IMG/VR virus record: IMGVR_UViG_3300027792_000002
Location: 1-64,000 of that record
Reading direction: 5' to 3' (one strand)
Source of the DNA: a virus
Length of the DNA stretch: 64,000 bases
Under the pieces are notes generated by a model, which saw nothing but the letters and a program-made list of their open reading frames with translations, did not search any database and was not told where the DNA came from. Shown in pieces: positions 1-64,000 of this stretch; positions within the stretch are counted from its first letter, which is position 1, and each line of letters starts with the position of its first letter. A program made the position numbers and the translations under genes.

Positions 1-68
1 AAAAAAAGGGGACAAAAATTGAAACCCAGTAACGCCCTCTGGCGTTATATGGTAGGACGTCCCCTTTT
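1..68 (-). terminator. Nested terminator-like hairpin
   Basis: Outer arms AAAAGGGGAC (4-13) and GTCCCCTTTT (59-68) enclose a second hairpin, AACGCC (31-36) and GGCGTT (41-46). On the minus strand the outer stem is followed by a run of seven T, as in an intrinsic terminator. It overlaps the last codons of the small gene at 45-191 and probably ends that minus-strand transcript. Confidence 0.5.
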
Positions 69-191
69 TAAATGTCTTTTGTGCATATCTAAAACCTTTC
101 GTAATACTTTGCCACCTATATAATAATTGCCGCAATTTTCATAAATAGCTGATTCCAAGATTTCTTTGTATTTATCAAAGTCTGTTTTCAT
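45..191 (-). CDS. Small hypothetical protein (48 aa)
   Basis: A 48-codon frame starts at ATG 189-191 and ends in TAA at 45-47. The product begins MKTDFDKYKEIL and ends in a basic tail (HKRHLKRGRPTI). The last codons lie inside the terminator-like hairpin. No family is recognised. The balanced composition and the downstream terminator favour a real short gene, but its length keeps confidence moderate. Confidence 0.45.
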   Translation of the reverse strand: MKTDFDKYKEILESAIYENCGNYYIGGKVLRKVLDMHKRHLKRGRPTI

Positions 192-316
192 TTTATTATA
201 TTTATTCTATAAAAATTCAAAACATACCTAAAAGGAAGGGGAGGCTCGAAGTTTTCAACGATGATCGGTGCTTGTTAATTCATTAATTACCAAGTGTTGC
301 CCCCCCCAGTATCCTT

Positions 317-381
317 AAAAAAGCAGCAGTAAAACCTAAAACCCAAACAAACGATGAAAACATGAAAACCTGCTGCTTTTT
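317..381. terminator. Bidirectional terminator-like inverted repeat
   Basis: AAAAAGCAGCAG (318-329) and CTGCTGCTTTTT (370-381) are perfectly complementary over 12 bases around a 40-base loop, with A/T runs on the outside. It lies directly downstream of the minus-strand gene 387-569 and would terminate it. The 125 bases to the left (192-316) hold nothing recognisable beyond a run of eight C at 300-307. Confidence 0.55.
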
Positions 382-386
382 ATATC

Positions 387-569
387 TTATTTTGGGACTG
401 CGTATCCAATTATCTTTTTATAAAATCCACTGCAATCAAATACTGGGTAAACGTAGCTCCTTTTTTTCTTTGCCAAAACGTTTGCTTCTGTTTCTTTTTC
501 AAAAAAAAAAGTCATACCAGAATATACCAATTCATTTATTTTAACTCCGTTTTCAGTAAACATATCCAT
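387..569 (-). CDS. Small hypothetical protein (60 aa)
   Basis: The 60-residue frame (MDMFTENGVKINELVYSGMT...) starts at 569 and stops at 387, six bases before the terminator hairpin. Position between the gene at 599-973 and a terminator suggests the last gene of a minus-strand operon. No motif, signal peptide or membrane segment is seen and no function can be proposed. Confidence 0.5.
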   Translation of the reverse strand: MDMFTENGVKINELVYSGMTFFFEKETEANVLAKKKRSYVYPVFDCSGFYKKIIGYAVPK

Positions 570-598
570 ATCTAATATTTTAAAACCAAAATTAATGT

Positions 599-973
599 TT
601 ATATATTTACTAGATTATGATTTTTGTCATGTTTTTTATCGAAAAACATTTCCCATTGCAGATTCCTTAAATTCAATCGGTATAGGTTGCGATCTGTTTT
701 AATAAATACTTTTATGCCTTTTATTTCGGCTAAAATTATTTTTTCGTAGTTCCAATTGCCGACCCGGTAATTTATCCAGTCGAAACCTTTATTGTCTGAA
801 AACGACAAGAACCCGGTTTGCTGGTCGTAAGCTAAAATCCAATAGCTCCCCTTTGATTCGATAGTAGTATTCAGGTTTACCCAATCCGGGATAGCCCTTG
901 TTTTGTCAATTTGCCCGTTTGCATATATGCAAATTATTAGGCAAAAATGCAATATTAAAAATAGTTTTTTCAT
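599..973 (-). CDS. Secreted hypothetical protein with signal peptide
   Basis: The 124-aa product starts MKKLFLILHFCLIICIYANG, a typical Sec signal peptide with probable cleavage near residue 20. The remainder is beta-strand rich with several aromatic residues (DWVNLN, SYWILAYDQQTG, GFDWINYRVGNWNYE) and no catalytic motif. Its start overlaps the stop of the upstream gene 970-1197 by four bases, so the two are translationally coupled. It would be exported to the periplasm or beyond. Exported small proteins in a phage early region may alter the host envelope, but that is inference. Confidence 0.7.
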   Translation of the reverse strand: MKKLFLILHFCLIICIYANGQIDKTRAIPDWVNLNTTIESKGSYWILAYDQQTGFLSFSDNKGFDWINYRVGNWNYEKIILAEIKGIKVFIKTDRNLYRLNLRNLQWEMFFDKKHDKNHNLVNI

Positions 974-1197
974 TTTTTGTAATTTATAAGCGGGAATTTA
1001 ACCCCGCCAATTTCTACGAATTTAACTCTTTTCTCAGAAATTGCATAATATACAGCCCGTTTTTTTTTGCCTAATACTTGGCAATACTCTTCAACGGATA
1101 CAGCACCCAAGCAGTTTGCACAAATATGCAGAATCTCAATAAGCGTATCTGTGTCTAGTCTAGCTAGATTCTTTATTTGTTTTGGTGTAATAGGCAT
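970..1197 (-). CDS. Small HTH/excisionase-like DNA-binding protein
   Basis: The 75-aa product contains a helix-turn-helix-like stretch (VSVEEYCQVLGKKKRAVYYA, residues 33-52) followed by a short beta wing (VKFVEIGGVKFPLIN), like MerR/excisionase-type winged domains. It is the first gene left of cassette array 1. Its upstream leader (1198-1250) ends in the 13-base sequence that also borders array 2. It may be a transcriptional regulator or a recombination directionality factor. The assignment rests only on the motif and length. Confidence 0.6.
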   Translation of the reverse strand: MPITPKQIKNLARLDTDTLIEILHICANCLGAVSVEEYCQVLGKKKRAVYYAISEKRVKFVEIGGVKFPLINYKK

Positions 1198-1314
1198 TAT
1201 ATCAATTAATTATAGTATTTGCGCGATTGTGCATTACACATATAAACGAGTTACCGTGCAGTTTGAAAAAAACAGATTAAAATATGATTGTATATAATAC
1301 TAAATAATTAATTT

Positions 1315-1650
1315 ATGAAATATTTTACACCAATAGCATCAAATGATGAGGATGGAGAGAAATGGTGTAATTTTTTTAATGAAAAATCAAACCAAGACAA
1401 TCCAGATAAGTTTAAAAAGAGAGTTTTCTCTGTAAGTCAAATGAATGTTAAATTAGAACTTATTCATTATGACAAAATAGACGGTAATTTCCCAGACAGC
1501 AAAATCCCAATTGTAGCAATTATTGAAACAGACACTACATTTGACATCTATGGACTATCTGTAAGAGAAATTAATGGGAAAGACAACTGTAAATATCATG
1601 TTCATTCTATCCAGAAGAGCTTATTTGTTGTTCCAGAATATTTTGATTAA
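1315..1650 (+). CDS. Cassette-borne hypothetical protein (111 aa)
   Basis: This is the only plus-strand gene in the arrays, inside the cassette bounded by cores at 1250 and 1824. The 111-aa product (MKYFTPIASNDEDGEKWCNF...) is soluble and mixed alpha/beta, with no signal peptide and no known motif. A 65-base leader separates it from the core. Its 3' end overlaps a convergent minus-strand frame (1607-1771). The function is unknown. Confidence 0.65.
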   Translation: MKYFTPIASNDEDGEKWCNFFNEKSNQDNPDKFKKRVFSVSQMNVKLELIHYDKIDGNFPDSKIPIVAIIETDTTFDIYGLSVREINGKDNCKYHVHSIQKSLFVVPEYFD

Positions 1651-1771
1651 CAAATTTATTTCTAAACCTACGCTTAGTTTTATCTGGCATGTTTTTTAAT
1701 AAATCTGCCATTATTTTTGGAACAATGTAAGAACGAACTTCAATGATACATTTTTTATTCGATTTATTCAT
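1607..1771 (-). CDS. Possible small basic protein convergent with 1315-1650
   Basis: A 54-codon frame (MNKSNKKCIIEVRSYIVPKI...) starts at ATG 1769-1771 and stops at 1607, overlapping the end of the plus-strand gene by 44 bases. It is lysine/arginine rich (KTKRRFRNKF). It fills the otherwise empty right half of the cassette and matches the minus-strand orientation of the other cassette genes, which is the main reason to list it. It could be a chance frame. Confidence 0.35.
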   Translation of the reverse strand: MNKSNKKCIIEVRSYIVPKIMADLLKNMPDKTKRRFRNKFVNQNILEQQISSSG

Positions 1772-1815
1772 ATAATAAAATTAAAATGATTAATAATAAA
1801 AAAAATAAAAACCGA

Positions 1816-1949
1816 CACGGTAACAAAGTGCAAATTTCATCCCTGCTATGGCGGTAAATTCATGTATTTCATATCGCTAAATATTTTATATTTAATTGAA
1901 AAATCAAAGTACGTATCCGGGTCGAAAATTTGCACTTGCCCGTTAGCGG
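1816..1949 (-). repeat. attC-like site 1.1
   Basis: The left core CACGGTAAC (1816-1824) is followed by the arm AAGTGCAAATTT. The matching arm AAATTTGCACTT (about 1926-1937) precedes the right core GTTAGCGG (1942-1949). The arms are perfect complements over 12 bases and enclose about 90 bases. Confidence 0.75.
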
Positions 1950-2179
1950 TTATTAAAACGACCAAACGCATCCAAACATTCCTGAACTGAGTTATGTGTT
2001 TCAGAAAATTCAGAATACCATCGTTTATCCATTCTTGGTTCTTCAACTGATGCAAGGAATGTTTTGCCTCCATCCATTGTAAAAATTGAGTACTTTCTAC
2101 TATCTGTTTTCTTTTCATAAGCATAGCAGAAATCAGGTCTTTGTTTGTTTTTTACGAGTTTAAATTCTTTTAAGTTCAT
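1943..2179 (-). CDS. Cassette-borne hypothetical protein (78 aa)
   Basis: The start ATG at 2177-2179 (MNLKEFKLVKNKQRPDFCYA...) was chosen because the longer frame begins in an AT-rich leader. The stop TAA lies inside the core GTTAGCGG (TTA at 1943-1945), so the frame ends exactly at the cassette boundary. The middle is strand rich (KYSIFTMDGGKTFLASVEEP). The cassette spans 1942-2204 with perfectly complementary ends. Its function is unknown. Confidence 0.65.
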   Translation of the reverse strand: MNLKEFKLVKNKQRPDFCYAYEKKTDSRKYSIFTMDGGKTFLASVEEPRMDKRWYSEFSETHNSVQECLDAFGRFNNR

Positions 2180-2196
2180 AATGATAAGATTAACAA

Positions 2197-2328
2197 CCGC
2201 TAACACACAATAAAAAATATATGGGTATTAGTGGTAAATTGTGCGGTCTGCTTCTAATTTAATTCAATGCGTGGGATAAGTAACCGCTTCGAAATCCCAT
2301 ACATTTCTTATTGTAAAACGTTGTGTTT
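2197..2328 (-). repeat. attC-like site 1.2
   Basis: Core CCGCTAAC (2197-2204), arm ACAATAAAAAATATATGGG, return arm CCCATACATTTCTTATTGT and core GTTGTGTTT (2320-2328). The arms match at 17 of 19 positions. The same arm family recurs at 47437-47569 in array 2. Confidence 0.8.
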
Positions 2329-2390
2329 CATTGCGCTTGAAAATTTAGGTTTAAATGAAGTGTTTCCGCAAGCGCAACGGAAAACACAAC
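2320..2390. repeat. Gene-less 71-bp palindromic mini-unit
   Basis: The unit starts GTTGTGTTTCATTGCGCTTG and ends CAAGCGCAACGGAAAACACAAC-like, so it is palindromic over about 20 bases at each end. It has cassette-type complementary cores and no room for a gene. It lies between two attC-like sites and could be a non-coding cassette or the remnant of one. Confidence 0.55.
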
Positions 2391-2760
2391 ACATTATATA
2401 GGTAATGCAACGTGCATTTAATCGGCATTTGTGCAAGTTTTATTTTTGCCTACGCTCAATTTTAGCCTTACCAATCATAAATTCAATCCCTGTTATTTTA
2501 CCTTTAAGTTCCCCTAATTTGCTATCGCTTAAAGCACTCCCAAAATTATTTAAATCTTGTTTTAGTTCTAATAATAATTTTTCTGCTGTTATGTCGCTTA
2601 GTTGTCTTTCTGGTACTGCAACATATACAATTTTTTTCTTTCCAAACATTCTATTTAGTTTTATGCCCACGCTCAAAAATAAAACGCGAGCGGTTATACA
2701 TTTAATCAACTTTCGTGAAGTTTCGAGGGTTGCACTACCCATATAATTTAACGTTGTGCG
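2382..2760 (-). repeat. attC-like site 1.3 with an unusually long loop
   Basis: Core AAACACAAC (2382-2390), arm ACATTATATAGGTAATGCAA, return arm TTGCACTACCCATATAATTT and core GTTGTGCG (2753-2760). The arms pair well, but they are about 310 bases apart and enclose a whole gene (2440-2649). Ordinary attC loops here are 40-90 bases. Confidence 0.55.
2440..2649 (-). CDS. Small hypothetical protein nested between attC arms
   Basis: A 69-aa frame from ATG 2647-2649 (MFGKKKIVYVAVPERQLSDI...) ends in KAKIERRQK. It is probably helical after a short beta start, with no membrane segment. A longer upstream extension would run through the attC arm and is less likely. Its position inside a palindrome rather than between two cores suggests that a unit lost its boundary or that a gene moved into the loop. 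The function is unknown. Confidence 0.5.
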   Translation of the reverse strand: MFGKKKIVYVAVPERQLSDITAEKLLLELKQDLNNFGSALSDSKLGELKGKITGIEFMIGKAKIERRQK

Positions 2761-2765
2761 TAATG

Positions 2766-2981
2766 CTAAGATTCGCACTTCGGATGCCGTTTTTTGTCTT
2801 TAACCCACTCTTTAAATTCTTTTCTATAATGAGCAAACTCGACAATTATCCACATAGTTTTAAATCTATGACCCAATTCATCAAGTAACAATTTACCTAA
2901 ATATCCAATTACTAATATGCTTCCAATTGTTGCAGAAAGCCAAAAAACTATTAATCCAATCCAGTAATAAATTTGTTCCAT
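2766..2981 (-). CDS. Small membrane protein in cassette
   Basis: The 71-aa product starts MEQIYYWIGLIVFWLSATIG and has one or two membrane segments (residues 4-30), then a charged tail (FAHYRKEFKEWVKDKKRHPK). The start at 2981 was preferred over a frame that runs through the core. The cassette is bounded by GTTGTGCG (2753) and CGCACAAC (3004), which are complementary. It probably sits in the inner membrane with the tail in the cytoplasm. The role is unknown. Confidence 0.6.
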   Translation of the reverse strand: MEQIYYWIGLIVFWLSATIGSILVIGYLGKLLLDELGHRFKTMWIIVEFAHYRKEFKEWVKDKKRHPKCES

Positions 2982-3003
2982 TGTTTTGATTATTAAAGCA
3001 CTA

Positions 3004-3137
3004 CGCACAACACGCAATATAAAACATGCTGGGCTTCGTGTGGTTATTGAATATTTGTTCTCGTTTCAAAATTGTAGCGGTTTGACAAGTCCGTGCTTCG
3101 TAATCCAGCACGATTTCATATTGCCATCGTTAGAGCG
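3004..3137 (-). repeat. attC-like site 1.4
   Basis: Core CGCACAAC (3004-3011), arm GCAATATAAAACATGCTGG, return arm CCAGCACGATTTCATATTGC and core GTTAGAGCG (3129-3137). The same outer arms (GCAATATA / CATATTGC) are seen at 4063-4160 and 52033-52129. Confidence 0.8.
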
Positions 3138-3210
3138 AAAGCCCGAAGGGATTTCGCTCTAACGGCTCCGTGCTTTGCGCGAGTCCAGCCCTCCGGGACT
3201 GTCCTCTAAC
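3129..3210. repeat. Mini-cassette copy A (no gene)
   Basis: The unit runs from GTTAGAGCG (3129) to CTCTAAC (3204-3210) and contains only hairpins. The first 35 bases fold on themselves, GTTAGAGCG to CGCTCTAAC (3155-3163). A second left half-site (CTCTAACGGCTCCGTGC) can pair with the right arm of the following attC. Copy B, about 95% identical by eye, is at 47053-47134 in array 2. Confidence 0.7.
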
Positions 3211-3264
3211 ACGGGCTTTGCGCACGGGCTTGCGCCTGGCGCAAAGCACGGAGCAGTTATGGGT
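3204..3264 (-). repeat. Short attC-like site 1.5
   Basis: Core CTCTAAC (3204), stem GCTTTGCGC with GCGCAAAGC, then core GTTATGGGT (3256-3264). At about 60 bases it has classical short attC size. The 15-base loop at 3224-3238 is the exact reverse complement of the loop in copy B (47148-47162). Confidence 0.8.
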
Positions 3265-3297
3265 AAGCATATTGCAGCCTACCCATTTGATAAAGAA

Positions 3298-3519
3298 TTA
3301 AGAAGTTGGCTTCGGGTCTAAATTTGACAGAACTTCGACAGGAGTAATATCTGAATAGTGTTTCCAGAATTTATTCCCGTTCATATTCTGTATTTTAATC
3401 CATGTGCCACTTGGAGAGATTTCAAGTATTTTTATCTCTTCAACTTTTGACGAAGACGAATAACCTCGTTCTTTTTCTGTGACAAGTACTCTTTTGTGCA
3501 ATAATTCAGTTACGTTCAT
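3298..3519 (-). CDS. Cassette-borne small beta-rich protein
   Basis: The 73-aa product (MNVTELLHKRVLVTEKERGY...) looks like a small beta barrel: alternating hydrophobic strands (VEEIKILEISPSGTWIKIQN) and a final VEVL strand. The cassette ends at GTTATGGGT (3256) and ACCCATAAC (3572) are perfectly complementary, and this is its only gene. No catalytic residues are recognisable. It could be an RNA- or protein-binding fold, but that is inference. Confidence 0.65.
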   Translation of the reverse strand: MNVTELLHKRVLVTEKERGYSSSSKVEEIKILEISPSGTWIKIQNMNGNKFWKHYSDITPVEVLSNLDPKPTS

Positions 3520-3571
3520 AATTTTGAAAATTTAATGATTAATGTATAAATATTTGATTAATAAATGCCTA

Positions 3572-3704
3572 ACCCATAACTTCAGCTACCCGTCAAGTGC
3601 GGCAGCAGTGGTTTTAGGTGTGTATCTTTCCGCTCAAACCGTCTTTCGGCTTGACAGGAAATCGCCCGCAGTCCGCATCTGCGTGTAGCTTCCTACGTTG
3701 TGCG
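3572..3704 (-). repeat. attC-like site 1.6
   Basis: Core ACCCATAAC (3572-3580), arm CAGCTACCCGTCAAGTGCGG, return arm CCGCATCTGCGTGTAGCT and core GTTGTGCG (3697-3704). The site at 56515-56647 in array 3 belongs to the same arm family (AGCTA...GCGTGTAGC). Confidence 0.75.
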
Positions 3705-3834
3705 TCATTTAAGACGGACACAGCACGCATCGGAAATCGTCTAAAATCATTGCAATTAAAAGTTGCCTAAAATCTGCAAGCATATCAGACCAGTTAACGC
3801 AGTGCATAGCTGAATAAACTTTCATTCGTTCAGT

Positions 3835-4023
3835 TTAAGACAGCTCAATCTCATTACCTGTGCGAGGATGGATTTTGATTAAATCAGAATCACCATCAGA
3901 ATATTTATTGATGTTTAATTTACCATCAACAGATTCAGATAATCTAAACCTCTCTTCACCAATATAGATAGTAATTATTTTTACTTCAATTGGTTCTTCG
4001 TCTCTTTCTTTTTTGAATTTCAT
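3835..4023 (-). CDS. Cassette-borne hypothetical protein (62 aa)
   Basis: A 62-aa acidic/basic mixed protein (MKFKKERDEEPIEVKIITIY...) with strands around residues 12-32. Its unit lies between GTTGTGCG (3697) and GCGATAAC (4063), which are not complementary. This suggests a fusion of two former cassettes; the roughly 130 bases right of 3704 carry no gene. The function is unknown. Confidence 0.55.
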   Translation of the reverse strand: MKFKKERDEEPIEVKIITIYIGEERFRLSESVDGKLNINKYSDGDSDLIKIHPRTGNEIELS

Positions 4024-4062
4024 AATATATTGTTTTAAAATTAGTTACTAATAAAAACCGAA

Positions 4063-4160
4063 GCGATAACACGCAATATAGCACAAAAGCCAAGTTAAGG
4101 CGGTGCTTCGTGGTGTGGTTCGGTGGTTGGCTTTAGATGCCATATTGCCAACGTTATAGA
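4063..4160 (-). repeat. attC-like site 1.7, right end of array 1
   Basis: Core GCGATAAC (4063-4070), arm CAATATAGCACAAAAGCCAA, return arm TTGGCTTTAGATGCCATATTG and core GTTATAG (4153-4159). The stop codon of the next gene (TTA at 4154-4156) lies inside this core. Confidence 0.8.
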
Positions 4161-4450
4161 TAATGACCACCACATCTTAAGCATCTACCACTTGCACCTA
4201 TTTTCCATACCGTTCTGCCTTTTTGTTCACAATTGCAAATGTCACTATCTATAACGTCCGCAGGTATATACAAGCGTTGGTGATCCATTACAAAACCATA
4301 TATTTTTTCGTATGTTTTGGTCAGTATATCTGTTTTCCCCCTCAAGTAGTTTGACAGGGAACTTTGGGTTATTTTTGTACCTGCTGATATTTCGCAGTTT
4401 TTTAGCCCGGAGTTTTTTATTTTTTCGATTAATTCTTTTCGTAAATCCAT
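4154..4450 (-). CDS. HTH regulator with C-terminal zinc ribbon
   Basis: In the 98-aa product, residues 1-60 look like an XRE-type helix-turn-helix (ISAGTKITQSSLSNYLRGKT). The C-terminus has two cysteine pairs (CNCEQ near 73 and CLRCGGHYL near 90) that could bind zinc. It is the right-most gene of array 1 and its TAA sits in the terminal core, with no second core on its 5' side. It may be the resident phage gene at which the cassettes accumulated. It is probably a DNA-binding regulator. Confidence 0.65.
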   Translation of the reverse strand: MDLRKELIEKIKNSGLKNCEISAGTKITQSSLSNYLRGKTDILTKTYEKIYGFVMDHQRLYIPADVIDSDICNCEQKGRTVWKIGASGRCLRCGGHYL

Positions 4451-4477
4451 GTTTTTTTATAATCGGTGTCCATAATG

Positions 4478-4636
4478 TTATTTTTTCCATTGGTTATTGA
4501 ATATTTTTCTCACATAGGATTGTAATGCCTCCCTGTCCTCTTTGTTTTCTATGCGCCGTATTCTTGGCATGATGTTGTTTTCGAGTTCGTTTAGTGCGTC
4601 AAAATCTTTGTGAATATCAAATTTCCTGTTGTACAT
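4478..4636 (-). CDS. Small charged helical protein (52 aa)
   Basis: The frame from ATG 4634-4636 to TAA 4478-4480 encodes MYNRKFDIHKDFDALNELEN..., ending in NNQWKK. It is highly charged and probably one or two helices. It starts the series of short minus-strand genes running from 7001 down to the array. No function is recognised. Confidence 0.5.
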   Translation of the reverse strand: MYNRKFDIHKDFDALNELENNIMPRIRRIENKEDREALQSYVRKIFNNQWKK

Positions 4637-4698
4637 GGTGTTGTTTTTTACGGTTAATGTTTTAATTTTATGTTTTTTATGATTAACTTAGTGGTATT

Positions 4699-4740
4699 GC
4701 TTGCCCCGCTTCCCGTCAGATCAGCGCGCTTAGGGCAAGC
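4699..4740. other. GC-rich hairpin in an AT-rich spacer
   Basis: GCTTGCCC (4699-4706) and GGGCAAGC (4733-4740) form a perfect 8-bp stem around a GC-rich 26-base loop. It sits in the 136-base gap upstream of the gene 4478-4636. It could be a terminator, a leader structure or a degenerate recombination site, and the sequence does not decide. Confidence 0.4.
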
Positions 4741-4772
4741 CTTTTATGTTCTTTGGAATGTTGTTTTTTGCA

Positions 4773-5009
4773 TCAGCCAATTTCAAGATACTTTTTGAAA
4801 CTGATTTGTTTAAACCCCTGTTTGTCGAGTTCTATGCAAAATGCAGCATAGGCCTCTATTTCCGAATTGTTAGTATTTTGTGAATTGTGGTTTTTTTGTT
4901 GTTCTGCATATTCTTCCATTGCAGCAACTATTACAGCTATTTCATCCATGTTTAAATAAAAAGCTGCTTTTGTAACTTTTTCTTGTAATATTGTAATTGC
5001 TTTTTTCAT
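4773..5009 (-). CDS. Small helical hypothetical protein (78 aa)
   Basis: The start at 5009 (MKKAITILQEKVTKAAFYLN...) gives a 78-aa mostly helical protein. A 105-aa version from 5090 is open but collides with another short gene. Two hydrophobic helices (ILQEKVTKAAFYL, IAVIVAAMEEYA) suggest a small soluble bundle. It belongs to the early minus-strand operon. No family is recognised. Confidence 0.55.
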   Translation of the reverse strand: MKKAITILQEKVTKAAFYLNMDEIAVIVAAMEEYAEQQKNHNSQNTNNSEIEAYAAFCIELDKQGFKQISFKKYLEIG

Positions 5010-5013
5010 TGCT

Positions 5014-5109
5014 TTAGTTATTAAATAAAACAAAATAGTATTTCTCCCCGGCAATCCGGGTGGCATAGTTTTGGGGATAGTAAAAGTCATAAAGTTTTGT
5101 TGTTTTCAT
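5014..5109 (-). CDS. Very small hypothetical protein (31 aa)
   Basis: A 31-codon frame from ATG 5107-5109 to TAA 5014-5016 (MKTTKLYDFYYPQNYATRIA...) fits between its neighbours, starting 11 bases after the stop of 5120-5320. It is aromatic rich. It is listed because spacing is right for the operon; length alone cannot prove it. Confidence 0.35.
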   Translation of the reverse strand: MKTTKLYDFYYPQNYATRIAGEKYYFVLFNN

Positions 5110-5119
5110 AATAGGTTTT

Positions 5120-5320
5120 TTAGGATTCGGTATTGAAATACAATTCAAAGTTATTTATGACTGAAATTATCTGTTTCAATTCGTATTTAGACAATTCCAC
5201 TACTTCACAGGGGATGAAAATCCCATCGTGGTAAACAACCCCCATCGGGTCACCTGAATCAGTCCGCAACTCGATTTTTTGCGGTTCGGATTCGTTTGAT
5301 TGGTGTTTTTTGAGTTTCAT
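5120..5320 (-). CDS. Small hypothetical protein (66 aa)
   Basis: The 66-aa product begins MKLKKHQSNESEPQKIELRT and ends in a helix (LSKYELKQIISVINNFELYF). The N-terminal third is charged and likely disordered. The middle (GVVYHDGIFIPCEVVEL) could be a short beta hairpin. It lies in the minus-strand operon between 5109 and 5346. No function is assigned. Confidence 0.55.
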   Translation of the reverse strand: MKLKKHQSNESEPQKIELRTDSGDPMGVVYHDGIFIPCEVVELSKYELKQIISVINNFELYFNTES

Positions 5321-5345
5321 AATATCGTTTTTTTATGGTTGTTTT

Positions 5346-5504
5346 TTAAGTTTCAATAAATCTTTGTTTTGGTATTGTTGCCCTATAAAAATCTGTGTTT
5401 TTTTCATAAACATCAACAACTATTGTCCCAATAGGATAAACAATAGATGATGTACATTTTCTTTCTTCGTTAAAATAATATTTGTTGGCTGAATATGTTT
5501 TCAT
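5346..5504 (-). CDS. Small hypothetical protein (52 aa)
   Basis: The frame from ATG 5502-5504 to TAA 5346-5348 encodes MKTYSANKYYFNEERKCTSS..., a beta-rich small protein (SIVYPIGTIVVDVYEKN). It keeps the close spacing of the operon (12 bases from 5517-5678). No motif is recognised. Confidence 0.5.
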   Translation of the reverse strand: MKTYSANKYYFNEERKCTSSIVYPIGTIVVDVYEKNTDFYRATIPKQRFIET

Positions 5505-5516
5505 AATTGTTGTTTT

Positions 5517-5678
5517 TTATGGGTTGATTTTAACGCCGATGGCGCAAATAAACGGCACGATAGAGGGGAACAGTGCCACAAAGCCATATAAAGGGCTTAA
5601 AAGGGCTAAAAACACGGTTGCAGCGAATAATACCGCCCCGATTGATAGCAGTACCCTGATTTCTTTCTTTGTTTCCAT
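5517..5678 (-). CDS. Small membrane protein (53 aa)
   Basis: The frame from ATG 5676-5678 to TAA 5517-5519 encodes METKKEIRVLLSIGAVLFAA..., with hydrophobic stretches at about residues 9-27 and 30-48, so probably two membrane segments and a cytoplasmic charged start. It lies directly downstream of 5689-6042 in the operon. It may act on the host membrane; nothing more specific is visible. Confidence 0.55.
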   Translation of the reverse strand: METKKEIRVLLSIGAVLFAATVFLALLSPLYGFVALFPSIVPFICAIGVKINP

Positions 5679-5688
5679 GGTTTTATGG

Positions 5689-6042
5689 TTACAGTTGTTT
5701 TAATTTCAATAGTTCGTTATTAGCTAAATTAATTAGCATTAAAATATTTTCTTTATCGTTTTTTACATCTTCCCATGTTATTTTTTCAAGCTCAAAGCAA
5801 TAGTCCCAAAGACTAGAAAGTCCGAAAATGTTCCTTTTACCGTCAAAATAATGATCAATAACGTACCTATGAGTATTGGTTGCAGTGCATGACTGCCAGT
5901 TCCCGCTTTTTATAGCTTTCCCAAAAGCAATAAAAACAGTCGGAAATTGAATTGGTGAAGCATAATTTTTTGTTGCATCCCTTAGTTTAAATGTACCTTC
6001 AAAATAAGTCGCTTTTTTGTTTGTTTTAAAAATAGTTTCCAT
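5689..6042 (-). CDS. Hypothetical early protein (117 aa)
   Basis: A 117-aa soluble protein (METIFKTNKKATYFEGTFKL...). It has beta-rich and aromatic central segments (ASPIQFPTVFIAFGKAIKSG, THRYVIDHYFDGKRN) and a C-terminal helix (ENILMLINLANNELLKLKQL). It has no signal peptide and no recognisable active site. Balanced codon use and operon position support a real gene of unknown role. Confidence 0.65.
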   Translation of the reverse strand: METIFKTNKKATYFEGTFKLRDATKNYASPIQFPTVFIAFGKAIKSGNWQSCTATNTHRYVIDHYFDGKRNIFGLSSLWDYCFELEKITWEDVKNDKENILMLINLANNELLKLKQL

Positions 6043-6057
6043 TTATAAGACATTTTT

Positions 6058-6312
6058 TTAATTTTTAATTTTTATAAAATTTTGTTTTGTAATTTTATCC
6101 AATGAAACAGAAAAGCGTAAACTATGCCCTAATTTAGAAAAGCATTCTTCTACCTCAAAAATTGCAAAATAAGAAGAACCCCCTAAATTTCTGACTTTAG
6201 GAAGTTTTGTATATGTAACAGTTAATATTTCCCCATTAAATGTACCATCGTAGTATCCAGATAAAATATCTGGATTTGTACATTTAAATTGATCCCCTAA
6301 TTTTATTTTCAT
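6058..6312 (-). CDS. Small beta-rich protein (84 aa)
   Basis: The 84-aa product (MKIKLGDQFKCTNPDILSGY...) has the strand pattern of a small barrel: GEILTVTYTKLP, SYFAIFEVEECF, LRFSVSLDKI. It ends about 15 bases before the neighbouring gene 5689-6042. Such proteins are common in Bacteroidota phage early regions; the function is unknown. Confidence 0.6.
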   Translation of the reverse strand: MKIKLGDQFKCTNPDILSGYYDGTFNGEILTVTYTKLPKVRNLGGSSYFAIFEVEECFSKLGHSLRFSVSLDKITKQNFIKIKN

Positions 6313-6400
6313 TTCGTTTGTTTTTTAGGTTTTAACGTTAATAAATATTTTTGTTTAATTCGCTTGTTTTTAGTAATTTGCAGGATGTTCTTTGACGTAT

Positions 6401-6769
6401 TTAAACTATTTCGACTGGGTTGCCCCAAATCCATCCCTCTGGAAGATGCGTAGTGGGCAATTTATACCCTATTTTTTCGAGTTGGAATTTTTTGGTCGTT
6501 ATAACTCTCTTCCATTTGTTCCTGCCCGAAACTTGCAATACACCGTTTATTTTATCGAATGAATAATTTTTGTTTATCATAGTAAACGGCCTAAACATAT
6601 TGCATGGATAGTTGTTTTGAAAAACAACGTGTCCGGGAGCAATCATAAATCCATCGAATCCAGATTTTATAGTAAAAACGGATTCAATTTCTTTTCCAAT
6701 AAATTTTTCTATTTCTGCAATATTAACAGAAGTGCAAAGATTTGTTTTGGTTAAGTTCTGGGTTTTCAT
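6401..6769 (-). CDS. Hypothetical early protein (122 aa)
   Basis: The 122-aa product starts MKTQNLTKTNLCTSVNIAEI and is beta rich with conserved-looking aromatic positions (MIAPGHVVFQNNYPCNMFRP, LPEGWIWGNPVEIV). Its 5' end overlaps an alternative upstream frame (6723-7001) by 47 bases. No signal peptide or catalytic motif is visible. The function is unknown. Confidence 0.6.
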   Translation of the reverse strand: MKTQNLTKTNLCTSVNIAEIEKFIGKEIESVFTIKSGFDGFMIAPGHVVFQNNYPCNMFRPFTMINKNYSFDKINGVLQVSGRNKWKRVITTKKFQLEKIGYKLPTTHLPEGWIWGNPVEIV

Positions 6770-7001
6770 TTCGTTTGTTTTTAAGGTTTAAATTCAGTGG
6801 GCAGCCCGGTAACGATCCGGCAATCCAAGACAAAGCTTGAAATGTCCATTTTGCCCTATTGAGAGTATTTTCAGAATGTTTTCTTTCGTTTTTGCAATCC
6901 TCGATATGTTGCCGCCTATCGTACGCGCTTCTCGTTTTTTTTTGGTACAGGGTGAGGTCCCTCCGAATCGGGTGAAGCTTCAACTTCGTGAGTAGCATCA
7001 T
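6723..7001 (-). CDS. Possible first gene of the minus-strand operon
   Basis: A 92-codon basic frame (MMLLTKLKLHPIRRDLTLYQ...) starts right after the divergent promoter region. Its 3' end overlaps the next gene by 47 bases in another frame, and its amino-acid composition is uneven, so it may be spurious. A 22-codon frame, MDISSFVLDCRIVTGLPTEF plus two residues, lies within it. One of these should be the first translated product. Confidence 0.35.
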   Translation of the reverse strand: MMLLTKLKLHPIRRDLTLYQKKTRSAYDRRQHIEDCKNERKHSENTLNRAKWTFQALSWIAGSLPGCPLNLNLKNKRNENPELNQNKSLHFC

Positions 7002-7257
7002 TTAAGATGTGAACTTTCAATGATTAAAGATAGCAATTATTTCAATACGATTATCAAAAAAGATAATAAATTTTATATAAAAATATAACAAAATAGCGGT
7101 TTTGTAACAATTGTTACATTTTGGCATATTTGATCCAGTACTGGTGCAATAAAACACCAAACATGACAAATATCATGGTTTATGAAAACCAAAATACACT
7201 GCTAAAAATTTGCAATACCACAAATAATTGCTATATTTGCAGTTGAACATAATAATT
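7002..7257. promoter_or_regulatory. Divergent early promoter/operator region
   Basis: The plus-strand promoter is near-perfect for Bacteroidota: TTTG at 7209-7212, 19 bases, then TATATTTG at 7232-7239, with the first gene at 7258. A perfect 16-base palindrome, TGTAACAATTGTTACA (7103-7118), and a smaller one, CCAGTACTGG (7136-7145), are candidate repressor sites. The minus-strand operon starting near 7001 is read the other way from the same region. This layout resembles a lysis/lysogeny or early/late switch, although no repressor gene is adjacent. Confidence 0.65.
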
Positions 7258-7392
7258 ATGTCAATGGGAGAAGGAACAGAAATAAAAAAACGGGCTAAAA
7301 TCCTGAACCTGATCGAAGCACTCAGGAAACAGTGGCCTATCAGGATCGAATCGAAATTGCTAGGAAAAGAAATAAAGGTATTTTTATCTTAA
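7258..7392 (+). CDS. Small basic protein (44 aa)
   Basis: The first frame after the TATATTTG promoter, from ATG 7258 to TAA 7392. The product (MSMGEGTEIKKRAKILNLIE...) is basic and helical (KQWPIRIESKLLGKEIKVFLS). Its start lies about 19 bases after the -7 element. It could be a small DNA-binding regulator, but no fold can be assigned. Confidence 0.5.
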   Translation: MSMGEGTEIKKRAKILNLIEALRKQWPIRIESKLLGKEIKVFLS

Positions 7393-7395
7393 ATT

Positions 7396-7530
7396 ATGGA
7401 AACAAAGAATAAAACAAAGATCAGGATAAAAAACCCGTTCAAACAAAAAAAGGCAAAGACAGCGACAAAGCCGCCAATCTTCTGCAAAACATCATTCACC
7501 CGCTCAAACGATGAAGTAATATTTACTTAA
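7396..7530 (+). CDS. Small basic protein (44 aa)
   Basis: Begins three bases after the stop of 7258-7392 (ATG 7396-7398) and ends at 7530. The product (METKNKTKIRIKNPFKQKKA...) is very lysine rich in its first 26 residues and probably binds nucleic acid. It is followed 12 bases later by the terminase small subunit gene, so the three form an operon. Confidence 0.5.
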   Translation: METKNKTKIRIKNPFKQKKAKTATKPPIFCKTSFTRSNDEVIFT

Positions 7531-7541
7531 CAAAAAGAGAA

Positions 7542-8078
7542 ATGGTATTTCCCAAAGGCAAAAAAAGACCAGACATGGAAAAAAACAACTATTGGAAGAT
7601 CGCCGTTGAAAATGGGACTATTGGAAACAATAAACTATATACACCAATAGAGCTAGCAAAAAAAATTAATGAATGGGTAGAAATAACATTAAATTCTGTC
7701 TGGGAAAGAGAGGACTTTATTAAATCTGGACAAGAAGCAGGGAAAAAGATTTATTTAGAAACTCCTACTCCATTCTTAATTCAAGACCTGTGTTTGTTTT
7801 TAAAGGTTAACCGCAATTATCTGACAGATTTGAATGATAGCATAAAAAATAAAAATGATCCCGAATCAAAGGAATTTTCACGCATTATTGCACATATAGA
7901 GTTGTTAATCACAAATCAAAAGCTCCAAGGGGCAACGGTTGGAGCTTATAACCCTACGATTGTCAGTATGTTGGAAGGGTTGAGGTATAAGGCGGATGTA
8001 ACCAGTGACGGCGAGCCGTTGTCCATCAACATCAATGTAAGCTCCAACAATGTAAAGGACATCCTGAATAAGGAATGA
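7542..8078 (+). CDS. terS: Terminase small subunit (putative)
   Basis: The 178-aa product resembles the gp3-like DNA-packaging proteins of Bacteroidota phages. It has an N-terminal helical part (IELAKKINEWVEIT), the motif PTPFLIQDLCLFLKVNRNYL, and the stretch LLITNQKLQGATVGAYNPTI followed by a leucine-rich helix. It would recognise phage DNA and regulate the large subunit at 16368. ATG 7575 (MEKNNYWK) is an equally good start. Separation from the large subunit by over 8 kb is unusual, since the two are normally adjacent. Confidence 0.7.
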   Translation: MVFPKGKKRPDMEKNNYWKIAVENGTIGNNKLYTPIELAKKINEWVEITLNSVWEREDFIKSGQEAGKKIYLETPTPFLIQDLCLFLKVNRNYLTDLNDSIKNKNDPESKEFSRIIAHIELLITNQKLQGATVGAYNPTIVSMLEGLRYKADVTSDGEPLSININVSSNNVKDILNKE

Positions 8079-8201
8079 TATACTTTGTTTTGTTTGTTTC
8101 ATAAGTTTTGGGTTTAGATTAGTTGGGAATCCGGGTTAAATTGCCCGGATTCTTTGTTTGAACCGGTGCCGATCCTGCATATAACATAATAAATATTTTG
8201 T

Positions 8202-8209
8202 TATCTTTG
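8202..8209 (+). promoter_or_regulatory. Promoter -7 element TATCTTTG
   Basis: TATCTTTG matches the Bacteroidota TAnnTTTG element and lies 33 bases before ATG 8242. The inverted pair ATAACA (8181) and TGTTAT (8199) overlaps it and may be an operator related to the ATTTAACAT sites at 16334 and 18311. A clear -33 TTTG is missing. Confidence 0.4.
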
Positions 8210-8241
8210 TGCGTTTGTCGAGGGCAAATAAACAAGAATGT

Positions 8242-8454
8242 ATGAAAACAGGTATTTTTGACAAAGGAAGCGGCACGATGCACGTGTTTAACAGCAAACA
8301 GGATGTTGCGAAGTTCCTATCAATCCACCGCAATACGTTATCATATCATCAAGCGAATAAGACCATCGAATATAGAGGCTTTTTGCTTTCGTTTGATGTA
8401 AAAGAACATAAATCAAAGGGTAAAATCAGGCAAACCCAAGCATTTACAGCGTGA
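8242..8454 (+). CDS. NUMOD1-like DNA-binding protein
   Basis: The 70-aa product from ATG 8242 has the pattern of a NUMOD1 modular helix-turn-helix: a short strand (GTMHVFNSKQD), the helix pair VAKFLSIHRNTLSYHQAN, then IEYRGFLLSF. NUMOD1 domains give DNA specificity to phage homing endonucleases; here the module stands alone. A GTG at 8209 would extend the frame into the promoter and was rejected as start. Confidence 0.6.
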   Translation: MKTGIFDKGSGTMHVFNSKQDVAKFLSIHRNTLSYHQANKTIEYRGFLLSFDVKEHKSKGKIRQTQAFTA

Positions 8455-9008
8455 CACCGTGTCATACAGCCACAGGAAGCCGCCACGTGCCACAGGCTGC
8501 ACTCCAATAGCGAGCCTATCTAATGCAAAGGCATCGTATCATAATCCACATACAACCACAAAACAACACGATTACAAGGCATTACTGGTTGATTTACAAA
8601 TAGTTGCCTGATTCCTATTTAACACAATAACAATTATAAGACAAACAGGTGTTTGTGAGTTATGGTGGCGGTTGGGTGCGCTACCATTGCAGGGTCAATC
8701 CTATTTAACATAATGCAGGTACGTGCAGGGCTGGCATGGATACCCCCCCCCGGCAAAAATATTCCGCTTTTATTCCTATTGCCCGCCTATATATAAATAG
8801 TTTAAGGTATTCCCCTCTACCGTACTTTCAGTAGGATTGGGTTTTGGTTTTTTGAGGGGGATATGGGTTTATTTGGTATAAAGTGTTTTTGGGTAAATTG
8901 GGTAAATTGGATTTAGTGATTTGGCAAAATATGCGGGGATATTTTTGGGGTATAGGGTTTTTTATAATTTGATTGGGATAATGGTTAGAATGGGCTTTAA
9001 ATAGGGTT
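8455..9008. other. 554-bp intergenic region between convergent operons
   Basis: No convincing gene is seen. The left half carries two copies of CCTATTTAACA(C/T)AAT (about 8615-8628 and 8701-8714), matching the operator half-sites at the late promoters. A run of nine C is at 8743-8751. The right part (8820-9000) is strongly G/T rich on the plus strand, with TGGGTAAATTGGGTAAATTGG-like tandem repeats around 8889. It could hold a terminator, an origin or a packaging signal, and nothing decides between them. Confidence 0.5.
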
Positions 9009-9233
9009 TTATGGGATAATTTTTATGTTATCGAAGTTTAATTGGTTTTGTGGTTTGTATGTAGGGGTGTATATCCCGGGTTCTGTTTCTGTTATGTCTA
9101 TTATTACATCAGGCAGGATGAAGTCTTGTTTTAGGAGTTTGGTTACGGGTTCTCCTGTTTCTTGCACGGATAGTTTTATAGAAGTATTTCCGAAGTATTT
9201 TCCTTTGTCGAGTATTTCAAATTTCAGTTGCAT
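9009..9233 (-). CDS. Stand-alone Ig-like (tail-tube appendage type) domain
   Basis: The 74-aa product contains IKLSVQETGEPVTKLLKQDF followed by a strand-rich ending. It parallels the protein at 9758-9970 (LSVKETGKPITGLVKEDF) and, more distantly, the C-terminal domain of the tail-tube protein at 25615 (IPITGLVKADF). The pattern suggests a small immunoglobulin-like beta sandwich. It overlaps the next gene upstream (9217-9465) by 17 bases. It may be a decoration domain supplied in trans, or an early protein using the same fold. Confidence 0.55.
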   Translation of the reverse strand: MQLKFEILDKGKYFGNTSIKLSVQETGEPVTKLLKQDFILPDVIIDITETEPGIYTPTYKPQNQLNFDNIKIIP

Positions 9234-9465
9234 TGTATTTCCGTTGTTTCAGGTCTTTTGCTATGTTTTGCAGTCGATTGATTTCGTTTGCCAGTCCCGT
9301 CATGTCTTTTATGAACCCTTTTATTAGCTTTGCGGCAACCCGTGCAGACAAGACGGTGTTTTTGTCGCCGCAATTTTTAATTATTTCCTTTTCAAAATTC
9401 AGTATTGCTTTATAATTATTGATTAATTGCCTTGATTTTTCTATTTTGGTTGGTTTTGTTTCCAT
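9217..9465 (-). CDS. Small helical hypothetical protein (82 aa)
   Basis: The 82-aa product (METKPTKIEKSRQLINNYKA...) is almost entirely helical and probably a coiled coil (FIKDMTGLANEINRLQNIAK). It overlaps the start of 9009-9233 by 17 bases. It might be an oligomerisation or scaffold factor for its Ig-like neighbour; that is inference from context only. Confidence 0.55.
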   Translation of the reverse strand: METKPTKIEKSRQLINNYKAILNFEKEIIKNCGDKNTVLSARVAAKLIKGFIKDMTGLANEINRLQNIAKDLKQRKYNATEI

Positions 9466-9506
9466 TATAGCCGATTTAAAGTTTTATTTTGATAGTATTT
9501 GATGGT

Positions 9507-9761
9507 TCAGCGATTTCGGATAGTATCTCCGATGTTATACGATTCATAATAATACTGGTAAGTCCAAACCTTTTTTACGGTATCTCCTTTTTGGATTTCT
9601 AATGAATACCTGATATAATTGTCTATCACTGGGTTTCCGTATGGTTTTTGTACTACGATCCAATCCGGGTATTTAGTCAGTGGTTCTGGTTTTGTGTTCG
9701 TGCAAGCCATTATGGCGATTATTGGCAAAATGCGGAATATATTGTTTAATTTTGATTTCAT
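9507..9761 (-). CDS. Small lipoprotein-like secreted protein
   Basis: The 84-aa product starts MKSKLNNIFRILPIIAIMAC, a lipoprotein-type signal with cysteine at residue 20. The rest (PLTKYPDWIVVQKPYGNPVI...) has repeated tyrosines (YQYYYESYNIGDT). Its start overlaps the stop of 9758-9970 by four bases. It is probably membrane anchored in the cell envelope, possibly as a superinfection-exclusion factor; that function is only a guess from size and location. Confidence 0.6.
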   Translation of the reverse strand: MKSKLNNIFRILPIIAIMACTNTKPEPLTKYPDWIVVQKPYGNPVIDNYIRYSLEIQKGDTVKKVWTYQYYYESYNIGDTIRNR

Positions 9762-9970
9762 TGTTCGAGTTTTATTTTGCCAACATCATTCGGGTTAATC
9801 AAAATTCCGTTGGGAAAGTAACTATTGGGTTCTATTTCTGTCAGATCTATTATTTCTTCTTGAAAGGAAAAATCTTCTTTTACAAGCCCTGTTATGGGTT
9901 TTCCTGTTTCTTTTACGGACAATTTCATGGGGTATTCATCCGTGTCGAGTATTTCAAATATTATTTCCAT
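9758..9970 (-). CDS. Stand-alone Ig-like domain, paralogue of 9009-9233
   Basis: The 70-aa product (MEIIFEILDTDEYPMKLSVK...) shares the layout of 9009-9233: F-E-I-L-D start, LSV.ETG.P.T.L, a DF, then II-D-TE-EP. These are clearly duplicated genes that have diverged. The motif ITGLVKEDF is close to ITGLVKADF in the tail-tube protein at 25615. It overlaps the terminase-like ATPase gene 9961-10461 by ten bases. Confidence 0.6.
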   Translation of the reverse strand: MEIIFEILDTDEYPMKLSVKETGKPITGLVKEDFSFQEEIIDLTEIEPNSYFPNGILINPNDVGKIKLEQ

Positions 9971-10461
9971 GTGTCGTTAAAATGAATAATAAATAATATG
10001 CTATTTTCGCGTTTTTTTAGTTCCCTTAACCAATGGCCGTGGCTTGGGGGGTTGCAAGTCAATATTATTTGCCCTGTCGTATTTTTGTCAAAAACTTCAA
10101 AAATATCTAGATCAAGGTAATCCGCCCCTTTTATGATTGCTTTATTGTAGTAGGTTATATATGCTAAGTCATCGTATCCAAGGATGTAGATTACAGAGCT
10201 TTTTCCTAAAACGAAGGATGTTGTGGATTTATTATATTTGAATTGTTCCCCTGCTAGTATTTCGGATATAATATCTACTGCATATTGTTTATGCGGGCAA
10301 AATATCCCAAATCGTATGCTTTTTGACAAGCAATCAATGGCTGCTTTTTGGCAGGCCGCATAGAATTTGCCTGTCCTTATTCCACCGCAAAGGATTGTAT
10401 ATTTTTCGTCTGATTTAATAAAGTCAGAATACTCCGGCAATACTTTAATTTTTGTTTCCAT
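9961..10461 (-). CDS. Miniature terminase-like ATPase without nuclease
   Basis: The 166-aa product looks like a shortened terminase large-subunit ATPase. It has a P-loop-like GGIRTGKF (residues 26-33, compare GGARSGKT in the real terminase), a matching LGYDD where the terminase has GGLDD, a strand YLDLDIFEVF at the Walker B position, and NPPSHGHW (137-144) where the terminase has NPPTKAHW. The nuclease domain is absent and the usual Ser/Thr after the P-loop lysine is Phe. It sits among early genes, far from the packaging block. It may modulate packaging or be a repurposed ATPase. Confidence 0.6.
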   Translation of the reverse strand: METKIKVLPEYSDFIKSDEKYTILCGGIRTGKFYAACQKAAIDCLSKSIRFGIFCPHKQYAVDIISEILAGEQFKYNKSTTSFVLGKSSVIYILGYDDLAYITYYNKAIIKGADYLDLDIFEVFDKNTTGQIILTCNPPSHGHWLRELKKRENSILFIIHFNDTWK

Positions 10462-10660
10462 TGTTTTCTATTTTTTTGAATTTTTTCCCATCGCTTGTCA
10501 ATTCATATTGCTTCAATAATTCCCCGGCTATATCGAATAAGGCGATTAATTTATTTTTCAGGTTTTTGTCTTCGATGCACATTGCGGCATGGATTCCATT
10601 GATTATGTCCCCCCTGATTAGATTTATCGCTTCTGCTTCTATCCTTTTTAATTTTTTCAT
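10445..10660 (-). CDS. Small helical protein (71 aa)
   Basis: Starting at ATG 10658-10660 the product is MKKLKRIEAEAINLIRGDII..., mostly helical with an asparagine/lysine tail. A longer frame from 10717 begins with an unlikely cysteine-rich stretch. It overlaps the mini-terminase gene by 17 bases and ends inside it. It has the size of a helical adaptor but no recognisable family. Confidence 0.55.
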   Translation of the reverse strand: MKKLKRIEAEAINLIRGDIINGIHAAMCIEDKNLKNKLIALFDIAGELLKQYELTSDGKKFKKIENNGNKN

Positions 10661-10667
10661 TGCTTTT

Positions 10668-10955
10668 CTATTTTTTGCACAATATCCTAAACATCCATGG
10701 CATAGAAGATTTTGCATTGTTTTTTGTTTGATGTTTCAGGTCAAGACATTCTGATTCGAGTTGGTTTATTCTTTTGTTTTTTTCTTCTATGATTTCCATC
10801 GCTTGCTTTACTGCTTCGTCCCGTGTAATGTAGGATAATTCGTAAAAATTAAGCCCATACCCTATTTTTATCGTATGGTTTTTTTCGATATCGGTTTTGA
10901 AATCCCTTAGCTCGTTGTATTCCTCCAAATTTAATATGACCGTGTTTGCTTCCAT
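10668..10955 (-). CDS. Coiled-coil hypothetical protein (95 aa)
   Basis: From ATG 10953-10955 the product is MEANTVILNLEEYNELRDFK..., with strong coiled-coil potential around EIIEEKNKRINQLESECLDL. The N-terminal VILNLEEYNELRDF resembles small DNA-binding or antitoxin-like starts, but no fold is certain. It lies in the minus-strand operon between 10660 and 11003. Confidence 0.55.
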   Translation of the reverse strand: MEANTVILNLEEYNELRDFKTDIEKNHTIKIGYGLNFYELSYITRDEAVKQAMEIIEEKNKRINQLESECLDLKHQTKNNAKSSMPWMFRILCKK

Positions 10956-11002
10956 GTGTTTGTATATTTTAATTAATTGTTTCCATTTGTTTAACCATTT
11001 TA

Positions 11003-11428
11003 TCAAATGTTATTCCATGGCCAATTTTTTAGTTTTTTTTGAAAGTCTATTCCTCTGTAATAACCAGTCAACCGGATATATTCATAAAGCCCCGGTGCTA
11101 TTGCTTCGCTCTTTTCTTGGAGCATTTCTATAACCGTTATGTCATAAAACAGCCTTATGCCGTCAATTTTGACGTTGGTCATCAGTTCCCCTTCCGGTTT
11201 TCCGGGCAGCCATTCCGGCCATTCCCCAGCGTTGATGAGGCAGCTTGCTACGGCTAGTTTGACAGGGTCTGTTTCCTTCCCTATCCATTCGATCATCTCC
11301 GGTGTCCAGTATTTCAGGGACGCGAATTTATCTCCTAGCCGTTCTTCCTCTTTTTTATTGGAATTGGTACGGTTGTCTGGTGTTGCCAGAGCTTTTATTT
11401 TGTTTAATATTGGATTTAATTTAATCAT
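11003..11428 (-). CDS. Hypothetical early protein (141 aa)
   Basis: The 141-aa product has a charged, flexible N-terminus to about residue 35, then an ordered tryptophan-rich part (YWTPEMIEWIGKETDPVKLA, NAGEWPEWLPGKPEGELM, LKNWPWNNI). Its start overlaps the upstream gene by eight bases. No motif for catalysis, membrane or secretion was found. It looks like a genuine structured protein of unknown function. Confidence 0.6.
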   Translation of the reverse strand: MIKLNPILNKIKALATPDNRTNSNKKEEERLGDKFASLKYWTPEMIEWIGKETDPVKLAVASCLINAGEWPEWLPGKPEGELMTNVKIDGIRLFYDITVIEMLQEKSEAIAPGLYEYIRLTGYYRGIDFQKKLKNWPWNNI

Positions 11429-11813
11429 TGTTGCCTTCGTCTATGATATATACCCTTGCTGTCTTGAAGCTGCTTGCGCGTGGTTCGCAAAACAAGTCTT
11501 TTGCCTTTATTTTTATCTCCACTTTCTTTTCCCTCCTTAAAATCCAGTCAAAAAAAGTAGGTTTCCCAAAATTATGGCAGATAGTTCTTTCTTCTTCTGA
11601 AACAATATAAAAATATGCTTTTAGTTGGGCTGTCAATAAATTGAACACGTAATCGTCTTCGTTTAATTCTAGTTTTGATATGGTTTTTTGTATTTCAGGC
11701 AGTTCTTCCTGTGATATTTTTGCGTGCGTGCTTATTGAATCCCTTTTAAGTTCTACTACGTTAACCGTTTCTTTGCCGTCATCGGTCGTTTTTTTTGATT
11801 TTTTTTGTTTCAT
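11421..11813 (-). CDS. First gene of minus-strand operon 2 (130 aa)
   Basis: The 130-aa product has a lysine-rich, disordered start (MKQKKSKKTTDDGKETV), a helical centre (ISQEELPEIQKTISKLELNE) and a beta-rich end (KVEIKIKAKDLF, ARVYIID). It follows a good promoter at 11839-11870. Family and function are not recognised. Confidence 0.6.
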   Translation of the reverse strand: MKQKKSKKTTDDGKETVNVVELKRDSISTHAKISQEELPEIQKTISKLELNEDDYVFNLLTAQLKAYFYIVSEEERTICHNFGKPTFFDWILRREKKVEIKIKAKDLFCEPRASSFKTARVYIIDEGNND

Positions 11814-11838
11814 GCTTCAATAAGTTTATTGTTTGTTG

Positions 11839-11870
11839 CAAATTTACTAATTTATAGGCATTTATGCAAA
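11839..11870 (-). promoter_or_regulatory. Promoter for the 11813-9009 operon
   Basis: Read on the minus strand, TTTG (11867-11870) is followed after 20 bases by TAAATTTG (11839-11846), the Bacteroidota -33/-7 pair. The ATG at 11813 follows after a 25-base leader. The plus-strand operon starting at 11952 is read divergently from the same gap. Confidence 0.6.
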
Positions 11871-11951
11871 ATAATTGTATGTTTAACAACATGTCTTATT
11901 GTTTTGTTTTCAGCTTTTTGTTTGGTAATTTCGTATTTTAAATTGTAGTTT

Positions 11952-12170
11952 ATGTGTCAAATAGTAATATTGGGGAAAAGCGGCATAAAATGCGAAACTG
12001 TCAGCGAATTGAAACAGGCATTGCCAGATTTGAAATTAGTAAAATGCGATAGTTATGAAACTATTGATGACAATAGTTGCCTTTGCCAAGTCGATTTAGA
12101 GGAAACATTCGACAATGCGGGGTTTGAATGGGAAAGCCGATGTATGGTTTTTACTTTAAGTGATTTGTAA
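11952..12170 (+). CDS. Hypothetical protein (72 aa)
   Basis: First gene of the plus-strand accessory operon. The 72-aa product (MCQIVILGKSGIKCETVSEL...) has an alternating strand/helix start and four cysteines (C2, C14, C35 and C46, roughly), so metal binding or disulfides are possible. It ends 22 bases before 12192. No known family. Confidence 0.55.
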   Translation: MCQIVILGKSGIKCETVSELKQALPDLKLVKCDSYETIDDNSCLCQVDLEETFDNAGFEWESRCMVFTLSDL

Positions 12171-12191
12171 TAAAACATAAAATGACCAATT

Positions 12192-12431
12192 ATGGGATAT
12201 ACAATTGAAAAAAATATTTCGCTCCCTAAAGCAAAATCAGGGGCTGAAAAAAAATACCCATTTGGAGAAATGGGTGTCGGAGATTCATTTATATGCGGGG
12301 AATATTCCCCGGTGAACATGACTAGGATCGGCAACGCTGCGCGAAATTGGGGTAAACTTTCTGGTAGGGATATTAAATTTTGCCTTCGTAAAACCGCAGA
12401 CAACAAAATACGAATTTGGAGGGTTGTGTAA
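12192..12431 (+). CDS. Small hypothetical protein (79 aa)
   Basis: The 79-aa product (MGYTIEKNISLPKAKSGAEK...) has the pattern PFGEMGVGDSFICG followed by NAARNWGKLSGRDIKFCLRK and a short final strand (IRIWRVV). This resembles small phage proteins of about 80 aa with a conserved F..M.VGDSF.. start. The role is unknown. It lies in a tight series of accessory genes. Confidence 0.6.
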   Translation: MGYTIEKNISLPKAKSGAEKKYPFGEMGVGDSFICGEYSPVNMTRIGNAARNWGKLSGRDIKFCLRKTADNKIRIWRVV

Positions 12432-12470
12432 TACATAATATTTATTGAAATATAATTAAGATTAAATAGG

Positions 12471-12755
12471 ATGGATAGTTTAAAAGACTGGTCTGACACT
12501 CTTTGCCGCGAATACGTGGATGAGTTCAGCAAAAAGCAGGGTCTGGCGTTCGATGGCTGGGTAGGTGACGACATAGGCGGGATAGCAAGTTTCATAGAGC
12601 AGTATTTCTTTGATTTCAGGGATATTGTTTATGATATAAATTCAGGGCAGTCAGTAGGTTTGATAATGGAGTGGCAGGACAATACGATCGAAAATGCCCG
12701 CAGCGTGATAAATTATTATAGATATTCCAAAGGGTTAAGGTACGAAGATTTATAG
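12471..12755 (+). CDS. Hypothetical protein (94 aa)
   Basis: A 94-aa acidic protein (MDSLKDWSDTLCREYVDEFS...) with helices and the stretch DGWVGDDIGGIASFIEQYFF, reminiscent of small immunity-type or regulatory helical proteins. No transmembrane segment or signal peptide. The 102 bases that follow hold no gene except a 13-codon frame and are AT rich. Confidence 0.6.
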   Translation: MDSLKDWSDTLCREYVDEFSKKQGLAFDGWVGDDIGGIASFIEQYFFDFRDIVYDINSGQSVGLIMEWQDNTIENARSVINYYRYSKGLRYEDL

Positions 12756-12857
12756 ATATAGACTTTATGAAAAAAATGACATGCGATTCGACAAATAATA
12801 TGTATTGATTTTATTAAACTGAAATTGGATTTTCAAATTTAATAGTTAAATTAAGGT

Positions 12858-13235
12858 ATGTTTGATGATGAAATAAAATGCCCTTATTGTGGCGTAAAAA
12901 ATGAAGTAGCGTGGAGTTTAGATCAATATTATGGTAGTTTTTATATTGAGAAATGTGAATCATGCCAGAAATATTTTAAGGTAAATGTTGACATAGATGT
13001 CAAAATAACGCCAAAAAAATTCGTTTGTGCAAACAATGGATTGCACAAATTTATATTGGTCGAAGGTCATACCCGTGAATATTGGTTACAAGGAGGGGAT
13101 ATAGGAATGAAGAATACTTATTATGAGTTATGTTGCATAAATTGCAATTATAAGAGGATGGCAACCAATGCAGAAAAAAGGTTTTTAAAACAGTCCAATG
13201 AAAAATTTTATAAAAACATAATACCCGAATTATGA
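12858..13235 (+). CDS. Double zinc-ribbon protein
   Basis: The 125-aa product has CPYCG (8-12) and CESCQKYF (33-40) as a first zinc ribbon, and a C-terminal CCINC pair near residue 93 that may bind with an earlier cysteine. It overlaps the next gene by four bases. Zinc ribbons of this sort bind nucleic acid or proteins; the target is unknown. Confidence 0.65.
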   Translation: MFDDEIKCPYCGVKNEVAWSLDQYYGSFYIEKCESCQKYFKVNVDIDVKITPKKFVCANNGLHKFILVEGHTREYWLQGGDIGMKNTYYELCCINCNYKRMATNAEKRFLKQSNEKFYKNIIPEL

Positions 13236-13423
13236 AAAGGAAAGATTTGTTTTTTGTTGTTTACGCATCTGTTTGGGGTGCTGTGGTTGCTGCTGTTTGG
13301 TGCGGGCTTGGTTATGGGTGGGCTTTATTGTTCACCAATATTTTTATGGCATTGTTATTTATAGTGATTTTAATAAAGACGTTTTCCATAAAATTTGACA
13401 AATGGTTGGAAGGAAAAGTTTGA
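13232..13423 (+). CDS. Two-helix membrane protein (63 aa)
   Basis: The 63-aa product (MKRKDLFFVVYASVWGAVVA...) has two membrane segments (about 7-27 and 31-49) and a charged C-terminus (DKWLEGKV). It starts inside the end of the zinc-ribbon gene (ATGA overlap), indicating translational coupling. Size and topology would suit a small holin or membrane modulator, although the lysis genes are elsewhere. Confidence 0.6.
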   Translation: MKRKDLFFVVYASVWGAVVAAVWCGLGYGWALLFTNIFMALLFIVILIKTFSIKFDKWLEGKV

Positions 13424-13454
13424 ATAATTGGATTATATAAAAACAGTGAACGGA

Positions 13455-13610
13455 ATGGATAACAAGATGAAATACACGGCAAACAAACCAATAGACAGGG
13501 TGACAACGGAACTGTTGGATGTGGCGTTGATGGCGGTTGGGATAAAGCTAGACCTGCCTACGATAGACAAAGTGCTGGACGTTGTGGAATTGCTGGAGGA
13601 CAAAGGCTGA
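13455..13610 (+). CDS. Small helical protein (51 aa)
   Basis: ATG 13455 (MDNKMKYTANKPIDRVTTEL...) gives 51 aa, mostly two helices. A TTG at 13428 would add nine residues. The preceding sequence GTTTGAATAATTGGATTAT (near 13418) recurs in slightly altered form before the HNH gene at 13674, so both may share a translation leader. No function recognised. Confidence 0.5.
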   Translation: MDNKMKYTANKPIDRVTTELLDVALMAVGIKLDLPTIDKVLDVVELLEDKG

Positions 13611-13673
13611 AATGCCAATATAAAGGATATTTTAACGCTGTATATGAAATGGGATGTTTGAATAACTTGGATT

Positions 13674-13973
13674 ATGTGCATAAGTGAAGAAGACAGGGAG
13701 TTTATAAGGATGAAGTTCGGCGGCAAATGCGCCTATTCTGGGACTGAGTTAGAGCATGATTGGCAAATAGATCATATCAAGCCAGTGGTTCGCGATTTGG
13801 TTTCTGGGGATATTGTTTTAAAAGATAATGATTGCATAGATAACATGGTCCCCGTCCAAAGGACAATCAACCATTATAAACATTCAATGGATTTGCAAAC
13901 ATTCAGGGTCTGGTTTCTTGGCGGGTTGGATAAAAGGCTGAAAAAATCCAGAAAAGGAAGGAATATTTATTGA
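13674..13973 (+). CDS. HNH endonuclease
   Basis: The 99-aa product has a compact HNH core: GGKCAYSGTELEHDWQIDHI (histidine pair D33-H34), then an Asn-containing loop (DCIDNMVPVQRTINHYKHSM) with the final histidines. HNH enzymes nick or cut DNA using a divalent metal. Next to the terminase region such genes often serve packaging; here it is beside a methylase and may instead act in DNA modification or homing. Length is at the lower end for the family and the domain looks complete. Confidence 0.75.
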   Translation: MCISEEDREFIRMKFGGKCAYSGTELEHDWQIDHIKPVVRDLVSGDIVLKDNDCIDNMVPVQRTINHYKHSMDLQTFRVWFLGGLDKRLKKSRKGRNIY

Positions 13974-14048
13974 AAGTAGCCGGGTATTTCGGGATAACAG
14001 AGGATAAGCCATTTAGCGGCAAATTTTATTTTGAAACATTGAGCCAAA

Positions 14049-14465
14049 ATGAAAAGTAGAAATTTAGAACATTCCGACAATTGGGCTACACCAAAAGAAC
14101 TATACGATAAATTAAATGCAGAGTTCAATTTTGACTTTGATCCGTGTCCATTGCACAGTAATTTTGATGGATTGGTTATTGATTGGGGTAAAAGCAATTA
14201 CATTAACCCACCATACAGCAGACAATTAAAAGAGGCATTTGTAGTTAAAGCGATTGAAGAAAGTAAGAAAGGCAAACTTTGTGTAATGCTTTTGCCCGTG
14301 AGTACAAGCACGAAGTTATTCCATAGGTATATTTTGCCAAACGCTAGATATATTCGGTTTTTAGAAGGCAGGGTTCGTTTTTTGGGAATTAATACAAATG
14401 GCGAATATGTAACAGACAAAACACCGATGCACGATAGCATGGTGGTCGTTTTTGGTTGCAGCTAA
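14049..14465 (+). CDS. Phage Dam-type DNA N6-adenine methyltransferase
   Basis: The 138-aa product has the arrangement of phage N6-adenine methyltransferases: SDNWATPKELYDKLN (9-23), FDFDPCPLHSN (28-38), the catalytic NPPYSRQ (53-59), then VMLLPVSTSTKLFHRYIL and a final VTDKTPMHDSMVVVFG. It probably transfers methyl from SAM to adenine in phage DNA, protecting it from host restriction or marking it for packaging. It lies just downstream of the HNH nuclease. Confidence 0.8.
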   Translation: MKSRNLEHSDNWATPKELYDKLNAEFNFDFDPCPLHSNFDGLVIDWGKSNYINPPYSRQLKEAFVVKAIEESKKGKLCVMLLPVSTSTKLFHRYILPNARYIRFLEGRVRFLGINTNGEYVTDKTPMHDSMVVVFGCS

Positions 14466-14499
14466 TTTTTAGATAAATATATAAATTTAAAACAGTAAT

Positions 14500-14754
14500 A
14501 TGGAAACGATTGAATTTAAGCCGCAATTGTTTATTTGCGATTGCACGAGCAGGGAACACCAGATAATAATGGTGGTTGACGGGGATGAAATATATTGCCA
14601 CATACATTTAGCTGGTGGCGGATTTTTCAAAAGGCTGGTTGGCGGGGCGAGGCATATTTTCGGCTACCATTGCAAGTACGGGCATTTTGACGAGTTTATC
14701 CTCAATAAAAACGGGGCTAAAGATATGGTAAGATTTTTACGGACATTAAAATAA
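14500..14754 (+). CDS. Hypothetical protein with zinc-like Cys/His motif (84 aa)
   Basis: The 84-aa product (METIEFKPQLFICDCTSREH...) contains CDCTSREH near residue 13 and GYHCKYGHFDEF near 65, which could form a metal site, around a strand-rich body (IIMVVDGDEIYCHIHLAGGG). It resembles small phage proteins of unknown role found beside methylase genes. The next gene starts six bases later. Confidence 0.6.
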   Translation: METIEFKPQLFICDCTSREHQIIMVVDGDEIYCHIHLAGGGFFKRLVGGARHIFGYHCKYGHFDEFILNKNGAKDMVRFLRTLK

Positions 14755-14759
14755 CGATT

Positions 14760-15191
14760 ATGAAAAACTTGATTTTTATCTTATTATTCGCCTTTCAAGG
14801 CGTTTGCGGCGCACAAGATATTCAATTTATTGATGCTTGTGGTTTGCCTCCTTTTTCTCCGGTCGATTGGTTTATTTATAAATCTCACCCTGATTCTGTT
14901 GCTGAATTTAGGTATAATGGTAATGTGGCGTTGAGCAATGGTATCCCAAGCGTAAAATTGGATATTCCGATAAAATACGATTTTATCCAATTGATGTTTG
15001 AATACGAGGAGGAATGTTTGAAAGACAGCGTATTTGTCGGCTGCACTATTGAGATGTTAACAGATACACTGCCAGACAATTTAGGCGGATACGTTATTTT
15101 AGGAGAACGGAAGGTGGTTGATGTATATAAACCGAAAGACCCAACGTTTTCAGGGTTTTTGCAGTGGCTGCATAAGAAATTAATCAAATAA
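14760..15191 (+). CDS. Secreted hypothetical protein (143 aa)
   Basis: A signal peptide, MKNLIFILLFAFQGVCGAQD, with likely cleavage near residue 18, starts the 143-aa product. The mature part is strand rich (KYDFIQLMFEYEEECLKDSV, GGYVILGERKVVDVYK) and contains a few cysteines. It should be exported to the periplasm. It is one of several exported small proteins in this genome. Function unknown. Confidence 0.6.
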   Translation: MKNLIFILLFAFQGVCGAQDIQFIDACGLPPFSPVDWFIYKSHPDSVAEFRYNGNVALSNGIPSVKLDIPIKYDFIQLMFEYEEECLKDSVFVGCTIEMLTDTLPDNLGGYVILGERKVVDVYKPKDPTFSGFLQWLHKKLIK

Positions 15192-15194
15192 ATT

Positions 15195-15392
15195 GTGGAA
15201 TTATCAAACGAGAAAATGGAAGAACTGGTAGAATTAAGGGAAATACTCGAAAAGGGGCGCAACGATTCCTTGGAAGATTACGAGTTCACCGAGAACCCGT
15301 TGCAAAGCAGGTACGAACTAGGCAGGGCAAATGCTTTTAGTGAAGCCATAAAACAGATAGACAAGTTATTGGCAAAAAGGCTCAAAAATTGA
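15195..15392 (+). CDS. Small charged helical protein (65 aa)
   Basis: A GTG at 15195 or ATG at 15216 can start this frame; the ATG version is MEELVELREILEKGRNDSLE.... The product is acidic/basic and helical, with a conserved-looking SRYELGRANAFSEAIKQIDK typical of small phage proteins that contain a GR.NA.SE.I helix. Function unknown. Confidence 0.55.
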   Translation: MELSNEKMEELVELREILEKGRNDSLEDYEFTENPLQSRYELGRANAFSEAIKQIDKLLAKRLKN

Positions 15393-15398
15393 CAAATC

Positions 15399-15593
15399 AT
15401 GGGTAAAAAACACAAAAATTGCATAATACCGGATAAAATGTCAAAGACGGTATATCTGACGGATGAAATCAATTTTTTCGACTTGTTGAAGCAGATGGAC
15501 GAAGTTACCGGGTGCGACTTTGACGATTGGGTTATAAGGCCGTTTGGGAATATGATGGAAAATAGTGGAGCAATGTTTTTATTTATAAAATGA
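15399..15593 (+). CDS. Hypothetical protein (64 aa)
   Basis: The 64-aa product (MGKKHKNCIIPDKMSKTVYL...) is followed by helix LLKQMDEVTGCDFDDWVI and a hydrophobic end (SGAMFLFIK). No family is recognised. It is packed between neighbours with spacings of six and seven bases, which supports it being a gene. Confidence 0.5.
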   Translation: MGKKHKNCIIPDKMSKTVYLTDEINFFDLLKQMDEVTGCDFDDWVIRPFGNMMENSGAMFLFIK

Positions 15594-15600
15594 AATTATT

Positions 15601-15849
15601 ATGAATAGAGGGGTTATTAAAATAAGCGATGTGCTTATTCGCAATGATTGGGATGATATATCTGGTTTTATGAAAGATTTCCGTCCAACGCATATAGAAT
15701 TTAGGCACTGGGAAAACGATATTTGGTATTTTTACGGGGTTTCTAAAAAATTCGATCCATTAAAAGAAGGCGATGCCGTACCTGAATACCTCATGTCCTT
15801 TATGTGGGATGAGAACGACATAAGAACGCATGAATTTAAAAGGGTGTAA
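15601..15849 (+). CDS. Hypothetical protein (82 aa)
   Basis: The 82-aa product (MNRGVIKISDVLIRNDWDDI...) has a strand/helix start and an aromatic core (EFRHWENDIWYFYGVSKKFD). It stops two bases before the start of 15852. Nothing recognisable beyond a compact globular composition. Confidence 0.55.
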   Translation: MNRGVIKISDVLIRNDWDDISGFMKDFRPTHIEFRHWENDIWYFYGVSKKFDPLKEGDAVPEYLMSFMWDENDIRTHEFKRV

Positions 15850-15851
15850 TT

Positions 15852-16283
15852 ATGAGAACATCAGAAAATGAAAAATCGGCGTATGAAGTTATTGATTCAA
15901 TTATTTTTGAATTAAATGAAATTAAACAAATTGATAACGAAGAATCTGTTAAAAAACAACTTGATAGGTATTTAGATAAAATTCATCTTATATATCATAA
16001 TAATTCTTTATTATTAGATGTTTTAAGAGCATTAACGATTAATGCAGAAGTTTTTGAATCAACATTACGTCCTAATTATCCGATTACAGAATTATACAGA
16101 AAAAAAATAACTTTGCAATATAAAAAATTTAAATCTTCTGTTTTAAAACTTGCAGGTCGCTTTCACGAATCTCCCCTTTTTGAACATATTCCTCAAGATA
16201 AGGAAGAAGAACTGTTTTTACAGAACGATGTCATTAATGCTATAAAAAAACAATTAAGCGACTATGGTTATAAAACTTTGTAA
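15852..16283 (+). CDS. Helical hypothetical protein (143 aa)
   Basis: The 143-aa product is all-helical and AT rich in its codons, unlike its neighbours (MRTSENEKSAYEVIDSIIFE...). The base composition suggests a more recent arrival. No motif is recognised. It is the last gene before the late promoter. Confidence 0.6.
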   Translation: MRTSENEKSAYEVIDSIIFELNEIKQIDNEESVKKQLDRYLDKIHLIYHNNSLLLDVLRALTINAEVFESTLRPNYPITELYRKKITLQYKKFKSSVLKLAGRFHESPLFEHIPQDKEEELFLQNDVINAIKKQLSDYGYKTL

Positions 16284-16317
16284 TTATATATTAGTTTACC
16301 CCGATTTTATTTGTTTT

Positions 16318-16360
16318 TTTTGCATAATTGTTTATTTAACATAACTTTGTCATGTTAAAT
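16318..16360 (+). promoter_or_regulatory. Late promoter with overlapping palindromic operator
   Basis: TTTG (16319-16322) and TAACTTTG (16342-16349), spaced by 19 bases, form a full Bacteroidota promoter eight bases before the end of the palindrome. ATTTAACAT (16334-16342) and ATGTTAAAT (16352-16360) are perfect 9-base arms covering the -7 element. Binding of a regulator here would block or activate the packaging/structural operon that begins at 16368. Confidence 0.7.
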
Positions 16361-16367
16361 AATATTT

Positions 16368-18203
16368 ATGTTTTCGTTATCAAAAAAACAGGAATCAGGG
16401 TTAGAGGTTTTATCCAACCATAAATATATACTTTTTTATGGTGGTGCAAGGAGCGGAAAAACAGTTTTGATAATTTTCTATATACTTTATAGGGCTACTA
16501 AACGCAAATCCCGCCATGCCATACTCCGGTATAGGCTTTCCCACTTGGAACAATCAATAATCCACGATACGTTCCCCAAAGTAGCAGAAATGATGGGGGT
16601 AAGCTATAAAATGAACTACCAGAAGTATTTTGCCGTATTGCCCAATGGTTCGGAGATATGGTTCGGGGGGTTGGACGATAAGGAAAGGACTGAAAAAGTA
16701 TTGGGAAACGAATACAACACCATATTTTTAAACGAAGCATCGCAGATAAGCTATTCTGCGTATAATACGGTGCTGACGAGGCTTTCACAAAAGGTTTTGA
16801 TGCTGGATAAAAAAGGCAACCCTGTCATTGGCGACAATGGTTTGCCGATAGAAATAGAAAACAAACTGATAATCGACGAAAACCCGCCTACTAAGGCACA
16901 CTGGACATATAAAGTATTCCACCTTAAAATAGAACCCAAAGAAAATGTTTTATTGAGCAGCCCTGAAAAATACGGGCATTTGCAATTAAATGCTTCCGAT
17001 AATTTAGAATATATAGGCAAAGACTACCTTGAAACATACAATGACCGACCAAGGGAATACAAATTAAGGTATTTGGAGGGCGAATTTGCAGACGAGGTAA
17101 AAGGTGCTTATTTTACGGAAGCAAATTTCAATAAATACAGGGTAACGCAACAAGGGTTGCCCGAAATGAAAGAAATAGTTGTGGCTATAGACCCGGCTGG
17201 GACTACCGGGGCAGGGTCTGATGAAACAGGGATAATCGCAGTTGGCAAATCTTTTGATGGGCATGGGTATTTATTGGAAGATGCAAGCGGCAAATACAGC
17301 CCTGCCGAATGGGCAAAGGTCGCCTGTAATTTATATGATAGGCTAGGCGCAAGGTACATCATCGCAGAGGTTAACCAAGGGTGGGACATGGTAAAGCATA
17401 CGATTCAAACGGAATCTGAATCCGCAAGGGTATTGGAAGTACGAGCCACAAAGGGCAAATTAGTGAGGGCAGAGCCAGTATCCGCGCTTTACGACAACGG
17501 GAAAATACACCATGTGGGCGGATTCCCTGACTTAGAAACAGAGATGGCTACATATACTGGTGAAAAGGGCGAAAAATCTCCTAATAGGATGGATGCGGCA
17601 GTATATGGCTTTGTCCATTTGTTCCCATCTGGGGTATTGTCCGATTCCGAGAATTTCTCTAAAGGGAGGCTCAATTATTTCGATGAGTATGATTTTACTG
17701 GAAGCGTGGATATTTGCTACATAAAAATAGCCAGTATTGCCGCGAAAGTTTCCCCTTCCTATAATTTTTCAGCTATTTTCGCCAGCATAAAAGACAACAA
17801 GGTATTCGTCAGGGATTGTTTGTTCAATGACTGCCTACCTTCCGAAAATATTGATTCTTTGGCTAATGGCATAACCAAGTTCCAAAGCCAAAAGGTGTTC
17901 TTGGAGTGCAATGTTTCGTTTCTGTCGTTTATGCCAGAATTGAGGCACGCAGCAAACAAGCAGATATGGACTATAAAAGAGTTCAGCAAAGAGGACAACA
18001 GGATAATCACAGAAGTAAACTTCATACGCAACTCGTTTGCCTTCGACAAATCCAATGATTCTATCGGGTATAGGGACTTTATGCGGCAATTGAACTCATA
18101 TACTAATATTTCCGGGGAAAATGAATCTTTTGCCCCTGCCGTGCTTTCCAGCATATCCTATGTTGCCAAAAACATGTACGGCAAATTATTGGCAAAAAAA
18201 TAA
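16368..18203 (+). CDS. terL: Terminase large subunit
   Basis: The 611-aa DNA-packaging motor. Walker A GGARSGKT (25-32), Walker B NTIFLNEA (117-124), coupling motif ENPPTKAHW (171-179). The RNase H-like nuclease has its acidic residues at D275 (VVAIDPAGTTG), E334 (IIAEVNQGWD) and D409 (NRMDAAVYGF). The nuclease block resembles the P22-like branch. Residues 440-600 look like a second RNase H-like unit (FSAIFASIKDNKVFVRDCLF, KVFLECNVSF, KEDNRIITEVNFIRN) without obvious acidic triad. This makes the protein longer than usual. It would bind the portal at 18621. Confidence 0.9.
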   Translation: MFSLSKKQESGLEVLSNHKYILFYGGARSGKTVLIIFYILYRATKRKSRHAILRYRLSHLEQSIIHDTFPKVAEMMGVSYKMNYQKYFAVLPNGSEIWFGGLDDKERTEKVLGNEYNTIFLNEASQISYSAYNTVLTRLSQKVLMLDKKGNPVIGDNGLPIEIENKLIIDENPPTKAHWTYKVFHLKIEPKENVLLSSPEKYGHLQLNASDNLEYIGKDYLETYNDRPREYKLRYLEGEFADEVKGAYFTEANFNKYRVTQQGLPEMKEIVVAIDPAGTTGAGSDETGIIAVGKSFDGHGYLLEDASGKYSPAEWAKVACNLYDRLGARYIIAEVNQGWDMVKHTIQTESESARVLEVRATKGKLVRAEPVSALYDNGKIHHVGGFPDLETEMATYTGEKGEKSPNRMDAAVYGFVHLFPSGVLSDSENFSKGRLNYFDEYDFTGSVDICYIKIASIAAKVSPSYNFSAIFASIKDNKVFVRDCLFNDCLPSENIDSLANGITKFQSQKVFLECNVSFLSFMPELRHAANKQIWTIKEFSKEDNRIITEVNFIRNSFAFDKSNDSIGYRDFMRQLNSYTNISGENESFAPAVLSSISYVAKNMYGKLLAKK

Positions 18204-18306
18204 ATTTATTGTATAATAATATATTTGTTACTTCATCAATATCAACTACTTGCGTTTTATGGTTGCATAATCTTTCATTTTTCGTGCATAAAAAATGGAA
18301 AAATAA

Positions 18307-18362
18307 TTTTATTTAACATAATTATTTAATAGTTTTGTTGTATTATTTTAATTATGTTAAAT
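18307..18362 (+). promoter_or_regulatory. Promoter/operator before the portal operon
   Basis: ATTTAACATAATTA (18311-18324) and TAATTATGTTAAAT (18349-18362) are perfect 14-base arms around a -7-like TAGTTTTG (18330-18337). The right arm overlaps the ATG at 18361, so a bound regulator could block both transcription and translation start. The arms extend the motif seen at 16334-16360. Confidence 0.65.
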
Positions 18363-18624
18363 GGAACATGAAGAAGTAACTTTGTCGCTTGCAAGGTTTT
18401 TGTCCATGAAACAAAAAGAGGATTTCTTTGATAGCGAATATGTCGCCATGAGATGCCCTTTCCTTATCGGGTTCAACCCTGATGCCTCCCAAATGTGGGT
18501 CAAAGACGAAGTTTTGTCTGAATTGGAAAAAGAATACAGGGCGGAAGCAGCAAAGCATAAAAAGCGTTTCCGTTTTATGTTTAAATTCTGGAAGTGGCGG
18601 GTAATCGTAAAATTGTCGAAATGA
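18361..18624 (+). CDS. Small protein upstream of the portal gene
   Basis: The 87-aa product (MEHEEVTLSLARFLSMKQKE...) has a basic C-terminal half (YRAEAAKHKKRFRFMFKFWK). Its TGA overlaps the ATG of the portal gene (ATGA), so they are coupled. The position between terminase and portal suits a packaging accessory factor, but no family is recognised. Confidence 0.6.
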   Translation: MEHEEVTLSLARFLSMKQKEDFFDSEYVAMRCPFLIGFNPDASQMWVKDEVLSELEKEYRAEAAKHKKRFRFMFKFWKWRVIVKLSK

Positions 18625-20021
18625 TACTATCCGACAAAGAAAAATTTGAATTGAGGCTTAAAAACCTGAATGTTGCCGAAAAACAATTCAATATTCAGCA
18701 ACAATACCCGAATATATCTACTATTGTAGGCAAAGATGCGTGGTTCCCTGATTTTGGCAATGCAAAAAATTTAGAAAACGAATACCTTTCCAACCCTGTG
18801 TTAAATGCAGTTATAAATATGAAGGCTTCTTTTGAGGCAAACGTAAAGGTATTCATACGCAACATAAAAAACGGCGAAATAATAACAGCAGAAAAATATA
18901 GGCGTGGGCTTACAAAAGACAAAGACGTAAACAAGCTTTTGCAGTTAATCAACAACCCAAACCCGTTGCAATCCACAAAAGAATTTTTATTAATCAACTC
19001 TATATTAAAATCTGTTTTTGGCAATGCCTATATATACGGCAATTCTGCAAATGGGAAAATAGATTTCAACAACGTATATTACCTGTGGAACGTATGGCCG
19101 CAATATATGAAACCCGATTTAACAGAAAGGGATTATTTCAGTCAAGTTTCTGGGATAGGGATGGTGAAAAGGTGGGTATGGAACGGGCTGAACAATGAAA
19201 AATATTTTAGTACCGACGAGATACTCCACCGGAAAGAACCAAATATACGGTTGAGAAGCAATGTGGATTTGATACTCGGAGAATCTAAGCTTGTTTGTTT
19301 GTCTTACCCATTGTCAAATATAAAAATAGCTTATGAAAGCCGTAATTCCATAGCGCAGAATATGGGCATGATGGGGATAATATCAAGTAACCGGAACGAT
19401 GGGAATATGGGTGCTATGATGTTGGACGATGAAGAACAAAAAGAAGTTCAGAACGACCTTTCTGATTACGGGACTAGGTTTGGGCAGAAAAAATGGCTTG
19501 TCACGAGGCACAATATCAAATACCAGTCTGTTGACCAAGACGTAAGGAAGCTGGGGTTGTTGAATGAAATAGTTTCCGATGCGAAGATAGTATGCCATGA
19601 ATTTAATATCCCCCCGCTATTGCTGCAAATGGAACAAAGAGGGGCTACATTCGAGAACCAAAGGGTGGCAGAAAGGAGCGCATACCAAAATACGGTTATA
19701 CCTGAATCAGAGGATAAATTCGAGGATTTGAACAACTGGTTGCAAACAAGGGAAAAAGGATGGGAATACGTCCCGGATTACAGCCATTTGCCTTCATTGC
19801 AAGAAAATGAAAAAGACCGCTCCGAAACTATAAAAAACACGAGCGCAGTTTATGAACGCCTATTTTTTGCCGGAGGGTGTACTTATAACCATTGGTGGCA
19901 AGCATTGGGCAAAGAGGTTATAAACGAGCCTTGGGCAAATAAAAGGATAGTAGAGATGTCTGACGAAGAAATACAGAAAATCAAAGGCAATTATTCAATA
20001 AGCATACAAAATGAAGGATAA
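18621..20021 (+). CDS. Portal protein
   Basis: ATG 18621 (MILSDKEKFELRL...) overlaps the previous stop by four bases and is preferred over the GTG at 18594. The 466-aa product fits the HK97-type phage portal family in length and order: an N-terminal clip/stem region, SNPVLNAVINMKASFEANVK, YIYGNSANGKI, and the C-terminal REATFENQRVAERSAYQNTV-like helix (GATFENQRVAERSAYQNTVI). It forms the dodecameric ring through which terminase threads DNA. It is followed by the capsid protease and capsid genes. Confidence 0.85.
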   Translation: MILSDKEKFELRLKNLNVAEKQFNIQQQYPNISTIVGKDAWFPDFGNAKNLENEYLSNPVLNAVINMKASFEANVKVFIRNIKNGEIITAEKYRRGLTKDKDVNKLLQLINNPNPLQSTKEFLLINSILKSVFGNAYIYGNSANGKIDFNNVYYLWNVWPQYMKPDLTERDYFSQVSGIGMVKRWVWNGLNNEKYFSTDEILHRKEPNIRLRSNVDLILGESKLVCLSYPLSNIKIAYESRNSIAQNMGMMGIISSNRNDGNMGAMMLDDEEQKEVQNDLSDYGTRFGQKKWLVTRHNIKYQSVDQDVRKLGLLNEIVSDAKIVCHEFNIPPLLLQMEQRGATFENQRVAERSAYQNTVIPESEDKFEDLNNWLQTREKGWEYVPDYSHLPSLQENEKDRSETIKNTSAVYERLFFAGGCTYNHWWQALGKEVINEPWANKRIVEMSDEEIQKIKGNYSISIQNEG

Positions 20022-20103
20022 AAAAATAAATATAGAAGAAGCAAAAAAGAAATTGGCTAAAAAGCTTCTTAAACAAAAAGACGGGAAAGTAATACATAAA
20101 TAA
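20011..20103 (+). CDS. Very small lysine-rich protein (30 aa)
   Basis: A frame from ATG 20011 (overlapping the portal stop) to TAA 20103 encodes MKDKKINIEEAKKKLAKKLL.... It is almost half lysine and helical. Its stop is one base from the protease ATG, which is the spacing of a real coupled gene. It might be a scaffold or a translation link; the length prevents a firm call. Confidence 0.4.
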   Translation: MKDKKINIEEAKKKLAKKLLKQKDGKVIHK

Positions 20104-20104
20104 G

Positions 20105-20965
20105 ATGTACTGCAAAGCATTAAAAAAAGATTTTGCCGATAAAAGCGAGTTATTCCGCGAATTGAAGCAAAACGAGGAAAGGATAATATCATTAAAAAAG
20201 GCGCAGACATATAAAAGCGCAGAAAAAGGGCAATTAAGCATTTTCGGGGCATACCTTAAACCCGACTTAGTGGATAAATCACTAGGCATCAAACAAGGGT
20301 ATGTATATCCAGTCATAAATACCACGCGGTATATGGATTCGCATGACGATGTGCATTTTGACGGGATATGGAAAAAAACATTGAAAGAACAATCAGGCAA
20401 GATATTTTATGCTTCTGGGCATAAATTGGACATAGACAATATAATCGCATGGCCGGAAGACGTAAGGGCTTTTACTGAAACCGTGGATTGGGCAATGGTA
20501 GGCAAAGACTATCCCGGTCAAACAGAAGCGTTGATATTCGAGATAGCAGAAGAAAACATAAAAAAACCGTCTGCATTGGAAGCCATAAGGCAGCGTAGGA
20601 AAGTCCAAGGGTCTGTTTCTATGATTTATGTCAAGATAACCCTTGGCTTGAACAGCGATGAAAAAGATTATGCCGTAAACAAGGCATATTATGATTCTCA
20701 CTTAAATTTAATCGCAAATAAAGAAGAAGTAGAATCGCAGGGGTATTTTTTCGGCGTTGAGGAAGCCAAGATATACAAAGAAGGCAGCCTTGTGATAGCA
20801 GGGTCGAATGATGCGACAGAAATAATCTACCCAGAAGAAGAAGAGGAAGAAGAAAAAAAAATAATTCAGCCGGAGGAATCCACTGAAAAAAATATAGAGC
20901 CGGAAGAATCCACTCAAAGCGAGATTTATAAATATTTGTTGGAAAACATTAAAAAAATACGTTAA
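20105..20965 (+). CDS. Prohead protease
   Basis: The 286-aa product has the HK97-type prohead protease pattern: FGAYLKPDLVDKSLG, NTTRYMDSHDDVHFDG with candidate catalytic histidine, and the Ser-containing QGSVSMIYVKITLG. The C-terminal third (from about residue 240) is a run of glutamates and repeated PEEST segments (IQPEESTEKNIEPEESTQSE), probably a flexible scaffold-like tail. It would cleave the capsid protein's N-terminal part and itself during head maturation. It ends directly at the capsid ATG. Confidence 0.75.
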   Translation: MYCKALKKDFADKSELFRELKQNEERIISLKKAQTYKSAEKGQLSIFGAYLKPDLVDKSLGIKQGYVYPVINTTRYMDSHDDVHFDGIWKKTLKEQSGKIFYASGHKLDIDNIIAWPEDVRAFTETVDWAMVGKDYPGQTEALIFEIAEENIKKPSALEAIRQRRKVQGSVSMIYVKITLGLNSDEKDYAVNKAYYDSHLNLIANKEEVESQGYFFGVEEAKIYKEGSLVIAGSNDATEIIYPEEEEEEEKKIIQPEESTEKNIEPEESTQSEIYKYLLENIKKIR

Positions 20966-22291
20966 ATGGAAGAAAAAGAAGCATTGCTGACCGAAATAAA
21001 AAACCTTATTTCAGATAGCACAAAAGGGGTTGTTAAAGAGGAAGAACTAGACAAGAAAATCGGAGAGGTAAACAAAAAATTGGAAGTCCTCAACAACAAA
21101 GAAAACAACCATAACGAGATCAACGATTTGAAAAAAAGCGTTGACAACCTCGTTGAGCAGTTGAACAAAAACAGCCTTGAATTGAAGGCGTTGCAAGAAA
21201 ATGGCATTAAAGGCAAACAGGAAAACAAAACCTTGCGTGACCTTATGAAAGATGCTATTATGGAAAAACAGGATATTTTCCTGAAAGAAAAGAATGACGA
21301 CTATGGGAAACGGATGTCTATGAAAGAATGGTTTTCTGAAAAAGGCAACCAAAATTCGCCGACATTTGTATTGAAAGATGCCGTAGATATGCTGCAATCA
21401 GCAATCAACGGGAATTATGTAAACTACCACCGCTTGACGGAATTAGATCCGATGAGGGTAGGCATCCCATTGACTATTTACCCGCACGTTTTGGGTGCAA
21501 TGAGGTCAAAAAGGATTTCCAAGCCTTATATGGCTTTATTGGTAGTATATACCTATACTGACGGCACTGGCGTAAAAACAGAGGGTTCTGCATCAAGCAA
21601 ATCAAGTTTCTTGCTGAAGACAGTAAATTTCCCGGCTTTCTATATCGCTACTTATTTTACGTTGTCCGATGAAACAATGGATGATTTAGAAGAAGTATTG
21701 GATGAAATCAATGCCACCGCACCCGACAAAGTACTCGATAAAATTGACGAGTTTGTATTGGGGACTACCGGGGATGATTCGACTGCAATCGCAGGGCTGT
21801 TTACATCTACGAAACATACTGATTTCGATACTACTACTTATGCTAGTTTTGCTGAAAGCGCGACTATTATTGATGTTATCGCTGCTGCAAAAGCACAGGT
21901 AGAGGCTGCAAAATACAAACCAGATGCCGTGTGGATGAACCCGCTTGATTTTGCGAAATGGGGAGCATTGAAAAATTCATTGGAAGATTCATTGAATGAC
22001 CGAAGGGTTGCGTTCAACGCGCTTGGCGAACCTATTAGTGTTTGCGGGTTGCTTGTAAGGAAATCTGCTTATGTTACCGCAGATACATTGGCTGTTGTGG
22101 ACAGCAACCAGCTTTGGATCGGTGTCCGCAAGGATATGACTATGGAAATAGGAAACAACGGCACTGATTTAGTAGAAGGGCAAAAAACAGCCGTCCTGAA
22201 AATCAGGGTTGCTTTTGGTGTCCGCGACAAAGCAGGTGTTGTTTATTCAGATGCTGTCACTGCTAACGCAAATACAATTTCAATTACGTAA
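20966..22291 (+). CDS. Major capsid protein (HK97 fold)
   Basis: The 441-aa product starts with about 110 residues of charged coiled coil (the delta/scaffold domain), followed by the capsid domain: DPMRVGIPLTIYPHVLGAMR, PAFYIATYFTLSDETMDDLE, DAVWMNPLDFAKWGALKN, GLLVRKSAYVTADTLAVVDS and TMEIGNNGTDLVEGQKTAVL. The order and length are those of HK97-type capsid proteins. The scaffold domain is probably removed by the protease encoded just upstream. Confidence 0.85.
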   Translation: MEEKEALLTEIKNLISDSTKGVVKEEELDKKIGEVNKKLEVLNNKENNHNEINDLKKSVDNLVEQLNKNSLELKALQENGIKGKQENKTLRDLMKDAIMEKQDIFLKEKNDDYGKRMSMKEWFSEKGNQNSPTFVLKDAVDMLQSAINGNYVNYHRLTELDPMRVGIPLTIYPHVLGAMRSKRISKPYMALLVVYTYTDGTGVKTEGSASSKSSFLLKTVNFPAFYIATYFTLSDETMDDLEEVLDEINATAPDKVLDKIDEFVLGTTGDDSTAIAGLFTSTKHTDFDTTTYASFAESATIIDVIAAAKAQVEAAKYKPDAVWMNPLDFAKWGALKNSLEDSLNDRRVAFNALGEPISVCGLLVRKSAYVTADTLAVVDSNQLWIGVRKDMTMEIGNNGTDLVEGQKTAVLKIRVAFGVRDKAGVVYSDAVTANANTISIT

Positions 22292-22293
22292 CC

Positions 22294-24207
22294 ATGAGAA
22301 AGCTGATAATTCTATTAGCGTTGATCGTTGTAGCAATGGTCAGCATGGCGGCAGACCGCACGGGTGTTATTCGTACTGGTAAAAATACCATTAATTCGCC
22401 GTTTGCCCTTAATGCAAGCGATACGATAAATGAAAGCGACACTGTTACGTTTACTATTACCAATATCCAGCCATATTCACAAAACCAAGTTTTTACAATT
22501 GGCTTGGATTCTGTTTCTGGCACTCCTGGGGTAACGATTACTGCTTACGGGAAAGTAACGAGTTCAGGGAGTTGGGTCGCTATCGGTTCTGCTATTACGT
22601 GGACTTCGGATTCAAATGATGGGTCTATTACATCTACAAGCCCGATTAATTATAATTATTTAAAAGTCGAATTTATTTCCGATGCCACAGACCAGCAGAC
22701 GTTGATTGATGTATTTCAGGTAAAAACTTCCAATGCGTTCAGCATACCTGCAAGTTCGGGGACGTTGACTGTTTCTCGTTCCGATGCTGGCACTGTTACT
22801 ATTACAAGTGCAGACAATGATGCAAATGCAGCGTTGACTGTTGCGGCAGGAGGGACTGGGGCATTGACTTTAGGGGATGCTGGCTCGACTACTGCGATTA
22901 CTTCAAGCGATTGGGCAATCGGGGCAACTGGTGCAATGACTGGCATAGGCGCAATCACAGCAGATGGTTTGATTACTGCAAACGCAGGGGTTACTTTAGG
23001 CGCTGGGGACGACCTTATAGGTTCGTCCACTTCCGATATTACAATCAATACCGACAAGTTCACCGTAGCAGGTGCTACTGGCAATACATTGATTGCTGGC
23101 ACTTTGGATGCAGACGGCGTTTCGACTTTCAGTTCTGCAACGCCTATCGTATTTGACGGGACTGTAACCAAAGGGCTTAATTTTGCCAGTGTCACCCCGT
23201 CTTTTACCGATGCAGACAATGCGTGGTTTGCCGCAGGGACTTGGAACGATGCAATTGAAATCAGTTCGCAGACTGAACATTTTGTCCCTATACAGGTAAA
23301 CTTAAAGAGTAAATCGAGTATCGCAAAGGATATTGCGGCTGCACGGTTCAGGGTAAATACCGATGCTGTCGGAGGCACTGCCAATACTTTGACAAATGTC
23401 AATGTCTTGGAAATGCGTTCAAAGCTGGAAGTTAATACCGGGAGCCATGCAAACTTGCAAGTATCGACAGAGGTAAGCGAAAACATTACCAATACCGGGG
23501 ATTTGCTCGTTGGCTATTTCAGTTTGCAGGGGGACGGGAATATTACTTCCGGCAACCATGTAAACGTTTTGGAAGCTACCAATACGCATACGGGGACAGG
23601 TGTTGACAACGTTGCACATTTTACTGAAAATGGCACGGGTGGTACTATTACCAATATTTTAAAAGTAGAGGGGATTGCCGGGACTGCTACAAATCTAGCT
23701 GCATTGGTAAATACCGGGGCAACTGTTACAAGCGGGCTGGATATTTCCGGGACATTGACCAATGACATTGTTTTGCAGAATGACGAAACTATCGCAAACA
23801 GCACAGACGGTACTGTCGCTGTAAGCGGGGTACTTTCAGCAAATCTACGTGCCGCAACAATAGTTGTCAATACAGATGAATCAGAAACGTTGACTGCTGC
23901 CCAATCAGGGGCTTTCGTGACTTTTGACGGCGCAGGTACTGCGACTATACCAGATCCGTCTGCTGCAACAATAGGGGTAATCTATTATTTGCTCCAAACT
24001 GCCGATGCAGACCTGATAGTGACTTCTACTACTGCCGACAACAATGCTTTTATTGCCGACAATGTAGCTACATCGGATGCTGTAACCATGACAGGGGCTG
24101 GGCATAAGCTTGGCGGAGGCATGATGGTAGTAGGCGTTTCTGCGACCAAATGGTTTTGCGTTGCATTGAACCCTGAATCAGAATTGACACCAGAAGCAGC
24201 AGACTAA
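22294..24207 (+). CDS. Signal-peptide-bearing head fibre/decoration protein
   Basis: The 637-aa product begins with MRKLIILLALIVVAMVSMAA, a clear Sec signal, although it lies two bases after the capsid gene. The rest is a low-complexity, Gly/Ala/Thr-rich beta repeat region (TAITSSDWAIGATGAMTGIG, ITADGLITANAGVTLGAGDD), as in trimeric fibres. A C-terminal beta domain ends in KLGGGMMVVGVSATKWFCVA. It is probably a head fibre or secreted virion-linked adhesin. How an exported protein joins an intracellular virion is unclear. Confidence 0.65.
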   Translation: MRKLIILLALIVVAMVSMAADRTGVIRTGKNTINSPFALNASDTINESDTVTFTITNIQPYSQNQVFTIGLDSVSGTPGVTITAYGKVTSSGSWVAIGSAITWTSDSNDGSITSTSPINYNYLKVEFISDATDQQTLIDVFQVKTSNAFSIPASSGTLTVSRSDAGTVTITSADNDANAALTVAAGGTGALTLGDAGSTTAITSSDWAIGATGAMTGIGAITADGLITANAGVTLGAGDDLIGSSTSDITINTDKFTVAGATGNTLIAGTLDADGVSTFSSATPIVFDGTVTKGLNFASVTPSFTDADNAWFAAGTWNDAIEISSQTEHFVPIQVNLKSKSSIAKDIAAARFRVNTDAVGGTANTLTNVNVLEMRSKLEVNTGSHANLQVSTEVSENITNTGDLLVGYFSLQGDGNITSGNHVNVLEATNTHTGTGVDNVAHFTENGTGGTITNILKVEGIAGTATNLAALVNTGATVTSGLDISGTLTNDIVLQNDETIANSTDGTVAVSGVLSANLRAATIVVNTDESETLTAAQSGAFVTFDGAGTATIPDPSAATIGVIYYLLQTADADLIVTSTTADNNAFIADNVATSDAVTMTGAGHKLGGGMMVVGVSATKWFCVALNPESELTPEAAD

Positions 24208-24428
24208 TGGAAGCAATCCTTAAATCAGGCAAGATAGTCAAAGGCAAAGCAGCAGAGGTATTTGTCAGGATAGGCATAGCAAAAGAGGTATTGAAGCCTA
24301 TGATGCCTATCGAGGCAAAAGAAGTTGCATTGCCAGTAAAAGAAGAAAAAGCAGTATTGGCTACCAAAGAATTTAAGGTAAAAATTGCTGCTAAAATACC
24401 TAAAAAAAGGGGTAGGAAGAAAAAATGA
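24207..24428 (+). CDS. Small basic structural-region protein (73 aa)
   Basis: The 73-aa product starts MEAILKSGKIVKGKAAEVFV and ends with IAAKIPKKRGRKKK. It overlaps neighbours at both ends by a few bases. The start (KSG.IVKG.AAEVFVRIGIAK) resembles the small head-to-tail proteins with a short beta domain. The basic tail may touch DNA at the head vertex. Function is inferred from place only. Confidence 0.55.
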   Translation: MEAILKSGKIVKGKAAEVFVRIGIAKEVLKPMMPIEAKEVALPVKEEKAVLATKEFKVKIAAKIPKKRGRKKK

Positions 24429-25057
24429 GCCAGATAGACTACACATATTTCATCCGGGAGATAAACATCCAATTGAACAGTTTTTCGGCGACAGACCCTG
24501 TTTATGCGGCATTGGTAAATGCTATCAGCAGGTACGAGGACGAGGTATTGAAAAAAGCCCTTGGTTATGCTTTATGGAAAGAATATACAGATGCTTACGC
24601 AGCTTCGATAGCTACGCCGCCGACAGCGTTAGCCCAGAAATGGTCTGACCTGAAAAACGGGGCGGAGTTCTCATTTGATTACTATGGGCATACGATAACC
24701 GAAAAATGGGTAGGGTTTACTAACAGCGACAAAATATCGTTGATAGCGAATTACGTATATTATCAACACAGGATGAATATTGAAACGTCTAATACTGGCA
24801 TAGGAGAAAGGAAGGCAAAGGGCGAAAACTCTGTTGCAGCGGATGCAAAGCCTAAATTGGTAAAAGCATGGAACGGGATGGTAAAATTGTACGGGGAAAC
24901 GCCAAGGGAATACATCTACAAGGATTATTTTTTGGACAATGCCAATTACGAGCATTTTGACACAGAACCGTCATTGTACAATTTCCTCCTTGCTAATCTA
25001 TCCGATTACAGCAATTGGGTTTTTACCCCTTTGAAACTTAAACATAGTATGTGGTAA
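24425..25057 (+). CDS. Head-tail connector (putative)
   Basis: The 210-aa product (MSQIDYTYFIREINIQLNSF...) is mainly helical and has the pattern FIREIN...L..YE.EVLKKALGYALWKEY, ending in tyrosine-rich segments. This resembles the connector proteins (DUF6712-like) found after the capsid gene in Bacteroidota phages. It would attach to the portal ring. The next start overlaps its TAA. Confidence 0.65.
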   Translation: MSQIDYTYFIREINIQLNSFSATDPVYAALVNAISRYEDEVLKKALGYALWKEYTDAYAASIATPPTALAQKWSDLKNGAEFSFDYYGHTITEKWVGFTNSDKISLIANYVYYQHRMNIETSNTGIGERKAKGENSVAADAKPKLVKAWNGMVKLYGETPREYIYKDYFLDNANYEHFDTEPSLYNFLLANLSDYSNWVFTPLKLKHSMW

Positions 25058-25611
25058 TGGCAATAATGAAAGTGATACCAAGTGCGACCATAATAAATAT
25101 CGTTGATGTCATCAGCGATATAGTAACGGCAGTCAGGGCAGAATACGATACTGTAAACAGCCCCGCCGAAACACCTTATTATATGCACGGTGCTTGGATG
25201 GAAATCGAAAATACTTTAAAAGAAAAAACCGAAGCTGGGAATGAATTGAAATTCAAAAAATACCCTGCAATCATACTTTTAGAAGATATAGATTCTAAAG
25301 GGGCAGATGGGATATTTGCTTTTAAAGCAAAACTCAACATTGTCATAGCTACGAACTCTACTGATTACTACAAGGCAGATGATAGATATACGAATACTTT
25401 CGACACGGTTTTGACGCCGTTGTATAAGTTGTTTATGAAACATGCCTTGAGGTCACTGAAACTCCATAAACAAAATGGGGTCATACAGCACGAGCCCATC
25501 AACAGGATGTCTTTGGGCAAGTCTAATATTTATGGCAAAGATGCCACTATCCCAGACGATTATGTCGATGCGATAGAAATAAAAAATTTTGATTGTAAAA
25601 TTTATAGATAA
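25057..25611 (+). CDS. Neck/tail-completion protein (putative)
   Basis: ATG 25057 overlaps the previous stop (TAATG) and is preferred to the GTG at 25051. The 184-aa product has strand-rich middle parts (KYPAIILLEDIDSKGADGIF, AKLNIVIATNSTDYYKADDR) and resembles tail-terminator or neck proteins by size and position, directly before the tail tube gene. No diagnostic motif was found. Confidence 0.6.
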   Translation: MAIMKVIPSATIINIVDVISDIVTAVRAEYDTVNSPAETPYYMHGAWMEIENTLKEKTEAGNELKFKKYPAIILLEDIDSKGADGIFAFKAKLNIVIATNSTDYYKADDRYTNTFDTVLTPLYKLFMKHALRSLKLHKQNGVIQHEPINRMSLGKSNIYGKDATIPDDYVDAIEIKNFDCKIYR

Positions 25612-25614
25612 ACC

Positions 25615-26526
25615 ATGACAGTACAAAAATTAATTTCAAGTTCATTGTCTAACCTCGGGTACGGTGGGGCAACGCGGGAAAATCCATTCGTGGATATTGC
25701 CGGGCTTGTAGCCACCACTACTGCGTTCAACCTTACTTCCCTTGCGCTTGCCGCAACGGAGGCTACGTGGACTGCTGGGGTAAAGGCAAAAACCGTATTC
25801 CCATTCCCTAAAATATGGGATGTAGAGGATGTTTCGGAAGAAATAAAAGTAGCTACTTCCACAAGTGGCAAAAACGTAAAACGCACTGCAAACAGGGTGA
25901 TTAAAAAACGTTTTATGTTTGATGCTACAATGGATGTCAACAAAGCGTTGAAATCGTTTGACAATGCTGCGGTAAGGGTATTTATGTTTGATTCGAGCAA
26001 CAATATCAAATTTTACCTTAATAGCGCAGTCCCTACGGGGTTCTCTGTTTCCAGCATTGTTTTTGAGGGACAGAAAGATGCTCCGCAAGATGGGAGCAAA
26101 CCTTCTTTGGCTTCGGTTCTGATCGCCTTTAAGGACAGCGAAGAATGGGATCAGTACGGGCATTATGTCTGCCCTACATGGCGTATTGCCGATGTCGAGC
26201 CGCTTACCGATGTTTACATCGAACAGGTAGGTACATTTGCTGCGACAGGCGGGACGGTACGGGCTTATTCGTATTCCAACTATACTTCGGCAGGGGCTAT
26301 CAATAAAATCCCGATCACTGGGTTGGTCAAAGCCGATTTTATCGCGCTTACGGCGGCTGGTGCAAGCCAGACTTCTGCTATTACTGGATCGGTTACAGAC
26401 AACGCAGATGGTACTTATACCATGATTTGCACTGGTTTTGCAACCGGGACTATTGATTTGACGACCCCTGCGGCACTCAGCAATGGGTACTTTGACGGGG
26501 TAGCCGGGACTATAACAGTAACCTAA
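25615..26526 (+). CDS. Major tail (tube) protein with C-terminal Ig-like domain
   Basis: The 303-aa product has a strand-rich N-terminal body of about 215 residues (KAKTVFPFPKIWDVEDVSEE, SSNNIKFYLNSAVPTGFSVS) in the place of a tail tube subunit. A C-terminal domain (about 220-303) contains INKIPITGLVKADFIALTAA and DNADGTYTMICTGFATGTID, a bacterial Ig-like fold often appended to tube proteins. That domain resembles the stand-alone early proteins at 9009 and 9758. A terminator-like hairpin follows the gene. Confidence 0.7.
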   Translation: MTVQKLISSSLSNLGYGGATRENPFVDIAGLVATTTAFNLTSLALAATEATWTAGVKAKTVFPFPKIWDVEDVSEEIKVATSTSGKNVKRTANRVIKKRFMFDATMDVNKALKSFDNAAVRVFMFDSSNNIKFYLNSAVPTGFSVSSIVFEGQKDAPQDGSKPSLASVLIAFKDSEEWDQYGHYVCPTWRIADVEPLTDVYIEQVGTFAATGGTVRAYSYSNYTSAGAINKIPITGLVKADFIALTAAGASQTSAITGSVTDNADGTYTMICTGFATGTIDLTTPAALSNGYFDGVAGTITVT

Positions 26527-26527
26527 T

Positions 26528-26552
26528 AAAAGGGGGCTAACGACCCCCTTTT
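26528..26552 (+). terminator. Terminator/attenuator after the tail tube gene
   Basis: AAAAGGGGG (26528-26536) and CCCCCTTTT (26544-26552) form a perfect stem with a seven-base loop. It lies directly between the tail tube gene and the next ATG at 26557. In the middle of an operon it probably reduces, rather than stops, downstream transcription, so the tube protein is made in excess. Confidence 0.7.
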
Positions 26553-26556
26553 AAAA

Positions 26557-27051
26557 ATGGAATTGCAACAATTTGCCACAAATTGCGAAACGCTGAACCC
26601 TTGGGAGGTGCTGATGCCGATATTGGAAAAATATTTACCTGAAATGGTTGAAAAAAATAAAGACAATCTTTGGGATGGCAAAACATCCACTGGATCGAAT
26701 ATTATTCCAACTTATTTAACAGACCCGTATTTTCCACATACAACACCGGGGGGAAGGGTTATAACGGCAAAGGCATATATGGCATGGAAATCCAGCCCCG
26801 GTTACATGCAGGGTTCGTCAAGAAATAAGGAAACTCCGAATTTGTATATTTCGGGCAAGTTTTACAGTGAAATAAGCGCGGTTGTAACAGGGTTGGGGAT
26901 TGAATTTGATGCAGAAACATCATTAGGAAGCGCAATACAGGCAAAATTTGGCAATAAGGTTTTGGGTATTACAGACAAAGATTGGCTTCCTATACAGGAA
27001 AAAGTAATACCTGAATATGTAGAGGCACTAATACAAAAACTATTAACATGA
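26557..27051 (+). CDS. Tail/neck region protein (164 aa)
   Basis: The 164-aa product (MELQQFATNCETLNPWEVLM...) has the segment GGRVITAKAYMAWKSSPGYM and NLYISGKFYSEISAVVTGLG, reminiscent of small virion assembly proteins that resemble phage head completion factors. It follows the attenuator and overlaps the next gene by four bases. No sure family. Confidence 0.55.
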   Translation: MELQQFATNCETLNPWEVLMPILEKYLPEMVEKNKDNLWDGKTSTGSNIIPTYLTDPYFPHTTPGGRVITAKAYMAWKSSPGYMQGSSRNKETPNLYISGKFYSEISAVVTGLGIEFDAETSLGSAIQAKFGNKVLGITDKDWLPIQEKVIPEYVEALIQKLLT

Positions 27052-27314
27052 ATTTATCAGAATTATCTTATTCAGACCTTAATCATTTATTAACCGATTT
27101 AATGGAAAGTCGCCATTCTATTATGGAATATTTATGGAAATTAACGGGCAATTCTTCTAAAAATAATCCATACAAGGAATACCGTAAACTAAAACCAGCA
27201 CCACAAGAAGAAATAGAATTAGCAGACAAAGATGTGGGCGACCACAATTTTAAAATAGCAAAGGTTATTGATAGGATAACGTTTTTGATGAATGATATTG
27301 ATTACGAAAAATAA
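27048..27314 (+). CDS. Small helical tail-region protein (88 aa)
   Basis: The 88-aa product (MNLSELSYSDLNHLLTDLME...) is helical with charged patches and an acidic second half (EEIELADKDVGDHNFKIAKV). It overlaps the preceding gene by four bases and lies in the tail block. It may be an assembly factor; no family is recognised. Confidence 0.55.
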   Translation: MNLSELSYSDLNHLLTDLMESRHSIMEYLWKLTGNSSKNNPYKEYRKLKPAPQEEIELADKDVGDHNFKIAKVIDRITFLMNDIDYEK

Positions 27315-27319
27315 TTGCT

Positions 27320-27544
27320 ATGGAATTAAACGGGCATGAACTCGAAATGGAATACGTGGGCTACAAGACCCAACTTGGGTTGTTCAAAAAAGGGCATTAC
27401 GGGAGGAATATCTGGCATTGGGTAATCCGTCTGTATCTGCGCTTTATGTTGGTAAAACGTTTTTTCAAGTTAAGGAAAGACTTTAAATCCGGGTTTATCG
27501 AACCGGAGGCATACAAGATTTACAAAACAATGTTAATACACTGA
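27320..27544 (+). CDS. Small basic tail-region protein (74 aa)
   Basis: The 74-aa product (MELNGHELEMEYVGYKTQLG...) has a basic, aromatic middle (HYGRNIWHWVIRLYLRFMLV) and ends IYKTMLIH. It is positioned among the tail assembly genes. The pattern hints at an amphipathic helix, but the role is unknown. Confidence 0.5.
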   Translation: MELNGHELEMEYVGYKTQLGLFKKGHYGRNIWHWVIRLYLRFMLVKRFFKLRKDFKSGFIEPEAYKIYKTMLIH

Positions 27545-27546
27545 TT

Positions 27547-27843
27547 ATGATAGGAAAAGAAATATTTAAAAACTTGGGTTATGTCAGGGAAATGGCGAAG
27601 GCACAGGCTCAGAAGCTTGGGGTCGATATGGCAATATATAAAACAAAAATCGGGGGTGACGAAGTTTTCCAAATCACTGAAACAACGAACCCTGCGGCGG
27701 GGACTGTCGAAATTGTACGCTACGCCAAGCCAGTTGATGATAGAGCCGTTCTACGAGATGATGAAAACGTGGGATTTGAGCCTGTTGAAGAAAAACCCAA
27801 AGGCAAAGGTAAGCACAGAGTTGTTGTTGATGACATGGAATAA
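27547..27843 (+). CDS. Tail assembly chaperone-like protein, first frame
   Basis: The 98-aa product (MIGKEIFKNLGYVREMAKAQ...) ends in a lysine-rich, presumably disordered tail (EEKPKGKGKHRVVVDDME). Its end overlaps the start of 27830-28270 by 14 bases in the +1 frame. Two overlapping small genes immediately before the tape measure are the usual place of tail chaperones (lambda gpG/gpGT type), which often use a frameshift. No canonical slippery site was found. Confidence 0.55.
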   Translation: MIGKEIFKNLGYVREMAKAQAQKLGVDMAIYKTKIGGDEVFQITETTNPAAGTVEIVRYAKPVDDRAVLRDDENVGFEPVEEKPKGKGKHRVVVDDME

Positions 27844-28270
27844 CCTGCGGGAGTATTATTTTTTGAATACCAATAAGCAAAATTGGGAAACTTTTATCGA
27901 CAACTTGAAAAAAATTGCCGCCATAGAAAACGAAATTACTTCGTGCAAGGCAGGTGCTATTTTAGTTAAATATGGGCATGAATCAGGGAAAGATGTTTTG
28001 GGGTATTGGGGCATAAATACGACAGACGAAAGTTTGATTAGGAGCGCAATATTGCAACGGGAAACAAAGAAGAGGTTGATTGAGGCCCGGATGAATAAAA
28101 ACGATAAACAAGAGAGATTCGATTTTTACGAGATGTTGGCAAATATCGAAATGAGCTTGCCACACCAAATAGACATTAAAAATACAAGTTTAGAGAGATG
28201 GTGCGGGATATTAAAAGGCATAAATTCAAAGAACAAGATAGAAAAAGCGGCATACAATAAAAAGAAATGA
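27830..28270 (+). CDS. Tail assembly chaperone-like protein, second frame
   Basis: ATG 27830 (MTWNNLREYYFLNTNKQNWE...) opens a 146-aa helical protein in the +1 frame relative to its neighbour; the frame is also open far upstream. It ends four bases inside the tape-measure start. Expected role: keep the tape measure soluble and recruit tube subunits. Whether it is made independently or by frameshift cannot be told from sequence alone. Confidence 0.55.
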   Translation: MTWNNLREYYFLNTNKQNWETFIDNLKKIAAIENEITSCKAGAILVKYGHESGKDVLGYWGINTTDESLIRSAILQRETKKRLIEARMNKNDKQERFDFYEMLANIEMSLPHQIDIKNTSLERWCGILKGINSKNKIEKAAYNKKK

Positions 28271-31200
28271 GCAATTTAATTACCAAAGAAAAACTTATTG
28301 ACGAACCGGGGATAATGAAGTCCCTGAAAAATATTGCCAATGGGATAAAAAAATTAAATACTACCATTGAACAAATTGGCTCGTCTGGGAAAAACGTATC
28401 TTCTTTGGTTAAACTTGCAAAATCCTTGAACGACATAGCCACAGCAACAGAAAGGGTAAAAACAAATAGCGAAAGGTTAGCATCGACAACTGAAAAATTA
28501 ACAAAAGAGGAGAAGAATTTTTTGGAGTTGATGAATAAAATCAACAATGCTGAAAGGATAGCCGCAAACGCACAGGCAGCAAAAACACGGGCAGACATAG
28601 CAGAAACAAATGCCATAAAAGCCAAAACACAGGCTAAAATAACAGATGAAAGGCTGACACAAGCCCAGATACGGACAACAAAGATGTCAACGGATGCAAC
28701 AGCAAAAAAAACATCATCCTTGACCAACCTAATAAAATCAATAGGGGTTTATGCAGCCGCTATGTTCGGTATCAATAGGCTCATCCAATTTTTCTCCCGC
28801 GATTTGTTGAACCTTATAAGGCAACTGGATTCATTGGGTTTTGCAATGAAAACAATTATAAAGGATTCTGGTGAGTTCGCACGGACACAGGCATTCCTTT
28901 CAAAGACTGCCATTGATTACGGTATGGATGTATTGACTTTGACGGAAAGGTATATAAAATTCAGGGCAGCATCTATGCAATCTAATATGTCTGCATCCGA
29001 CACGATGAATATCTTTAATTCGCTTGCAAAGGCAGCAGGGGTATTGGGGCTGAAAACAGACGAAGTAAACGGGGTATTCCTTGCATTGGAACAGATGATT
29101 TCAAAAGGGACGGTTACCACCGAAGAGCTTAGGAGGCAATTGGGCGAACGTCTTCCGGGTGCGTTTGGTATTATGGCAGATGCTTTGGGGGTTTCTGTAA
29201 AAGAACTGAATAAGATGTTAAAGGCTGGGTCGGTATTGTCTTCCGATGCTTTGCCTAAATTTGCTGTTGCCTTAGAAAAAGCTTATGGCATAGAAGCTAT
29301 AAAAAAAATAGACACCCTTGCTGCCGCACAAGGAAGGTTAAAAACAGCATGGGTTCAATTTATAGATTCGCTGAATATTTCCAATTTATATAAAAATATT
29401 ATATCAGGAATAGCAGATACTATTTCAGACTTTGGCGATATAATAAAGTCAAATTCTAAAACATTGGCAGAATATTCAACAGAAATAAATGAATTAGATA
29501 AAAATTTAAACCCGCTTCTTATTACATATAAAGAATTAAGCATAAAGCAATCATTATCTGAATCAGAGCAAAAAAAATTGAATGAAACTATTATGGGCAT
29601 AGGGAATGTAGTACCTTATGCAATAACAAAATTTGATGAATATGGAAATGCTATTGAAATAAATACTGATAAAATAAATGAATACAAAAAAGCCATTAGT
29701 GCTATGTATTTAGAAGAAAATAAAAAAGTAATATCGACTAAAGAAAAAGAATTAAAAAGAGCAAATGAAGAATTAATAAATTTAGAAATAAATTTGAAAA
29801 CAATAGATATAACATCTCCGGCAGTTAAAGCAAATATGAATTGGACGGTAAAAAGAATGGAATTGCTTAATCAAAAAATAGCAACAACAAAAAACTCTAT
29901 ATTAGGATTAGAAACGCTTTTAAAAAAATTAAAAGGAGAACCATTGCTTCCAGATGAAAGCTCTGGGATAAAAATGTTCGATTCGTCAGATGTAGAAAAA
30001 CAGATAGATGCAACAGAAAAAATGTACAAGGAATTTTCTTCTGTCAATAGAAAGGAATTAAATAAAGAATCACTTGACTTATTGATTGAACTTGAAAAAA
30101 ACGGCAAAACATTCAAAGATTATCTGAAAAATAAAATCAAAGAGAAGGATAGCCAAATCAAAGAATCCGATGAACAATATAAAAAAGAAAAAGAGTTATA
30201 TGAAAAATACCGCGATGGAATAGAAAAAGTCGATGATGAAACCCTTGCAAAACAATTTAAACGTTACGAAGATTCTGGCATTGTTGTAGAAGAATATTCT
30301 AAAGCACAATTTGCGTACCAGATTAAACTAAATGAACTTGTAAACAAAGGGGCAAAAAAATCATCACAAGACAAGTTGAAAATAATGCAAGATGAACAGG
30401 CTGCCAAACGGGAAATAATGGAGCAGGGATTTGAGTTGGAATTATCTAAAATGGATACGGAAGGTGAAGCAATGCTACTTAAACAATTTACTTTTGGGCA
30501 AAAATTATTGGAACAAAAGAAGCTCGACTTAGAGGCTCAATTAGAATTAGTAAAAGGGGACAAGGTTTTAGAAGCCGATATTTACCGCCAAATAGAAGCA
30601 ACAAAGACACAAATTGCAATCGATGGCAATAAATACAGGATTGCAGCACAAAAACGTGCAGATAAAGAAGCTTCCGACAAGTTTATGTCCGACTTAGAAC
30701 ATAAAAACAGCGAATACGAAACGGCATTGACCATCCAATTAAACAACGACCTTAAAAAAGTCGCAAGCGCAAAGGATGCACAGCAGAAAATGCTGGATTT
30801 GGAATATGAATACAACCAAGCGGTTTTAAAATACAGGAAGCAGGAATACCAAGCCGCGATTGACGGGGACAAGATTACTGTCGAACAAAAAGAAAAACTG
30901 AAAGAACAGATAGACAAAATAAACCAATCGCTTGCTGAAAACAGCGTAAAATACACAAAGGATTCCGGGAAAACAGAAGTCAAAGACCAAAAGCAGAAAA
31001 TCCGCGACATGGGGGATATGGTCAACGAAGGCTTTAATTTCAGGAACGCCTTATACGAAGGTTTTCTTGAACGCGCACAAGAAGCATACGACCTAGAAAC
31101 AAAGATGGCCGGGGACAACGTAGAAAAACAGATTATAGCCAAACGCAAATTCGAGAAAGAAGACAAAAAAATAAAACGCCAAATGGCTATTTCCGACAAG

Positions 31201-31653
31201 CTACAAGCATTGTTCAATATCGGGCTTACATTGGCAACAGCGAGTGCAAAATTAAATACTTTCCAGATCGCAGCAGCAATTTTGGCTGCTGCAACCGTAA
31301 TTGCTACCCCTATACCTGCTTATGCAAAAGGGGTTGAAAATGCGGAAGATATGTTTTTTGCAGGGGAAGAAGGGAGCGAATTGATACTAAAAGACGGAAA
31401 GGCTACGATAACCCCCAATAAAACGACTTTATTCAAAGGGTTCGGAGGGGCGGAAGTATTGCCCCACGATGAAACGCAAAAGTGGCTGGCGAATTATGCC
31501 ATGAAACAGTCTTACGACATAATAGACATGTCGCAAACGAACAGCTATTTGAAAAGCATCGACAATAAATTAGGGGCAAAAACAGAAACAAGTATTTTGC
31601 CCAACGGGAAAATAAGGATTAAACGGGGTCATGTAATAAGTACGATAGGATGA
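28267..31653 (+). CDS. Tail tape measure protein
   Basis: The 1128-aa product has coiled-coil ends (residues 1-140 and about 560-960). Its central domain is of the TP901-type tape measure: IDYGMDVLTLTERYIKFRAA, LGLKTDEVNGVFLALEQMIS, VTTEELRRQLGERLPGAFGI. Hydrophobic segments (VYAAAMFGINRLIQFF near 160, LNTFQIAAAILAAATVIATP near 1000) may insert into membranes at DNA ejection. By the usual 1.5 angstrom per residue rule the tail would be about 150-170 nm, an inference. The part at 29390-30000 is clearly more AT rich. Confidence 0.85.
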   Translation: MSNLITKEKLIDEPGIMKSLKNIANGIKKLNTTIEQIGSSGKNVSSLVKLAKSLNDIATATERVKTNSERLASTTEKLTKEEKNFLELMNKINNAERIAANAQAAKTRADIAETNAIKAKTQAKITDERLTQAQIRTTKMSTDATAKKTSSLTNLIKSIGVYAAAMFGINRLIQFFSRDLLNLIRQLDSLGFAMKTIIKDSGEFARTQAFLSKTAIDYGMDVLTLTERYIKFRAASMQSNMSASDTMNIFNSLAKAAGVLGLKTDEVNGVFLALEQMISKGTVTTEELRRQLGERLPGAFGIMADALGVSVKELNKMLKAGSVLSSDALPKFAVALEKAYGIEAIKKIDTLAAAQGRLKTAWVQFIDSLNISNLYKNIISGIADTISDFGDIIKSNSKTLAEYSTEINELDKNLNPLLITYKELSIKQSLSESEQKKLNETIMGIGNVVPYAITKFDEYGNAIEINTDKINEYKKAISAMYLEENKKVISTKEKELKRANEELINLEINLKTIDITSPAVKANMNWTVKRMELLNQKIATTKNSILGLETLLKKLKGEPLLPDESSGIKMFDSSDVEKQIDATEKMYKEFSSVNRKELNKESLDLLIELEKNGKTFKDYLKNKIKEKDSQIKESDEQYKKEKELYEKYRDGIEKVDDETLAKQFKRYEDSGIVVEEYSKAQFAYQIKLNELVNKGAKKSSQDKLKIMQDEQAAKREIMEQGFELELSKMDTEGEAMLLKQFTFGQKLLEQKKLDLEAQLELVKGDKVLEADIYRQIEATKTQIAIDGNKYRIAAQKRADKEASDKFMSDLEHKNSEYETALTIQLNNDLKKVASAKDAQQKMLDLEYEYNQAVLKYRKQEYQAAIDGDKITVEQKEKLKEQIDKINQSLAENSVKYTKDSGKTEVKDQKQKIRDMGDMVNEGFNFRNALYEGFLERAQEAYDLETKMAGDNVEKQIIAKRKFEKEDKKIKRQMAISDKLQALFNIGLTLATASAKLNTFQIAAAILAAATVIATPIPAYAKGVENAEDMFFAGEEGSELILKDGKATITPNKTTLFKGFGGAEVLPHDETQKWLANYAMKQSYDIIDMSQTNSYLKSIDNKLGAKTETSILPNGKIRIKRGHVISTIG

Positions 31654-32423
31654 TATTGGCGCAATTGAACATATTAGGGTTTTACTCGGTTAAGGCTTCG
31701 AGGCAATGGGACAATACCGCAAACAAAGAATTGCATATTGTTTTCCTCGAAACGAACCATGTCCCGGCAGTACAATTGGCAGTAAGCGCAGGGACGGCAG
31801 CTACTATACAGCTTTATACATATTTGGACATAGCTGCTGGCGACCCTATAAATATGGTAGTAACAGACCTTACGGATTACGTGAGGCTCAATTATTTGGG
31901 CGAAACATTGACGGGCGGCGATGTCTTGACGGACGGGTATTATTATATGAAAATCACCAATGGGGGATATTCTTATTATTCTGATATGTTCGCATGGACT
32001 TCCGATGTCACGGAATTATTGAAGGTTTCGGCAGTTTCTTCTAATATAAGCCATGGCGGGTATATATTCGATTTGACTAATTTTACTTATTTGTGCTATT
32101 TAAACGCCGAAAAATTAACCCCGCAACCGGAAAATGAAGAGGATGCAGAAACGGACAATGGGGTTGTTTCGCCTTATTATTCCAGTTTATCAATAACTAG
32201 GCAATGGAAGGTCTGGGGGTGCGAACACATATATTTGTTTTTATTGAGGTTGAGGCAATTCGATACAAACGGGACGGTTACAATAACATGGAATTATATT
32301 GCATATACGGCAAACGATATATTGGTAGAGATAGAAACAGACCACGCGGATGGCGACTTATTGGACATATCATTGAAGATAAAGCCGCCTGACGAGGTAA
32401 CGAAAGTAATAAACACTATTTGA
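31650..32423 (+). CDS. Distal tail protein (putative)
   Basis: The 257-aa product follows the tape measure with a four-base overlap and is beta rich throughout (MILAQLNILGFYSVKASRQW...). The position matches the distal tail (Dit-like) protein that caps the tube and binds the tip. Motif evidence is weak, and order in the operon carries the call. Confidence 0.6.
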   Translation: MILAQLNILGFYSVKASRQWDNTANKELHIVFLETNHVPAVQLAVSAGTAATIQLYTYLDIAAGDPINMVVTDLTDYVRLNYLGETLTGGDVLTDGYYYMKITNGGYSYYSDMFAWTSDVTELLKVSAVSSNISHGGYIFDLTNFTYLCYLNAEKLTPQPENEEDAETDNGVVSPYYSSLSITRQWKVWGCEHIYLFLLRLRQFDTNGTVTITWNYIAYTANDILVEIETDHADGDLLDISLKIKPPDEVTKVINTI

Positions 32424-35038
32424 TGGAAGGCAGCGTTTACATAAAATTTGGCATTACAGGGACTTATTTCCAAGTCGATCCTGAAAAAGTGAACCCGTTC
32501 AGCGATGAGTTGATTGACGGGATGCCTATCAAGCGCAAAAAATGGGACAAGGTAATAATCAAGAACAAGCCTTACAATTATAGCAATTTAGACCTTGAAA
32601 CCGCCACAGAAGCAGAAATAAACCGGGAGAAGCTTTATGACGTGATAATGGATACCTCCCCGACTACCGAAATATACATAAAGTACATTGCACCCAATTT
32701 GACAGAAATAGAAGGCTATTTCGGGGTAATAGACTGCGAAATAAACGACTATAAGACATTCATAACCATAACGCCTACCATTTACGACCAATACACTGAT
32801 TTCCTTGAAAACAGGGAAACCAAAGTAAATGTATTCGGCGGCAACGATTTAATTGTAAACGGCAATTTCGACAGTTGGACAAGCGGGTTGCCAGTAGGGT
32901 GGGAATATGAATATAACGAACCTGAATTTAATTCTGTATTAAGTAAAAATTGTGCATCATTATTAGCAAAAACCAGATTTACTGATGTAAAATCAATTAT
33001 ATATCAAAATATTGAAAATATACAAGAAGGCAGTAGTATTTTATTTAGTTTTTATTATGAATTGATCGGAGAAGATGATGTTAAAGAAAATTTAGGGTTG
33101 CGTATTAAATTAACAGATGGCATCAATACCAAATATGCAAGCAGGGATGGCAATTGGGGAGATGATGAAAACAAATTTAATTATGTAACCAATAAAACAG
33201 CAATACCAGAATCAAGTCTTTCTTCTTTTAAATACATACAAATAGTAATCGACCCTGCACCAATAAGCGGTGATTTAGAAATTAAATTTTATCACGAATA
33301 CAATACTACAACATGGTTTGAAAGCAATTTAATTATTTCTAATGTAGAGGCATATTCTTCTGATATACCTTTTATAGACCTTAATCTTCAATTGCTCGCA
33401 GACAACCTTGTAATAAAGCCGCAAAATGAATTGCAAAAAACAGACGGCTCTTATTTCAGCCGCTTTTGGGCTGACCCTGTGGTATGGAGGTTGGTAGGCA
33501 GCGACCCGGAAGTAGATTTATTGGATTATTTCGATGAAAACGGAGTACCCGAAAGCGCATATTTGTCGCATGGGCAATATGGGCCACGGGAAGAGGAAGG
33601 GCTGTATTATACGGATTTGATTACAGAATTTGACACAGATGACGAACATAGCAAATTTTACAAAGGAGAAATTTGCAAATTGACTTTGTATAAAGGGAAA
33701 AGGTATGGCTCTGCGACAAAAAAACATAGGCACATAGAAGCAATCGCAGAATTTGCAAGGGATGAATACAGGAAAGTTGACGAACCGGACGGGGAAGGCG
33801 GGTATGTGCCACCAGAAGAAGATGTTGGCTGGGTGCGGACTGTGGACAAAAACGACAAGGGCAATTTGTGGGTACGCAAACCGTTCAATGGGGTAGTCAC
33901 AGAATGGTCTTTAGGGGAATTGAATACAACAAGTGGCAGGATAGGAAGTTTTGACTATATAGAATCATTGGTATCAACCAAAGTTTACCCATATAATGAA
34001 TCTTCGATAGAACTAAGCGCAGGTGTGGATTTTAAAGAAATTGTAAAAAAGGTTTACAGGAGTACCCATTCCTCTTTAGCAGGGAAAGAAGTATATTCTA
34101 CTTTCTTTTGGGGTGACGAACCAGCAGGGGCTTATACCGATGCTTTGAAAGAACATATCCCTAGGTATTCTTCCGGGATAAATTATTATACGATGGAAGA
34201 CAATTACCTTTCAAAAATTGCCGCTATACATACGTTTCAATTCAAGACAGACAAATCGGAAGATTCTGATGATGCGACTTTGTATTTGAGTTCAAAAGAT
34301 GTCCTTGATAATTTAATGAATTTGCCAGCGCATTTATTTTGGTTTATAGACGCAGACAAAAATTTGCATATAGAACATATTTATTATTTGGACATCATAA
34401 ACGACTTCGTAAACCTCGAATCTTTGCCTGATACTTATAAAGCATGGAAGTACGACAAAGAAAAAATGTTTGCTACAATTGAACACAGGATGGCAAATTC
34501 CGGGTATTCTGATTTTTCGTTTACCAAATTCACGTTCGACAAAATTGTAACGAATAAGAGAAACCAAGATATTAAAAGCAATAAAAAAACAGAATATTTG
34601 ACTACTGACATCCAATATTGCATAGAAAACCCGGATGATTTGGAGAACGGTATCGTATTGGTAAATTATGAAACAATAGGCGGCGAAAACAATGTAAAAT
34701 ACGGCACTGGTTTTATTTCAGGCAAATCTATACCTAACGGGCTATTGTCTTTGTCAAACCTTGCAAAGACATTCGGCGATTATGAAGGTACATGGGAAAA
34801 CGGGAAAATAAACGATGAAGACGTAGAGTTCAAATATACTTTGCGGGTAAAAGAAGGGCTTGAAGAAATAAATTTATCAGGGGTATATGAAGAGGATTAT
34901 TATTTGAACGATTTAGGGATAGGATTTGCAAAAACAAAAACTATCGACTACGAGAAGGGGACTACCACGGTAAACCTTGTTTATAGGTATGTCGATTGGT
35001 ATATAATTGTTGAAACTGACAATATAATTGATATGTAA
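32423..35038 (+). CDS. Tail tip / tail-associated protein with inserted carbohydrate-binding-like domain
   Basis: ATG 32423 overlaps the previous TGA (TGATG). The 871-aa product starts with a tail-hub-like beta region (residues 1-140), then a segment beginning GNDLIVNGNFDSWTSGLPVG (about 145-310) that reads like a CBM4/9-type beta sandwich. A long hub region follows (about 310-870) with AIHTFQFKTDKS. The CBM-like insert is encoded by a markedly more AT-rich stretch (about 32860-33360), which indicates transfer. It probably forms the tip and helps bind surface glycans. Confidence 0.65.
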   Translation: MEGSVYIKFGITGTYFQVDPEKVNPFSDELIDGMPIKRKKWDKVIIKNKPYNYSNLDLETATEAEINREKLYDVIMDTSPTTEIYIKYIAPNLTEIEGYFGVIDCEINDYKTFITITPTIYDQYTDFLENRETKVNVFGGNDLIVNGNFDSWTSGLPVGWEYEYNEPEFNSVLSKNCASLLAKTRFTDVKSIIYQNIENIQEGSSILFSFYYELIGEDDVKENLGLRIKLTDGINTKYASRDGNWGDDENKFNYVTNKTAIPESSLSSFKYIQIVIDPAPISGDLEIKFYHEYNTTTWFESNLIISNVEAYSSDIPFIDLNLQLLADNLVIKPQNELQKTDGSYFSRFWADPVVWRLVGSDPEVDLLDYFDENGVPESAYLSHGQYGPREEEGLYYTDLITEFDTDDEHSKFYKGEICKLTLYKGKRYGSATKKHRHIEAIAEFARDEYRKVDEPDGEGGYVPPEEDVGWVRTVDKNDKGNLWVRKPFNGVVTEWSLGELNTTSGRIGSFDYIESLVSTKVYPYNESSIELSAGVDFKEIVKKVYRSTHSSLAGKEVYSTFFWGDEPAGAYTDALKEHIPRYSSGINYYTMEDNYLSKIAAIHTFQFKTDKSEDSDDATLYLSSKDVLDNLMNLPAHLFWFIDADKNLHIEHIYYLDIINDFVNLESLPDTYKAWKYDKEKMFATIEHRMANSGYSDFSFTKFTFDKIVTNKRNQDIKSNKKTEYLTTDIQYCIENPDDLENGIVLVNYETIGGENNVKYGTGFISGKSIPNGLLSLSNLAKTFGDYEGTWENGKINDEDVEFKYTLRVKEGLEEINLSGVYEEDYYLNDLGIGFAKTKTIDYEKGTTTVNLVYRYVDWYIIVETDNIIDM

Positions 35039-35040
35039 TT

Positions 35041-35448
35041 ATGAGTTTAACGCAGACACGGCCTAAAGATTTGGTTGCATACGACCCTGATGCAGAGGGC
35101 GCACCCGATGTTACGGAATTAGAGTTCGTAGTTGACCACAGCACTTTTGCGAAGCCAAAAAGTTTTAGCCAAATGGCAATGTCGAGTTTGTTGGGGCATA
35201 TAGAAAAAGATAGGTTGACAAATTTATCTAGCGCATCTGTAAGCGTGGTGTTCGGGTCTGCTTTTTCTTCTGTTCCTACTGGCGAAGTGCGAGTTTATAG
35301 GATGGACCCAATGGACGGCGGGTATATAAGGCAAATGGTAAATTGGGTATTTGACGATATAAACCAGCCTTCAACCACTGGGTTTAATTTGACTATTAAT
35401 AGTTCAGAAAGTTTGACTGGGGTTGTTTTAGAATATAATTTTCAATAA
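35041..35448 (+). CDS. Tail tip accessory protein (135 aa)
   Basis: The 135-aa product (MSLTQTRPKDLVAYDPDAEG...) has a flexible start and a beta-rich half (ASVSVVFGSAFSSVPTGEVR, GFNLTINSSESLTGVVLEYN). It lies between the tip and the first fibre and could be a fibre-attachment adaptor. No family recognised. Confidence 0.55.
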   Translation: MSLTQTRPKDLVAYDPDAEGAPDVTELEFVVDHSTFAKPKSFSQMAMSSLLGHIEKDRLTNLSSASVSVVFGSAFSSVPTGEVRVYRMDPMDGGYIRQMVNWVFDDINQPSTTGFNLTINSSESLTGVVLEYNFQ

Positions 35449-35451
35449 AAT

Positions 35452-38217
35452 ATGAAAAAATTAATTATTGCTATATTATTTTTAGCTGCTTCGGTTTTTG
35501 CACAGGCACAAATCAAAGGATATACGGTAAGGGGGACTATATCTGTTACGGCTGATTCATTGTTGGTATTCAACGGCGACACGCTAAAGGGGACTACCCA
35601 GATCGCATTGACGGATACATTGGTGGTCACTGCCGATTATTTGGCGGCGCAATTGGCAGCTTCTGGCATGGATTCGCTTTACTTCAACCCCAATTCAGGG
35701 TATATAAGCGCATACAACAACGGGGCGTTTATTGATTCTGCAAGCATAGACGACAGGTATCTATTATTGTCTGCTTTCGGGGACAGCCTTTCCGTGCATT
35801 TTTTAACGGAACTTGATTCAACTGGTTTCACGTTAGGTGCTTCGCAGGTAACTGATTTCCAAAGTTCGGTAGAGGCTTATTCCATAAACGAGGAAACCTT
35901 GTTTATAGGCGATTCTGCGAACATAGTCCATTGGGGGGACACTGTTTCGGATATTGCGACAAAATACGATATAGATACTATTGCCCGGTTTTCTGGGGAC
36001 TATGGCGATTTGGACAATATCCCTGCAACGTTTGCCCCGGCAGTGCATGGCAATGAGGCGCATACGGATACTTATATATCCGTAGAATTGGACGGCGACC
36101 CGACAAACGAATTGCAGGACTTGACACCTTATGTCCAATATACGGATTCCGGTACTGTATTCCCGACAGTTTACCAATTGGATACGGCAAAGGCGAACAT
36201 CCGGGGGGAAATTCCAGATACTTCCGGGCTTTGGCATTTAAACAGAAGTGTTTTGGATTTGATAGAATCAGCTTATTTAGATGCAGATTCTATAAAATTG
36301 GCTGGCATAGAAGCAGGGGCGACAGGCGACCAAACAGGGAGTGAAATAGAGGGGTTATTAGATACCGAACTTGCAAATACTGATTGGAAAAAAGCCATCG
36401 GGATTGTAGCCGGGACGGTTGCGGCTGGTGATGATTCCCGTTTCCACGATTCTGTCACCGTATCCGGTGAGGATTACGCAGCGATAGCAGGGAATCAAAA
36501 CATTGTTTTTTCAGAGGTCGATACTTCAAATATAAATACAGCGAATTTTATTTCTTTGATTGAGGCAAATTCCGGGAGTGCAAGCAATACGGAGAATGTT
36601 ACACAAACGGCACATGGTCTGTCGGTCGGGGATTGGATAAAGCATGACGGGGTAAGCTATTCGCTTGCACAGGCGGATGCAGCAGCCAATGCAGGGGTTA
36701 TCGGGGTGGTGTCAGACAGTGTTGATGCAGACAATTTCACATACCAGTTCGCTGGGGTTTATTCTGGTGGGACGTGGACATTGGGGGCTAACTATTTCCT
36801 TTCTGTCGATAACGCCGGGGTTGCTGAAACTGGCATAACCTATGTATCCGGGAATATCCGGGTATTCGTGGGGACAGGGGTCGCCGGGGGGCTTCTATTG
36901 GAAATTGACGTAGGTACGGAAATAGCGGCGGTAAACCCGTCAGTGGATTCATTGATAGCGGGGGACTTGGTAGATTTGAACCAAGGTTCTGGCGATGTTA
37001 CAGTAAGCGTTGACTTGTCGGAACTTGTAGGTGATGAAACTGCTGCGTTGACGGATTCTATACCATGGATAGATGCAAGCACCGGGCAAAAAAAGATGCT
37101 TTTAAGCACCCTGAAAACTTTAGTTGCTGATGGTACTGGTACGGATGACCAAACAGCAGCAGAAGTATCAATAGCAGATGCAGGTGGCATAATCACAGCA
37201 ACCGATGTAGAGGGGGCTTTGCAAGAAAATAGGACTGCAATTAATTTGAACACGGCGAAGGTTACCAATGCAACCCACACAGGCGATGCAACCGGGGCGA
37301 CAGCCTTAACGGTTGTCGCTTTAAACGGGACTAATCTTGCAGCACTGGGGACAGGGTTGATAAAGAATACTACAAGTACTGGGATACCTTCGATTGTAAC
37401 CGACAATTCAAGCAACTGGAATACCGCTTATACGGATAGGCTGAAATGGGACGGCGGGGCGACAGACTTAGTGGCTGCAACGGGGAGGACTTCGTTGGGG
37501 GCGACAACGGTTGGTGGTAACCTGTTTACTTTGACAAACCCTTCAGCAATAACATTTTTGCGTGTAAATGCTGACAATACGGTTACCGCCCAGAGTGCGG
37601 CTGACTTCAAAACATCGCTTTCTTTGAATAGCGTGGAAAACACGGCAATATCCACTTGGGCTGGGAGCGCAAATATAACAACTTTAGGGACGGTGACTTC
37701 CGGGACTATCGGGGCAAGCTCGGTACTCGGAGGGGTTACGATGACATTGGGTTCTGATGCAGATGGGGATATTTATTACAGGAGTTCCAATGTTTTGACA
37801 AGATTGGCAAAAGGGACTGCAACCCAAGTGTTGACGATGAACGCAGGTGCAACCGCCCCGGCTTGGTCAACTGTTTCACAGGATAACCATACCACGCAGA
37901 CATTGACTGTCGGCACTGATACTTTGGACTGGGTTTCCGGGGCTGATGGCTACATAAACGAACTTTCGGGCAACGCTACTGTAAAAGTCCACAATGTCCC
38001 GGACGGCAAATCAGGGACTATTCTAGTAATCAGGGATGCGACAAATACCGAAACATTCACGGTAAATGTGTATTCGGATGCTGGGAGTACGGAACTCACC
38101 CAGAAAATCATCGGGGCAAACAACGCTATCACGGGTACTGCAAGCAAAAGCAGCACTATCACATATAAACGGTTTGGCACAAACGTAACATTGGTATATG
38201 GGCATGAATACGAGTAA
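35452..38217 (+). CDS. Large tail fibre-like protein with signal peptide
   Basis: The 921-aa product starts MKKLIIAILFLAASVFAQAQ, a classic Bacteroidota Sec signal. The body is a long beta-repeat fibre with many Asp/Thr/Gly segments (YISVELDGDPTNELQDLTPY, VEGALQENRTAINLNTAKVT) and a C-terminal receptor-type domain (about 850-921) resembling the ends of the proteins at 39626 and 22294. It is probably a receptor-binding fibre. The signal peptide is unexpected for a virion part. Confidence 0.7.
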   Translation: MKKLIIAILFLAASVFAQAQIKGYTVRGTISVTADSLLVFNGDTLKGTTQIALTDTLVVTADYLAAQLAASGMDSLYFNPNSGYISAYNNGAFIDSASIDDRYLLLSAFGDSLSVHFLTELDSTGFTLGASQVTDFQSSVEAYSINEETLFIGDSANIVHWGDTVSDIATKYDIDTIARFSGDYGDLDNIPATFAPAVHGNEAHTDTYISVELDGDPTNELQDLTPYVQYTDSGTVFPTVYQLDTAKANIRGEIPDTSGLWHLNRSVLDLIESAYLDADSIKLAGIEAGATGDQTGSEIEGLLDTELANTDWKKAIGIVAGTVAAGDDSRFHDSVTVSGEDYAAIAGNQNIVFSEVDTSNINTANFISLIEANSGSASNTENVTQTAHGLSVGDWIKHDGVSYSLAQADAAANAGVIGVVSDSVDADNFTYQFAGVYSGGTWTLGANYFLSVDNAGVAETGITYVSGNIRVFVGTGVAGGLLLEIDVGTEIAAVNPSVDSLIAGDLVDLNQGSGDVTVSVDLSELVGDETAALTDSIPWIDASTGQKKMLLSTLKTLVADGTGTDDQTAAEVSIADAGGIITATDVEGALQENRTAINLNTAKVTNATHTGDATGATALTVVALNGTNLAALGTGLIKNTTSTGIPSIVTDNSSNWNTAYTDRLKWDGGATDLVAATGRTSLGATTVGGNLFTLTNPSAITFLRVNADNTVTAQSAADFKTSLSLNSVENTAISTWAGSANITTLGTVTSGTIGASSVLGGVTMTLGSDADGDIYYRSSNVLTRLAKGTATQVLTMNAGATAPAWSTVSQDNHTTQTLTVGTDTLDWVSGADGYINELSGNATVKVHNVPDGKSGTILVIRDATNTETFTVNVYSDAGSTELTQKIIGANNAITGTASKSSTITYKRFGTNVTLVYGHEYE

Positions 38218-39040
38218 GGTTATATTTGGGCTATTGTTGTTCTCTTTCTACTCTTTCGGGCAGGACGACATGTTTTATTTGGCGGGGCAAAGCGGGTTTA
38301 CTTACGACCTAACCGATGGCTTGATCTCCCTTTGGGAGCTTGATGAAACAAGCGGGACAAATGCTGCTGATGCACATGGGAGCAATGACGGGACTTATAC
38401 CAATAGCCCAACTCTGGCTCAAAGTACGGTTGCAAACTTGGGCTATTCCTGTCAGCTTGACGGGACTAATGATTATGTGCAAGTAACTAGCAATGTAACG
38501 GGTTATGCTTCAGCAATAACTATATCAAGTTGGGTTAAGCCAACAGACAATGCAAATAAACATATATTTTTCCTAGTTAAACGCACATCATCAGATGTTG
38601 AATGTTTTCAATTTTACAAATATAAATCTACTTCTGCAATAACGTTTCATCAAAGCGCGGCTAATTATGCTAATTCAACGAGTACGCTAGCAATAACTAA
38701 CAATGTTTGGTATCACATAGCTGTAACATACGATGGAAGTTATGTTAGATTCTATGTGAATGGTTCGCAACATGGCAATGCGGTTGCAAAAACTTGGACG
38801 TTTTCAGAATCGGATTATGATACTTTTATTGGAACTGACAATGCTGGGAATTATACGGCTGGGTATTTTGACCAAACAGCCATTTGGGGGAGGGCTTTGT
38901 CTGCTGATGAAATGACCTTCCTAAACGATAGCCAAAGCGGCCGCCCTTACGTGAACTTCACAGCTTGTACCCATATGTTGTGGGATGACTTGCTAGATAG
39001 GAAATTTGGGTTTAAATCATTATTAAAAATAGCAAGCTAA
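38204..39040 (+). CDS. LamG/concanavalin-like secreted protein
   Basis: ATG 38204 (MNTSKVIFGLLLFSFYSFGQ) opens with a signal peptide. Residues 45-250 form a LamG-like jelly roll: LISLWELDETSGTNAADAHG, CQLDGTNDYVQVTSNVTGYA, ITISSWVKPTDNANKHIFFL, NVWYHIAVTYDGSYVRFYVN, YFDQTAIWGRALSADEMTFL. Such domains bind carbohydrates. It overlaps the fibre gene by 14 bases, so it is likely part of the adsorption apparatus or attached to the fibres. Confidence 0.7.
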   Translation: MNTSKVIFGLLLFSFYSFGQDDMFYLAGQSGFTYDLTDGLISLWELDETSGTNAADAHGSNDGTYTNSPTLAQSTVANLGYSCQLDGTNDYVQVTSNVTGYASAITISSWVKPTDNANKHIFFLVKRTSSDVECFQFYKYKSTSAITFHQSAANYANSTSTLAITNNVWYHIAVTYDGSYVRFYVNGSQHGNAVAKTWTFSESDYDTFIGTDNAGNYTAGYFDQTAIWGRALSADEMTFLNDSQSGRPYVNFTACTHMLWDDLLDRKFGFKSLLKIAS

Positions 39041-39110
39041 AATGAAAACAATAAAACTAAAAATAAAAAGCTTTTTACATGATTTAAAATTAATGCTTAA
39101 ATATTTAGCC

Positions 39111-39629
39111 ATGAAAACACTAGTCGTAATATCAATGATATTCTTAGCCTATAATATACAGGCTCAAACAGTAGAACAGTTAAAAACTTATGTTGACAGC
39201 CAGAAAACAACCGTCAATGAAAAAGTTGGCGAAAAGTGGCAGCCAATTTATTCAGACAGCACGTATTACCGTGCAAAGGCGGGTGATTCGATCTGGTATT
39301 CTCAGGAATCGCAGGATTTGTCATTGAAAGGGAAAGCATTGAAAAATAGTTGGTCGAAAAATGACACTGTCTATGTCCCCCAGATTACCCGGCACTCATT
39401 CCAAGAGGAATGGCTATACAACGGGGTTGTCATATATAAACAAAAAATAGGCATATATGCAAATGTGGTGAAACAAAAACCCCAAAAAGAACAGTTGATA
39501 GACTGGCTTAAATATGCCAAAACAAACGATATAAAAAGCAATAATGTTATATTGATAGGCGACTACATATTAGGTAAAAACCAACCTGTCATACAACAGG
39601 ACAGCATAATTAAAGAAATCAAGAAATGA
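39111..39629 (+). CDS. Secreted accessory protein between fibres (172 aa)
   Basis: ATG 39111 (MKTLVVISMIFLAYNIQAQ) gives a clean signal peptide; the frame is open back to 39042. The mature part has a helix (TVEQLKTYVDSQKTTVNEKV) and strands, ending in a charged tail. It overlaps the next gene by four bases. It may be a fibre chaperone or a decoration; unknown. Confidence 0.6.
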   Translation: MKTLVVISMIFLAYNIQAQTVEQLKTYVDSQKTTVNEKVGEKWQPIYSDSTYYRAKAGDSIWYSQESQDLSLKGKALKNSWSKNDTVYVPQITRHSFQEEWLYNGVVIYKQKIGIYANVVKQKPQKEQLIDWLKYAKTNDIKSNNVILIGDYILGKNQPVIQQDSIIKEIKK

Positions 39630-42580
39630 AAAGGCTATTATTCATATTGTTGTTTGCCCCGGCGTGGCTATTCGCACAAGACCGGGCGACATCGCAGCAG
39701 ATACTTTCCGGTAGCGGCAACGTGGGGACGGTTACCAGCGTAACTAGCGCAAACTCGGATTTGGCGACAGTGGCGAATACTACCTCTACTCCGTTGATTA
39801 CTATAATCACAGGGGCGGTAGTGGATGATGGCACGGGGTTGAGTACGCAAGACCAGATACATGATTATATCGCTTCGCAGATAGCCAATTTCATAACCAA
39901 AGCACAAACCACAGACAGTTTAAATACCCGGTTGGCTAGCTACCTGCCTAAAATAGACGTGGGGGATTCGATAAATGTTTATATAGCAGGAAAGGTAAAC
40001 TATACGGATTCGGTTACAAAATATGTAACCCCTACTCAATTGGAAACTGAACTAAATGCTTTGCCGGGCGGGCATGATGCTGTAACATTAGCCGGGGAGG
40101 ACTACCTTTCTTTGAGTACGCAGCAAATAACAGCAAACGAAATAGATACGGCAAACATAAACATAGCCGAATTTTCTACATTCGTATCCAACCATTCATC
40201 GGTATCAAGCATAACTGGAAATGAAAGCGCGTTTGACGGATGGGACAAAGATTCATCTGATGACTTTGGAGGGGCTTATTCCAGCCTCTCCGGGATACCA
40301 TCGACTTTTGCCCCGGCGGCACATACGTTTGGTTCTCATTCAGACGTTACAATAACATCAATCGCTTCTGGTGAAATATTCAAATGGGATGGGTCAAAAG
40401 TAATAAACAATACCCTTGCAGAAGCAGGTATACAACCAGCAGGGAGCTATTTGACATCAGAAACAGACGGGTCGGTATCGAATGAAGGCTCTTTTACCGT
40501 ATCGGCTGGGGCTTCAAATACATCGGTCTTAAACTCGAATACTTCCGGTTCGACAGCAGTGACTTTACAAGTAGCCGGGATAAATACTATTTCCGAAGCA
40601 GGGAATACTATCACAATAACCGGGACGGAAGTCGATGGAAGCACCACAAACGAAATTGAACTCCCATCGCAGACAGGAAACAACGGGAAATATCTGACCA
40701 CAGACGGCTCTAATTCAAGTTGGGCGACAGTAGCAAGCGGGGTGACAAACCATAGTTTATTATCAAGCTTGGATTATGCAAGCGCAGGTCATACAGGATT
40801 CCAGCCTACCCTTGTATCCGGGACAAGCATAAAAACAGTAGGCGGGGTGACTTTGCTAGGTTCTGGTGATATAGGGATAATAGGTTCTGCTTACGGTGGC
40901 ACGGGCAACGGGTTCACGAAATTTTCAGGTGCAACCACAGCAGAAAAAACATATACATTGCCGGATGCAAGCGCGACATTATTGTATTCAGGCGGGGCTT
41001 TAGGCACTCCATCATCAGGGACTTTGACGAATTGCACTTTCCCAACGTTCAATCAAAATACTTCCGGCTATGCTGAATCATTGAAAAGCGCATCGACAAC
41101 CGGGTTGTTCAAAGTAACAGGGATAGCGGCAGGTGCTACAAGGACGAAAACAACAAGGGATGCAGATGATACGTTTTTAGAATTAGGCGGTTCTTATACA
41201 CCTACTGGGACTTGGTCATGGACAAGCGCATCGGTGACATGGCCTACGTTTAACCAGAATACTTCCGGGACGGCGGCTGGGCTTAGTTCTACATTGGCTA
41301 TCGCAAGCGGGGGGACTGCCAAGACATCGTTTACTGCCTATATGCCTATCACGGGAGGCACGACCACAACAGGGGCGTTGCAATCAGTGGCAACGGGTAC
41401 TCAGTATTACCCATTATGTTATAATACGTCTTCGAGCCTGCCATCTTTCCAATTATTGCCAGTTGCAGGGGGCGGGACAGGCAAAGCAACCGTAACAGCC
41501 AATTCATACCTAAAGGGCAACAATACTTCTGCTCTCGTAGAAAGGACTTATGCAGAAGTAAAAACAGATTTGAGCCTTAACCTTGTCGAAAACACGGCTT
41601 TATCTACTTGGGCTGGGACTACCAACATAACCACGATAGGCACATTGACAAACGACTTGACCGTAAGCGGCAAACTCACACCCTTATTGATAACCCAATC
41701 AAACTCTGCAACATCCGTCAATAGCGGGTTGCTGGTAAAGAAAGCAGCAGGTACAAGCGCAGCTTATTTCAGCTACGATGAAGCAAATGCAGCAGTAGAA
41801 ATAGATAATCAAGCAAACGTAGCCACCAATTTTCAATGGAGCGGTTCTACTAAGATTTCTATCAGCAACCAAGCAGCGATAACCTTAAAACATGTGATTG
41901 ACGAGCCAGCGACCCCTGCATCCGGGTACGGCGTGTTTTTCTCTTATAACGATGCACCATATTGGAAGGACGACAACGGCACTTTGACAAGCCTATTACC
42001 GACAAGCGCAGCACCTACAAATGCTACTTACATAACCCAGACAACAAACGCTACATTAAGTGCAGAACAGGCATTGAGCAGCCTTTCAACTGGGTTATTA
42101 AAGAATACAACCGGGACGGGAGTATTGTCAATAGCAGCAGCAGGTACGGATTATCAAGCGGTACTTGTTTCAGGCACAAATATCAAAACAGTAAATTCCA
42201 CTTCTTTGCTTGGGAGCGGGGATATTGCCATAAGCGGAAGCACAACTTTGACGGTACAAACATTAACATACAATGCTACCAATACGACTATGGACTACAA
42301 TAGCGGTGCAGCAGGTCTGTTGACTTTGACTGGCAATGTAACTACTTTGACACTTTCAAACGTACCGGACGGCGGTTGGGGTGATATTATAATAATACAG
42401 AACGCCACCGGGGGATACGGGGTTTCGGACATTGCCCATTCCGGGTTGACATTAAGGTATAAAGACGGTCTTCACCCGACAGCCGGGAACATCAGTTCTG
42501 CTGCAAGTGGAAGGACAGTATTGAGCTATATACGAAGGGGGAGCTATTTGTACATAACATTCGGGAGGTTCACAGCATGA
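39626..42580 (+). CDS. Giant tail fibre-like protein with signal peptide
   Basis: The 984-aa product starts MKRLLFILLFAPAWLFAQDR (signal peptide). It consists of beta repeats with recurring NTSG and GTG modules (SGTLTNCTFPTFNQNTSGYA and WPTFNQNTSGTAAGLSSTLA, repeated about 60 residues apart). The C-terminal domain matches the layout of the ends of the other fibres. Similarity with the fibre at 35452 suggests duplication. It probably binds the host surface. Confidence 0.7.
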   Translation: MKRLLFILLFAPAWLFAQDRATSQQILSGSGNVGTVTSVTSANSDLATVANTTSTPLITIITGAVVDDGTGLSTQDQIHDYIASQIANFITKAQTTDSLNTRLASYLPKIDVGDSINVYIAGKVNYTDSVTKYVTPTQLETELNALPGGHDAVTLAGEDYLSLSTQQITANEIDTANINIAEFSTFVSNHSSVSSITGNESAFDGWDKDSSDDFGGAYSSLSGIPSTFAPAAHTFGSHSDVTITSIASGEIFKWDGSKVINNTLAEAGIQPAGSYLTSETDGSVSNEGSFTVSAGASNTSVLNSNTSGSTAVTLQVAGINTISEAGNTITITGTEVDGSTTNEIELPSQTGNNGKYLTTDGSNSSWATVASGVTNHSLLSSLDYASAGHTGFQPTLVSGTSIKTVGGVTLLGSGDIGIIGSAYGGTGNGFTKFSGATTAEKTYTLPDASATLLYSGGALGTPSSGTLTNCTFPTFNQNTSGYAESLKSASTTGLFKVTGIAAGATRTKTTRDADDTFLELGGSYTPTGTWSWTSASVTWPTFNQNTSGTAAGLSSTLAIASGGTAKTSFTAYMPITGGTTTTGALQSVATGTQYYPLCYNTSSSLPSFQLLPVAGGGTGKATVTANSYLKGNNTSALVERTYAEVKTDLSLNLVENTALSTWAGTTNITTIGTLTNDLTVSGKLTPLLITQSNSATSVNSGLLVKKAAGTSAAYFSYDEANAAVEIDNQANVATNFQWSGSTKISISNQAAITLKHVIDEPATPASGYGVFFSYNDAPYWKDDNGTLTSLLPTSAAPTNATYITQTTNATLSAEQALSSLSTGLLKNTTGTGVLSIAAAGTDYQAVLVSGTNIKTVNSTSLLGSGDIAISGSTTLTVQTLTYNATNTTMDYNSGAAGLLTLTGNVTTLTLSNVPDGGWGDIIIIQNATGGYGVSDIAHSGLTLRYKDGLHPTAGNISSAASGRTVLSYIRRGSYLYITFGRFTA

Positions 42581-44292
42581 TAAACCAAATATTCATACTA
42601 TTCTTTTTGCTGGATTTTTTCAGCCTTAACAACATCCCGCAACCAGCAGAGATATTGCAGACTAGCGCAACAGGGATATTCAACCAAGCGCACTCGTCTT
42701 GTATCCGGGGGGACAAAATATATTTAGGAGAACGGTCAACAACCCCTAAAGTAGTCCGATTCAACGACCTTGACGATTTGAGCGATTATACGTCGCAGAC
42801 AATATCCGGGACGCAGGATTTGGAATCAATGGTTTACGACCCTGTTACAGACAATATCTATGCAACAGGGTACGACAATACCACAAATTATTACCTTGAC
42901 ATAGTAGAAATTGACCCGGTAACGCTATCAACTTATACGGTTCACCACATAACGAACGGGGGGAGCAGCTACGTTGCTTATTCGGGACCGTCTATTTGCA
43001 CAGATGGTACATATATATACGGCGTGACCTATGAATATGGCGGCAGTTGCGAATTTTTCAAGATAGACATGTCAACGTGGACGATAGTAGATACCCAAGA
43101 ATGGACGAACGCAGACCGGGGACATTCCTGCCAGATAAACATAGCAAGGGGCGAAATGTATGTGACTTCCTTCGGTGACAATATGTTTGCAAAAGTAAGC
43201 CTATCAGACCTTAGTTATTCGGAAGTTGACATGTCGAGCTATGTGACCAATCCGACAGATGATTTCTGCTATTATGATGACGGCACGACTTGCAGGTGCT
43301 ACATCGCAGGGGAAAACTGGACTGCTGGGAATACGGGGGGCGTGGTAGTCACGACTACAAGCTCAAATGCTTTGTCTGCATTGTCGTTTACGAAAAGCTA
43401 TGGTGTTTACAGGTATGGCACTACTGTTTTGAATATGGGTTACAAAGGCGAGTGCGTACAAACGGTGGATGCTACCGATTATGGCACGACTGAAACATAC
43501 CCTGTCGAAACATCGGGCTATGTATTGAATGAAATGGTAGTATTGAACGGGAGGATATTTGCTACGCACTGGCACGCTTCTGCTTCTGTCTTATTAGAAT
43601 TGTTGATAGGGGATATTGGCATAGAGGGGAGTTACCCGGAATTTGCCGATTATAATTGGAATTTTTCAAACACATCTACCACTGGCAACGCATCGACAAC
43701 GTACCCATTGACACAAAACAACGATCTTTTGATAATGTGCTACAATTCAGAAGTCAGCACATTGCCGTCAACACCTTCTGGATGGACGCTAGACGGATAT
43801 ATCCAAGACAACGGCATTTCTGCCGGGTTCTTTTGGAAACGTGCAGATGGCACTGAATCCGGTTCTCAAATCATTAGCGGATTCCCAACCAACAAAATAG
43901 TTATGACAAATATATTAGTATTTAGGAATTGCATAACTACTGGCACTCCTTTTTCTGGATTCGATTTAAATAATGAATATTCCACCCCGACTACAACTGT
44001 AACTGCCACATTGCCGACTTCTGCTTTTACATACCTAAATACAGTAGTCCTTATATATACAGTAAGCCCAACAAATATTTATCAGGACATTGATAATTTA
44101 ACGAATGGGATAACATTGAATTATAGGCTGAATAATGGTTGTACATTGGCTAGCGGCGAACACGGGCAAATAGCAGTACAAGACTTAAATAGGGACGTAG
44201 TTGGGTCAACAGTAGATGTAAGTACTACGTTAGATAACAGCGCATATTACGTGACTTTTAATTTCAATTTATTGTCGCCTTATAGTGAATAA
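42577..44292 (+). CDS. Beta-propeller adhesin-like protein
   Basis: The 571-aa product starts with a hydrophobic signal-like segment (MINQIFILFFLLDFFSLNN). Residues 40-340 contain repeated propeller-like blades (DLESMVYDPVTDNIYATGYD, CQINIARGEMYVTSFGDNMF, VVLNGRIFATHWHASASVLL). The C-terminal 200 residues form another beta domain (LTQNNDLLIMCYNSEVSTLP). It overlaps the fibre gene by four bases. Likely adsorption protein. Confidence 0.6.
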   Translation: MINQIFILFFLLDFFSLNNIPQPAEILQTSATGIFNQAHSSCIRGDKIYLGERSTTPKVVRFNDLDDLSDYTSQTISGTQDLESMVYDPVTDNIYATGYDNTTNYYLDIVEIDPVTLSTYTVHHITNGGSSYVAYSGPSICTDGTYIYGVTYEYGGSCEFFKIDMSTWTIVDTQEWTNADRGHSCQINIARGEMYVTSFGDNMFAKVSLSDLSYSEVDMSSYVTNPTDDFCYYDDGTTCRCYIAGENWTAGNTGGVVVTTTSSNALSALSFTKSYGVYRYGTTVLNMGYKGECVQTVDATDYGTTETYPVETSGYVLNEMVVLNGRIFATHWHASASVLLELLIGDIGIEGSYPEFADYNWNFSNTSTTGNASTTYPLTQNNDLLIMCYNSEVSTLPSTPSGWTLDGYIQDNGISAGFFWKRADGTESGSQIISGFPTNKIVMTNILVFRNCITTGTPFSGFDLNNEYSTPTTTVTATLPTSAFTYLNTVVLIYTVSPTNIYQDIDNLTNGITLNYRLNNGCTLASGEHGQIAVQDLNRDVVGSTVDVSTTLDNSAYYVTFNFNLLSPYSE

Positions 44293-44320
44293 AATTAATA
44301 TAAACTAAAAAATAAAGATT

Positions 44321-44779
44321 ATGCCTAACGAAGAACCAGTATTCATACCCCCGAAGCCGGGGGGCGACAAAAGTGCAAAGCTGCAAGAGCCGCAATTGAT
44401 AAAAAAGTGGATGGTCTATACGGTCATGGGGATTTCCGTGTATTACCTCTTGGTGTATGTATTCATTTCCATCTATTATTATTCTGGGATGGGCAAACTG
44501 AATGAATTGTATGCCATATCCTCTAATCTGTCATTGGCAGGGCTGATGTTCGTATTCTTGCGGCTTTTTGAAAAAGGGAAGATAAATTTACATATAAGGG
44601 CAGTGATTTTAACAAGCGTGATATTCTTTGCTTCGCTTTCGATGATATACCTAGTGCAATGGGTAATCTATGGCAAAAGCTATACTTTGAGCAAACAGGC
44701 ATTGATATTGAGCTTAGTGGCAACCTTTATATACATTGTTTATGATATTGTTAGAACTCATTCAAATCGAGCCAAGTAG
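44321..44779 (+). CDS. Multi-pass membrane protein, holin candidate (152 aa)
   Basis: The 152-aa product has an acidic, proline-rich cytoplasmic start (MPNEEPVFIPPKPGGDKSAK) and four hydrophobic segments (about residues 30-52, 60-80, 88-108, 118-140). It lies directly before the endolysin, the usual location of holins. It overlaps the next gene by 44 bases. Confidence 0.6.
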   Translation: MPNEEPVFIPPKPGGDKSAKLQEPQLIKKWMVYTVMGISVYYLLVYVFISIYYYSGMGKLNELYAISSNLSLAGLMFVFLRLFEKGKINLHIRAVILTSVIFFASLSMIYLVQWVIYGKSYTLSKQALILSLVATFIYIVYDIVRTHSNRAK

Positions 44780-45062
44780 CGTGATTAGTTTTTTAGTCGG
44801 AATATCCGGGTTGATCGGCGTGTTTTATGGCGTAAAATCGTATTACAAGAAACACAAACCAGTCGAAATGGCCGACATAGAGGAAGTAAAAAAAGAAACG
44901 ATGGATCGTGTCAAATTGGTAGAGGCAGACGTAAAGTGCAAGGCAGATAAAACGTATGTCGATGATCGTATAGAATCTATCTATAAACGGTTAGACCGTG
45001 ATGCCGACAATATCGACAAAAAATTGAATATCATAATAGGGTTTTATGAAAGGAAAAAATAA
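44736..45062 (+). CDS. Membrane-anchored coiled-coil protein, lysis accessory
   Basis: The 108-aa product begins with a hydrophobic segment (FLVGISGLIGVFYGVKSYYK at about 17-36) followed by a charged coiled coil (EEVKKETMDRVKLVEADVKC...). The topology suits a spanin or holin-accessory protein that bridges the envelope. It lies between holin candidate and endolysin, overlapping both. Confidence 0.55.
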   Translation: MFMILLELIQIEPSSVISFLVGISGLIGVFYGVKSYYKKHKPVEMADIEEVKKETMDRVKLVEADVKCKADKTYVDDRIESIYKRLDRDADNIDKKLNIIIGFYERKK

Positions 45063-45403
45063 TGAATAATTTGACGTTAAGGCAAAAGCAAAGCATATTC
45101 TTAAAAAATGCAGCTAAATTGATTCTTTGGGCATTTGAAAACGGGTTTGAACTTACTGGGGGAGAACTTTTACGTACCGAATCACAACAAGCAGAATACG
45201 TTAAAACAGGCAAATCAAAGACAATGAATAGCCGACACCTGCAAAAGTTGGCTATCGACATTAATTTGTTTGTCGATGGCAAATATAGGTATGACAAAGA
45301 AGCATACAAACTCCTTGCTGAATATTGGAAAACATTACACCAAGACAATGTTGCGGGGTACGATTGGGGCTGGGATGCAAACCATTTTGAAATGAAACCT
45401 TAA
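45062..45403 (+). CDS. M15-family peptidase endolysin
   Basis: The 113-aa product has the zinc site of M15 peptidases (L-Ala-D-Glu/VanY type): SRHLQKLAIDINLF with H59 and D66, and WGWDANHFEMKP with H108. It would cut peptidoglycan cross-bridges at lysis. It lacks a signal peptide, so it needs the holin. The length is at the short end for the family but all three metal ligands are present. Confidence 0.8.
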   Translation: MNNLTLRQKQSIFLKNAAKLILWAFENGFELTGGELLRTESQQAEYVKTGKSKTMNSRHLQKLAIDINLFVDGKYRYDKEAYKLLAEYWKTLHQDNVAGYDWGWDANHFEMKP

Positions 45404-45413
45404 ATATTAAATT

Positions 45414-45683
45414 ATGAGTTGGTTTAAAAAAACATGGGAATTTTTAAAGAACAAAAAAACCTATTTGACCGTAGGCGGGTTCTTGTCATGGAAAATAGTC
45501 AATGCTTTTATAAATACGGGGGTAACACAAGAACAGGAAACAGTGATCGACCTTGCGTTTGAAACATTGATGGGTTACGGGTTATTCGACAAGTTGAGGC
45601 GGAATGAGAAAGAAAACAATACTATCGGTAAAACAATCGAAAATGCAGGGAAAATTTTTAAACAAAACCGAAAAAGAGATTGA
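45414..45683 (+). CDS. Small protein of the lysis region (89 aa)
   Basis: The 89-aa product (MSWFKKTWEFLKNKKTYLTV...) has one moderately hydrophobic segment (TVGGFLSWKIVNAFINTGVT) and a charged C-terminus. This resembles small holin-like phage proteins (YLTVGG..). It overlaps the frame at 45604. Lysis role is inferred from position. Confidence 0.55.
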   Translation: MSWFKKTWEFLKNKKTYLTVGGFLSWKIVNAFINTGVTQEQETVIDLAFETLMGYGLFDKLRRNEKENNTIGKTIENAGKIFKQNRKRD

Positions 45684-45774
45684 GAGCCTGATAAAATTCA
45701 GGTTCAAAATAAATATAAACATTAATAAATTAATAAAGAAAGCGAGGAAGCTATGGGAGAAATTGAAAAATTAG
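45604..45774 (+). CDS. Small basic overlapping frame (56 aa)
   Basis: A frame from ATG 45604 to TAG 45774 overlaps the 3' end of 45414-45683 and the start of 45753-46109. The product (MRKKTILSVKQSKMQGKFLN...) is about 40% lysine/arginine and asparagine. Rz1-like genes can be nested like this, but it lacks a lipobox. It could be translated or be chance. Confidence 0.35.
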   Translation: MRKKTILSVKQSKMQGKFLNKTEKEIESLIKFRFKINININKLIKKARKLWEKLKN

Positions 45775-46109
45775 GCATTGATGTCTTGGAAAAAGACTTG
45801 GTAGTCTTGGCAAAACTTACCGGGGCAATCGACAAAGCCCTGGAGGACGACAAAATTAGTACCGGGGAATGGATTGGCATCGGCTTTAAAGCCGTTGACT
45901 TGGTAGGCGTTTTCAAAAACATCAAAAAAGCGAAAGCACAATTGATGAATTTGGACTTGGAAGAAAAAGAGCAACTAAAATCGACTTTTGTCAAAGAATT
46001 TGATATTTCAAACGACAAAGTAGAGGAAGTTGTCGAAAGCATTATTGTTATAGCCATTGATTTGGCTGTCGGAATGGAACTTATTGGAGGAAATGCAAAA
46101 GCTGCATAA
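45753..46109 (+). CDS. Last gene of the late operon (118 aa)
   Basis: The 118-aa product (MGEIEKLGIDVLEKDLVVLA...) is helical with an acidic second half (ISNDKVEEVVESIIVIAIDL). It resembles small helical proteins found at the end of late operons. A strong terminator follows at 46147. Function unknown. Confidence 0.55.
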   Translation: MGEIEKLGIDVLEKDLVVLAKLTGAIDKALEDDKISTGEWIGIGFKAVDLVGVFKNIKKAKAQLMNLDLEEKEQLKSTFVKEFDISNDKVEEVVESIIVIAIDLAVGMELIGGNAKAA

Positions 46110-46146
46110 GCTTCCTGTTTTCATAGTTTTAGTTTAGTTTTTGATT

Positions 46147-46169
46147 AACCCCGGAAAATTTTCCGGGGT
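46147..46169. terminator. Intrinsic terminator of the late operon
   Basis: ACCCCGGAAAATTTTCCGGGGT (46147-46168) is a nearly perfect palindrome with A/T flanks. It ends the late plus-strand operon and can also stop the convergent minus-strand gene at 46197-46415. Confidence 0.75.
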
Positions 46170-46196
46170 TTAAAAAACAGAAAATAATGACTGTTT

Positions 46197-46415
46197 TTAA
46201 TTTAGCAACAAAACAATATCCTTAGCGAAAATTCCGGCTACTTGGTCGAGCAGGGCAAAGTCGAGTGTTTTGCCAGCCTCGAAGTCAACATATTTGCGGA
46301 GGCTAACATTTAAGTTTTTAGCCATTTGTGCCTGCGTGCAATTTTTTGCACGTTCTATTTTTAATTGTGCAAGAATTTGCACATAATTGTTGCTTAGTTT
46401 ATCTGAAACCACCAT
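46197..46415 (-). CDS. HTH regulator at the left edge of array 2
   Basis: The 72-aa product has an XRE-type helix-turn-helix (NCTQAQMAKNLNVSLRKYVD, residues 30-49). The gene lies 40 bases from the left edge of array 2, and its leader ends in TATAAACGAGTTA, the same sequence found beside array 1 and the regulator at 970-1197. It may control late or lysogeny functions, or array expression. Confidence 0.65.
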   Translation of the reverse strand: MVVSDKLSNNYVQILAQLKIERAKNCTQAQMAKNLNVSLRKYVDFEAGKTLDFALLDQVAGIFAKDIVLLLN

Positions 46416-46455
46416 AATATCAGTTAGTTATTAAAAATATAGATATATAAACGAG

Positions 46456-46674
46456 TTATGCCTCATTTGTAAGACACAGTAATCTAAATATCACACCATC
46501 TAATTTTTGTGCTGATGCTTCATCGTCTCGATTTCTTGCTTCTACCTTCAATTGTTCTAAATCTGTTATGATTTGATTGTCTCTTTGTAAAACAGCTTTA
46601 CGAGAAAAACGAGGCATAACAGCACCTATACCCAATTGGGCAGTTTCTTGGTTATTCAAATTTTCGTGTATCAT
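46456..46674 (-). CDS. Cassette protein whose start and stop lie in the cores
   Basis: The frame is open from 46674, but an ATG sits inside the core itself (GTTATGCC, ATG at 46615-46617), giving MPRFSRKAVLQRDNQIITDL..., 53 aa. The stop TAA lies in the other core (46456-46458). The gene therefore fills the cassette exactly. The longer version would add residues encoded by the attC arm (TAQLGIGAV). The product is charged and helical, function unknown. Confidence 0.55.
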   Translation of the reverse strand: MIHENLNNQETAQLGIGAVMPRFSRKAVLQRDNQIITDLEQLKVEARNRDDEASAQKLDGVIFRLLCLTNEA

Positions 46675-46748
46675 ATTTACTTTATTTTAAGTTGATAATT
46701 TTCTGTTTCAAATTGCCAAACTGGGCATAGCTGCGAACCGTTAGCGTT
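46613..46748 (-). repeat. attC-like site 2.1
   Basis: Core GGCATAAC (46613-46620), arm CAGCACCTATACCCAATTGG, return arm CCAAACTGGGCATAGCTG and core GTTAGCGTT (46740-46748). The CCTATA / CATAGCTG arm family is shared with sites 54223, 54834 and 55963 of array 3. Confidence 0.8.
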
Positions 46749-47004
46749 CAGTTTGCTGATGTTTGCAAGTTGCTTTATAATAACAAATATGTGTTTTGGG
46801 TGTATGAAAATGGCATTCCATAGCATTGTGATCGCAAACCGTTCGCTTCGAAACGCTAACATTTTGCAAATCCAATATTTTTAACTCACAGACGTATAAA
46901 ATCATGTCTTTTTCTTCCTGTCCGGGGTAATCACTAACGGTTACATCTTTTATAAAATTTTCTAATCGTTTCCAAAATCCTAATTCTTTCGTGTAATCCT
47001 TCAT
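46741..47004 (-). CDS. Cassette-borne hypothetical protein, starts inside an attC loop
   Basis: The 87-aa frame starts in the loop of attC site 2.2, passes through its arm and core, and stops in the next core (TTA at 46741). The product has a charged helical N-terminus (MKDYTKELGFWKRLENFIKD) and a Cys/His-rich C-terminus (ECHFHTPKTHICYYKATCKH) that could bind zinc. The function is unknown. Confidence 0.5.
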   Translation of the reverse strand: MKDYTKELGFWKRLENFIKDVTVSDYPGQEEKDMILYVCELKILDLQNVSVSKRTVCDHNAMECHFHTPKTHICYYKATCKHQQTER

Positions 47005-47061
47005 TTTATTGGTTTTTAAAATTCGTTAAAAATACTGTACTTGCAAGTTGCCGTTAGAGCG
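46852..47061 (-). repeat. attC-like site 2.2
   Basis: Core AACGCTAAC (46852-46860) followed by an arm with TTTGCAAATCC and TATTTTTAAC, return arm GTTAAAAATACTGTACTTGC, core GTTAGAGCG (47053-47061). The arms match closely over about 24 bases. The loop of about 140 bases contains the 5' half of the gene 46741-47004. Confidence 0.7.
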
Positions 47062-47134
47062 GAAGCCCGAAGGGCTTTCGCTCTAACGGCTCCGTGCTTT
47101 GCGCGAGTCCAGCCCTTCGGGACTGTCCTCTAAC
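47053..47134. repeat. Mini-cassette copy B (no gene)
   Basis: The same design as copy A at 3129-3210: inner palindrome GTTAGAGCG to CGCTCTAAC (47053-47087), then a second left half-site ending at CTCTAAC (47128-47134). Only a few single-base differences from copy A were found by eye. It is followed by the attC whose loop is inverted relative to copy A. Confidence 0.7.
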
Positions 47135-47188
47135 ACGTGCTTTGCGCCAGGCGCAAGCCCGTGCGCAAAGCACGAAGCCGTTAGGCAC
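47128..47188 (-). repeat. Short attC-like site 2.3
   Basis: Core CTCTAAC, stem GCTTTGCGC / GCGCAAAGC, core GTTAGGCAC (47180-47188). The loop at 47148-47162 (CAGGCGCAAGCCCGT) is exactly the reverse complement of the loop at 3224-3238. Confidence 0.8.
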
Positions 47189-47192
47189 AATA

Positions 47193-47423
47193 CTAAGACT
47201 GCGCCCGTAACCATTCTGTAAGTTTCTTTTTTGCATCGTATCTTTCGACTTTGCCAATTTGCACATTAAATGAACCCATCCTTTGATAACATTCTCCGTA
47301 ATAATTTGAAAAAGCAACGAAGTTATTATTTCTAACAACCCAATAATTACCCCGAAATGAGTAAACCCCATCTTTTCGTGTCTTTGCCTTATCGTGCAGT
47401 AAAATAGTTTCGTCAATTGTCAT
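47193..47423 (-). CDS. Cassette-borne hypothetical protein (76 aa)
   Basis: The start at 47423 (MTIDETILLHDKAKTRKDGV...) lies 14 bases inside the cassette bounded by GTTAGGCAC (47180) and GTGCCTAAC (47437). The product is beta rich (YSFRGNYWVVRNNNFVAFSN) and ends in a helix (KKKLTEWLRAQS). This looks like a small globular protein of unknown function. Confidence 0.65.
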   Translation of the reverse strand: MTIDETILLHDKAKTRKDGVYSFRGNYWVVRNNNFVAFSNYYGECYQRMGSFNVQIGKVERYDAKKKLTEWLRAQS

Positions 47424-47436
47424 GATAAAAAGTACT

Positions 47437-47569
47437 GTGCCTAACACTAAATATAAAATATACGGGTGTTAGTGCGTATTTGAACGGTACTACCTTTAAT
47501 TAAGTGTTGTGTATCGGGATAGGATACCGCTTTTAATCCCGTACATTTCATATTTTTAACGTTAGGCAC
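47437..47569 (-). repeat. attC-like site 2.4
   Basis: Core GTGCCTAAC (47437-47445), arm AAATATAAAATATACGGG, return arm CCCGTACATTTCATATTTTT and core GTTAGGCAC (47561-47569). Same arm family as site 1.2. Confidence 0.8.
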
Positions 47570-47571
47570 AA

Positions 47572-47853
47572 TTAAACCACCTGCCTACTATGGTCTGAAT
47601 CAACAACCCGCTTAATTGGTGTTTCATATACTTTTACTCCTGTTATAGTATCGCCTTTGTCGTTAAATGTGATATTCGTTACTACTTCGGATGGCTTCTT
47701 GCTTTCTTGTACAATTCCAATCCACCTGTGGTTTTCATTAGAGAAACTTCCGTTTTCCATTTTGAAGCCAGCACTACCAAAAGCGTTTTCTAAAACTTGG
47801 TAAAGTGTTGTTTCTTCTAATTGCCCTTTTGAGTTTTTAATATAAATTTCCAT
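47572..47853 (-). CDS. Cassette-borne hypothetical protein (93 aa)
   Basis: The 93-aa product (MEIYIKNSKGQLEETTLYQV...) fits a cassette bounded by GTTAGGCAC (47561) and GTGCCTAAC (47868). It has a beta-hairpin start, a helix (VLENAFGSAGFKMENG) and strands (TNITFNDKGDTITGVKVYET). No family recognised. Confidence 0.65.
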   Translation of the reverse strand: MEIYIKNSKGQLEETTLYQVLENAFGSAGFKMENGSFSNENHRWIGIVQESKKPSEVVTNITFNDKGDTITGVKVYETPIKRVVDSDHSRQVV

Positions 47854-47867
47854 GATAATAATTAACT

Positions 47868-47958
47868 GTGCCTAACAAGCGGTCATAAAACATGCCGCAA
47901 TTAGGCGGGTTTGCCACGCTTCTACTCAAACACGTCACCGTTAAAGCTATGTTAGCGG
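47868..47958 (-). repeat. Probable attC-like site 2.5, right end of array 2
   Basis: The left core GTGCCTAAC (47868-47876) is clear and is followed by AAGCGG. The right core could be GTTAAAGC (47940) or GTTAGCGG (47951). Arms pair only weakly, so this site may be degenerate. Confidence 0.45.
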
Positions 47959-47962
47959 TAAT

Positions 47963-48184
47963 TTATGACGGACATTCTAATTTGAAGCTGCCTGACAAAT
48001 AACAAGCATCATCCAAATAAGAATAGCTTACATGTTTACCAGCTAATAGCCATTTGCATTTCTTTTCGATGTGCGGGCATTTTATGTATCTTTTTTTTAT
48101 AAAACTACCGTTAACAACGTGTTCAACCAATAAAAGTGTTCCGTTGTAATCCGAAGTTCCAATTACTTTTTCAATGTCTTGCAT
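47963..48184 (-). CDS. Hypothetical protein at the right end of array 2 (73 aa)
   Basis: The 73-aa product (MQDIEKVIGTSDYNGTLLLV...) contains KCPHIEKKCKWLLAGKHV, a possible Cys/His metal site, and a beta start. No second core is present on its 5' side, as with the terminal genes 4154 and 57149. It could be a resident phage gene or a last, incomplete cassette. Confidence 0.55.
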   Translation of the reverse strand: MQDIEKVIGTSDYNGTLLLVEHVVNGSFIKKRYIKCPHIEKKCKWLLAGKHVSYSYLDDACYLSGSFKLECPS

Positions 48185-48196
48185 ATTGATAAAATA

Positions 48197-48343
48197 TTAA
48201 ATTATAATTTTATTTTCGGCTCTCTTTGAACCTGCTTCTTCAACTACCAATATATTGCAACATTCAATGAGCCTTTGCTCCAGCCTTTTTATAGGCAATT
48301 TATTTTCCGTATATTCTTGTATTGTTTTAAAATATGATATATG
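48197..48343 (-). pseudogene. In-frame continuation after TGA, no ATG
   Basis: Downstream of the TGA that ends 48344-48706, the same frame stays open for 48 codons to TAA at 48197 and reads like coding sequence (TENKLPIKRLEQRLIECCNI). No ATG is present. Either the gene is interrupted by a nonsense codon, or TGA is read through, or a non-ATG start is used. Confidence 0.35.
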
Positions 48344-48706
48344 TCATGTTTTATCTGCTTTTTTAATAGACAATGATTTGAACGATACAATGTCCCCTAT
48401 TTGGAAAAACCTTGACCCTACTTTGAATTTAGAAGAAAGTTTGCAAAATTCCTGCTCGTTTAATTTCCTTTTGAATTTATCTTTGTTGTTAAGCAAAAAC
48501 ATTATAAATTCATTTTGTGTCAAAGATGGTAGATAAACCAAAAAGTTGGTATTGAAGGAACAATATTCCTGCAATATATTGAGTTTTGCATTCATAGACC
48601 GTTCTTTGATAATTTTATAAGCCAACTCATCGCTTACCAACTGTAATTCAGAAATAAGTTTACAACTTTTACAATCCTTTTGCATGTTCAAATTGTTTAA
48701 ATTCAA
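48344..48706 (-). CDS. Replication-region hypothetical protein (120 aa)
   Basis: The 120-aa product starts within the 3' end of the helicase gene (38-base overlap). It has a CKSCKL pair, a helical middle (QNEFIMFLLNNKDKFKRKLN) and a beta end (VGSRFFQIGDIVSFKSL). It ends at a TGA after which the same frame remains open. It may be a helicase partner. Confidence 0.55.
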   Translation of the reverse strand: MNLNNLNMQKDCKSCKLISELQLVSDELAYKIIKERSMNAKLNILQEYCSFNTNFLVYLPSLTQNEFIMFLLNNKDKFKRKLNEQEFCKLSSKFKVGSRFFQIGDIVSFKSLSIKKADKT

Positions 48707-49628
48707 GATCAGTATTAGACATCAATAGCCTTAATTTGTCGAATTGATATACAACGTCTATTATATTCCCAGAACCGCGTTTGTTTACAAGCCTCAATGC
48801 CCCATAATTATCATCGTAGCCATCGTTTTTCTCAAATAGGCTTGTTGTGATATAAAAATCAGAATTATCTATTATTTTCTCAGAACTCCTTACCATAGAA
48901 CTTAAATCACGGTCTGTTTTTTTCCCACCTTTAGAAACATGGCACATCAGCAGAACAAGTATGTTCCATTTATTCGCCAAATCTTTTAGTTCCTTTGAGT
49001 GCCTTGAATAAAGTTCTGTTTCGCTTCCTTTACCTCCCATCCCGGCTATCCCATCTACTACCAATATATCAATAAATTTGCCTTGCCCTTTAAATTTTGT
49101 CAACAGTTTATCAAAGCTCTCTGCTTCCACGGATGTATTTTGCGTTATAAATAAATTATTTTTAAATGATGGGGCAAATTCTTCATCAAAAAATTTCTTT
49201 GCATCTATTTCTTTTGTCTTGTTGTTATGGTATTCGAGTTCAAAATGCGGGTTATAGTTGCCTATTGGTTCGCAAAACATATCTATAAGCCTGTTTATTA
49301 TTTCTGTTGCCCCCATTTCCATTGTAGAATACAAACAAGAACCAAACCTATTTATTATATTCTCGTAAGCAATATTTAATGCCAATAAGCTTTTTTTAGT
49401 GCCTCCATACCCAATTATGGGGACTAATTTGCCCCTCAATTTGCCCTTAAACTCTTTGTTCCATTTTTCAAATAAAAGGCTTAACCTGTTGTTTTCTGGA
49501 AGGATTGATTTATACCATTCATCAGACCATTGGCTGACATCCTTGCAGACTATATCGTCTTGGTATGGCTCTAATTTGTTGAACTCCTTGGAATCAATCT
49601 TAAACCCTTCTATAAAATCTTCTATCAT
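48669..49628 (-). CDS. DnaB-like RecA-fold helicase/ATPase
   Basis: The 319-aa product has a RecA-type core: Walker A-like IGYGGTKKSLLALNIA (residues 72-87), Walker B FIDILVVDGIAGMGG (near 184), and the DnaB-like CHVSKGGKKTDRDLSSMVRS then EKIIDNSDFYI. The Walker A has Lys where Gly usually precedes the catalytic Lys (GTKKS). This resembles RepA/DnaB-type replicative helicases. It would unwind DNA at the fork. It overlaps the upstream gene by four bases (ATGA). Confidence 0.75.
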   Translation of the reverse strand: MIEDFIEGFKIDSKEFNKLEPYQDDIVCKDVSQWSDEWYKSILPENNRLSLLFEKWNKEFKGKLRGKLVPIIGYGGTKKSLLALNIAYENIINRFGSCLYSTMEMGATEIINRLIDMFCEPIGNYNPHFELEYHNNKTKEIDAKKFFDEEFAPSFKNNLFITQNTSVEAESFDKLLTKFKGQGKFIDILVVDGIAGMGGKGSETELYSRHSKELKDLANKWNILVLLMCHVSKGGKKTDRDLSSMVRSSEKIIDNSDFYITTSLFEKNDGYDDNYGALRLVNKRGSGNIIDVVYQFDKLRLLMSNTDLEFKQFEHAKGL

Positions 49629-50260
49629 CTATTAATCCAATTATGCAATGTTTTGTTTAGGTTCGTATTTTTTTTATAGTATTTACCGTTTTCTATGTTT
49701 TCAACCATATCAATCAAGGATTTATTTTTTTTAGCTGCTTTATCAAGTAAGACTAAAAATTCATCAAATGTTATTTGTTTCATTGAAAGTACGCCATTCA
49801 ACTTTATCCCTAATGTATTTTCACCAAACAGTGTTTTTATGAATTTAATATAGTTTGGGTCGTTATTTGATTTTTGGATTTCTAAATTATAAAAATCTGA
49901 ATATAAATAATTAGTTTCATTATCATTATCATTATCATTGTCGGGTTTTTTGGGTTTGTCTGGGTTTCCAAATATCCCATTGGGTTTTTTGGGTTTGTCT
50001 GGGTTTTTGGGTCGCCCACCTTTTAACCCATTGGTTTTATTGCGGTTGCATATATTTTCCCATATAACCAAGTCCCTTTTTAATTGTTGCTTTATTGGTT
50101 CAAAAGCAATTTGTATTATCAAATCATCCACAATCGGATTCAAATCATTCACATATTCAAGTATTGTAACAAACAATTCCCCCGATTTTTCTTTTGGCAA
50201 TTTTTTAACTGTATGGATTAAATCAGTATATAAAAGAAATGATTTTTTATTTGTTGCCAT
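49625..50260 (-). CDS. DUF6291-like replication protein
   Basis: The 211-aa product begins with MATNKKSFLLYTDLIHTVKK and LPKEKSGELFVTILEYVNDL, the pattern of DUF6291 proteins that precede helicases in Bacteroidota phages. A low-complexity linker (NPDKPKKP twice, then DNDNDNDNETN) separates it from a C-terminal domain. It is probably a replisome organiser or helicase loader; the family link is good, the role is inference. Confidence 0.7.
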   Translation of the reverse strand: MATNKKSFLLYTDLIHTVKKLPKEKSGELFVTILEYVNDLNPIVDDLIIQIAFEPIKQQLKRDLVIWENICNRNKTNGLKGGRPKNPDKPKKPNGIFGNPDKPKKPDNDNDNDNETNYLYSDFYNLEIQKSNNDPNYIKFIKTLFGENTLGIKLNGVLSMKQITFDEFLVLLDKAAKKNKSLIDMVENIENGKYYKKNTNLNKTLHNWINR

Positions 50261-50290
50261 GTTTACAATGTGTAATTTTTGATAAAAAAA

Positions 50291-50473
50291 TTAATCTTCT
50301 TTAAACCCAAGGCGTTTTATAGCCATCATATCATGGATTGAAAATATGTTTGAATTTAGTTTATTGCTCCATGATTGCCTTGTGATGCCTATTTCTCTTG
50401 AGATTCTCTGCCCAGTTATTTTGTTCCTGTGCATCCAAATTATTATCTTTTCGTTTGTTTTTTCAACCTTCAT
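50291..50473 (-). CDS. Small HTH protein (60 aa)
   Basis: The 60-aa product contains an XRE-like helix-turn-helix: IIWMHRNKITGQRISREIGI followed by TRQSWSNKLNSNIFSIHDMM. It lies upstream of the replication genes, 30 bases before the DUF6291 gene. It is probably a regulator of the replication operon. Confidence 0.65.
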   Translation of the reverse strand: MKVEKTNEKIIIWMHRNKITGQRISREIGITRQSWSNKLNSNIFSIHDMMAIKRLGFKED

Positions 50474-50597
50474 ATTTACAATGTTATTTTTTAGTCCAAA
50501 AATACCCGAATATTCGCATACCCGGATACTTTTTATTTTTATAACAACTTCAACAAATGCAATCCAAAACTAATCAATTAATTTGAATAATTCAATA

Positions 50598-50717
50598 TTA
50601 TTTCCGTTTTTTATTTTTGTCGGTGCATTTTATTTTCGGGTTATCCTTGTAAAAGTATCTCATCAAACAATCTTGCTTCCTGCTGCAATCGCTGCACTGG
50701 TTAAATCTTACCACCAT
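50598..50717 (-). CDS. Very small cysteine-rich protein (39 aa)
   Basis: A frame from ATG 50715-50717 to TAA 50598-50600 encodes MVVRFNQCSDCSRKQDCLMR..., with CSDCSRKQDC and a later cysteine (IKCTDKNKK) forming a possible zinc knuckle. Such small Cys-rich genes are common in phage replication operons. Confidence 0.5.
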   Translation of the reverse strand: MVVRFNQCSDCSRKQDCLMRYFYKDNPKIKCTDKNKKRK

Positions 50718-50744
50718 TTTTTATGTTTTTTCTAAATCAATTGA

Positions 50745-51401
50745 TTATTTCCAAGGATTTTCCCATTTTCGTTCAATCAATAATCCTTCAAATTTATTTT
50801 TCCAGTATTCTTTGTACGTTTCAAAATAAATAGCATCGGCTCGGCAGATGTTGTTTTTCCTGATGTATAATTCATCTATTTGTTCTTTGCCATGCTTTTT
50901 TTCAAGGAATACGCGCATCAAATCTTGGCATCCCCCTTTGTAATTGTTGCACTCCGAACATTGAGGGGCTGCGTTTATAAAATCAAGGGCTACCGAATAA
51001 TGGGTCTTAGTGCCGTCAAAAACCTTTATTAAATGACCGCAATGTGATTTTTTTGATTTGAGCAAAAGAGGCTTCCCGCAGGTGGAACAAAATACCATAA
51101 CCCCGTCTGGGGAATAAAACAATAAAACATACCTTGAAAAGTAATACCATGTTGTCGAGCCATAAAACGTTTCTGATGCTGTTTTTTTGCCTTTTGAGGC
51201 ACTCTTGCCAAAAGTGGCATTATCCCCAGATTTAAACTTATTCTGCTTATTTTGCCCTGCTTGTGCCGATCTAGCGAGTAATTTTTTATTGTCTTTGATT
51301 CTCTTGCACGATGGACACTCTTTGTCCCGGATAGTGGAGTTGAACCTAAGAGGTATTTCCCTGCCGCAATGACAAAATTTATATGTTGTTTCTTTTTTCA
51401 A
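50745..51401 (-). CDS. NinG/Rap-like recombination nuclease
   Basis: The 218-aa product has two zinc pairs at the start (CHCGREIPLRF, CPSCKRIKD), then the NinG-type core: FCSTCGKPLLLKSKKSHCGH, YSVALDFINAAPQCSECNNY, GGCQDLMRVFLEKKHGKEQI. NinG/Rap proteins cut recombination intermediates. It overlaps the upstream gene by four bases. Confidence 0.75.
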   Translation of the reverse strand: MKKETTYKFCHCGREIPLRFNSTIRDKECPSCKRIKDNKKLLARSAQAGQNKQNKFKSGDNATFGKSASKGKKTASETFYGSTTWYYFSRYVLLFYSPDGVMVFCSTCGKPLLLKSKKSHCGHLIKVFDGTKTHYSVALDFINAAPQCSECNNYKGGCQDLMRVFLEKKHGKEQIDELYIRKNNICRADAIYFETYKEYWKNKFEGLLIERKWENPWK

Positions 51402-51625
51402 TTTGCAACCTTCCCTAATACATTAACACAATTTTCTTTTATCCATTTTTTAGTCCTATACTTCCCGTTGCAGAAGTAACAAAAACTGCCCCCTATTAAT
51501 TGTTCCTTTAGTTTTCTTTCTAATAGGGTAAATACCTGATTATCAATAGAAATATAAATATCAAAGCACATAAATTTAACATATTTTTCAGAATTTTCAA
51601 AAATTTCTTTTTTTGTTAATAGCAT
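51398..51625 (-). CDS. Hypothetical replication-region protein (75 aa)
   Basis: The 75-aa product (MLLTKKEIFENSEKYVKFMC...) has paired cysteines (FCYFCNGKYRTKKWI) that could bind zinc, and is AT rich. It overlaps the NinG-like gene by four bases. It lies 49 bases from the left end of array 3. Confidence 0.55.
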   Translation of the reverse strand: MLLTKKEIFENSEKYVKFMCFDIYISIDNQVFTLLERKLKEQLIGGSFCYFCNGKYRTKKWIKENCVNVLGKVAN

Positions 51626-51674
51626 AAATGTTTAATTATTAATTATTTAATCTATAAAGTAAATTTACATATTG

Positions 51675-52016
51675 TTATAGCCAATTAAAAGGAACGTCTA
51701 AATAATTTTGATTGTTATTTAACCAAAATAAATAGTCCTTTGTTATTTCTGTTTCATAAATAGAATCAATAATTTCATTAGCTTCGTAATATTTATACAT
51801 TTTAGGGTCACAAGAATTTCCTCCACAATATTTTACAACAAGAATTTTATTTTTTTCTTGTTTAAATTTTTCATATCTATTCCATAGCATATCTTTAATA
51901 TTATGCTCTGAAACTTCCATAAAACTTAACGCATGATTTATTCTATCTATTTCGTTTTTCAACTTTAATCTTTCAGCGTATAATTCTTCACGTTTTAATT
52001 CATAATAATTTTTCAT
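51675..52016 (-). CDS. Cassette-borne helical protein (113 aa)
   Basis: The 113-aa product (MKNYYELKREELYAERLKLK...) begins with a coiled coil. Its second half (KILVVKYCGGNSCDPKMYKY) carries two cysteines and a YGG-like turn. The TAA lies in the core (TTA 51675-51677). AT-rich codons suggest a low-GC donor. Function unknown. Confidence 0.65.
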   Translation of the reverse strand: MKNYYELKREELYAERLKLKNEIDRINHALSFMEVSEHNIKDMLWNRYEKFKQEKNKILVVKYCGGNSCDPKMYKYYEANEIIDSIYETEITKDYLFWLNNNQNYLDVPFNWL

Positions 52017-52032
52017 AATTGAATAATTAACT

Positions 52033-52129
52033 GGCTATAACAATCAATATAAAACAGTTGCCAGAAAACTGCATCATATTTTGAAACATCTTACAAGGCA
52101 ACCGTTTCATATTGCCGACCGTTAGTAGC
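52033..52129 (-). repeat. attC-like site 3.1
   Basis: Core GGCTATAAC (52033-52041), arm CAATATAAAACAGTTGCC, return arm GGCAACCGTTTCATATTG, core GTTAGTAGC (52121-52129). Arms almost perfect over 18 bases. Confidence 0.85.
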
Positions 52130-52175
52130 AAGGCAAAGACGCTCCGAATGAACGTCCGTGCCAAGCATTAAGATT

Positions 52176-52298
52176 TTAGTCTGTGATAATTGACAATTGT
52201 CCACAGGCTGCACCGTTTTCAATCTCACTTTGAGTTGCTACGGCAACGGCAAAATCATAACCGTTTTCTTCTAATTGACTTTTAATTTGTTCAGTCAT
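52176..52298 (-). CDS. Separate C-terminal segment of an RlmN/Cfr-like enzyme (40 aa)
   Basis: The frame from ATG 52296-52298 to TAA 52176-52178 encodes a 40-aa peptide (MTEQIKSQLEENGYDF...) ending GAACGQLSIITD. NGAACGQL matches the C-terminal methyl-carrying cysteine motif of RlmN/Cfr enzymes (AACGQL), with Cys at residue 32. It begins 11 bases after the stop of the radical SAM gene and in another frame, so it is a separate peptide, not a simple read-on. Both could be one gene split by a frameshift, or a natural two-subunit enzyme. Confidence 0.7.
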   Translation of the reverse strand: MTEQIKSQLEENGYDFAVAVATQSEIENGAACGQLSIITD

Positions 52299-52309
52299 TG
52301 CTTTATGTA

Positions 52310-53092
52310 TTAAATTAAATTAATTCCCTCTACTACTCCACTTCCAAGCCCATTCTTTTCAGAAGTAGTATTCGGGTTTATTGGGCTTATTTTTATGAAA
52401 AATTTATCCTTATCGAAATACTGTTTAATCTTTTCAATATCAAAGTCTTTTTCTTCTACCAAAGTTAAATTTATGGTAGTTTTCAAATTGCTTTCGGTTC
52501 TTACATTTCCAAGTTGCTCAATGGTCATTTTATTTTTGTAAGGTATTAGCCAATTCCTATGCTCTTCATCTAAGCTATGCAAAGAAAGTTGCAGCGTTAC
52601 ATTGTCTTTTATCCAAGTAAAATCGGCATCTTTCAAACCAATAGTTGAAATGTAGTGGTGTGTATTTGGGTAGTGTTGGCTTATTTTTTCAATTGCCTTT
52701 TTAACGTTTTCAATATTTAAAAACGGCTCTCCCATTCGAGTATAGTTTATTTTAAATTCTTTACTATTCAATGGGTTTATGTTGTTTTTAGCAATTATAA
52801 ACTCAACTTGTGTTGTAATTTCTTGCCAAGTCAAATTACGCCAACTTTTCATTTGTCCAGTTGCACAAAACTTGCATCTTACAGGGCAACCACTCATTAC
52901 ACTTACCCCAATCATCCAACGTTCTGAACGGTCGCTTAATTCGTAGTTCTCGAGCATATTTTGTTTTCTACCTATTGCATCTTTTGTATAAAAAGGCAAA
53001 AAGGTATCAGTAGTTTCAATCAACATTCCGTCCTCTAATTCGAGGCAATAAACTCTACCGTTTTTAAAGTTCTTTTGTTTTTTAATTTTCAT
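52310..53092 (-). CDS. RlmN/Cfr-like radical SAM protein lacking its C-terminal cysteine
   Basis: The 260-aa product has the CxxxCxxC cluster (SGCPVRCKFCATG, C69, C73, C76), then YTRMGEPFLNIENVKKAIEK, STIGL, LQLSLHSLDEEHRNWLIPY, as in RlmN/Cfr radical SAM methyltransferases that methylate adenosine in 23S rRNA or tRNA. The usual C-terminal cysteine is absent; it is encoded by the 40-aa frame 52176-52298 next door. RlmN is normally about 350-390 aa; this lacks the N-terminal RNA-binding extension. It lies alone with its partner in one cassette. Substrate unknown. Confidence 0.75.
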   Translation of the reverse strand: MKIKKQKNFKNGRVYCLELEDGMLIETTDTFLPFYTKDAIGRKQNMLENYELSDRSERWMIGVSVMSGCPVRCKFCATGQMKSWRNLTWQEITTQVEFIIAKNNINPLNSKEFKINYTRMGEPFLNIENVKKAIEKISQHYPNTHHYISTIGLKDADFTWIKDNVTLQLSLHSLDEEHRNWLIPYKNKMTIEQLGNVRTESNLKTTINLTLVEEKDFDIEKIKQYFDKDKFFIKISPINPNTTSEKNGLGSGVVEGINLI

Positions 53093-53122
53093 TGTATAAA
53101 TATTTTAAGATTAAAAATGCCC

Positions 53123-53256
53123 AGCTACTAACACCGTATATAAGTAATTGGGGTTTAGCTTGTTAATTAATCATTCTGCCACGTATTTAGGTCTGTATAT
53201 TTTGATAGGTTCGCTCTTCGCATTCCCCAACTACTCATATACGAACCGTTACCGCC
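53123..53256 (-). repeat. attC-like site 3.2
   Basis: Core GCTACTAAC (53123-53131), arm CGTATATAAGTAATTGGGG, return arm CCCCAACTACTCATATACG, core GTTACCGCC (53248-53256). Arms pair at 17 of 19 positions. Confidence 0.85.
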
Positions 53257-53258
53257 AA

Positions 53259-53600
53259 TTAAAACGAAATCTGAAACATTATCCCCTTTTCGTCTTTGAT
53301 TAGGTCAGGTCTATCTGTTGCCCATAAACCAACTGTTGTATCCTTGTGATGTTCAAGTTTTTTGATATATCCAATATCTTTTAAATATTGTAAATATTCT
53401 TCTTTTGAGTTTACATTATCAGGAATATAATATTTCTGGTTTTCATTTTCAATAGGGTCAGGTACAAATACCCATTGCTTTCTGTAATTATTTTCTTTTG
53501 AGTCAGAAAATTCATACATAAATCCACCTTCTACTCTCATTTTTCTAAAAAGAAATTTTCCTGAATCTTCGTGTACATCAATAATTTTGTGTAATTCCAT
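53259..53600 (-). CDS. Cassette-borne hypothetical protein (113 aa)
   Basis: The 113-aa product (MELHKIIDVHEDSGKFLFRK...) has strand-rich aromatic parts (RKQWVFVPDPIENENQKYYI) and a helix (SKEEYLQYLKDIGYIKKLEH). Cassette ends GTTACCGCC (53248) and GGCGGTAAC (53619) are complementary. No family recognised. Confidence 0.65.
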   Translation of the reverse strand: MELHKIIDVHEDSGKFLFRKMRVEGGFMYEFSDSKENNYRKQWVFVPDPIENENQKYYIPDNVNSKEEYLQYLKDIGYIKKLEHHKDTTVGLWATDRPDLIKDEKGIMFQISF

Positions 53601-53618
53601 TTTGATTAAAAATTAACT

Positions 53619-53714
53619 GGCGGTAACAACAGCTATATGTTATTGCCGTCAAAGTTTAGTGTTGTTTTGAAAGTTTATCGTTTGGCAACAACACATAGCC
53701 AAAACGTTAAGTGC
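53619..53714 (-). repeat. attC-like site 3.3
   Basis: Core GGCGGTAAC (53619-53627), arm CAGCTATATGTTATTGCCG, return arm TTGGCAACAACACATAGCC, core GTTAAGTGC (53706-53714). Confidence 0.8.
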
Positions 53715-53789
53715 AACTCCGCTGTCGCTGCGTTGCACTTAACGGACTCCCGGCAAGCCGGTGCCAAGCTCCGCTCCGCTCCACTTAAC
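53706..53789. repeat. Mini-cassette C (no gene)
   Basis: Architecture parallel to the mini-cassettes A and B but a different sequence: inner palindrome GTTAAGTGC to GCACTTAAC (53706-53743), then a second left half-site ending CACTTAAC (53782-53789). Both left half-sites (AACGGACTCCCGG and AACACCCGGTTGG) can pair with the right arm of the following attC (CCGGGAGCCCGTT). Confidence 0.65.
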
Positions 53790-53867
53790 ACCCGGTTGGT
53801 GCAATCCAGCCAAGACTGAGCCGGCTCACGGGGCTGGACAGACACCAACCGGGAGCCCGTTATGCAC
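53782..53867 (-). repeat. attC-like site 3.4
   Basis: Core CACTTAAC (53782-53789), arm ACCCGGTTGGTG, return arm CACCAACCGGGAG, core GTTATGCAC (53859-53867). GC rich, unlike most sites here. Confidence 0.8.
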
Positions 53868-53871
53868 AAGT

Positions 53872-54186
53872 TTAAGAAGCTACCCATATCTGCGATGGTC
53901 TTTCAAATTCTTTGCATCCTACATTTGCATCGGTATGATAATCATTTGTCTTATCGTTGTTCGGTTTATTTTCACATCTAATTGCATAATGAACTTGACA
54001 CCCTGCAATTATTACATGATTATTTTCACTACCAACTTTTGCAAACCAGTTAGAGCTATTCCTATTGGTTTTTAAACCAAGAAATGTATCTTCAATTATT
54101 TCAACTTCACCCCAAACAGCTCTATATTGTTTACCATCGGGGGCTAAAAACCAAGCATCTGTTGTTATTAAATATTTTCCTTTCAT
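53872..54186 (-). CDS. Cassette-borne hypothetical protein (104 aa)
   Basis: The start at 54186 (MKGKYLITTDAWFLAPDGKQ...) is preferred; a longer frame from 54291 runs through the attC arm. The product is a beta-rich small protein (YRAVWGEVEIIEDTFLGLKT, FAKVGSENNHVIIAGCQVHY). This family-like pattern (a protein that begins by describing a Trp-rich barrel) is often found in integron arrays; function unknown. Confidence 0.65.
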   Translation of the reverse strand: MKGKYLITTDAWFLAPDGKQYRAVWGEVEIIEDTFLGLKTNRNSSNWFAKVGSENNHVIIAGCQVHYAIRCENKPNNDKTNDYHTDANVGCKEFERPSQIWVAS

Positions 54187-54222
54187 ATTGTTTATTTTTA
54201 AATGATTACTAAAAAAAACCCT

Positions 54223-54321
54223 GTGCATAACCGCACCTATAAGCAAGTTTGCGGACAGGGTTTCTGTAACTTGACACATGCTGCAACGCAAACCTGCTCA
54301 TAGCTGCAACACGTTAGCGTT
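54223..54321 (-). repeat. attC-like site 3.5
   Basis: Core GTGCATAAC (54223-54231), arm CGCACCTATAAGCAAGTTTG, return arm CGCAAACCTGCTCATAGCTG, core GTTAGCGTT (54313-54321). Same family as sites 2.1 and 3.7. Confidence 0.85.
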
Positions 54322-54325
54322 CATG

Positions 54326-54484
54326 CTAAAGAGACAACCCATTAGATTCTTTGAACGCTTTTTCTTGTTGATAAATTGACTCCCAATATTCGGTTTCCTT
54401 AAAATCGTTTCCCCAAATAAATAGTTTCCATCCCATTGATGCTATTTTCATTTTTAATACTGTAATAATTGATAATTTGCCCAT
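54326..54484 (-). CDS. Small cassette protein (52 aa)
   Basis: From ATG 54482-54484 the product is MGKLSIITVLKMKIASMGWK..., an amphipathic start and a charged helix (YWESIYQQEKAFKESNGLSL). The cassette is bounded by GTTAGCGTT and AACGCTAAC. Function unknown. Confidence 0.55.
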   Translation of the reverse strand: MGKLSIITVLKMKIASMGWKLFIWGNDFKETEYWESIYQQEKAFKESNGLSL

Positions 54485-54528
54485 TTTGTTTCTATTTTTA
54501 AAAGTTATTAATCTGAAATAAAGCACGA

Positions 54529-54662
54529 AACGCTAACAATGTGTATCATCAATAAGGGTTTCAGTGCAATTAGTAAGGTCTGTAATCCGCTCAAACGTTG
54601 GTATAATTCGATTGGAACTGCCACGCAATCCCTTACTGAATGATACACCAACCGTTAGCAGT
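54529..54662 (-). repeat. attC-like site 3.6
   Basis: Core AACGCTAAC (54529-54537), arm GTGTATCATCAATAAGGG, return arm CCCTTACTGAATGATACAC, core GTTAGCAGT (54654-54662). Confidence 0.85.
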
Positions 54663-54665
54663 AAT

Positions 54666-54899
54666 TTAGGATTGTGTTCCAAAATCAAGGCTGTCAACTT
54701 TCTTTTTTAATTCCTCATCTTTACCCATCCAAGCAAAGGCAATATCATAATAGGTATCTAAATCCCAGCCTTTCAACTGTGGGTTTTTAAGTTTAGCGTG
54801 TTCTTCCAATTTGTCGATTAGTGAATAAAAACTACTGCTAACATCACCTATACCAAATTTGGCAGCGTGTGCAGTTCTGATTTTTTTTACCTTATCCAT
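54666..54899 (-). CDS. Cassette protein that starts in an attC loop (77 aa)
   Basis: The only ATG start (54899) lies in the loop of attC site 3.7. The first 20 residues (MDKVKKIRTAHAAKFGIGDV) are encoded by the attC arm and core; the rest (SLIDKLEEHAKLKNPQLKGW...) by the cassette. The product is helical and charged. It illustrates translation across an attC junction. Confidence 0.6.
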   Translation of the reverse strand: MDKVKKIRTAHAAKFGIGDVSSSFYSLIDKLEEHAKLKNPQLKGWDLDTYYDIAFAWMGKDEELKKKVDSLDFGTQS

Positions 54900-54969
54900 A
54901 GTTTTGTATGTATTTGATTATTAATTTCTTTTAAAGCCAAACTTGGCATAGCTGAGTACCGTTGTGTGC
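54834..54969 (-). repeat. attC-like site 3.7
   Basis: Core ACTGCTAAC (54834-54842), arm CACCTATACCAAATTTGGCA, return arm GCCAAACTTGGCATAGCTG, core GTTGTGTGC (54961-54969). It contains the start codon of gene 54666-54899. Confidence 0.8.
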
Positions 54970-55017
54970 AATAGCCTTTCTTCGTAGCAAGGTTAGTGCT
55001 TAATAAATCTTTTTGTT

Positions 55018-55179
55018 TTATTTTTTGCCAACGCTCTTTGGCTTTTTCAAAGCCATTAAGTATGAATCCACCAAATACTCAACGAACGAACTAAACGAAC
55101 GGCGTTCTTTTACCGCCTGTTCTTCCCCTGCTTTTGCAATATCCTCGTCAATTGTAATGCTTTTGTTTATTTTTCCCAT
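55018..55179 (-). CDS. Ribbon-helix-helix-like DNA-binding protein (53 aa)
   Basis: From ATG 55177-55179 the product is MGKINKSITIDEDIAKAGEE..., with the beta strand (NKSITID) and the helix pair (AGEEQAVKERRSFSSFVEYL) of a CopG/Arc-type ribbon-helix-helix. It is one of two such genes in this 1-kb cassette, flanking the tRNA-like elements. Could be an antitoxin or a regulator. Confidence 0.65.
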   Translation of the reverse strand: MGKINKSITIDEDIAKAGEEQAVKERRSFSSFVEYLVDSYLMALKKPKSVGKK

Positions 55180-55375
55180 TTCAGTATATAATAAAAAAGG
55201 CTGCCGATGCAGCCCTGTACAAAACATTGAGTTAATTAACTACCACTCTAAAAACTTTTTCAGGGGTTTAAAAGAACTTTACACTTTGCATTTTAATCTT
55301 TAAAGCGTAAGAACTTTTAATTTTAACCTTTGCACTTTGAACGTTAATCTTTAAACTTTTCGGTTTTTTTACTTT

Positions 55376-55452
55376 TGCTCTAACCAACTGAGCTAACAAA
55401 CCCGAAGATTTGTGAAGGACTTGAACCTCCGACCTCTCGATTAGCAATCGAA
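55376..55452 (-). ncRNA. Circularly permuted tRNA-like element 1 (anticodon GCU)
   Basis: Read on the minus strand, the order is anticodon arm (55452-55436, stem TTCGA/TCGAG, loop TTGCTAA, anticodon GCT), five-base variable loop, T arm (55430-55414, GGAGG-TTCAAGT-CCTTC), 3' acceptor strand ACAAATC (55413-55407), TTCG, 5' acceptor strand GGTTTGT (55402-55396), TA, and D arm (GCTC...GAGC, 55393-55377). All four arms exist, but the 3' half precedes the 5' half, and the acceptor stem is closed by a UUCG tetraloop. Mature length would be 77 nt. Confidence 0.75.
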
Positions 55453-55594
55453 GTAACCCACATTTCGCTACCACCAAGAATTTTGCAAGGGAAAAATGAA
55501 CAATGTGTATTTTCATCCAAAGAAGTAACATTATTCTCGCCACTCGCAATATTTTAAAAAAGCAGAGTAAATTTAACAGGGAGCTTTATTATTT

Positions 55595-55661
55595 TGCTCT
55601 ACCAACTGAGCTACTTTCCGAAGAAAGAAAGGGTTCGAACCTTCGACACAAATATCTGTGA
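55595..55661 (-). ncRNA. Circularly permuted tRNA-like element 2
   Basis: The layout is the same as element 1: anticodon-like hairpin (CACA-GATATT-TGTG), T arm (GAAGG-TTCGAAC-CCTTT, 55644-55628), CTTTC-TTCG-GAAAG as a 5-bp capped acceptor stem (55627-55614), then TA and the D arm (GCTC...GAGC, 55611-55596). Both are preceded by GTAGCGA and GGGTTACTTC. The short acceptor and atypical anticodon loop argue against a decoding tRNA and for a mimic. Confidence 0.65.
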
Positions 55662-55677
55662 AGTAACCCTATTATCG

Positions 55678-55818
55678 CTACTGCTTTTTATTTTTCTCAA
55701 AGAACTTTATTATAATGTACCGCACAAAAGAAGAAATTGTTGTAAACCCGTGAGCCTTCATATCTTTTTTTAGTCTATCGTACCATTCTTGCTCAATAAA
55801 TAAGTGAAATCTTCTCAT
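55678..55818 (-). CDS. Ribbon-helix-helix-like small protein (46 aa)
   Basis: A frame from ATG 55816-55818 to TAG 55678-55680 encodes MRRFHLFIEQEWYDRLKKDM..., with the strand-helix-helix order of ribbon-helix-helix proteins (FHLFIEQEWYDRLKKDMKAH, then TTISSFVRYIIIKF). Its stop codon is the TAG in the conserved GTAGCGA that introduces tRNA-like element 2, so protein and RNA are closely linked. Confidence 0.65.
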   Translation of the reverse strand: MRRFHLFIEQEWYDRLKKDMKAHGFTTISSFVRYIIIKFFEKNKKQ

Positions 55819-55962
55819 ACTGCTTTTGTGTGTCATTCATGGTACAAATATACACATTTATTTTAATATCCAAACAAAAACAAATAAAAAAAATGCCCTC
55901 CCTAAAAAATATTAAAAATTTGTTTCGTACTCGTATCAAATTTGTGGGATAAAAAACAGCCA

Positions 55963-56095
55963 GCGTACAACCCAACCTATAACCAATAAAGGTTTTAGTG
56001 GTTAATCCAAAGTTGCAGCTCGCATCAGCTTTTGTGTATTTTGATAGGCACGAAGCCCGTAATCCTTTACTGGTCATAGCTTCAACGTTGTAACC
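55963..56095 (-). repeat. attC-like site 3.8
   Basis: Core GCGTACAAC (55963-55971), arm CCAACCTATAACCAATAAAG, return arm CTTTACTGGTCATAGCTTC, core GTTGTAACC (56087-56095). The left core differs by two bases from the complement of the unit's other end (GTTGTGTGC, 54961). From 55819 to 56134 no gene is seen apart from this site and the promoter-like AT-rich leader. Confidence 0.75.
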
Positions 56096-56134
56096 AATGC
56101 TAATCGCTTTGTTGAAACGACTAGCACTGAGATT

Positions 56135-56461
56135 TTAGTTAATTTCTATGCAATCAGATTTACGATTAATCATATAATCAGGATCTACTATTTTATCATT
56201 CATGTGTTCATATCTCCATTGCAATGTATTGATCATTTCCGAGTCGTTCTTATGAGTAGATTTATATGTCTGTGTAATTGGGACTTCATGTCCATTTACA
56301 AAAACAGTATAAGCACTTCCGATTGATTTAATTATTATTGAATCGTTCACTATAAATTCATTACAATTTTTTGGATTTACATATCCTGAATTGACCCATT
56401 TTTGACCTTTACTACAGGACAATAGGCATACTACCATTGTTAAAAACATTAATTTTTTCAT
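56135..56461 (-). CDS. Cassette-borne lipoprotein (108 aa)
   Basis: The signal MKKLMFLTMVVCLLSCSKGQ has a lipobox (LLSC, Cys16). The mature part is strand rich (EFIVNDSIIIKSIGSAYTVF) and ends with a cysteine (DCIEIN). It would be anchored in the cell envelope. It is the only clearly exported product in the arrays. The cassette has ends GTTGTAACC and GGTTACAAC. Confidence 0.7.
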   Translation of the reverse strand: MKKLMFLTMVVCLLSCSKGQKWVNSGYVNPKNCNEFIVNDSIIIKSIGSAYTVFVNGHEVPITQTYKSTHKNDSEMINTLQWRYEHMNDKIVDPDYMINRKSDCIEIN

Positions 56462-56514
56462 CTTGTGTAATTTTTAAATATTTGACAATTAATTATTTGA
56501 CTAATAAAGCACTA

Positions 56515-56647
56515 GGTTACAACTTTAGCTAACCCGCAAGTCAGGCAACCGTGGTTTCCGAGCATTGCAGCCCGTATTAACTTTTGCTCTGACAGGAAAG
56601 GTGTGAGCCTCGCACCCTGCCCTGCGTGTAGCCATCAGCGTTGTGCC
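56515..56647 (-). repeat. attC-like site 3.9
   Basis: Core GGTTACAAC (56515-56523), arm TTAGCTAACCCGCAAG followed by TCAGGCA, return arm CCCTGCCCTGCGTGTAGC, core GTTGTGCC (56640-56647). Same arm family as site 1.6. Confidence 0.7.
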
Positions 56648-57073
56648 TCATGCAAGGATAGCACCGTGCATAATGACAAAGTATAGTTTATTTGGTTCTG
56701 CTCCCCATTCAGGGTTGCCTGTTCTGATTTCAATTCCTTTATGTTTAAGTTTTAAAATACGTTCTGAATCGGTTGATTTTGGATAACCTAAAGTCATTAC
56801 GTTTATATCAAACTTTTTACTGTGATTTTTAACTAAGTAATTTTGGTCAATATGTTTTAAAATACCATCAATGGCATCCTGTTCAATCGGATAAATTGCA
56901 TTATATCGCTCTGACATTAGTCTTTTAATCCAATAATGATTAACTTCCCGATAGTCCTCTCTCTTTATTCCTGCTTTTGTCATTTCAAACCATTTAGTTT
57001 TTAAAGATAAATGCAGGCACGAAGGCATAACACTATGTTTATGCAATTGGGGGTTTTGTTCGTTATTCATCAT
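56648..57073 (-). CDS. ASCH-domain protein
   Basis: The product (141 aa; 125 aa if it starts at the ATG inside core GTTATGCC) reads LHLSLKTKWFEMTKAGIKRE, then EDYREVNHYWIKRL, then VMTLGYPK and KHKGIEIRTGNPEWGAEPNK, the pattern of ASCH-family proteins. ASCH domains are thought to bind RNA and are common in phages and mobile elements. The N-terminal 16 residues of the longer form come from the attC arm. Confidence 0.75.
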   Translation of the reverse strand: MMNNEQNPQLHKHSVMPSCLHLSLKTKWFEMTKAGIKREDYREVNHYWIKRLMSERYNAIYPIEQDAIDGILKHIDQNYLVKNHSKKFDINVMTLGYPKSTDSERILKLKHKGIEIRTGNPEWGAEPNKLYFVIMHGAILA

Positions 57074-57155
57074 TGTATCAATTTATTAAGTTACTACTAT
57101 TTTGACAGTGCAGTGGTTTCTACTCCCCAACTGCACAAACATTTAACGTTATAAA
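57024..57155 (-). repeat. attC-like site 3.10, right end of array 3
   Basis: Core GGCATAAC (57024-57031), arm ATGTTTATGCAATTGGGG, return arm CCCCAACTGCACAAACAT, core GTTATAAA (57148-57155). The stop codon of the zinc-ribbon gene 57149-57394 lies in the right core. Confidence 0.8.
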
Positions 57156-57394
57156 ACAGTTTTCCAACCGTTGCCGCAGTTAAGGCAAATCTGTTCGGTT
57201 GTGTTATTATCTGTTTTATGTGGTTTGTTACATTCAGGGCAAACCGATTTCATAATACTTTGTAAATTGTATAATTTTACTATTTCGTCTGCAATTGTTT
57301 CAAACTGTGTTTCATCAACGTTATCAAAATCAGCGTGCATATTCATTGAACATTCAGCTTTTTTCTTTAGTATTTTAATTATTTTTTCTTTCAT
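57149..57394 (-). CDS. Zinc-ribbon protein at the right end of array 3 (81 aa)
   Basis: The 81-aa product has a helical N-terminus (MKEKIIKILKKKAECSMNMH) and a C-terminal zinc ribbon (CPECNKPHKTDNNTTEQICL then NCGNGW). Its TAA sits in the core at 57149-57151 and no second core is visible upstream. It lies between array 3 and the DnaA-like gene. Like 4154-4450, it joins a metal-binding end to a terminal core. Confidence 0.65.
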   Translation of the reverse strand: MKEKIIKILKKKAECSMNMHADFDNVDETQFETIADEIVKLYNLQSIMKSVCPECNKPHKTDNNTTEQICLNCGNGWKTVL

Positions 57395-57414
57395 AAGAAG
57401 TTATTTTAATATGT

Positions 57415-57927
57415 TTAAAAACAACCTATGCCTATTTTTGAATGTATTTTGTTTATAATATTTTCAAATTCTAGCTTGTATTCACGCCTCCACCCGTTTA
57501 ATTTTGAGTTGTTTATTTCTTTGAGCGAATAGGAAACAGTCGAATGGTGTTGGCTAAATTCAGCACCTATTTTTGCAAGCGAATGGGTAGAAAATGTTTT
57601 CATATAATAAAAAACCAGCCACCTTGCAAAAACATATTCTTCTTTTTTTGTTTTTGAATATAACCCCTCTGTGATCGTCATGCAACAATTAGCGGCAATA
57701 CGGACAACCTCTGTTGTTGGCAGTATTTTTTCTTCCTGTTTTTCATTGAAACACCCGAATATTTCCAATGCCTGTTCCCCAGAGAAATCCTCTATTAATA
57801 TATTCTTGTAGAATATCTGCAAAGACCTTTCTTTTTGTTTGAACCGATATGTAAATTCGGATATTCCGGGCATGTTGTGCTGGTGTTCTGTCACCAATAT
57901 TTTTGCCTCGTTGAATGTAAAATCCAT
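57415..57927 (-). CDS. DnaA domain IV-like initiator protein
   Basis: The 170-aa product ends in a DnaA-type DNA-binding domain: FSTHSLAKIGAEFSQHHSTV (HHSTV at 127-131) and SYSLKEINNSK, which matches the DnaA signature (G..F.RDHSTV.YS). The AAA+ domain of DnaA is missing; the first 65 residues look different. It may recognise DnaA boxes or a phage origin. The adjacent intergenic 57928-58097 could be the origin, but no clear DnaA-box cluster was seen. Confidence 0.65.
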   Translation of the reverse strand: MDFTFNEAKILVTEHQHNMPGISEFTYRFKQKERSLQIFYKNILIEDFSGEQALEIFGCFNEKQEEKILPTTEVVRIAANCCMTITEGLYSKTKKEEYVFARWLVFYYMKTFSTHSLAKIGAEFSQHHSTVSYSLKEINNSKLNGWRREYKLEFENIINKIHSKIGIGCF

Positions 57928-58097
57928 TGTTGATAATTTTTATTGAAGTTAGCAAAAATTGTTCACTTTACGAAAAGTTATAAACAATTTTTTATACCTG
58001 TCTGTTGATTATATATTTGTTAAACCAATGGTTAAGGCAGGATTCGATCTCCACCTGAGCCATACCTGAATCCATTTCATCTCTAATACTTTGATTA

Positions 58098-58271
58098 TTA
58101 GTCTATTAATTCACACGAATCGTTATATTGTTCCCATTCCGATTCCATTATGATATATCCGCAATTATTGCATTTATGGATATATGTTGGATAAGGAAAT
58201 GTTCCTTTTATTATTGCCTCTTGGATAGCATAACATTCCGGGCAAATTATTTTTTGAATAATTTCTTCCAT
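58098..58271 (-). CDS. Small zinc-ribbon protein (57 aa)
   Basis: A frame from ATG 58269-58271 to TAA 58098-58100 encodes MEEIIQKIICPECYAIQEAI..., with CPEC and CNNCGYI as a complete zinc ribbon, typical of small phage regulators. It lies in the gap upstream of the DnaA-like gene. Confidence 0.6.
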   Translation of the reverse strand: MEEIIQKIICPECYAIQEAIIKGTFPYPTYIHKCNNCGYIIMESEWEQYNDSCELID

Positions 58272-58282
58272 TTTAATTATTA

Positions 58283-58369
58283 TTATATTATTATCATTAA
58301 AAATATTGTCGCTATAATCAGTATTATGCCGTAGAATACTGCCCTTTCTGAATATTCTTGCTTATTCAT
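58283..58369 (-). CDS. Single-span membrane peptide (28 aa)
   Basis: A 28-codon frame from ATG 58367-58369 encodes MNKQEYSERAVFYGIILIIA..., a short polar start and one membrane helix. It lies 11 bases upstream of the zinc-ribbon gene. Length is borderline for certainty. Confidence 0.4.
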   Translation of the reverse strand: MNKQEYSERAVFYGIILIIATIFLMIII

Positions 58370-58433
58370 GTCTAATACCTTAAATCTGTCCAGTGAACTC
58401 TTGTGAAAATGGTAGTATCATCTTGTTTGTTTT

Positions 58434-58925
58434 TTATTTGAGTTTCGCTAAAAATTTTTCAAACTGGTCTTCGATGGTTTGTATGATAGTATCGTATTTT
58501 TCGCCTTTGTAAAATACACCGACAACATTTTCATAAATCCAAGGCAATTGTTCCCGGATATAATCCTCAAATGATTTTTGGCTCATTTTCCCAAATGCTA
58601 TACTATCATACTCTACCTGTTTTGTCCCATCTTTAAATTCAAATATAACAGCATATTCCCCTTTCAAATGTTTCAACCAATAATAAAATTTGTCTTGGTG
58701 TATCGTATTTTTAAAATTTATAGGCATATATCCCCAAATAAAATTCAACAATAGAAAATAGCACCTGTGGAATTTTATATCCCTATCCGAAATTTCAACC
58801 ATTGGGATAATTTCTCCAATCCCTAATTGATGCGAAAATTCGATAGCATTTTGGTTGTATGGGATAAAGCCGCCGCCTTGGTAGGCAAATTCCATTATTT
58901 TATTGTCGTAGTCTGATTTTTTCAT
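58434..58925 (-). CDS. Hypothetical protein (163 aa)
   Basis: A 163-aa soluble protein (MKKSDYDNKIMEFAYQGGGF...) with helices and aromatic strands (FHRCYFLLLNFIWGYMPINF, GEYAVIFEFKDGTKQVEYDS) and a C-terminal helix (IIQTIEDQFEKFLAKLK). No signal peptide. No family recognised; it sits in the replication operon. Confidence 0.65.
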   Translation of the reverse strand: MKKSDYDNKIMEFAYQGGGFIPYNQNAIEFSHQLGIGEIIPMVEISDRDIKFHRCYFLLLNFIWGYMPINFKNTIHQDKFYYWLKHLKGEYAVIFEFKDGTKQVEYDSIAFGKMSQKSFEDYIREQLPWIYENVVGVFYKGEKYDTIIQTIEDQFEKFLAKLK

Positions 58926-58995
58926 GCTAATTGGGCTTTATTTGACAAGTCATATAGTGACATTATTTTATATGTTTTAAGACCAAAAAAATTAT

Positions 58996-59196
58996 CTAAA
59001 GCGTCTTGTCAACAATTCCCATATATATCATAAACATACCCACTACTGTAACTATAATCCCTATATATATAACGAATCCTCTCATTTCCCACTTCCAATA
59101 AGTTAAGCATCCTATGATTATCAGTGCTGCAAATGCCGTCAATACCCATACTGTCGGGAATTGTGTCGTTGAATCAATATTTAATACATTTTTCAT
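58996..59196 (-). CDS. Two-span membrane protein (66 aa)
   Basis: The 66-aa product has hydrophobic segments at about 17-33 (VWVLTAFAALIIIGCLT) and 40-60 (GFVIYIGIIVTVVGMFMIYM). The downstream stretch 58926-58995 is AT rich and holds nothing else. A small inner membrane protein of unknown role. Confidence 0.6.
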   Translation of the reverse strand: MKNVLNIDSTTQFPTVWVLTAFAALIIIGCLTYWKWEMRGFVIYIGIIVTVVGMFMIYMGIVDKTL

Positions 59197-59207
59197 CGTA
59201 TTCTTTT

Positions 59208-59522
59208 TTAGTTAAATTTGTTAATTTGATTTAGCAATATTTGAACTTCCGGTTCTTCTTCAAAATACATGCTGTCTATTTTATTGACATCAATAAAAAT
59301 TTCATTATTAGAGCAATATTTTATTACTTGTAGCCTATATATTTCCTTTGAAATTGCTTTTTCTTGGAGTATTGTAATTTCATTCGCTTTAATACCAAGG
59401 TAATTGTCTTCTGCTGAATTGCGGGATGGTTTGATTTTAGTGGTTGTATCCAAAACATAACCCAATAAATAGCCTAAAATCACACAAAAAACAAACCATG
59501 CTAAAATTTTAATTGCTTTCAT
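59208..59522 (-). CDS. Membrane-anchored small protein (104 aa)
   Basis: The 104-aa product has a membrane anchor (IKILAWFVFCVILGYLLGYV, residues 3-22) and a polar, helical extracytoplasmic domain (ANEITILQEKAISKEIYRLQ). It is 11 bases upstream of 58996-59196, so the two are cotranscribed. Function unknown. Confidence 0.6.
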   Translation of the reverse strand: MKAIKILAWFVFCVILGYLLGYVLDTTTKIKPSRNSAEDNYLGIKANEITILQEKAISKEIYRLQVIKYCSNNEIFIDVNKIDSMYFEEEPEVQILLNQINKFN

Positions 59523-59600
59523 TTTTTTTTGTTCTTAAAATCTGATATAACTTTTTCTCCCCTGAACCCCTACATTATAATAGGAATCCAGTTTATTAAG

Positions 59601-59813
59601 ATTTACGAGTACATCTCTTAATCAGGCTAAGTATTTAGGAAATAGCCCCTGTACTATATCAAAGCAAATTGCCTTTTGTTCAGTCGCCGGATGTGAAGTT
59701 CCACACATTCCCCGGACTTTATGCAACCCCCTGATGCTTTGATACCTAAAACCGCCACCCATCTTTTAACCCTGCCTGTATGCAAGGAGGCAAAGGACAT
59801 CGAACATAACCTA
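59601..59813 (-). ncRNA. Structured non-coding region
   Basis: No gene is convincing here. On the minus strand TATCAAAGC (59744-59736) pairs with GCTTTGATA (59665-59657), enclosing an inner stem GTCCGG/CCGGCGAC with a second hairpin ATGTG/CACAT. Upstream TGCCT/AGGCA and downstream ATTAAGA/TCTTAAT add two more hairpins. It looks like a folded RNA or long leader and begins right after the terminator of the small RNA at 59814. Confidence 0.45.
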
Positions 59814-59930
59814 TAAAAAAAATACCCGCCAAAATAATTGAACTTTGACGGGCATATATGAGATGTACTATTCTTGCCTCTGCAAGAAAAAACATTATAA
59901 TTAATATTTTTATTTGTTTTGTACATCTCG
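59814..59930 (-). ncRNA. Small RNA gene with own promoter and terminator
   Basis: A minus-strand promoter (TTTG 59965-59962, TATATTTG 59942-59935, 19-base spacer) precedes it. The predicted RNA of about 115 nt opens with GAGATGTAC (59929-59921), which pairs with GTACATCTC (59868-59860); inside is CTTGC-AGAG-GCAAG. It ends in a terminator stem GCCCG.CAAAG/TTTTG.CGGGT with nine T (59853-59814). No convincing gene is enclosed. Confidence 0.65.
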
Positions 59931-59934
59931 ATTG

Positions 59935-59965
59935 CAAATATAGGTATTTGTTTTGAATTATCAAA
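59935..59965 (-). promoter_or_regulatory. Promoter of the small RNA
   Basis: TTTG at -33 and TATATTTG at -7, 19 bases apart, read toward 59930. It overlaps the last codons of the gene ending at 59961. It is among the best Bacteroidota promoter matches in this window. Confidence 0.65.
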
Positions 59966-60746
59966 ATGGTGCGCTGCCACCTCCTAAATAATTTTCAGGT
60001 ATTTCTTCGTTATCGAAAACAAATTGTTCCCTGCTGTTTGGCTTGTCATTGTAGATTACTTGGTTGCCTTCCGGCAATGGCTGCTCTTCTGGTTCTGTTT
60101 GTCTGATTTCTTTGTTAACGTTCAAACCATTGTGGAAATATGCTTTGAAATATTCCTGCAACTCGGCATCAAGCCCTATCGCTTTCTGGTCTGTGGCTTC
60201 GCTGACCTCTGTAAGTACGAATATAGGCATAGTAAATTCCACTTTGCCTTTTTTGTCTGTTTTAAACTCTTTTACAGACACCGCCCCTTTATAGATGTTG
60301 TTTGCTTTTTTAAATTCAAACCATGCCCCAAGTGCTGCTCCTGTAAGTTCTATTTTGCCAATCGTTAATTCTGTACCCTCAAAATAAGCAATATAAACTG
60401 ATTGGCAAAACTTTGCACCTATGCAATCTCTATCTGTTATTATATTTTTATATAATCCAGTTGCACAAGTTTTTATTTTGCCATTTTGCCCTTTAATTTT
60501 TACATTTAATTCTTCTTCGCGTGTATCGCGTATTTCATTCGACCAATAACCTGATTTTTCATTATCGTTGAATCCACGAATACAAATTAATTCATCCAAT
60601 ACTAAGAATTTAAAAGGTAATATATTCTCAATATTTTTACCTTTTTCTTCATTTTCGCCTTTTTCATAATGTATAAAACATTTTTCAGACCACTTAAATG
60701 TTTTTACTGCCGGATTTTTTACATCCGTGTTGTTTGACCTACTCAT
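59961..60746 (-). CDS. Putative single-stranded DNA-binding protein
   Basis: The 261-aa product has a beta-rich core (residues 15-170, with FHYEKGE-like and AYFEGTELTIGKIELTGAAL stretches), then an acidic, disordered tail (ETEPEEQPLPEGNQ-like) ending in GGGSAPF. A tail ending in -PF is typical of SSB proteins and their phage analogues. It lies beside the PD-(D/E)XK nuclease, the usual partner in phage recombination modules. Confidence 0.6.
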   Translation of the reverse strand: MSRSNNTDVKNPAVKTFKWSEKCFIHYEKGENEEKGKNIENILPFKFLVLDELICIRGFNDNEKSGYWSNEIRDTREEELNVKIKGQNGKIKTCATGLYKNIITDRDCIGAKFCQSVYIAYFEGTELTIGKIELTGAALGAWFEFKKANNIYKGAVSVKEFKTDKKGKVEFTMPIFVLTEVSEATDQKAIGLDAELQEYFKAYFHNGLNVNKEIRQTEPEEQPLPEGNQVIYNDKPNSREQFVFDNEEIPENYLGGGSAPF

Positions 60747-60749
60747 ATT

Positions 60750-61568
60750 TTAAATATTTAAAGTTAATTCTGTCGGGTAAATTTCCCTCATGTATTTTAA
60801 ATTTGGGTATTCGATTCTAAACAAAGTATTGCAAGCCTCGAATCCTTTTAGTTTTTCCTCTGTATCGGTTACTTCTGTCAACCTCCATCCTTTTTTTGTT
60901 TGGACGTTTAAAAGCAACAAAAAACATGAAGTCGATTTTATTTTCTCTAATATGCTATCATTTGCCCCGATTTGCCCGTTTAAGTACGATACAAGCCTTT
61001 TAGAGTAATTATCGGGTTTTTCTACCATTTCGACAAGCATGTCCTTATATGCGCTTATTTGCCATAAATAATCCGTGTATGCGGCCGCGCTCCTTTTCAA
61101 GTCTATAAGCGCAAAAACCGGGTTTTTAAGTTCCTTTGGCTGTATGGTGCAGAATAAATCCAATGTCCCGGCGCACCCCATCCGGTTGCTCCAAATAGTC
61201 TGCTCTATCAAAATTGGTTTTATATCCAATTCTTTGTAAGCATCTACGAACCTGCATATAGGCAGCCATTCCCCCCAGAAGTCGTAATCTTCGGAATAGG
61301 ATATTTTTTGCCCCGACATAAGCATCTCTGCGGCGTTATGTACTGCCGAGCCTTCATCCATCATTTTTTGCCCTAATTCTTTAGGGTCTATCCCTGCTTT
61401 GGCTACCTGCGTTTTCCAGTTTTCAAGCCCCTGTTTAGACTTGATTTGGAGTATAGTCGTAACGGAAGGGTAAGCAATACCTGTTTTTTCGTAGTCCCCT
61501 ATTTCGTACCATCTAGAGTTTGGCACGTGTATTTTTTTTGCGTTTAAATCGACAAAAAATTGTTTCAT
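60750..61568 (-). CDS. PD-(D/E)XK nuclease (Cas4/RecB-like)
   Basis: The 272-aa product has the family motifs: GSAVHNAAEM (H77), GCAGTLDLFC (D137), FALIDLKRSAA (D156, K158) and QISAYKDML (Q170, Y174). Such nucleases trim DNA ends for recombination or replication in phages. Spacing of three bases to the putative SSB gene supports a joint recombination module. It would need Mg2+ or Mn2+. Confidence 0.8.
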   Translation of the reverse strand: MKQFFVDLNAKKIHVPNSRWYEIGDYEKTGIAYPSVTTILQIKSKQGLENWKTQVAKAGIDPKELGQKMMDEGSAVHNAAEMLMSGQKISYSEDYDFWGEWLPICRFVDAYKELDIKPILIEQTIWSNRMGCAGTLDLFCTIQPKELKNPVFALIDLKRSAAAYTDYLWQISAYKDMLVEMVEKPDNYSKRLVSYLNGQIGANDSILEKIKSTSCFLLLLNVQTKKGWRLTEVTDTEEKLKGFEACNTLFRIEYPNLKYMREIYPTELTLNI

Positions 61569-61569
61569 A

Positions 61570-61740
61570 TCAATTGTATATTTCAGGTTGAAGATAATTG
61601 TAGCTCCTTAAAAATATTGTGCAATAAGGTTGGCACAATTTCTTGAATTTCCTTATTTCGTTTTTTGCCAAGTGTTCGCCGGGGTAGTATTCCCGGAACT
61701 TGAATAAAACTAGCCATTTTTTAGAGTGTATTAGTTCCAT
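61570..61740 (-). CDS. Small hypothetical protein (56 aa)
   Basis: A frame from ATG 61738-61740 to TGA 61570-61572 encodes MELIHSKKWLVLFKFREYYP..., basic and aromatic, with helix HLAKNEIRKFKKLCQPYC. It ends next to the nuclease start and fits the operon. Function unknown. Confidence 0.5.
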   Translation of the reverse strand: MELIHSKKWLVLFKFREYYPGEHLAKNEIRKFKKLCQPYCTIFLRSYNYLQPEIYN

Positions 61741-61806
61741 TTGTTTTTAGTTTTATTTTTGGTTGTAAAACATTTGCCCACGCACACAAGGTTTTTGCAA
61801 AACCTT

Positions 61807-62736
61807 TTAGATTCTTTCTACAATAAGCGGATTTTCCCACAAACTATTCCTATATCCTCCAACTGGTTTTTTAGTCTTTATCCCTTTTCTTACAGTGCTG
61901 TCTCCAATCATTTTTTGCAATCTTAAGTCTTTTGTATTCTTAAATAAATATACTTCTCCAGTCACAGTATCAGTAACTTTAATATTGCCTTTATTTGTTC
62001 CACTTTTTAAAGAACGGTACTCTTTTTCTGGAATAATGCAATCAATTTCTTTTGCTCCGTCTGATATTCTTTTTTCTGTTGTAGTTGTTGGTATATTATA
62101 ATTTGATTCAACATACCTTGCAAAATCTGCAATAGTTAAAAATTCATTTCCATCTAAAAACAAAATAGGCTTTCTGTTTTCAATAATTTCGTTTCTTAAT
62201 TGCTCCATCACGTCATTAGTAAATTCAGTAATTCCAATTCTTAAACCATATTGTCTAACATAGAAGTCTCCAATTTCATTTTTTTGTTTTTGCAAATATT
62301 CGCCATGCAGTCTATTTGAACATTCATAACAATTATTTGAATATCCCTCATATCCAGTAACGCTTTTTGAATACGCAGTAAGTGGCTTTGTTTCCTTACA
62401 AACGGAACACCGTCTAAACCCTTTTTTAAAAATATCCTTTGCGTATCTTACTTTTCCAATTTCAATTATATCAGCTTCTCTCATTTGGCAGTCACGGCAA
62501 TAACTACATCGCCTTCCTGTTTCTTTATCTTTTACATAAAATTCTTTAATCGGTAGTTCTTTAAAGCACTTGCTGCATGTTTTAGTTTCTTTGTATTTAT
62601 ATATTTTCTGATTATTCCTTATAAATATCTGATATTCGTTAAGTTTTGAAACATCAAAGTCTTTATTTTTTGGATACTGCTCAATAGAATATCTCATTTT
62701 AAAATCCCTCCATTTTTTTATTTTGTTATAATCCAT
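61807..62736 (-). CDS. Zinc-finger protein with NUMOD-like C-terminus
   Basis: The 309-aa product has repeated CxxC pairs (CSKCFKELPIKEFY, CSYCRDCQM, CSVCKETKPLTAYS, NCYECSNRLHGEYL), like the zinc-ribbon region of HNH-type homing enzymes. Its C-terminus (KVTDTVTGEVYLFKNTKDLR ... NSLWENPL) is NUMOD1-like. The catalytic HNH residues are not obvious. Markedly AT rich compared with its neighbours, so probably acquired. Likely a homing-endonuclease relative. Confidence 0.65.
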   Translation of the reverse strand: MDYNKIKKWRDFKMRYSIEQYPKNKDFDVSKLNEYQIFIRNNQKIYKYKETKTCSKCFKELPIKEFYVKDKETGRRCSYCRDCQMREADIIEIGKVRYAKDIFKKGFRRCSVCKETKPLTAYSKSVTGYEGYSNNCYECSNRLHGEYLQKQKNEIGDFYVRQYGLRIGITEFTNDVMEQLRNEIIENRKPILFLDGNEFLTIADFARYVESNYNIPTTTTEKRISDGAKEIDCIIPEKEYRSLKSGTNKGNIKVTDTVTGEVYLFKNTKDLRLQKMIGDSTVRKGIKTKKPVGGYRNSLWENPLIVERI

Positions 62737-63190
62737 ACGTTTTTTCTTTCCATTTGATATAGCCTAAAAATGTTGGTTCTAATTCCATCTTGATTTTTTC
62801 GCACCGTATATAGGCAAGGTTATTGGTATATGGTTTGTGATTATAAGGGTACGTATATCTCATGTATATACTTTCTTGTTCTTGTCTGTTCCATTCCCAT
62901 ATATATTCTTCCTCAAAAGCATAGCCTGATGGGGCATAGGTTATGTGTTCTTTATCTAAAAGCAAATATGTGTATTCGCGGTCAAATATTTCAAAACAAG
63001 AAAACCATTTGCCAAGTTCATTGCCCCCTTCATCTGTTATAAAGCGGAAACCAACCACAACTTTGTTGCTGTCCGCTTTCAAATAATTCAGGTATTCTTT
63101 TTGTAGTTGGCTTTCGCTTTTTTGCCCGAATGAAATAAATGCCATTGATAATATCAAAACAAAGCTTGATATTTTAGATAAAATTTTCAT
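62726..63190 (-). CDS. Secreted hypothetical protein (154 aa)
   Basis: The 154-aa product starts with a signal peptide (MKILSKISSFVLILSMAFIS) and is tyrosine rich (YTYLLLDKEHITYAPSGYAF, YMRYTYPYNHKPYTNN). It overlaps the zinc-finger gene start by 11 bases. It probably reaches the periplasm. Function unknown. Confidence 0.6.
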   Translation of the reverse strand: MKILSKISSFVLILSMAFISFGQKSESQLQKEYLNYLKADSNKVVVGFRFITDEGGNELGKWFSCFEIFDREYTYLLLDKEHITYAPSGYAFEEEYIWEWNRQEQESIYMRYTYPYNHKPYTNNLAYIRCEKIKMELEPTFLGYIKWKEKTYGL

Positions 63191-63251
63191 AATTGTTTTT
63201 TTTGATTACACCAAAATTAAACATTGATTTGCTTTCAAAACATGACGAAAA

Positions 63252-63620
63252 TCATACTAATAGTATTGATTTTTGGAATTTCTCCAATAATTCCGGGCTT
63301 TCCTTTTTCAGGAAGGCGCATAATTTTTGGTATTTTGTAGATTTTTCACGTGGAAACAATTCAGGCTCTAAGTTGAGGTAATATACAGTCACAGGGTTGT
63401 TTTCTTCGATTACAGTGTAAAGAGGCTCGAATAAGTGGCTGTTTGCCTTGTCCGACACCCTGCGGTGTACTGCGTGGTATTCGATGCCCGTCCACCTCGA
63501 TATTTGGCGGCACGTCAATTGCTTCCTTTCTTTTAGGCAGCGGACAATCCTTCCTGTATGACTTTTCCATCTCCGTTGGTTGGATTCGTCAAAATAAGTT
63601 GCCAAACTGTTGTTGTTCAT
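63252..63620 (-). CDS. Winged-helix-like regulator (122 aa)
   Basis: The 122-aa product has a winged-helix-like stretch (VRCLKERKQLTCRQISRWTG, IEYHAVHRRVSDK) followed by a short beta wing (YTVIEENNPVTVYYLNLEPE). It is probably a transcription regulator of the replication/recombination operon. It lies four bases upstream of 63625-63792's end. Confidence 0.6.
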   Translation of the reverse strand: MNNNSLATYFDESNQRRWKSHTGRIVRCLKERKQLTCRQISRWTGIEYHAVHRRVSDKANSHLFEPLYTVIEENNPVTVYYLNLEPELFPREKSTKYQKLCAFLKKESPELLEKFQKSILLV

Positions 63621-63624
63621 AATT

Positions 63625-63792
63625 TTAAGTTTTATCGTGGCTCATATCAGTATCATTTGTTTCATATTGATTGCATAAATGTTCAAATTCTTTATCGTAA
63701 ATCACTATATTAAATATCTTTAAACATTCGTAATATGTTTGTCCACCCAATTTAATTTCTTTAAGGTGTTTGCAATGTCTGCATTTTATCAT
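63625..63792 (-). CDS. Small CxxC protein (55 aa)
   Basis: A frame from ATG 63790-63792 to TAA 63625-63627 encodes MIKCRHCKHLKEIKLGGQTY..., with a CxxC start and two more cysteines, so probably a zinc site. Its ATG overlaps the TGA of the gene to its right. Confidence 0.6.
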   Translation of the reverse strand: MIKCRHCKHLKEIKLGGQTYYECLKIFNIVIYDKEFEHLCNQYETNDTDMSHDKT

Positions 63793-64000
63793 ATCCTTTC
63801 ACTATTTAATATTTGTTGCAAAATGGTTTGATAACGAAGCACTAGCCTTTCGATGCACCTATTTATAGTATCAATATCATTTATATATTTCAGGCGCAAT
63901 TCAGGAAATGTTCCGGCAAATCCATTTATGCTTTCGATCTTGCGTTCCTTTTTTTTCTCGAAATGTTTGATGCCTTCAAGTATTTCGATACACGATTGAT
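63789..64000 (-). CDS. Partial gene running off the right edge
   Basis: The 70 visible codons stop in TGA at 63789-63791, overlapping the next ATG. The product is helical (IEILEGIKHFEKKKERKIES, INRCIERLVLRYQTILQQIL). The start is outside the window. Function cannot be judged. Confidence 0.55.
   Translation of the reverse strand, partial: QSCIEILEGIKHFEKKKERKIESINGFAGTFPELRLKYINDIDTINRCIERLVLRYQTILQQILNSERI

What the first reader, a model, noticed from the sequence alone, without database searches (positions are those of the whole stretch)
55376..55661. Two circularly permuted tRNA-like genes with UUCG-capped acceptor stems
Both elements have anticodon arm, T arm, acceptor stem and D arm, but in the order 3' half then 5' half, joined by TTCG. 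The acceptor stem of element 1 is a complete 7-bp helix (ACAAATC/GGTTTGT), with a normal T arm, D arm and anticodon GCU. Element 2 keeps the layout but has a 5-bp acceptor and an odd anticodon loop. Permuted tRNA genes are known in some algae and archaea; I know of none with a 4-base linker in a phage cassette. They could be processed to circular or normal tRNAs, or serve as tRNA mimics, for example as decoys for tRNA-cutting defence enzymes.
Basis: partly seen in the sequence, partly recalled or inferred. Interest (0 to 1): 0.93.

Follow-up and report, generated by a model that had tools for sequence, protein, structure and literature searches.

The report
Phage Y RNAs with whole-tRNA mimic
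This phage stretch carries three small non-coding RNAs of the Y RNA type, small RNAs that normally tether the ring protein Ro; two of them carry a rearranged, closed-ended copy of a tRNA, and one of these copies is a complete tRNA including the anticodon, unusual because the mimics described in the papers I could read lack that arm and because this phage has no Ro gene.

Summary
On the minus strand lie two permuted tRNA-like RNAs whose acceptor stems are closed by UUCG. They are not permuted tRNA genes but Y-RNA-type RNAs. Rfam's YrlA model (bacterial Y RNA) touches both below its cut-off (41 and 29.8 bits; cut-off 69). A covariance model built from 40 relatives, without the window, finds both and nothing else in 64 kb (66.8 and 51.5 bits). 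The family is large: phages, Bacteroidota, planctomycetes, actinobacteria. In 88 of 111 viral elements a Ro (TROVE) gene lies within 2 kb, on the same strand in all 86 cases under 1.5 kb. The tRNA part has four arms: an anticodon arm with covarying stem, U33 and purine 37 is present, and the Ro-binding stem is inserted at position 28/29. Described YrlA has only D, T and acceptor arms; Rfam does not call the four-armed relatives. In the window, element 2 keeps the Ro stem but has a damaged anticodon arm; element 1 keeps all four arms but lost the 3' half of the Ro stem; a third, overlooked element (55482-55550) is a Ro stem alone. No Ro gene is on the record. Known kind, new variant, orphan context; function inferred.

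The parts
55557..55689 (-). Element 2 (E2), full Y-RNA unit: outer stem AAAAAGCAG/CTGCTTTTT, 7-nt 5' loop TAGCGAT, inner stem AATAGGG/CCCTGTT, tRNA-like part, 9-nt 3' loop AAATTTACT
   Evidence: Descriptor scan of 64 kb, both strands: joint best score (16); 20 shuffled windows reach at most 15; same 7/9 loop geometry as relatives
55593..55668 (-). tRNA-like part of E2: T arm, 5-bp acceptor hairpin CTTTC-TTCG-GAAAG, TA, D arm; degenerate anticodon arm and short variable loop
   Evidence: Model R1 51.5 bits, E 8.8e-15; Rfam YrlA 41 bits, E 1.6e-7, below gathering 69
55482..55550 (-).
   Evidence: Joint best score in 64 kb; 12 other loci have such a tRNA-less stem beside a tRNA-like one, 0.0 expected from shuffles
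55374..55454 (-). Element 1 (E1), complete four-arm permuted tRNA-like RNA
   Evidence: Model R1 66.8 bits, E 7.6e-20; Rfam YrlA 29.8 bits
55436..55450 (-). E1 anticodon arm, CGA-TTGCTAA-TCGAG with U33, anticodon GCU, A37, A38
   Evidence: Sequence; 29-31/39-41 covary in relatives
55396..55413 (-). E1 acceptor hairpin ACAAATC-TTCG-GGTTTGT
   Evidence: Sequence; all 8 pairs of this helix covary in relatives
55377..55393 (-). E1 D arm GCTC-AGTTGGTTA-GAGC
   Evidence: Sequence, exact match
55455..55480 (-). E1 5' flank with the Ro-stem 5' strand and loop (TAGCGAA at 55470); the matching 3' strand was not found
   Evidence: Search up to 420 nt downstream, no acceptable partner

Best explanation
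The cluster is a small Y-RNA locus of a phage (order of transcription E2-E3-E1). [quoted passage not shown] in Deinococcus the partner is the exonuclease PNPase. E2 and E3 would be held by a Ro protein supplied by the host, because the phage record has none; E2 presents the tRNA-like end, E3 is the tRNA-less companion. E1 presents the most complete tRNA face but has lost half of its Ro stem, so it is either decaying or working without Ro. The capped acceptor means that the RNA cannot be charged with an amino acid. Shown here: structure, family membership, genetic linkage of the family to Ro. Inferred: Ro binding, host supply of Ro, the partner at the tRNA-like end, and any benefit to the phage. 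I put about 0.92 on the Y-RNA identity and about 0.5 on host Ro being the working partner.
For: Rfam YrlA is the best and only sensible family match, at both elements. R1, trained without the window, hits only E1 and E2. 88 of 111 elements picked only by leader and T arm have a Ro ORF within 2 kb on the fetched locus; of the 86 within 1.5 kb, 74 lie upstream of Ro and all 86 are on its strand. 57 of 72 capped-permuted viral records carry TROVE (48 of 50 leader-type, 9 of 22 others) against 3 of 28 control phage records, and those 3 are the only controls with an R1 match of 61 bits or more. Mycobacterium phages Sparky and HyRo, Gordonia phage BearBQ and Microbacterium phage FuzzBuster have the RNA, unannotated, just upstream of a gene annotated 'Ro-like RNA binding protein'. 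Covariation: 95% of cells paired against 66% in shuffles, score 0.735 against 0.178. E2 and E3 have the Ro-type stem with the family's 7/9 internal loop. Bacteroidota: 24 of 297 genomes have TROVE and 15 of 20 of those Ro loci have an R1 match above 56 bits, so a host Ro is possible if the host is of that phylum. Ro-Y RNA-PNPase machine and YrlA tRNA mimicry: PMC8394870, PMC7790460.
Against: No TROVE gene in the 64.6-kb record, none with an HMM made from 16 phage Ro proteins, and no non-structural ORF above 319 aa, whereas Ro lies next to the RNA nearly everywhere else. E1 lacks a recognisable 3' Ro strand and its 27-43/28-42 pairs (AAA after the D arm; 127 of 133 relatives keep them). E2's anticodon arm is damaged. 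Both elements miss Rfam's YrlA cut-off. The closest phage relative found (L358) lacks the cassette. No expression data for this phage.
Confidence: 0.8

Rival explanations
1. tRNA decoy independent of Ro: the RNA soaks up host enzymes that act on tRNA (anticodon nucleases used in phage defence, tRNA-modifying enzymes), and the anticodon arm is the bait.
For: Complete anticodon arm with U33 (115 of 133), A38 (116) and purine 37 (127) kept while bases 34-35 vary; E1 has lost the Ro strand but kept the tRNA face; Ro-less jumbo phages such as Cronobacter phage GAP32 keep capped permuted tRNA-like RNAs; the idea that YrlA may competitively inhibit an anticodon nuclease has been put forward (PMC7790460).
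Against: In most relatives the RNA sits beside Ro. Anticodons are many (Asn, Thr, Ser, Lys and others), not one bait. Salmonella YrlA was not a substrate of the nuclease (PMC7790460). No test here.
Confidence: 0.25
2. Decaying remnant of a Y-RNA locus whose Ro gene was lost; E1 and E2 are pseudogenes.
For: No Ro gene; E1 lost half the Ro stem, E2 lost the anticodon arm, both lost pairs 27-43/28-42; cassette absent from the relative L358.
Against: E1's tRNA face and the Ro stems of E2 and E3 are intact, the stems better than any shuffled window; E1 scores inside the range of Ro-linked relatives.
Confidence: 0.3
3. Permuted tRNA genes processed into functional tRNAs, as in red algae and archaea.
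For: 3'-half-before-5'-half order; D, T, anticodon and acceptor arms all present in E1.
Against: Acceptor closed by a tetraloop in the family (UUCG, GCAA, GAAA, GUAA), no discriminator or CCA, ends built into a Ro-type stem, linkage to Ro.
Confidence: 0.03
4. Overlapping remnants of ordinary tandem tRNAs.
For: Tandem tRNAs can imitate the pattern; model R1 gives up to 49 bits on tRNA arrays.
Against: No tRNA in the window by ARAGORN or Rfam; acceptor strands pair across the cap, with covariation in relatives.
Confidence: 0.01

Closest known systems
YrlA-type bacterial Y RNA (Rfam RF02553; Salmonella YrlA, described in PMC8394870 and PMC7790460)
   Same: Basal stem plus permuted tRNA-like part made of T arm, closed acceptor hairpin and D arm; family linked to Ro/Rsr genes; tRNA-less companion RNA nearby
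   Different: RF02553 has no anticodon arm and few bases between basal stem and T arm. Here an anticodon hairpin is added and the basal stem enters between positions 28 and 29. Score below the gathering cut-off for the window and for the four-armed relatives scanned. No Ro gene on this record
Y RNAs of mycobacteriophages and related phages beside 'Ro-like RNA binding protein' (Sparky, HyRo, BearBQ, FuzzBuster)
   Same: Four-armed tRNA-like part found by the same model 200-300 nt upstream of Ro; phage Y RNAs are a reported class (PMC12282133, PMC7765460)
   Different: Ro gene adjacent; the window phage has none and has two partly degenerate copies plus a minimal one
Capped permuted tRNA-like RNA of jumbo phages GAP32, Serratia BF, Pectobacterium CBB
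   Same: Closed acceptor, T and D arms in the same permuted order; no Ro gene by Pfam
   Different: Different basal domain (CAGCAA motif and a roughly 10-bp closing stem), anticodon arm poor
Permuted tRNA genes of algae and archaea
   Same: 3' half precedes 5' half
   Different: There a spacer is removed and a working tRNA results (general knowledge); here the acceptor is capped and the ends are in a stem

Membership tests
YrlA (Rfam RF02553) | Score at or above Rfam's gathering cut-off (69 bits) | tested here: not met
   41.0 and 29.8 bits
YrlA (Rfam RF02553) | Permuted T arm - closed acceptor - D arm module | tested here: met
   E1 and E2; E3 lacks it
YrlA (Rfam RF02553) | Basal stem runs on from the anticodon-stem equivalent, no anticodon loop | tested here: not met
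   E1 and relatives carry an anticodon hairpin
Bacterial Y RNA (Ro-associated) | Basal stem with conserved internal loop of the Ro-linked relatives | tested here: met
   E2 and E3: 7/9 loops, best two of 64 kb; E1 not met
Bacterial Y RNA (Ro-associated) | Encoded near a Ro/TROVE gene | tested here: not met
   None in the own record; met in 88 of 111 relatives
Bacterial Y RNA (Ro-associated) | Physical binding to Ro | not testable with these tools
   Needs biochemistry
Four-armed Y-RNA-type family (model R1, defined here) | Match to R1 above the tandem-tRNA background (about 49 bits) | tested here: met
   E1 66.8, E2 51.5 bits; E2 only just above the background
Four-armed Y-RNA-type family (model R1, defined here) | Pairs 27-43 and 28-42 formed with the 3' flank of the D arm | tested here: not met
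   AAA in both window elements; 127 of 133 relatives keep them
Permuted tRNA gene | Removable spacer, free acceptor end with discriminator/CCA | tested here: not met
   4-nt tetraloop cap, covarying hairpin
tmRNA | Match to tmRNA models | tested here: not met
   ARAGORN 0, Rfam gathering 0

The most novel reading that the evidence does not exclude
Phages without a Ro gene keep closed, permuted whole-tRNA mimics, including an anticodon arm, as free-standing RNAs that engage host tRNA-handling or tRNA-cutting enzymes during infection; E1 of this window, freed of its Ro stem, would be such a molecule, and the GAP32-type RNAs an independent second class.
Probability: 0.22. Interest if true: 0.78.

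Novelty: new variant of a known kind. Interest (0 to 1): 0.52.

Why it matters
The tRNA mimicry of bacterial Y RNAs is described in the texts I could read as D, T and acceptor arms only. Here a large, Rfam-missed branch, in many phages and in most of the Bacteroidota Ro loci examined, mimics the entire tRNA, anticodon arm included, with U33 and purine 37 kept. That points to a partner that reads the anticodon arm, which is directly testable in laboratory mycobacteriophages. The orphan copies in a Ro-less phage ask whether a phage can exploit a host Ro, or whether the mimic works alone. Caveat: the founding survey (Chen et al. 2014, RNA 20:1715) was not in the library, so the anticodon arm may already be noted there.

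Tried and rejected
Plain folding energies: not significant for either element, so not used as evidence. Tandem-tRNA artefact: rejected. tmRNA: rejected. Divergent Ro in the window: Pfam TROVE and a phage-Ro HMM both empty; no ORF of suitable size outside the structural genes. First anticodon-stem reading (all five pairs with upstream bases) replaced: 28-42 and 27-43 pair with the bases after the D arm in 127 of 133, with upstream bases in 71. Finding the 3' partner of E1's Ro strand up to 420 nt downstream: none. Listeria phage P100, to link published transcripts (PMC12282133) to this family: no TROVE by Pfam and only 35 bits with R1, so that transcript evidence was not claimed. Phage neighbours by RlmN and by a 141-aa protein: relatives found, but no cassette at the related place. 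Promoter and terminator scans uninformative. A first parser failed on the D arm and was replaced. Searches of plasmids and E. coli genomes were not made.

Full report
OBSERVATION. The window is 64,000 of 64,616 bases of one viral record, a tailed phage (terminase, portal and tape measure by PHROGs). Reading the minus strand, element 1 (E1, 55454-55374) gives an anticodon arm with anticodon GCU, variable loop AGGUC, T arm, a 7-bp acceptor closed by UUCG, UA and a D arm. Element 2 (E2) has the same layout with a 5-bp acceptor and a poor anticodon arm. ARAGORN and Rfam at its own cut-offs find nothing. With relaxed thresholds Rfam gives YrlA, the bacterial Y-RNA-like family, for both elements (41.0 and 29.8 bits, E 1.6e-7 and 2.8e-4; cut-off 69). 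That was the lead for everything else.

RELATIVES. The second set is an unbiased test of the cap: 81 of 112 have a hairpin of at least 5 bp directly after the T arm (13% in shuffles), followed by UA in 77, with the start of a D arm behind it in 75. Caps are stable tetraloops: UUCG, GCAA, GAAA and GUAA lead.

FOUR ARMS. In 133 parsed relatives pairs 29-31/39-41 are all formed in 98. Pairs 27-43 and 28-42 are both formed with the bases that follow the D arm in 127, but with upstream bases in only 71; 28-42 occurs as UA 62, CG 33, GC 20 and AU 11. So the anticodon stem is real and the break of the permutation lies between positions 28 and 29, where the basal stem enters. U33 is kept in 115, A38 in 116, a purine at 37 in 127 and G15-C48 in 128; bases 34-35 vary and U36 is commonest (77). 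On a 40-sequence alignment 95.0% of cells pair (66.3% in shuffles), the covariation score is 0.735 against 0.178, and the anticodon, 27-28 and all 8 acceptor pairs change on both sides. Rfam's YrlA consensus has only a few bases between basal stem and T arm and no such hairpin (alignment), and a review describes D, T and acceptor arms only (PMC8394870). None of the 15 viral loci, four named Ro phages and four Bacteroidota Ro loci scanned reaches the YrlA cut-off.

LINK TO RO. 88 of 111 leader-selected elements have a Ro ORF on the same fetched locus, all within 2 kb; of the 86 within 1.5 kb all are on the same strand and in 74 the Ro ORF lies downstream. By Pfam TROVE, 57 of 72 records with capped permuted RNAs are positive (48 of 50 in the leader-type group, which I put together by eye, and 9 of 22 others), against 3 of 28 phage records chosen for an unrelated gene. 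Those three are exactly the controls with R1 matches of 61 bits or more; the others stay at 49 or below, from tRNA arrays. In GenBank at least 343 phage records carry the Ro protein, and in Sparky, HyRo, BearBQ and FuzzBuster the four-armed RNA lies unannotated upstream of it. Outside viruses it occurs beside Ro in planctomycetes, actinobacteria and others, and in 15 of 20 Bacteroidota Ro loci above 56 bits; 24 of 297 Bacteroidota genomes have TROVE.

THE WINDOW COPIES. Model R1, without window sequence, finds only E1 (66.8 bits, E 7.6e-20) and E2 (51.5 bits, E 8.8e-15) in 64 kb. The Ro-type stem of relatives has an outer stem, a 7-nt 5' loop (TGGCGTA-like), an inner stem and a 9-nt 3' loop (GCTTGTTCC-like). 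A descriptor for it, run on both strands of the window, puts E2 (55680) and a new element E3 (55542) first with equal scores of 16, above the best of 20 shuffled windows (15). E3 has no tRNA part; 12 other loci have such a companion beside the four-armed RNA, with none expected from shuffles. E1 has the 5' strand of the stem but no 3' partner within 420 nt. Both E1 and E2 have AAA where relatives have the 26-28 bases that pair with 42-43. There is no TROVE on the record, no match to an HMM of 16 phage Ro proteins and no non-structural ORF above 319 aa. The closest phage relative found lacks the RNAs.

MECHANISM. Established for other Y RNAs: Ro/Rsr holds the basal stem and in Deinococcus the RNA tethers Ro to PNPase (PMC8394870, PMC7790460); YrlA is modified by tRNA enzymes (PMC8394870). 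Inferred here: E2 and E3 can be held by a Ro, most simply the host's; the capped tRNA-like end recruits a tRNA-handling partner; the anticodon arm of the four-armed branch widens the choice of partner. The cap rules out charging. A Ro-independent decoy, or decay after loss of the Ro gene, are the serious rivals.

NOVELTY. Kind known (bacterial and phage Y RNAs). The anticodon arm and insertion point appear to be a variant that Rfam and the readable literature do not describe; the founding papers could not be read, so this is stated with reserve.

SECOND CLASS. Thirteen of the 22 other records with capped permuted RNAs have no TROVE. One, Cronobacter phage GAP32, is complete and its RNA is conserved in Erwinia, Serratia, Xanthomonas and Pectobacterium jumbo phages with a closing stem of about 10 bp and a CAGCAA motif. 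Divergent Ro proteins missed by Pfam cannot be excluded there; in Listeria phage CKA15 an Rsr match was seen only by HHpred (PMC12282133).

Noticed in passing
L338:3040-3190 (GAP32 310,109-310,259) and L339-L343: Unannotated capped permuted tRNA-like RNA with CAGCAA motif and a closing stem of about 10 bp, conserved in jumbo phages without a Pfam-detectable Ro gene (Mimasvirus, Eneladusvirus).
   Followed up: partly
window 52310-53092 (-): Radical SAM protein resembling RlmN by eye (CKFCATG motif), a tRNA/rRNA methyltransferase type; 32 viral contigs carry relatives of 60-97% identity. 3 of 28 such records also carry Ro and a four-armed RNA.
   Followed up: partly
L279 6533 (-), L293 3947 (-): ANME-type archaeal MAGs (Methanophagales, Methanosarcinales) have the leader, anticodon arm and T arm beside a Ro gene but then a second T-arm-like hairpin instead of the capped acceptor and D arm.
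   Followed up: no
L025:1418-1490 (+): 73-nt match to the tmRNA model spanning model positions 1-374, that is, tmRNA ends without room for the tag frame, about 0.4 kb from a four-armed Y RNA.
   Followed up: no
window 55240-55375 (-): A-rich stretch with short direct repeats (TTAAAGATTAA, AAAGTGCAAAG) where the 3' Ro strand of E1 would be expected; may mark the rearrangement that truncated E1.
   Followed up: no
window 55678-55836 (-) and 55018-55227 (-): Small ORFs that look like ribbon-helix-helix proteins by eye (no Pfam match) flank the cassette; the first one ends inside the 5' stem of E2.
   Followed up: partly
L005:5679-5746, L044:156-228, L113:3713-3780: Rfam's tRNA model passes its cut-off on parts of four-armed Y RNAs (29.5-32.7 bits), so some may be misannotated as tRNAs.
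   Followed up: no
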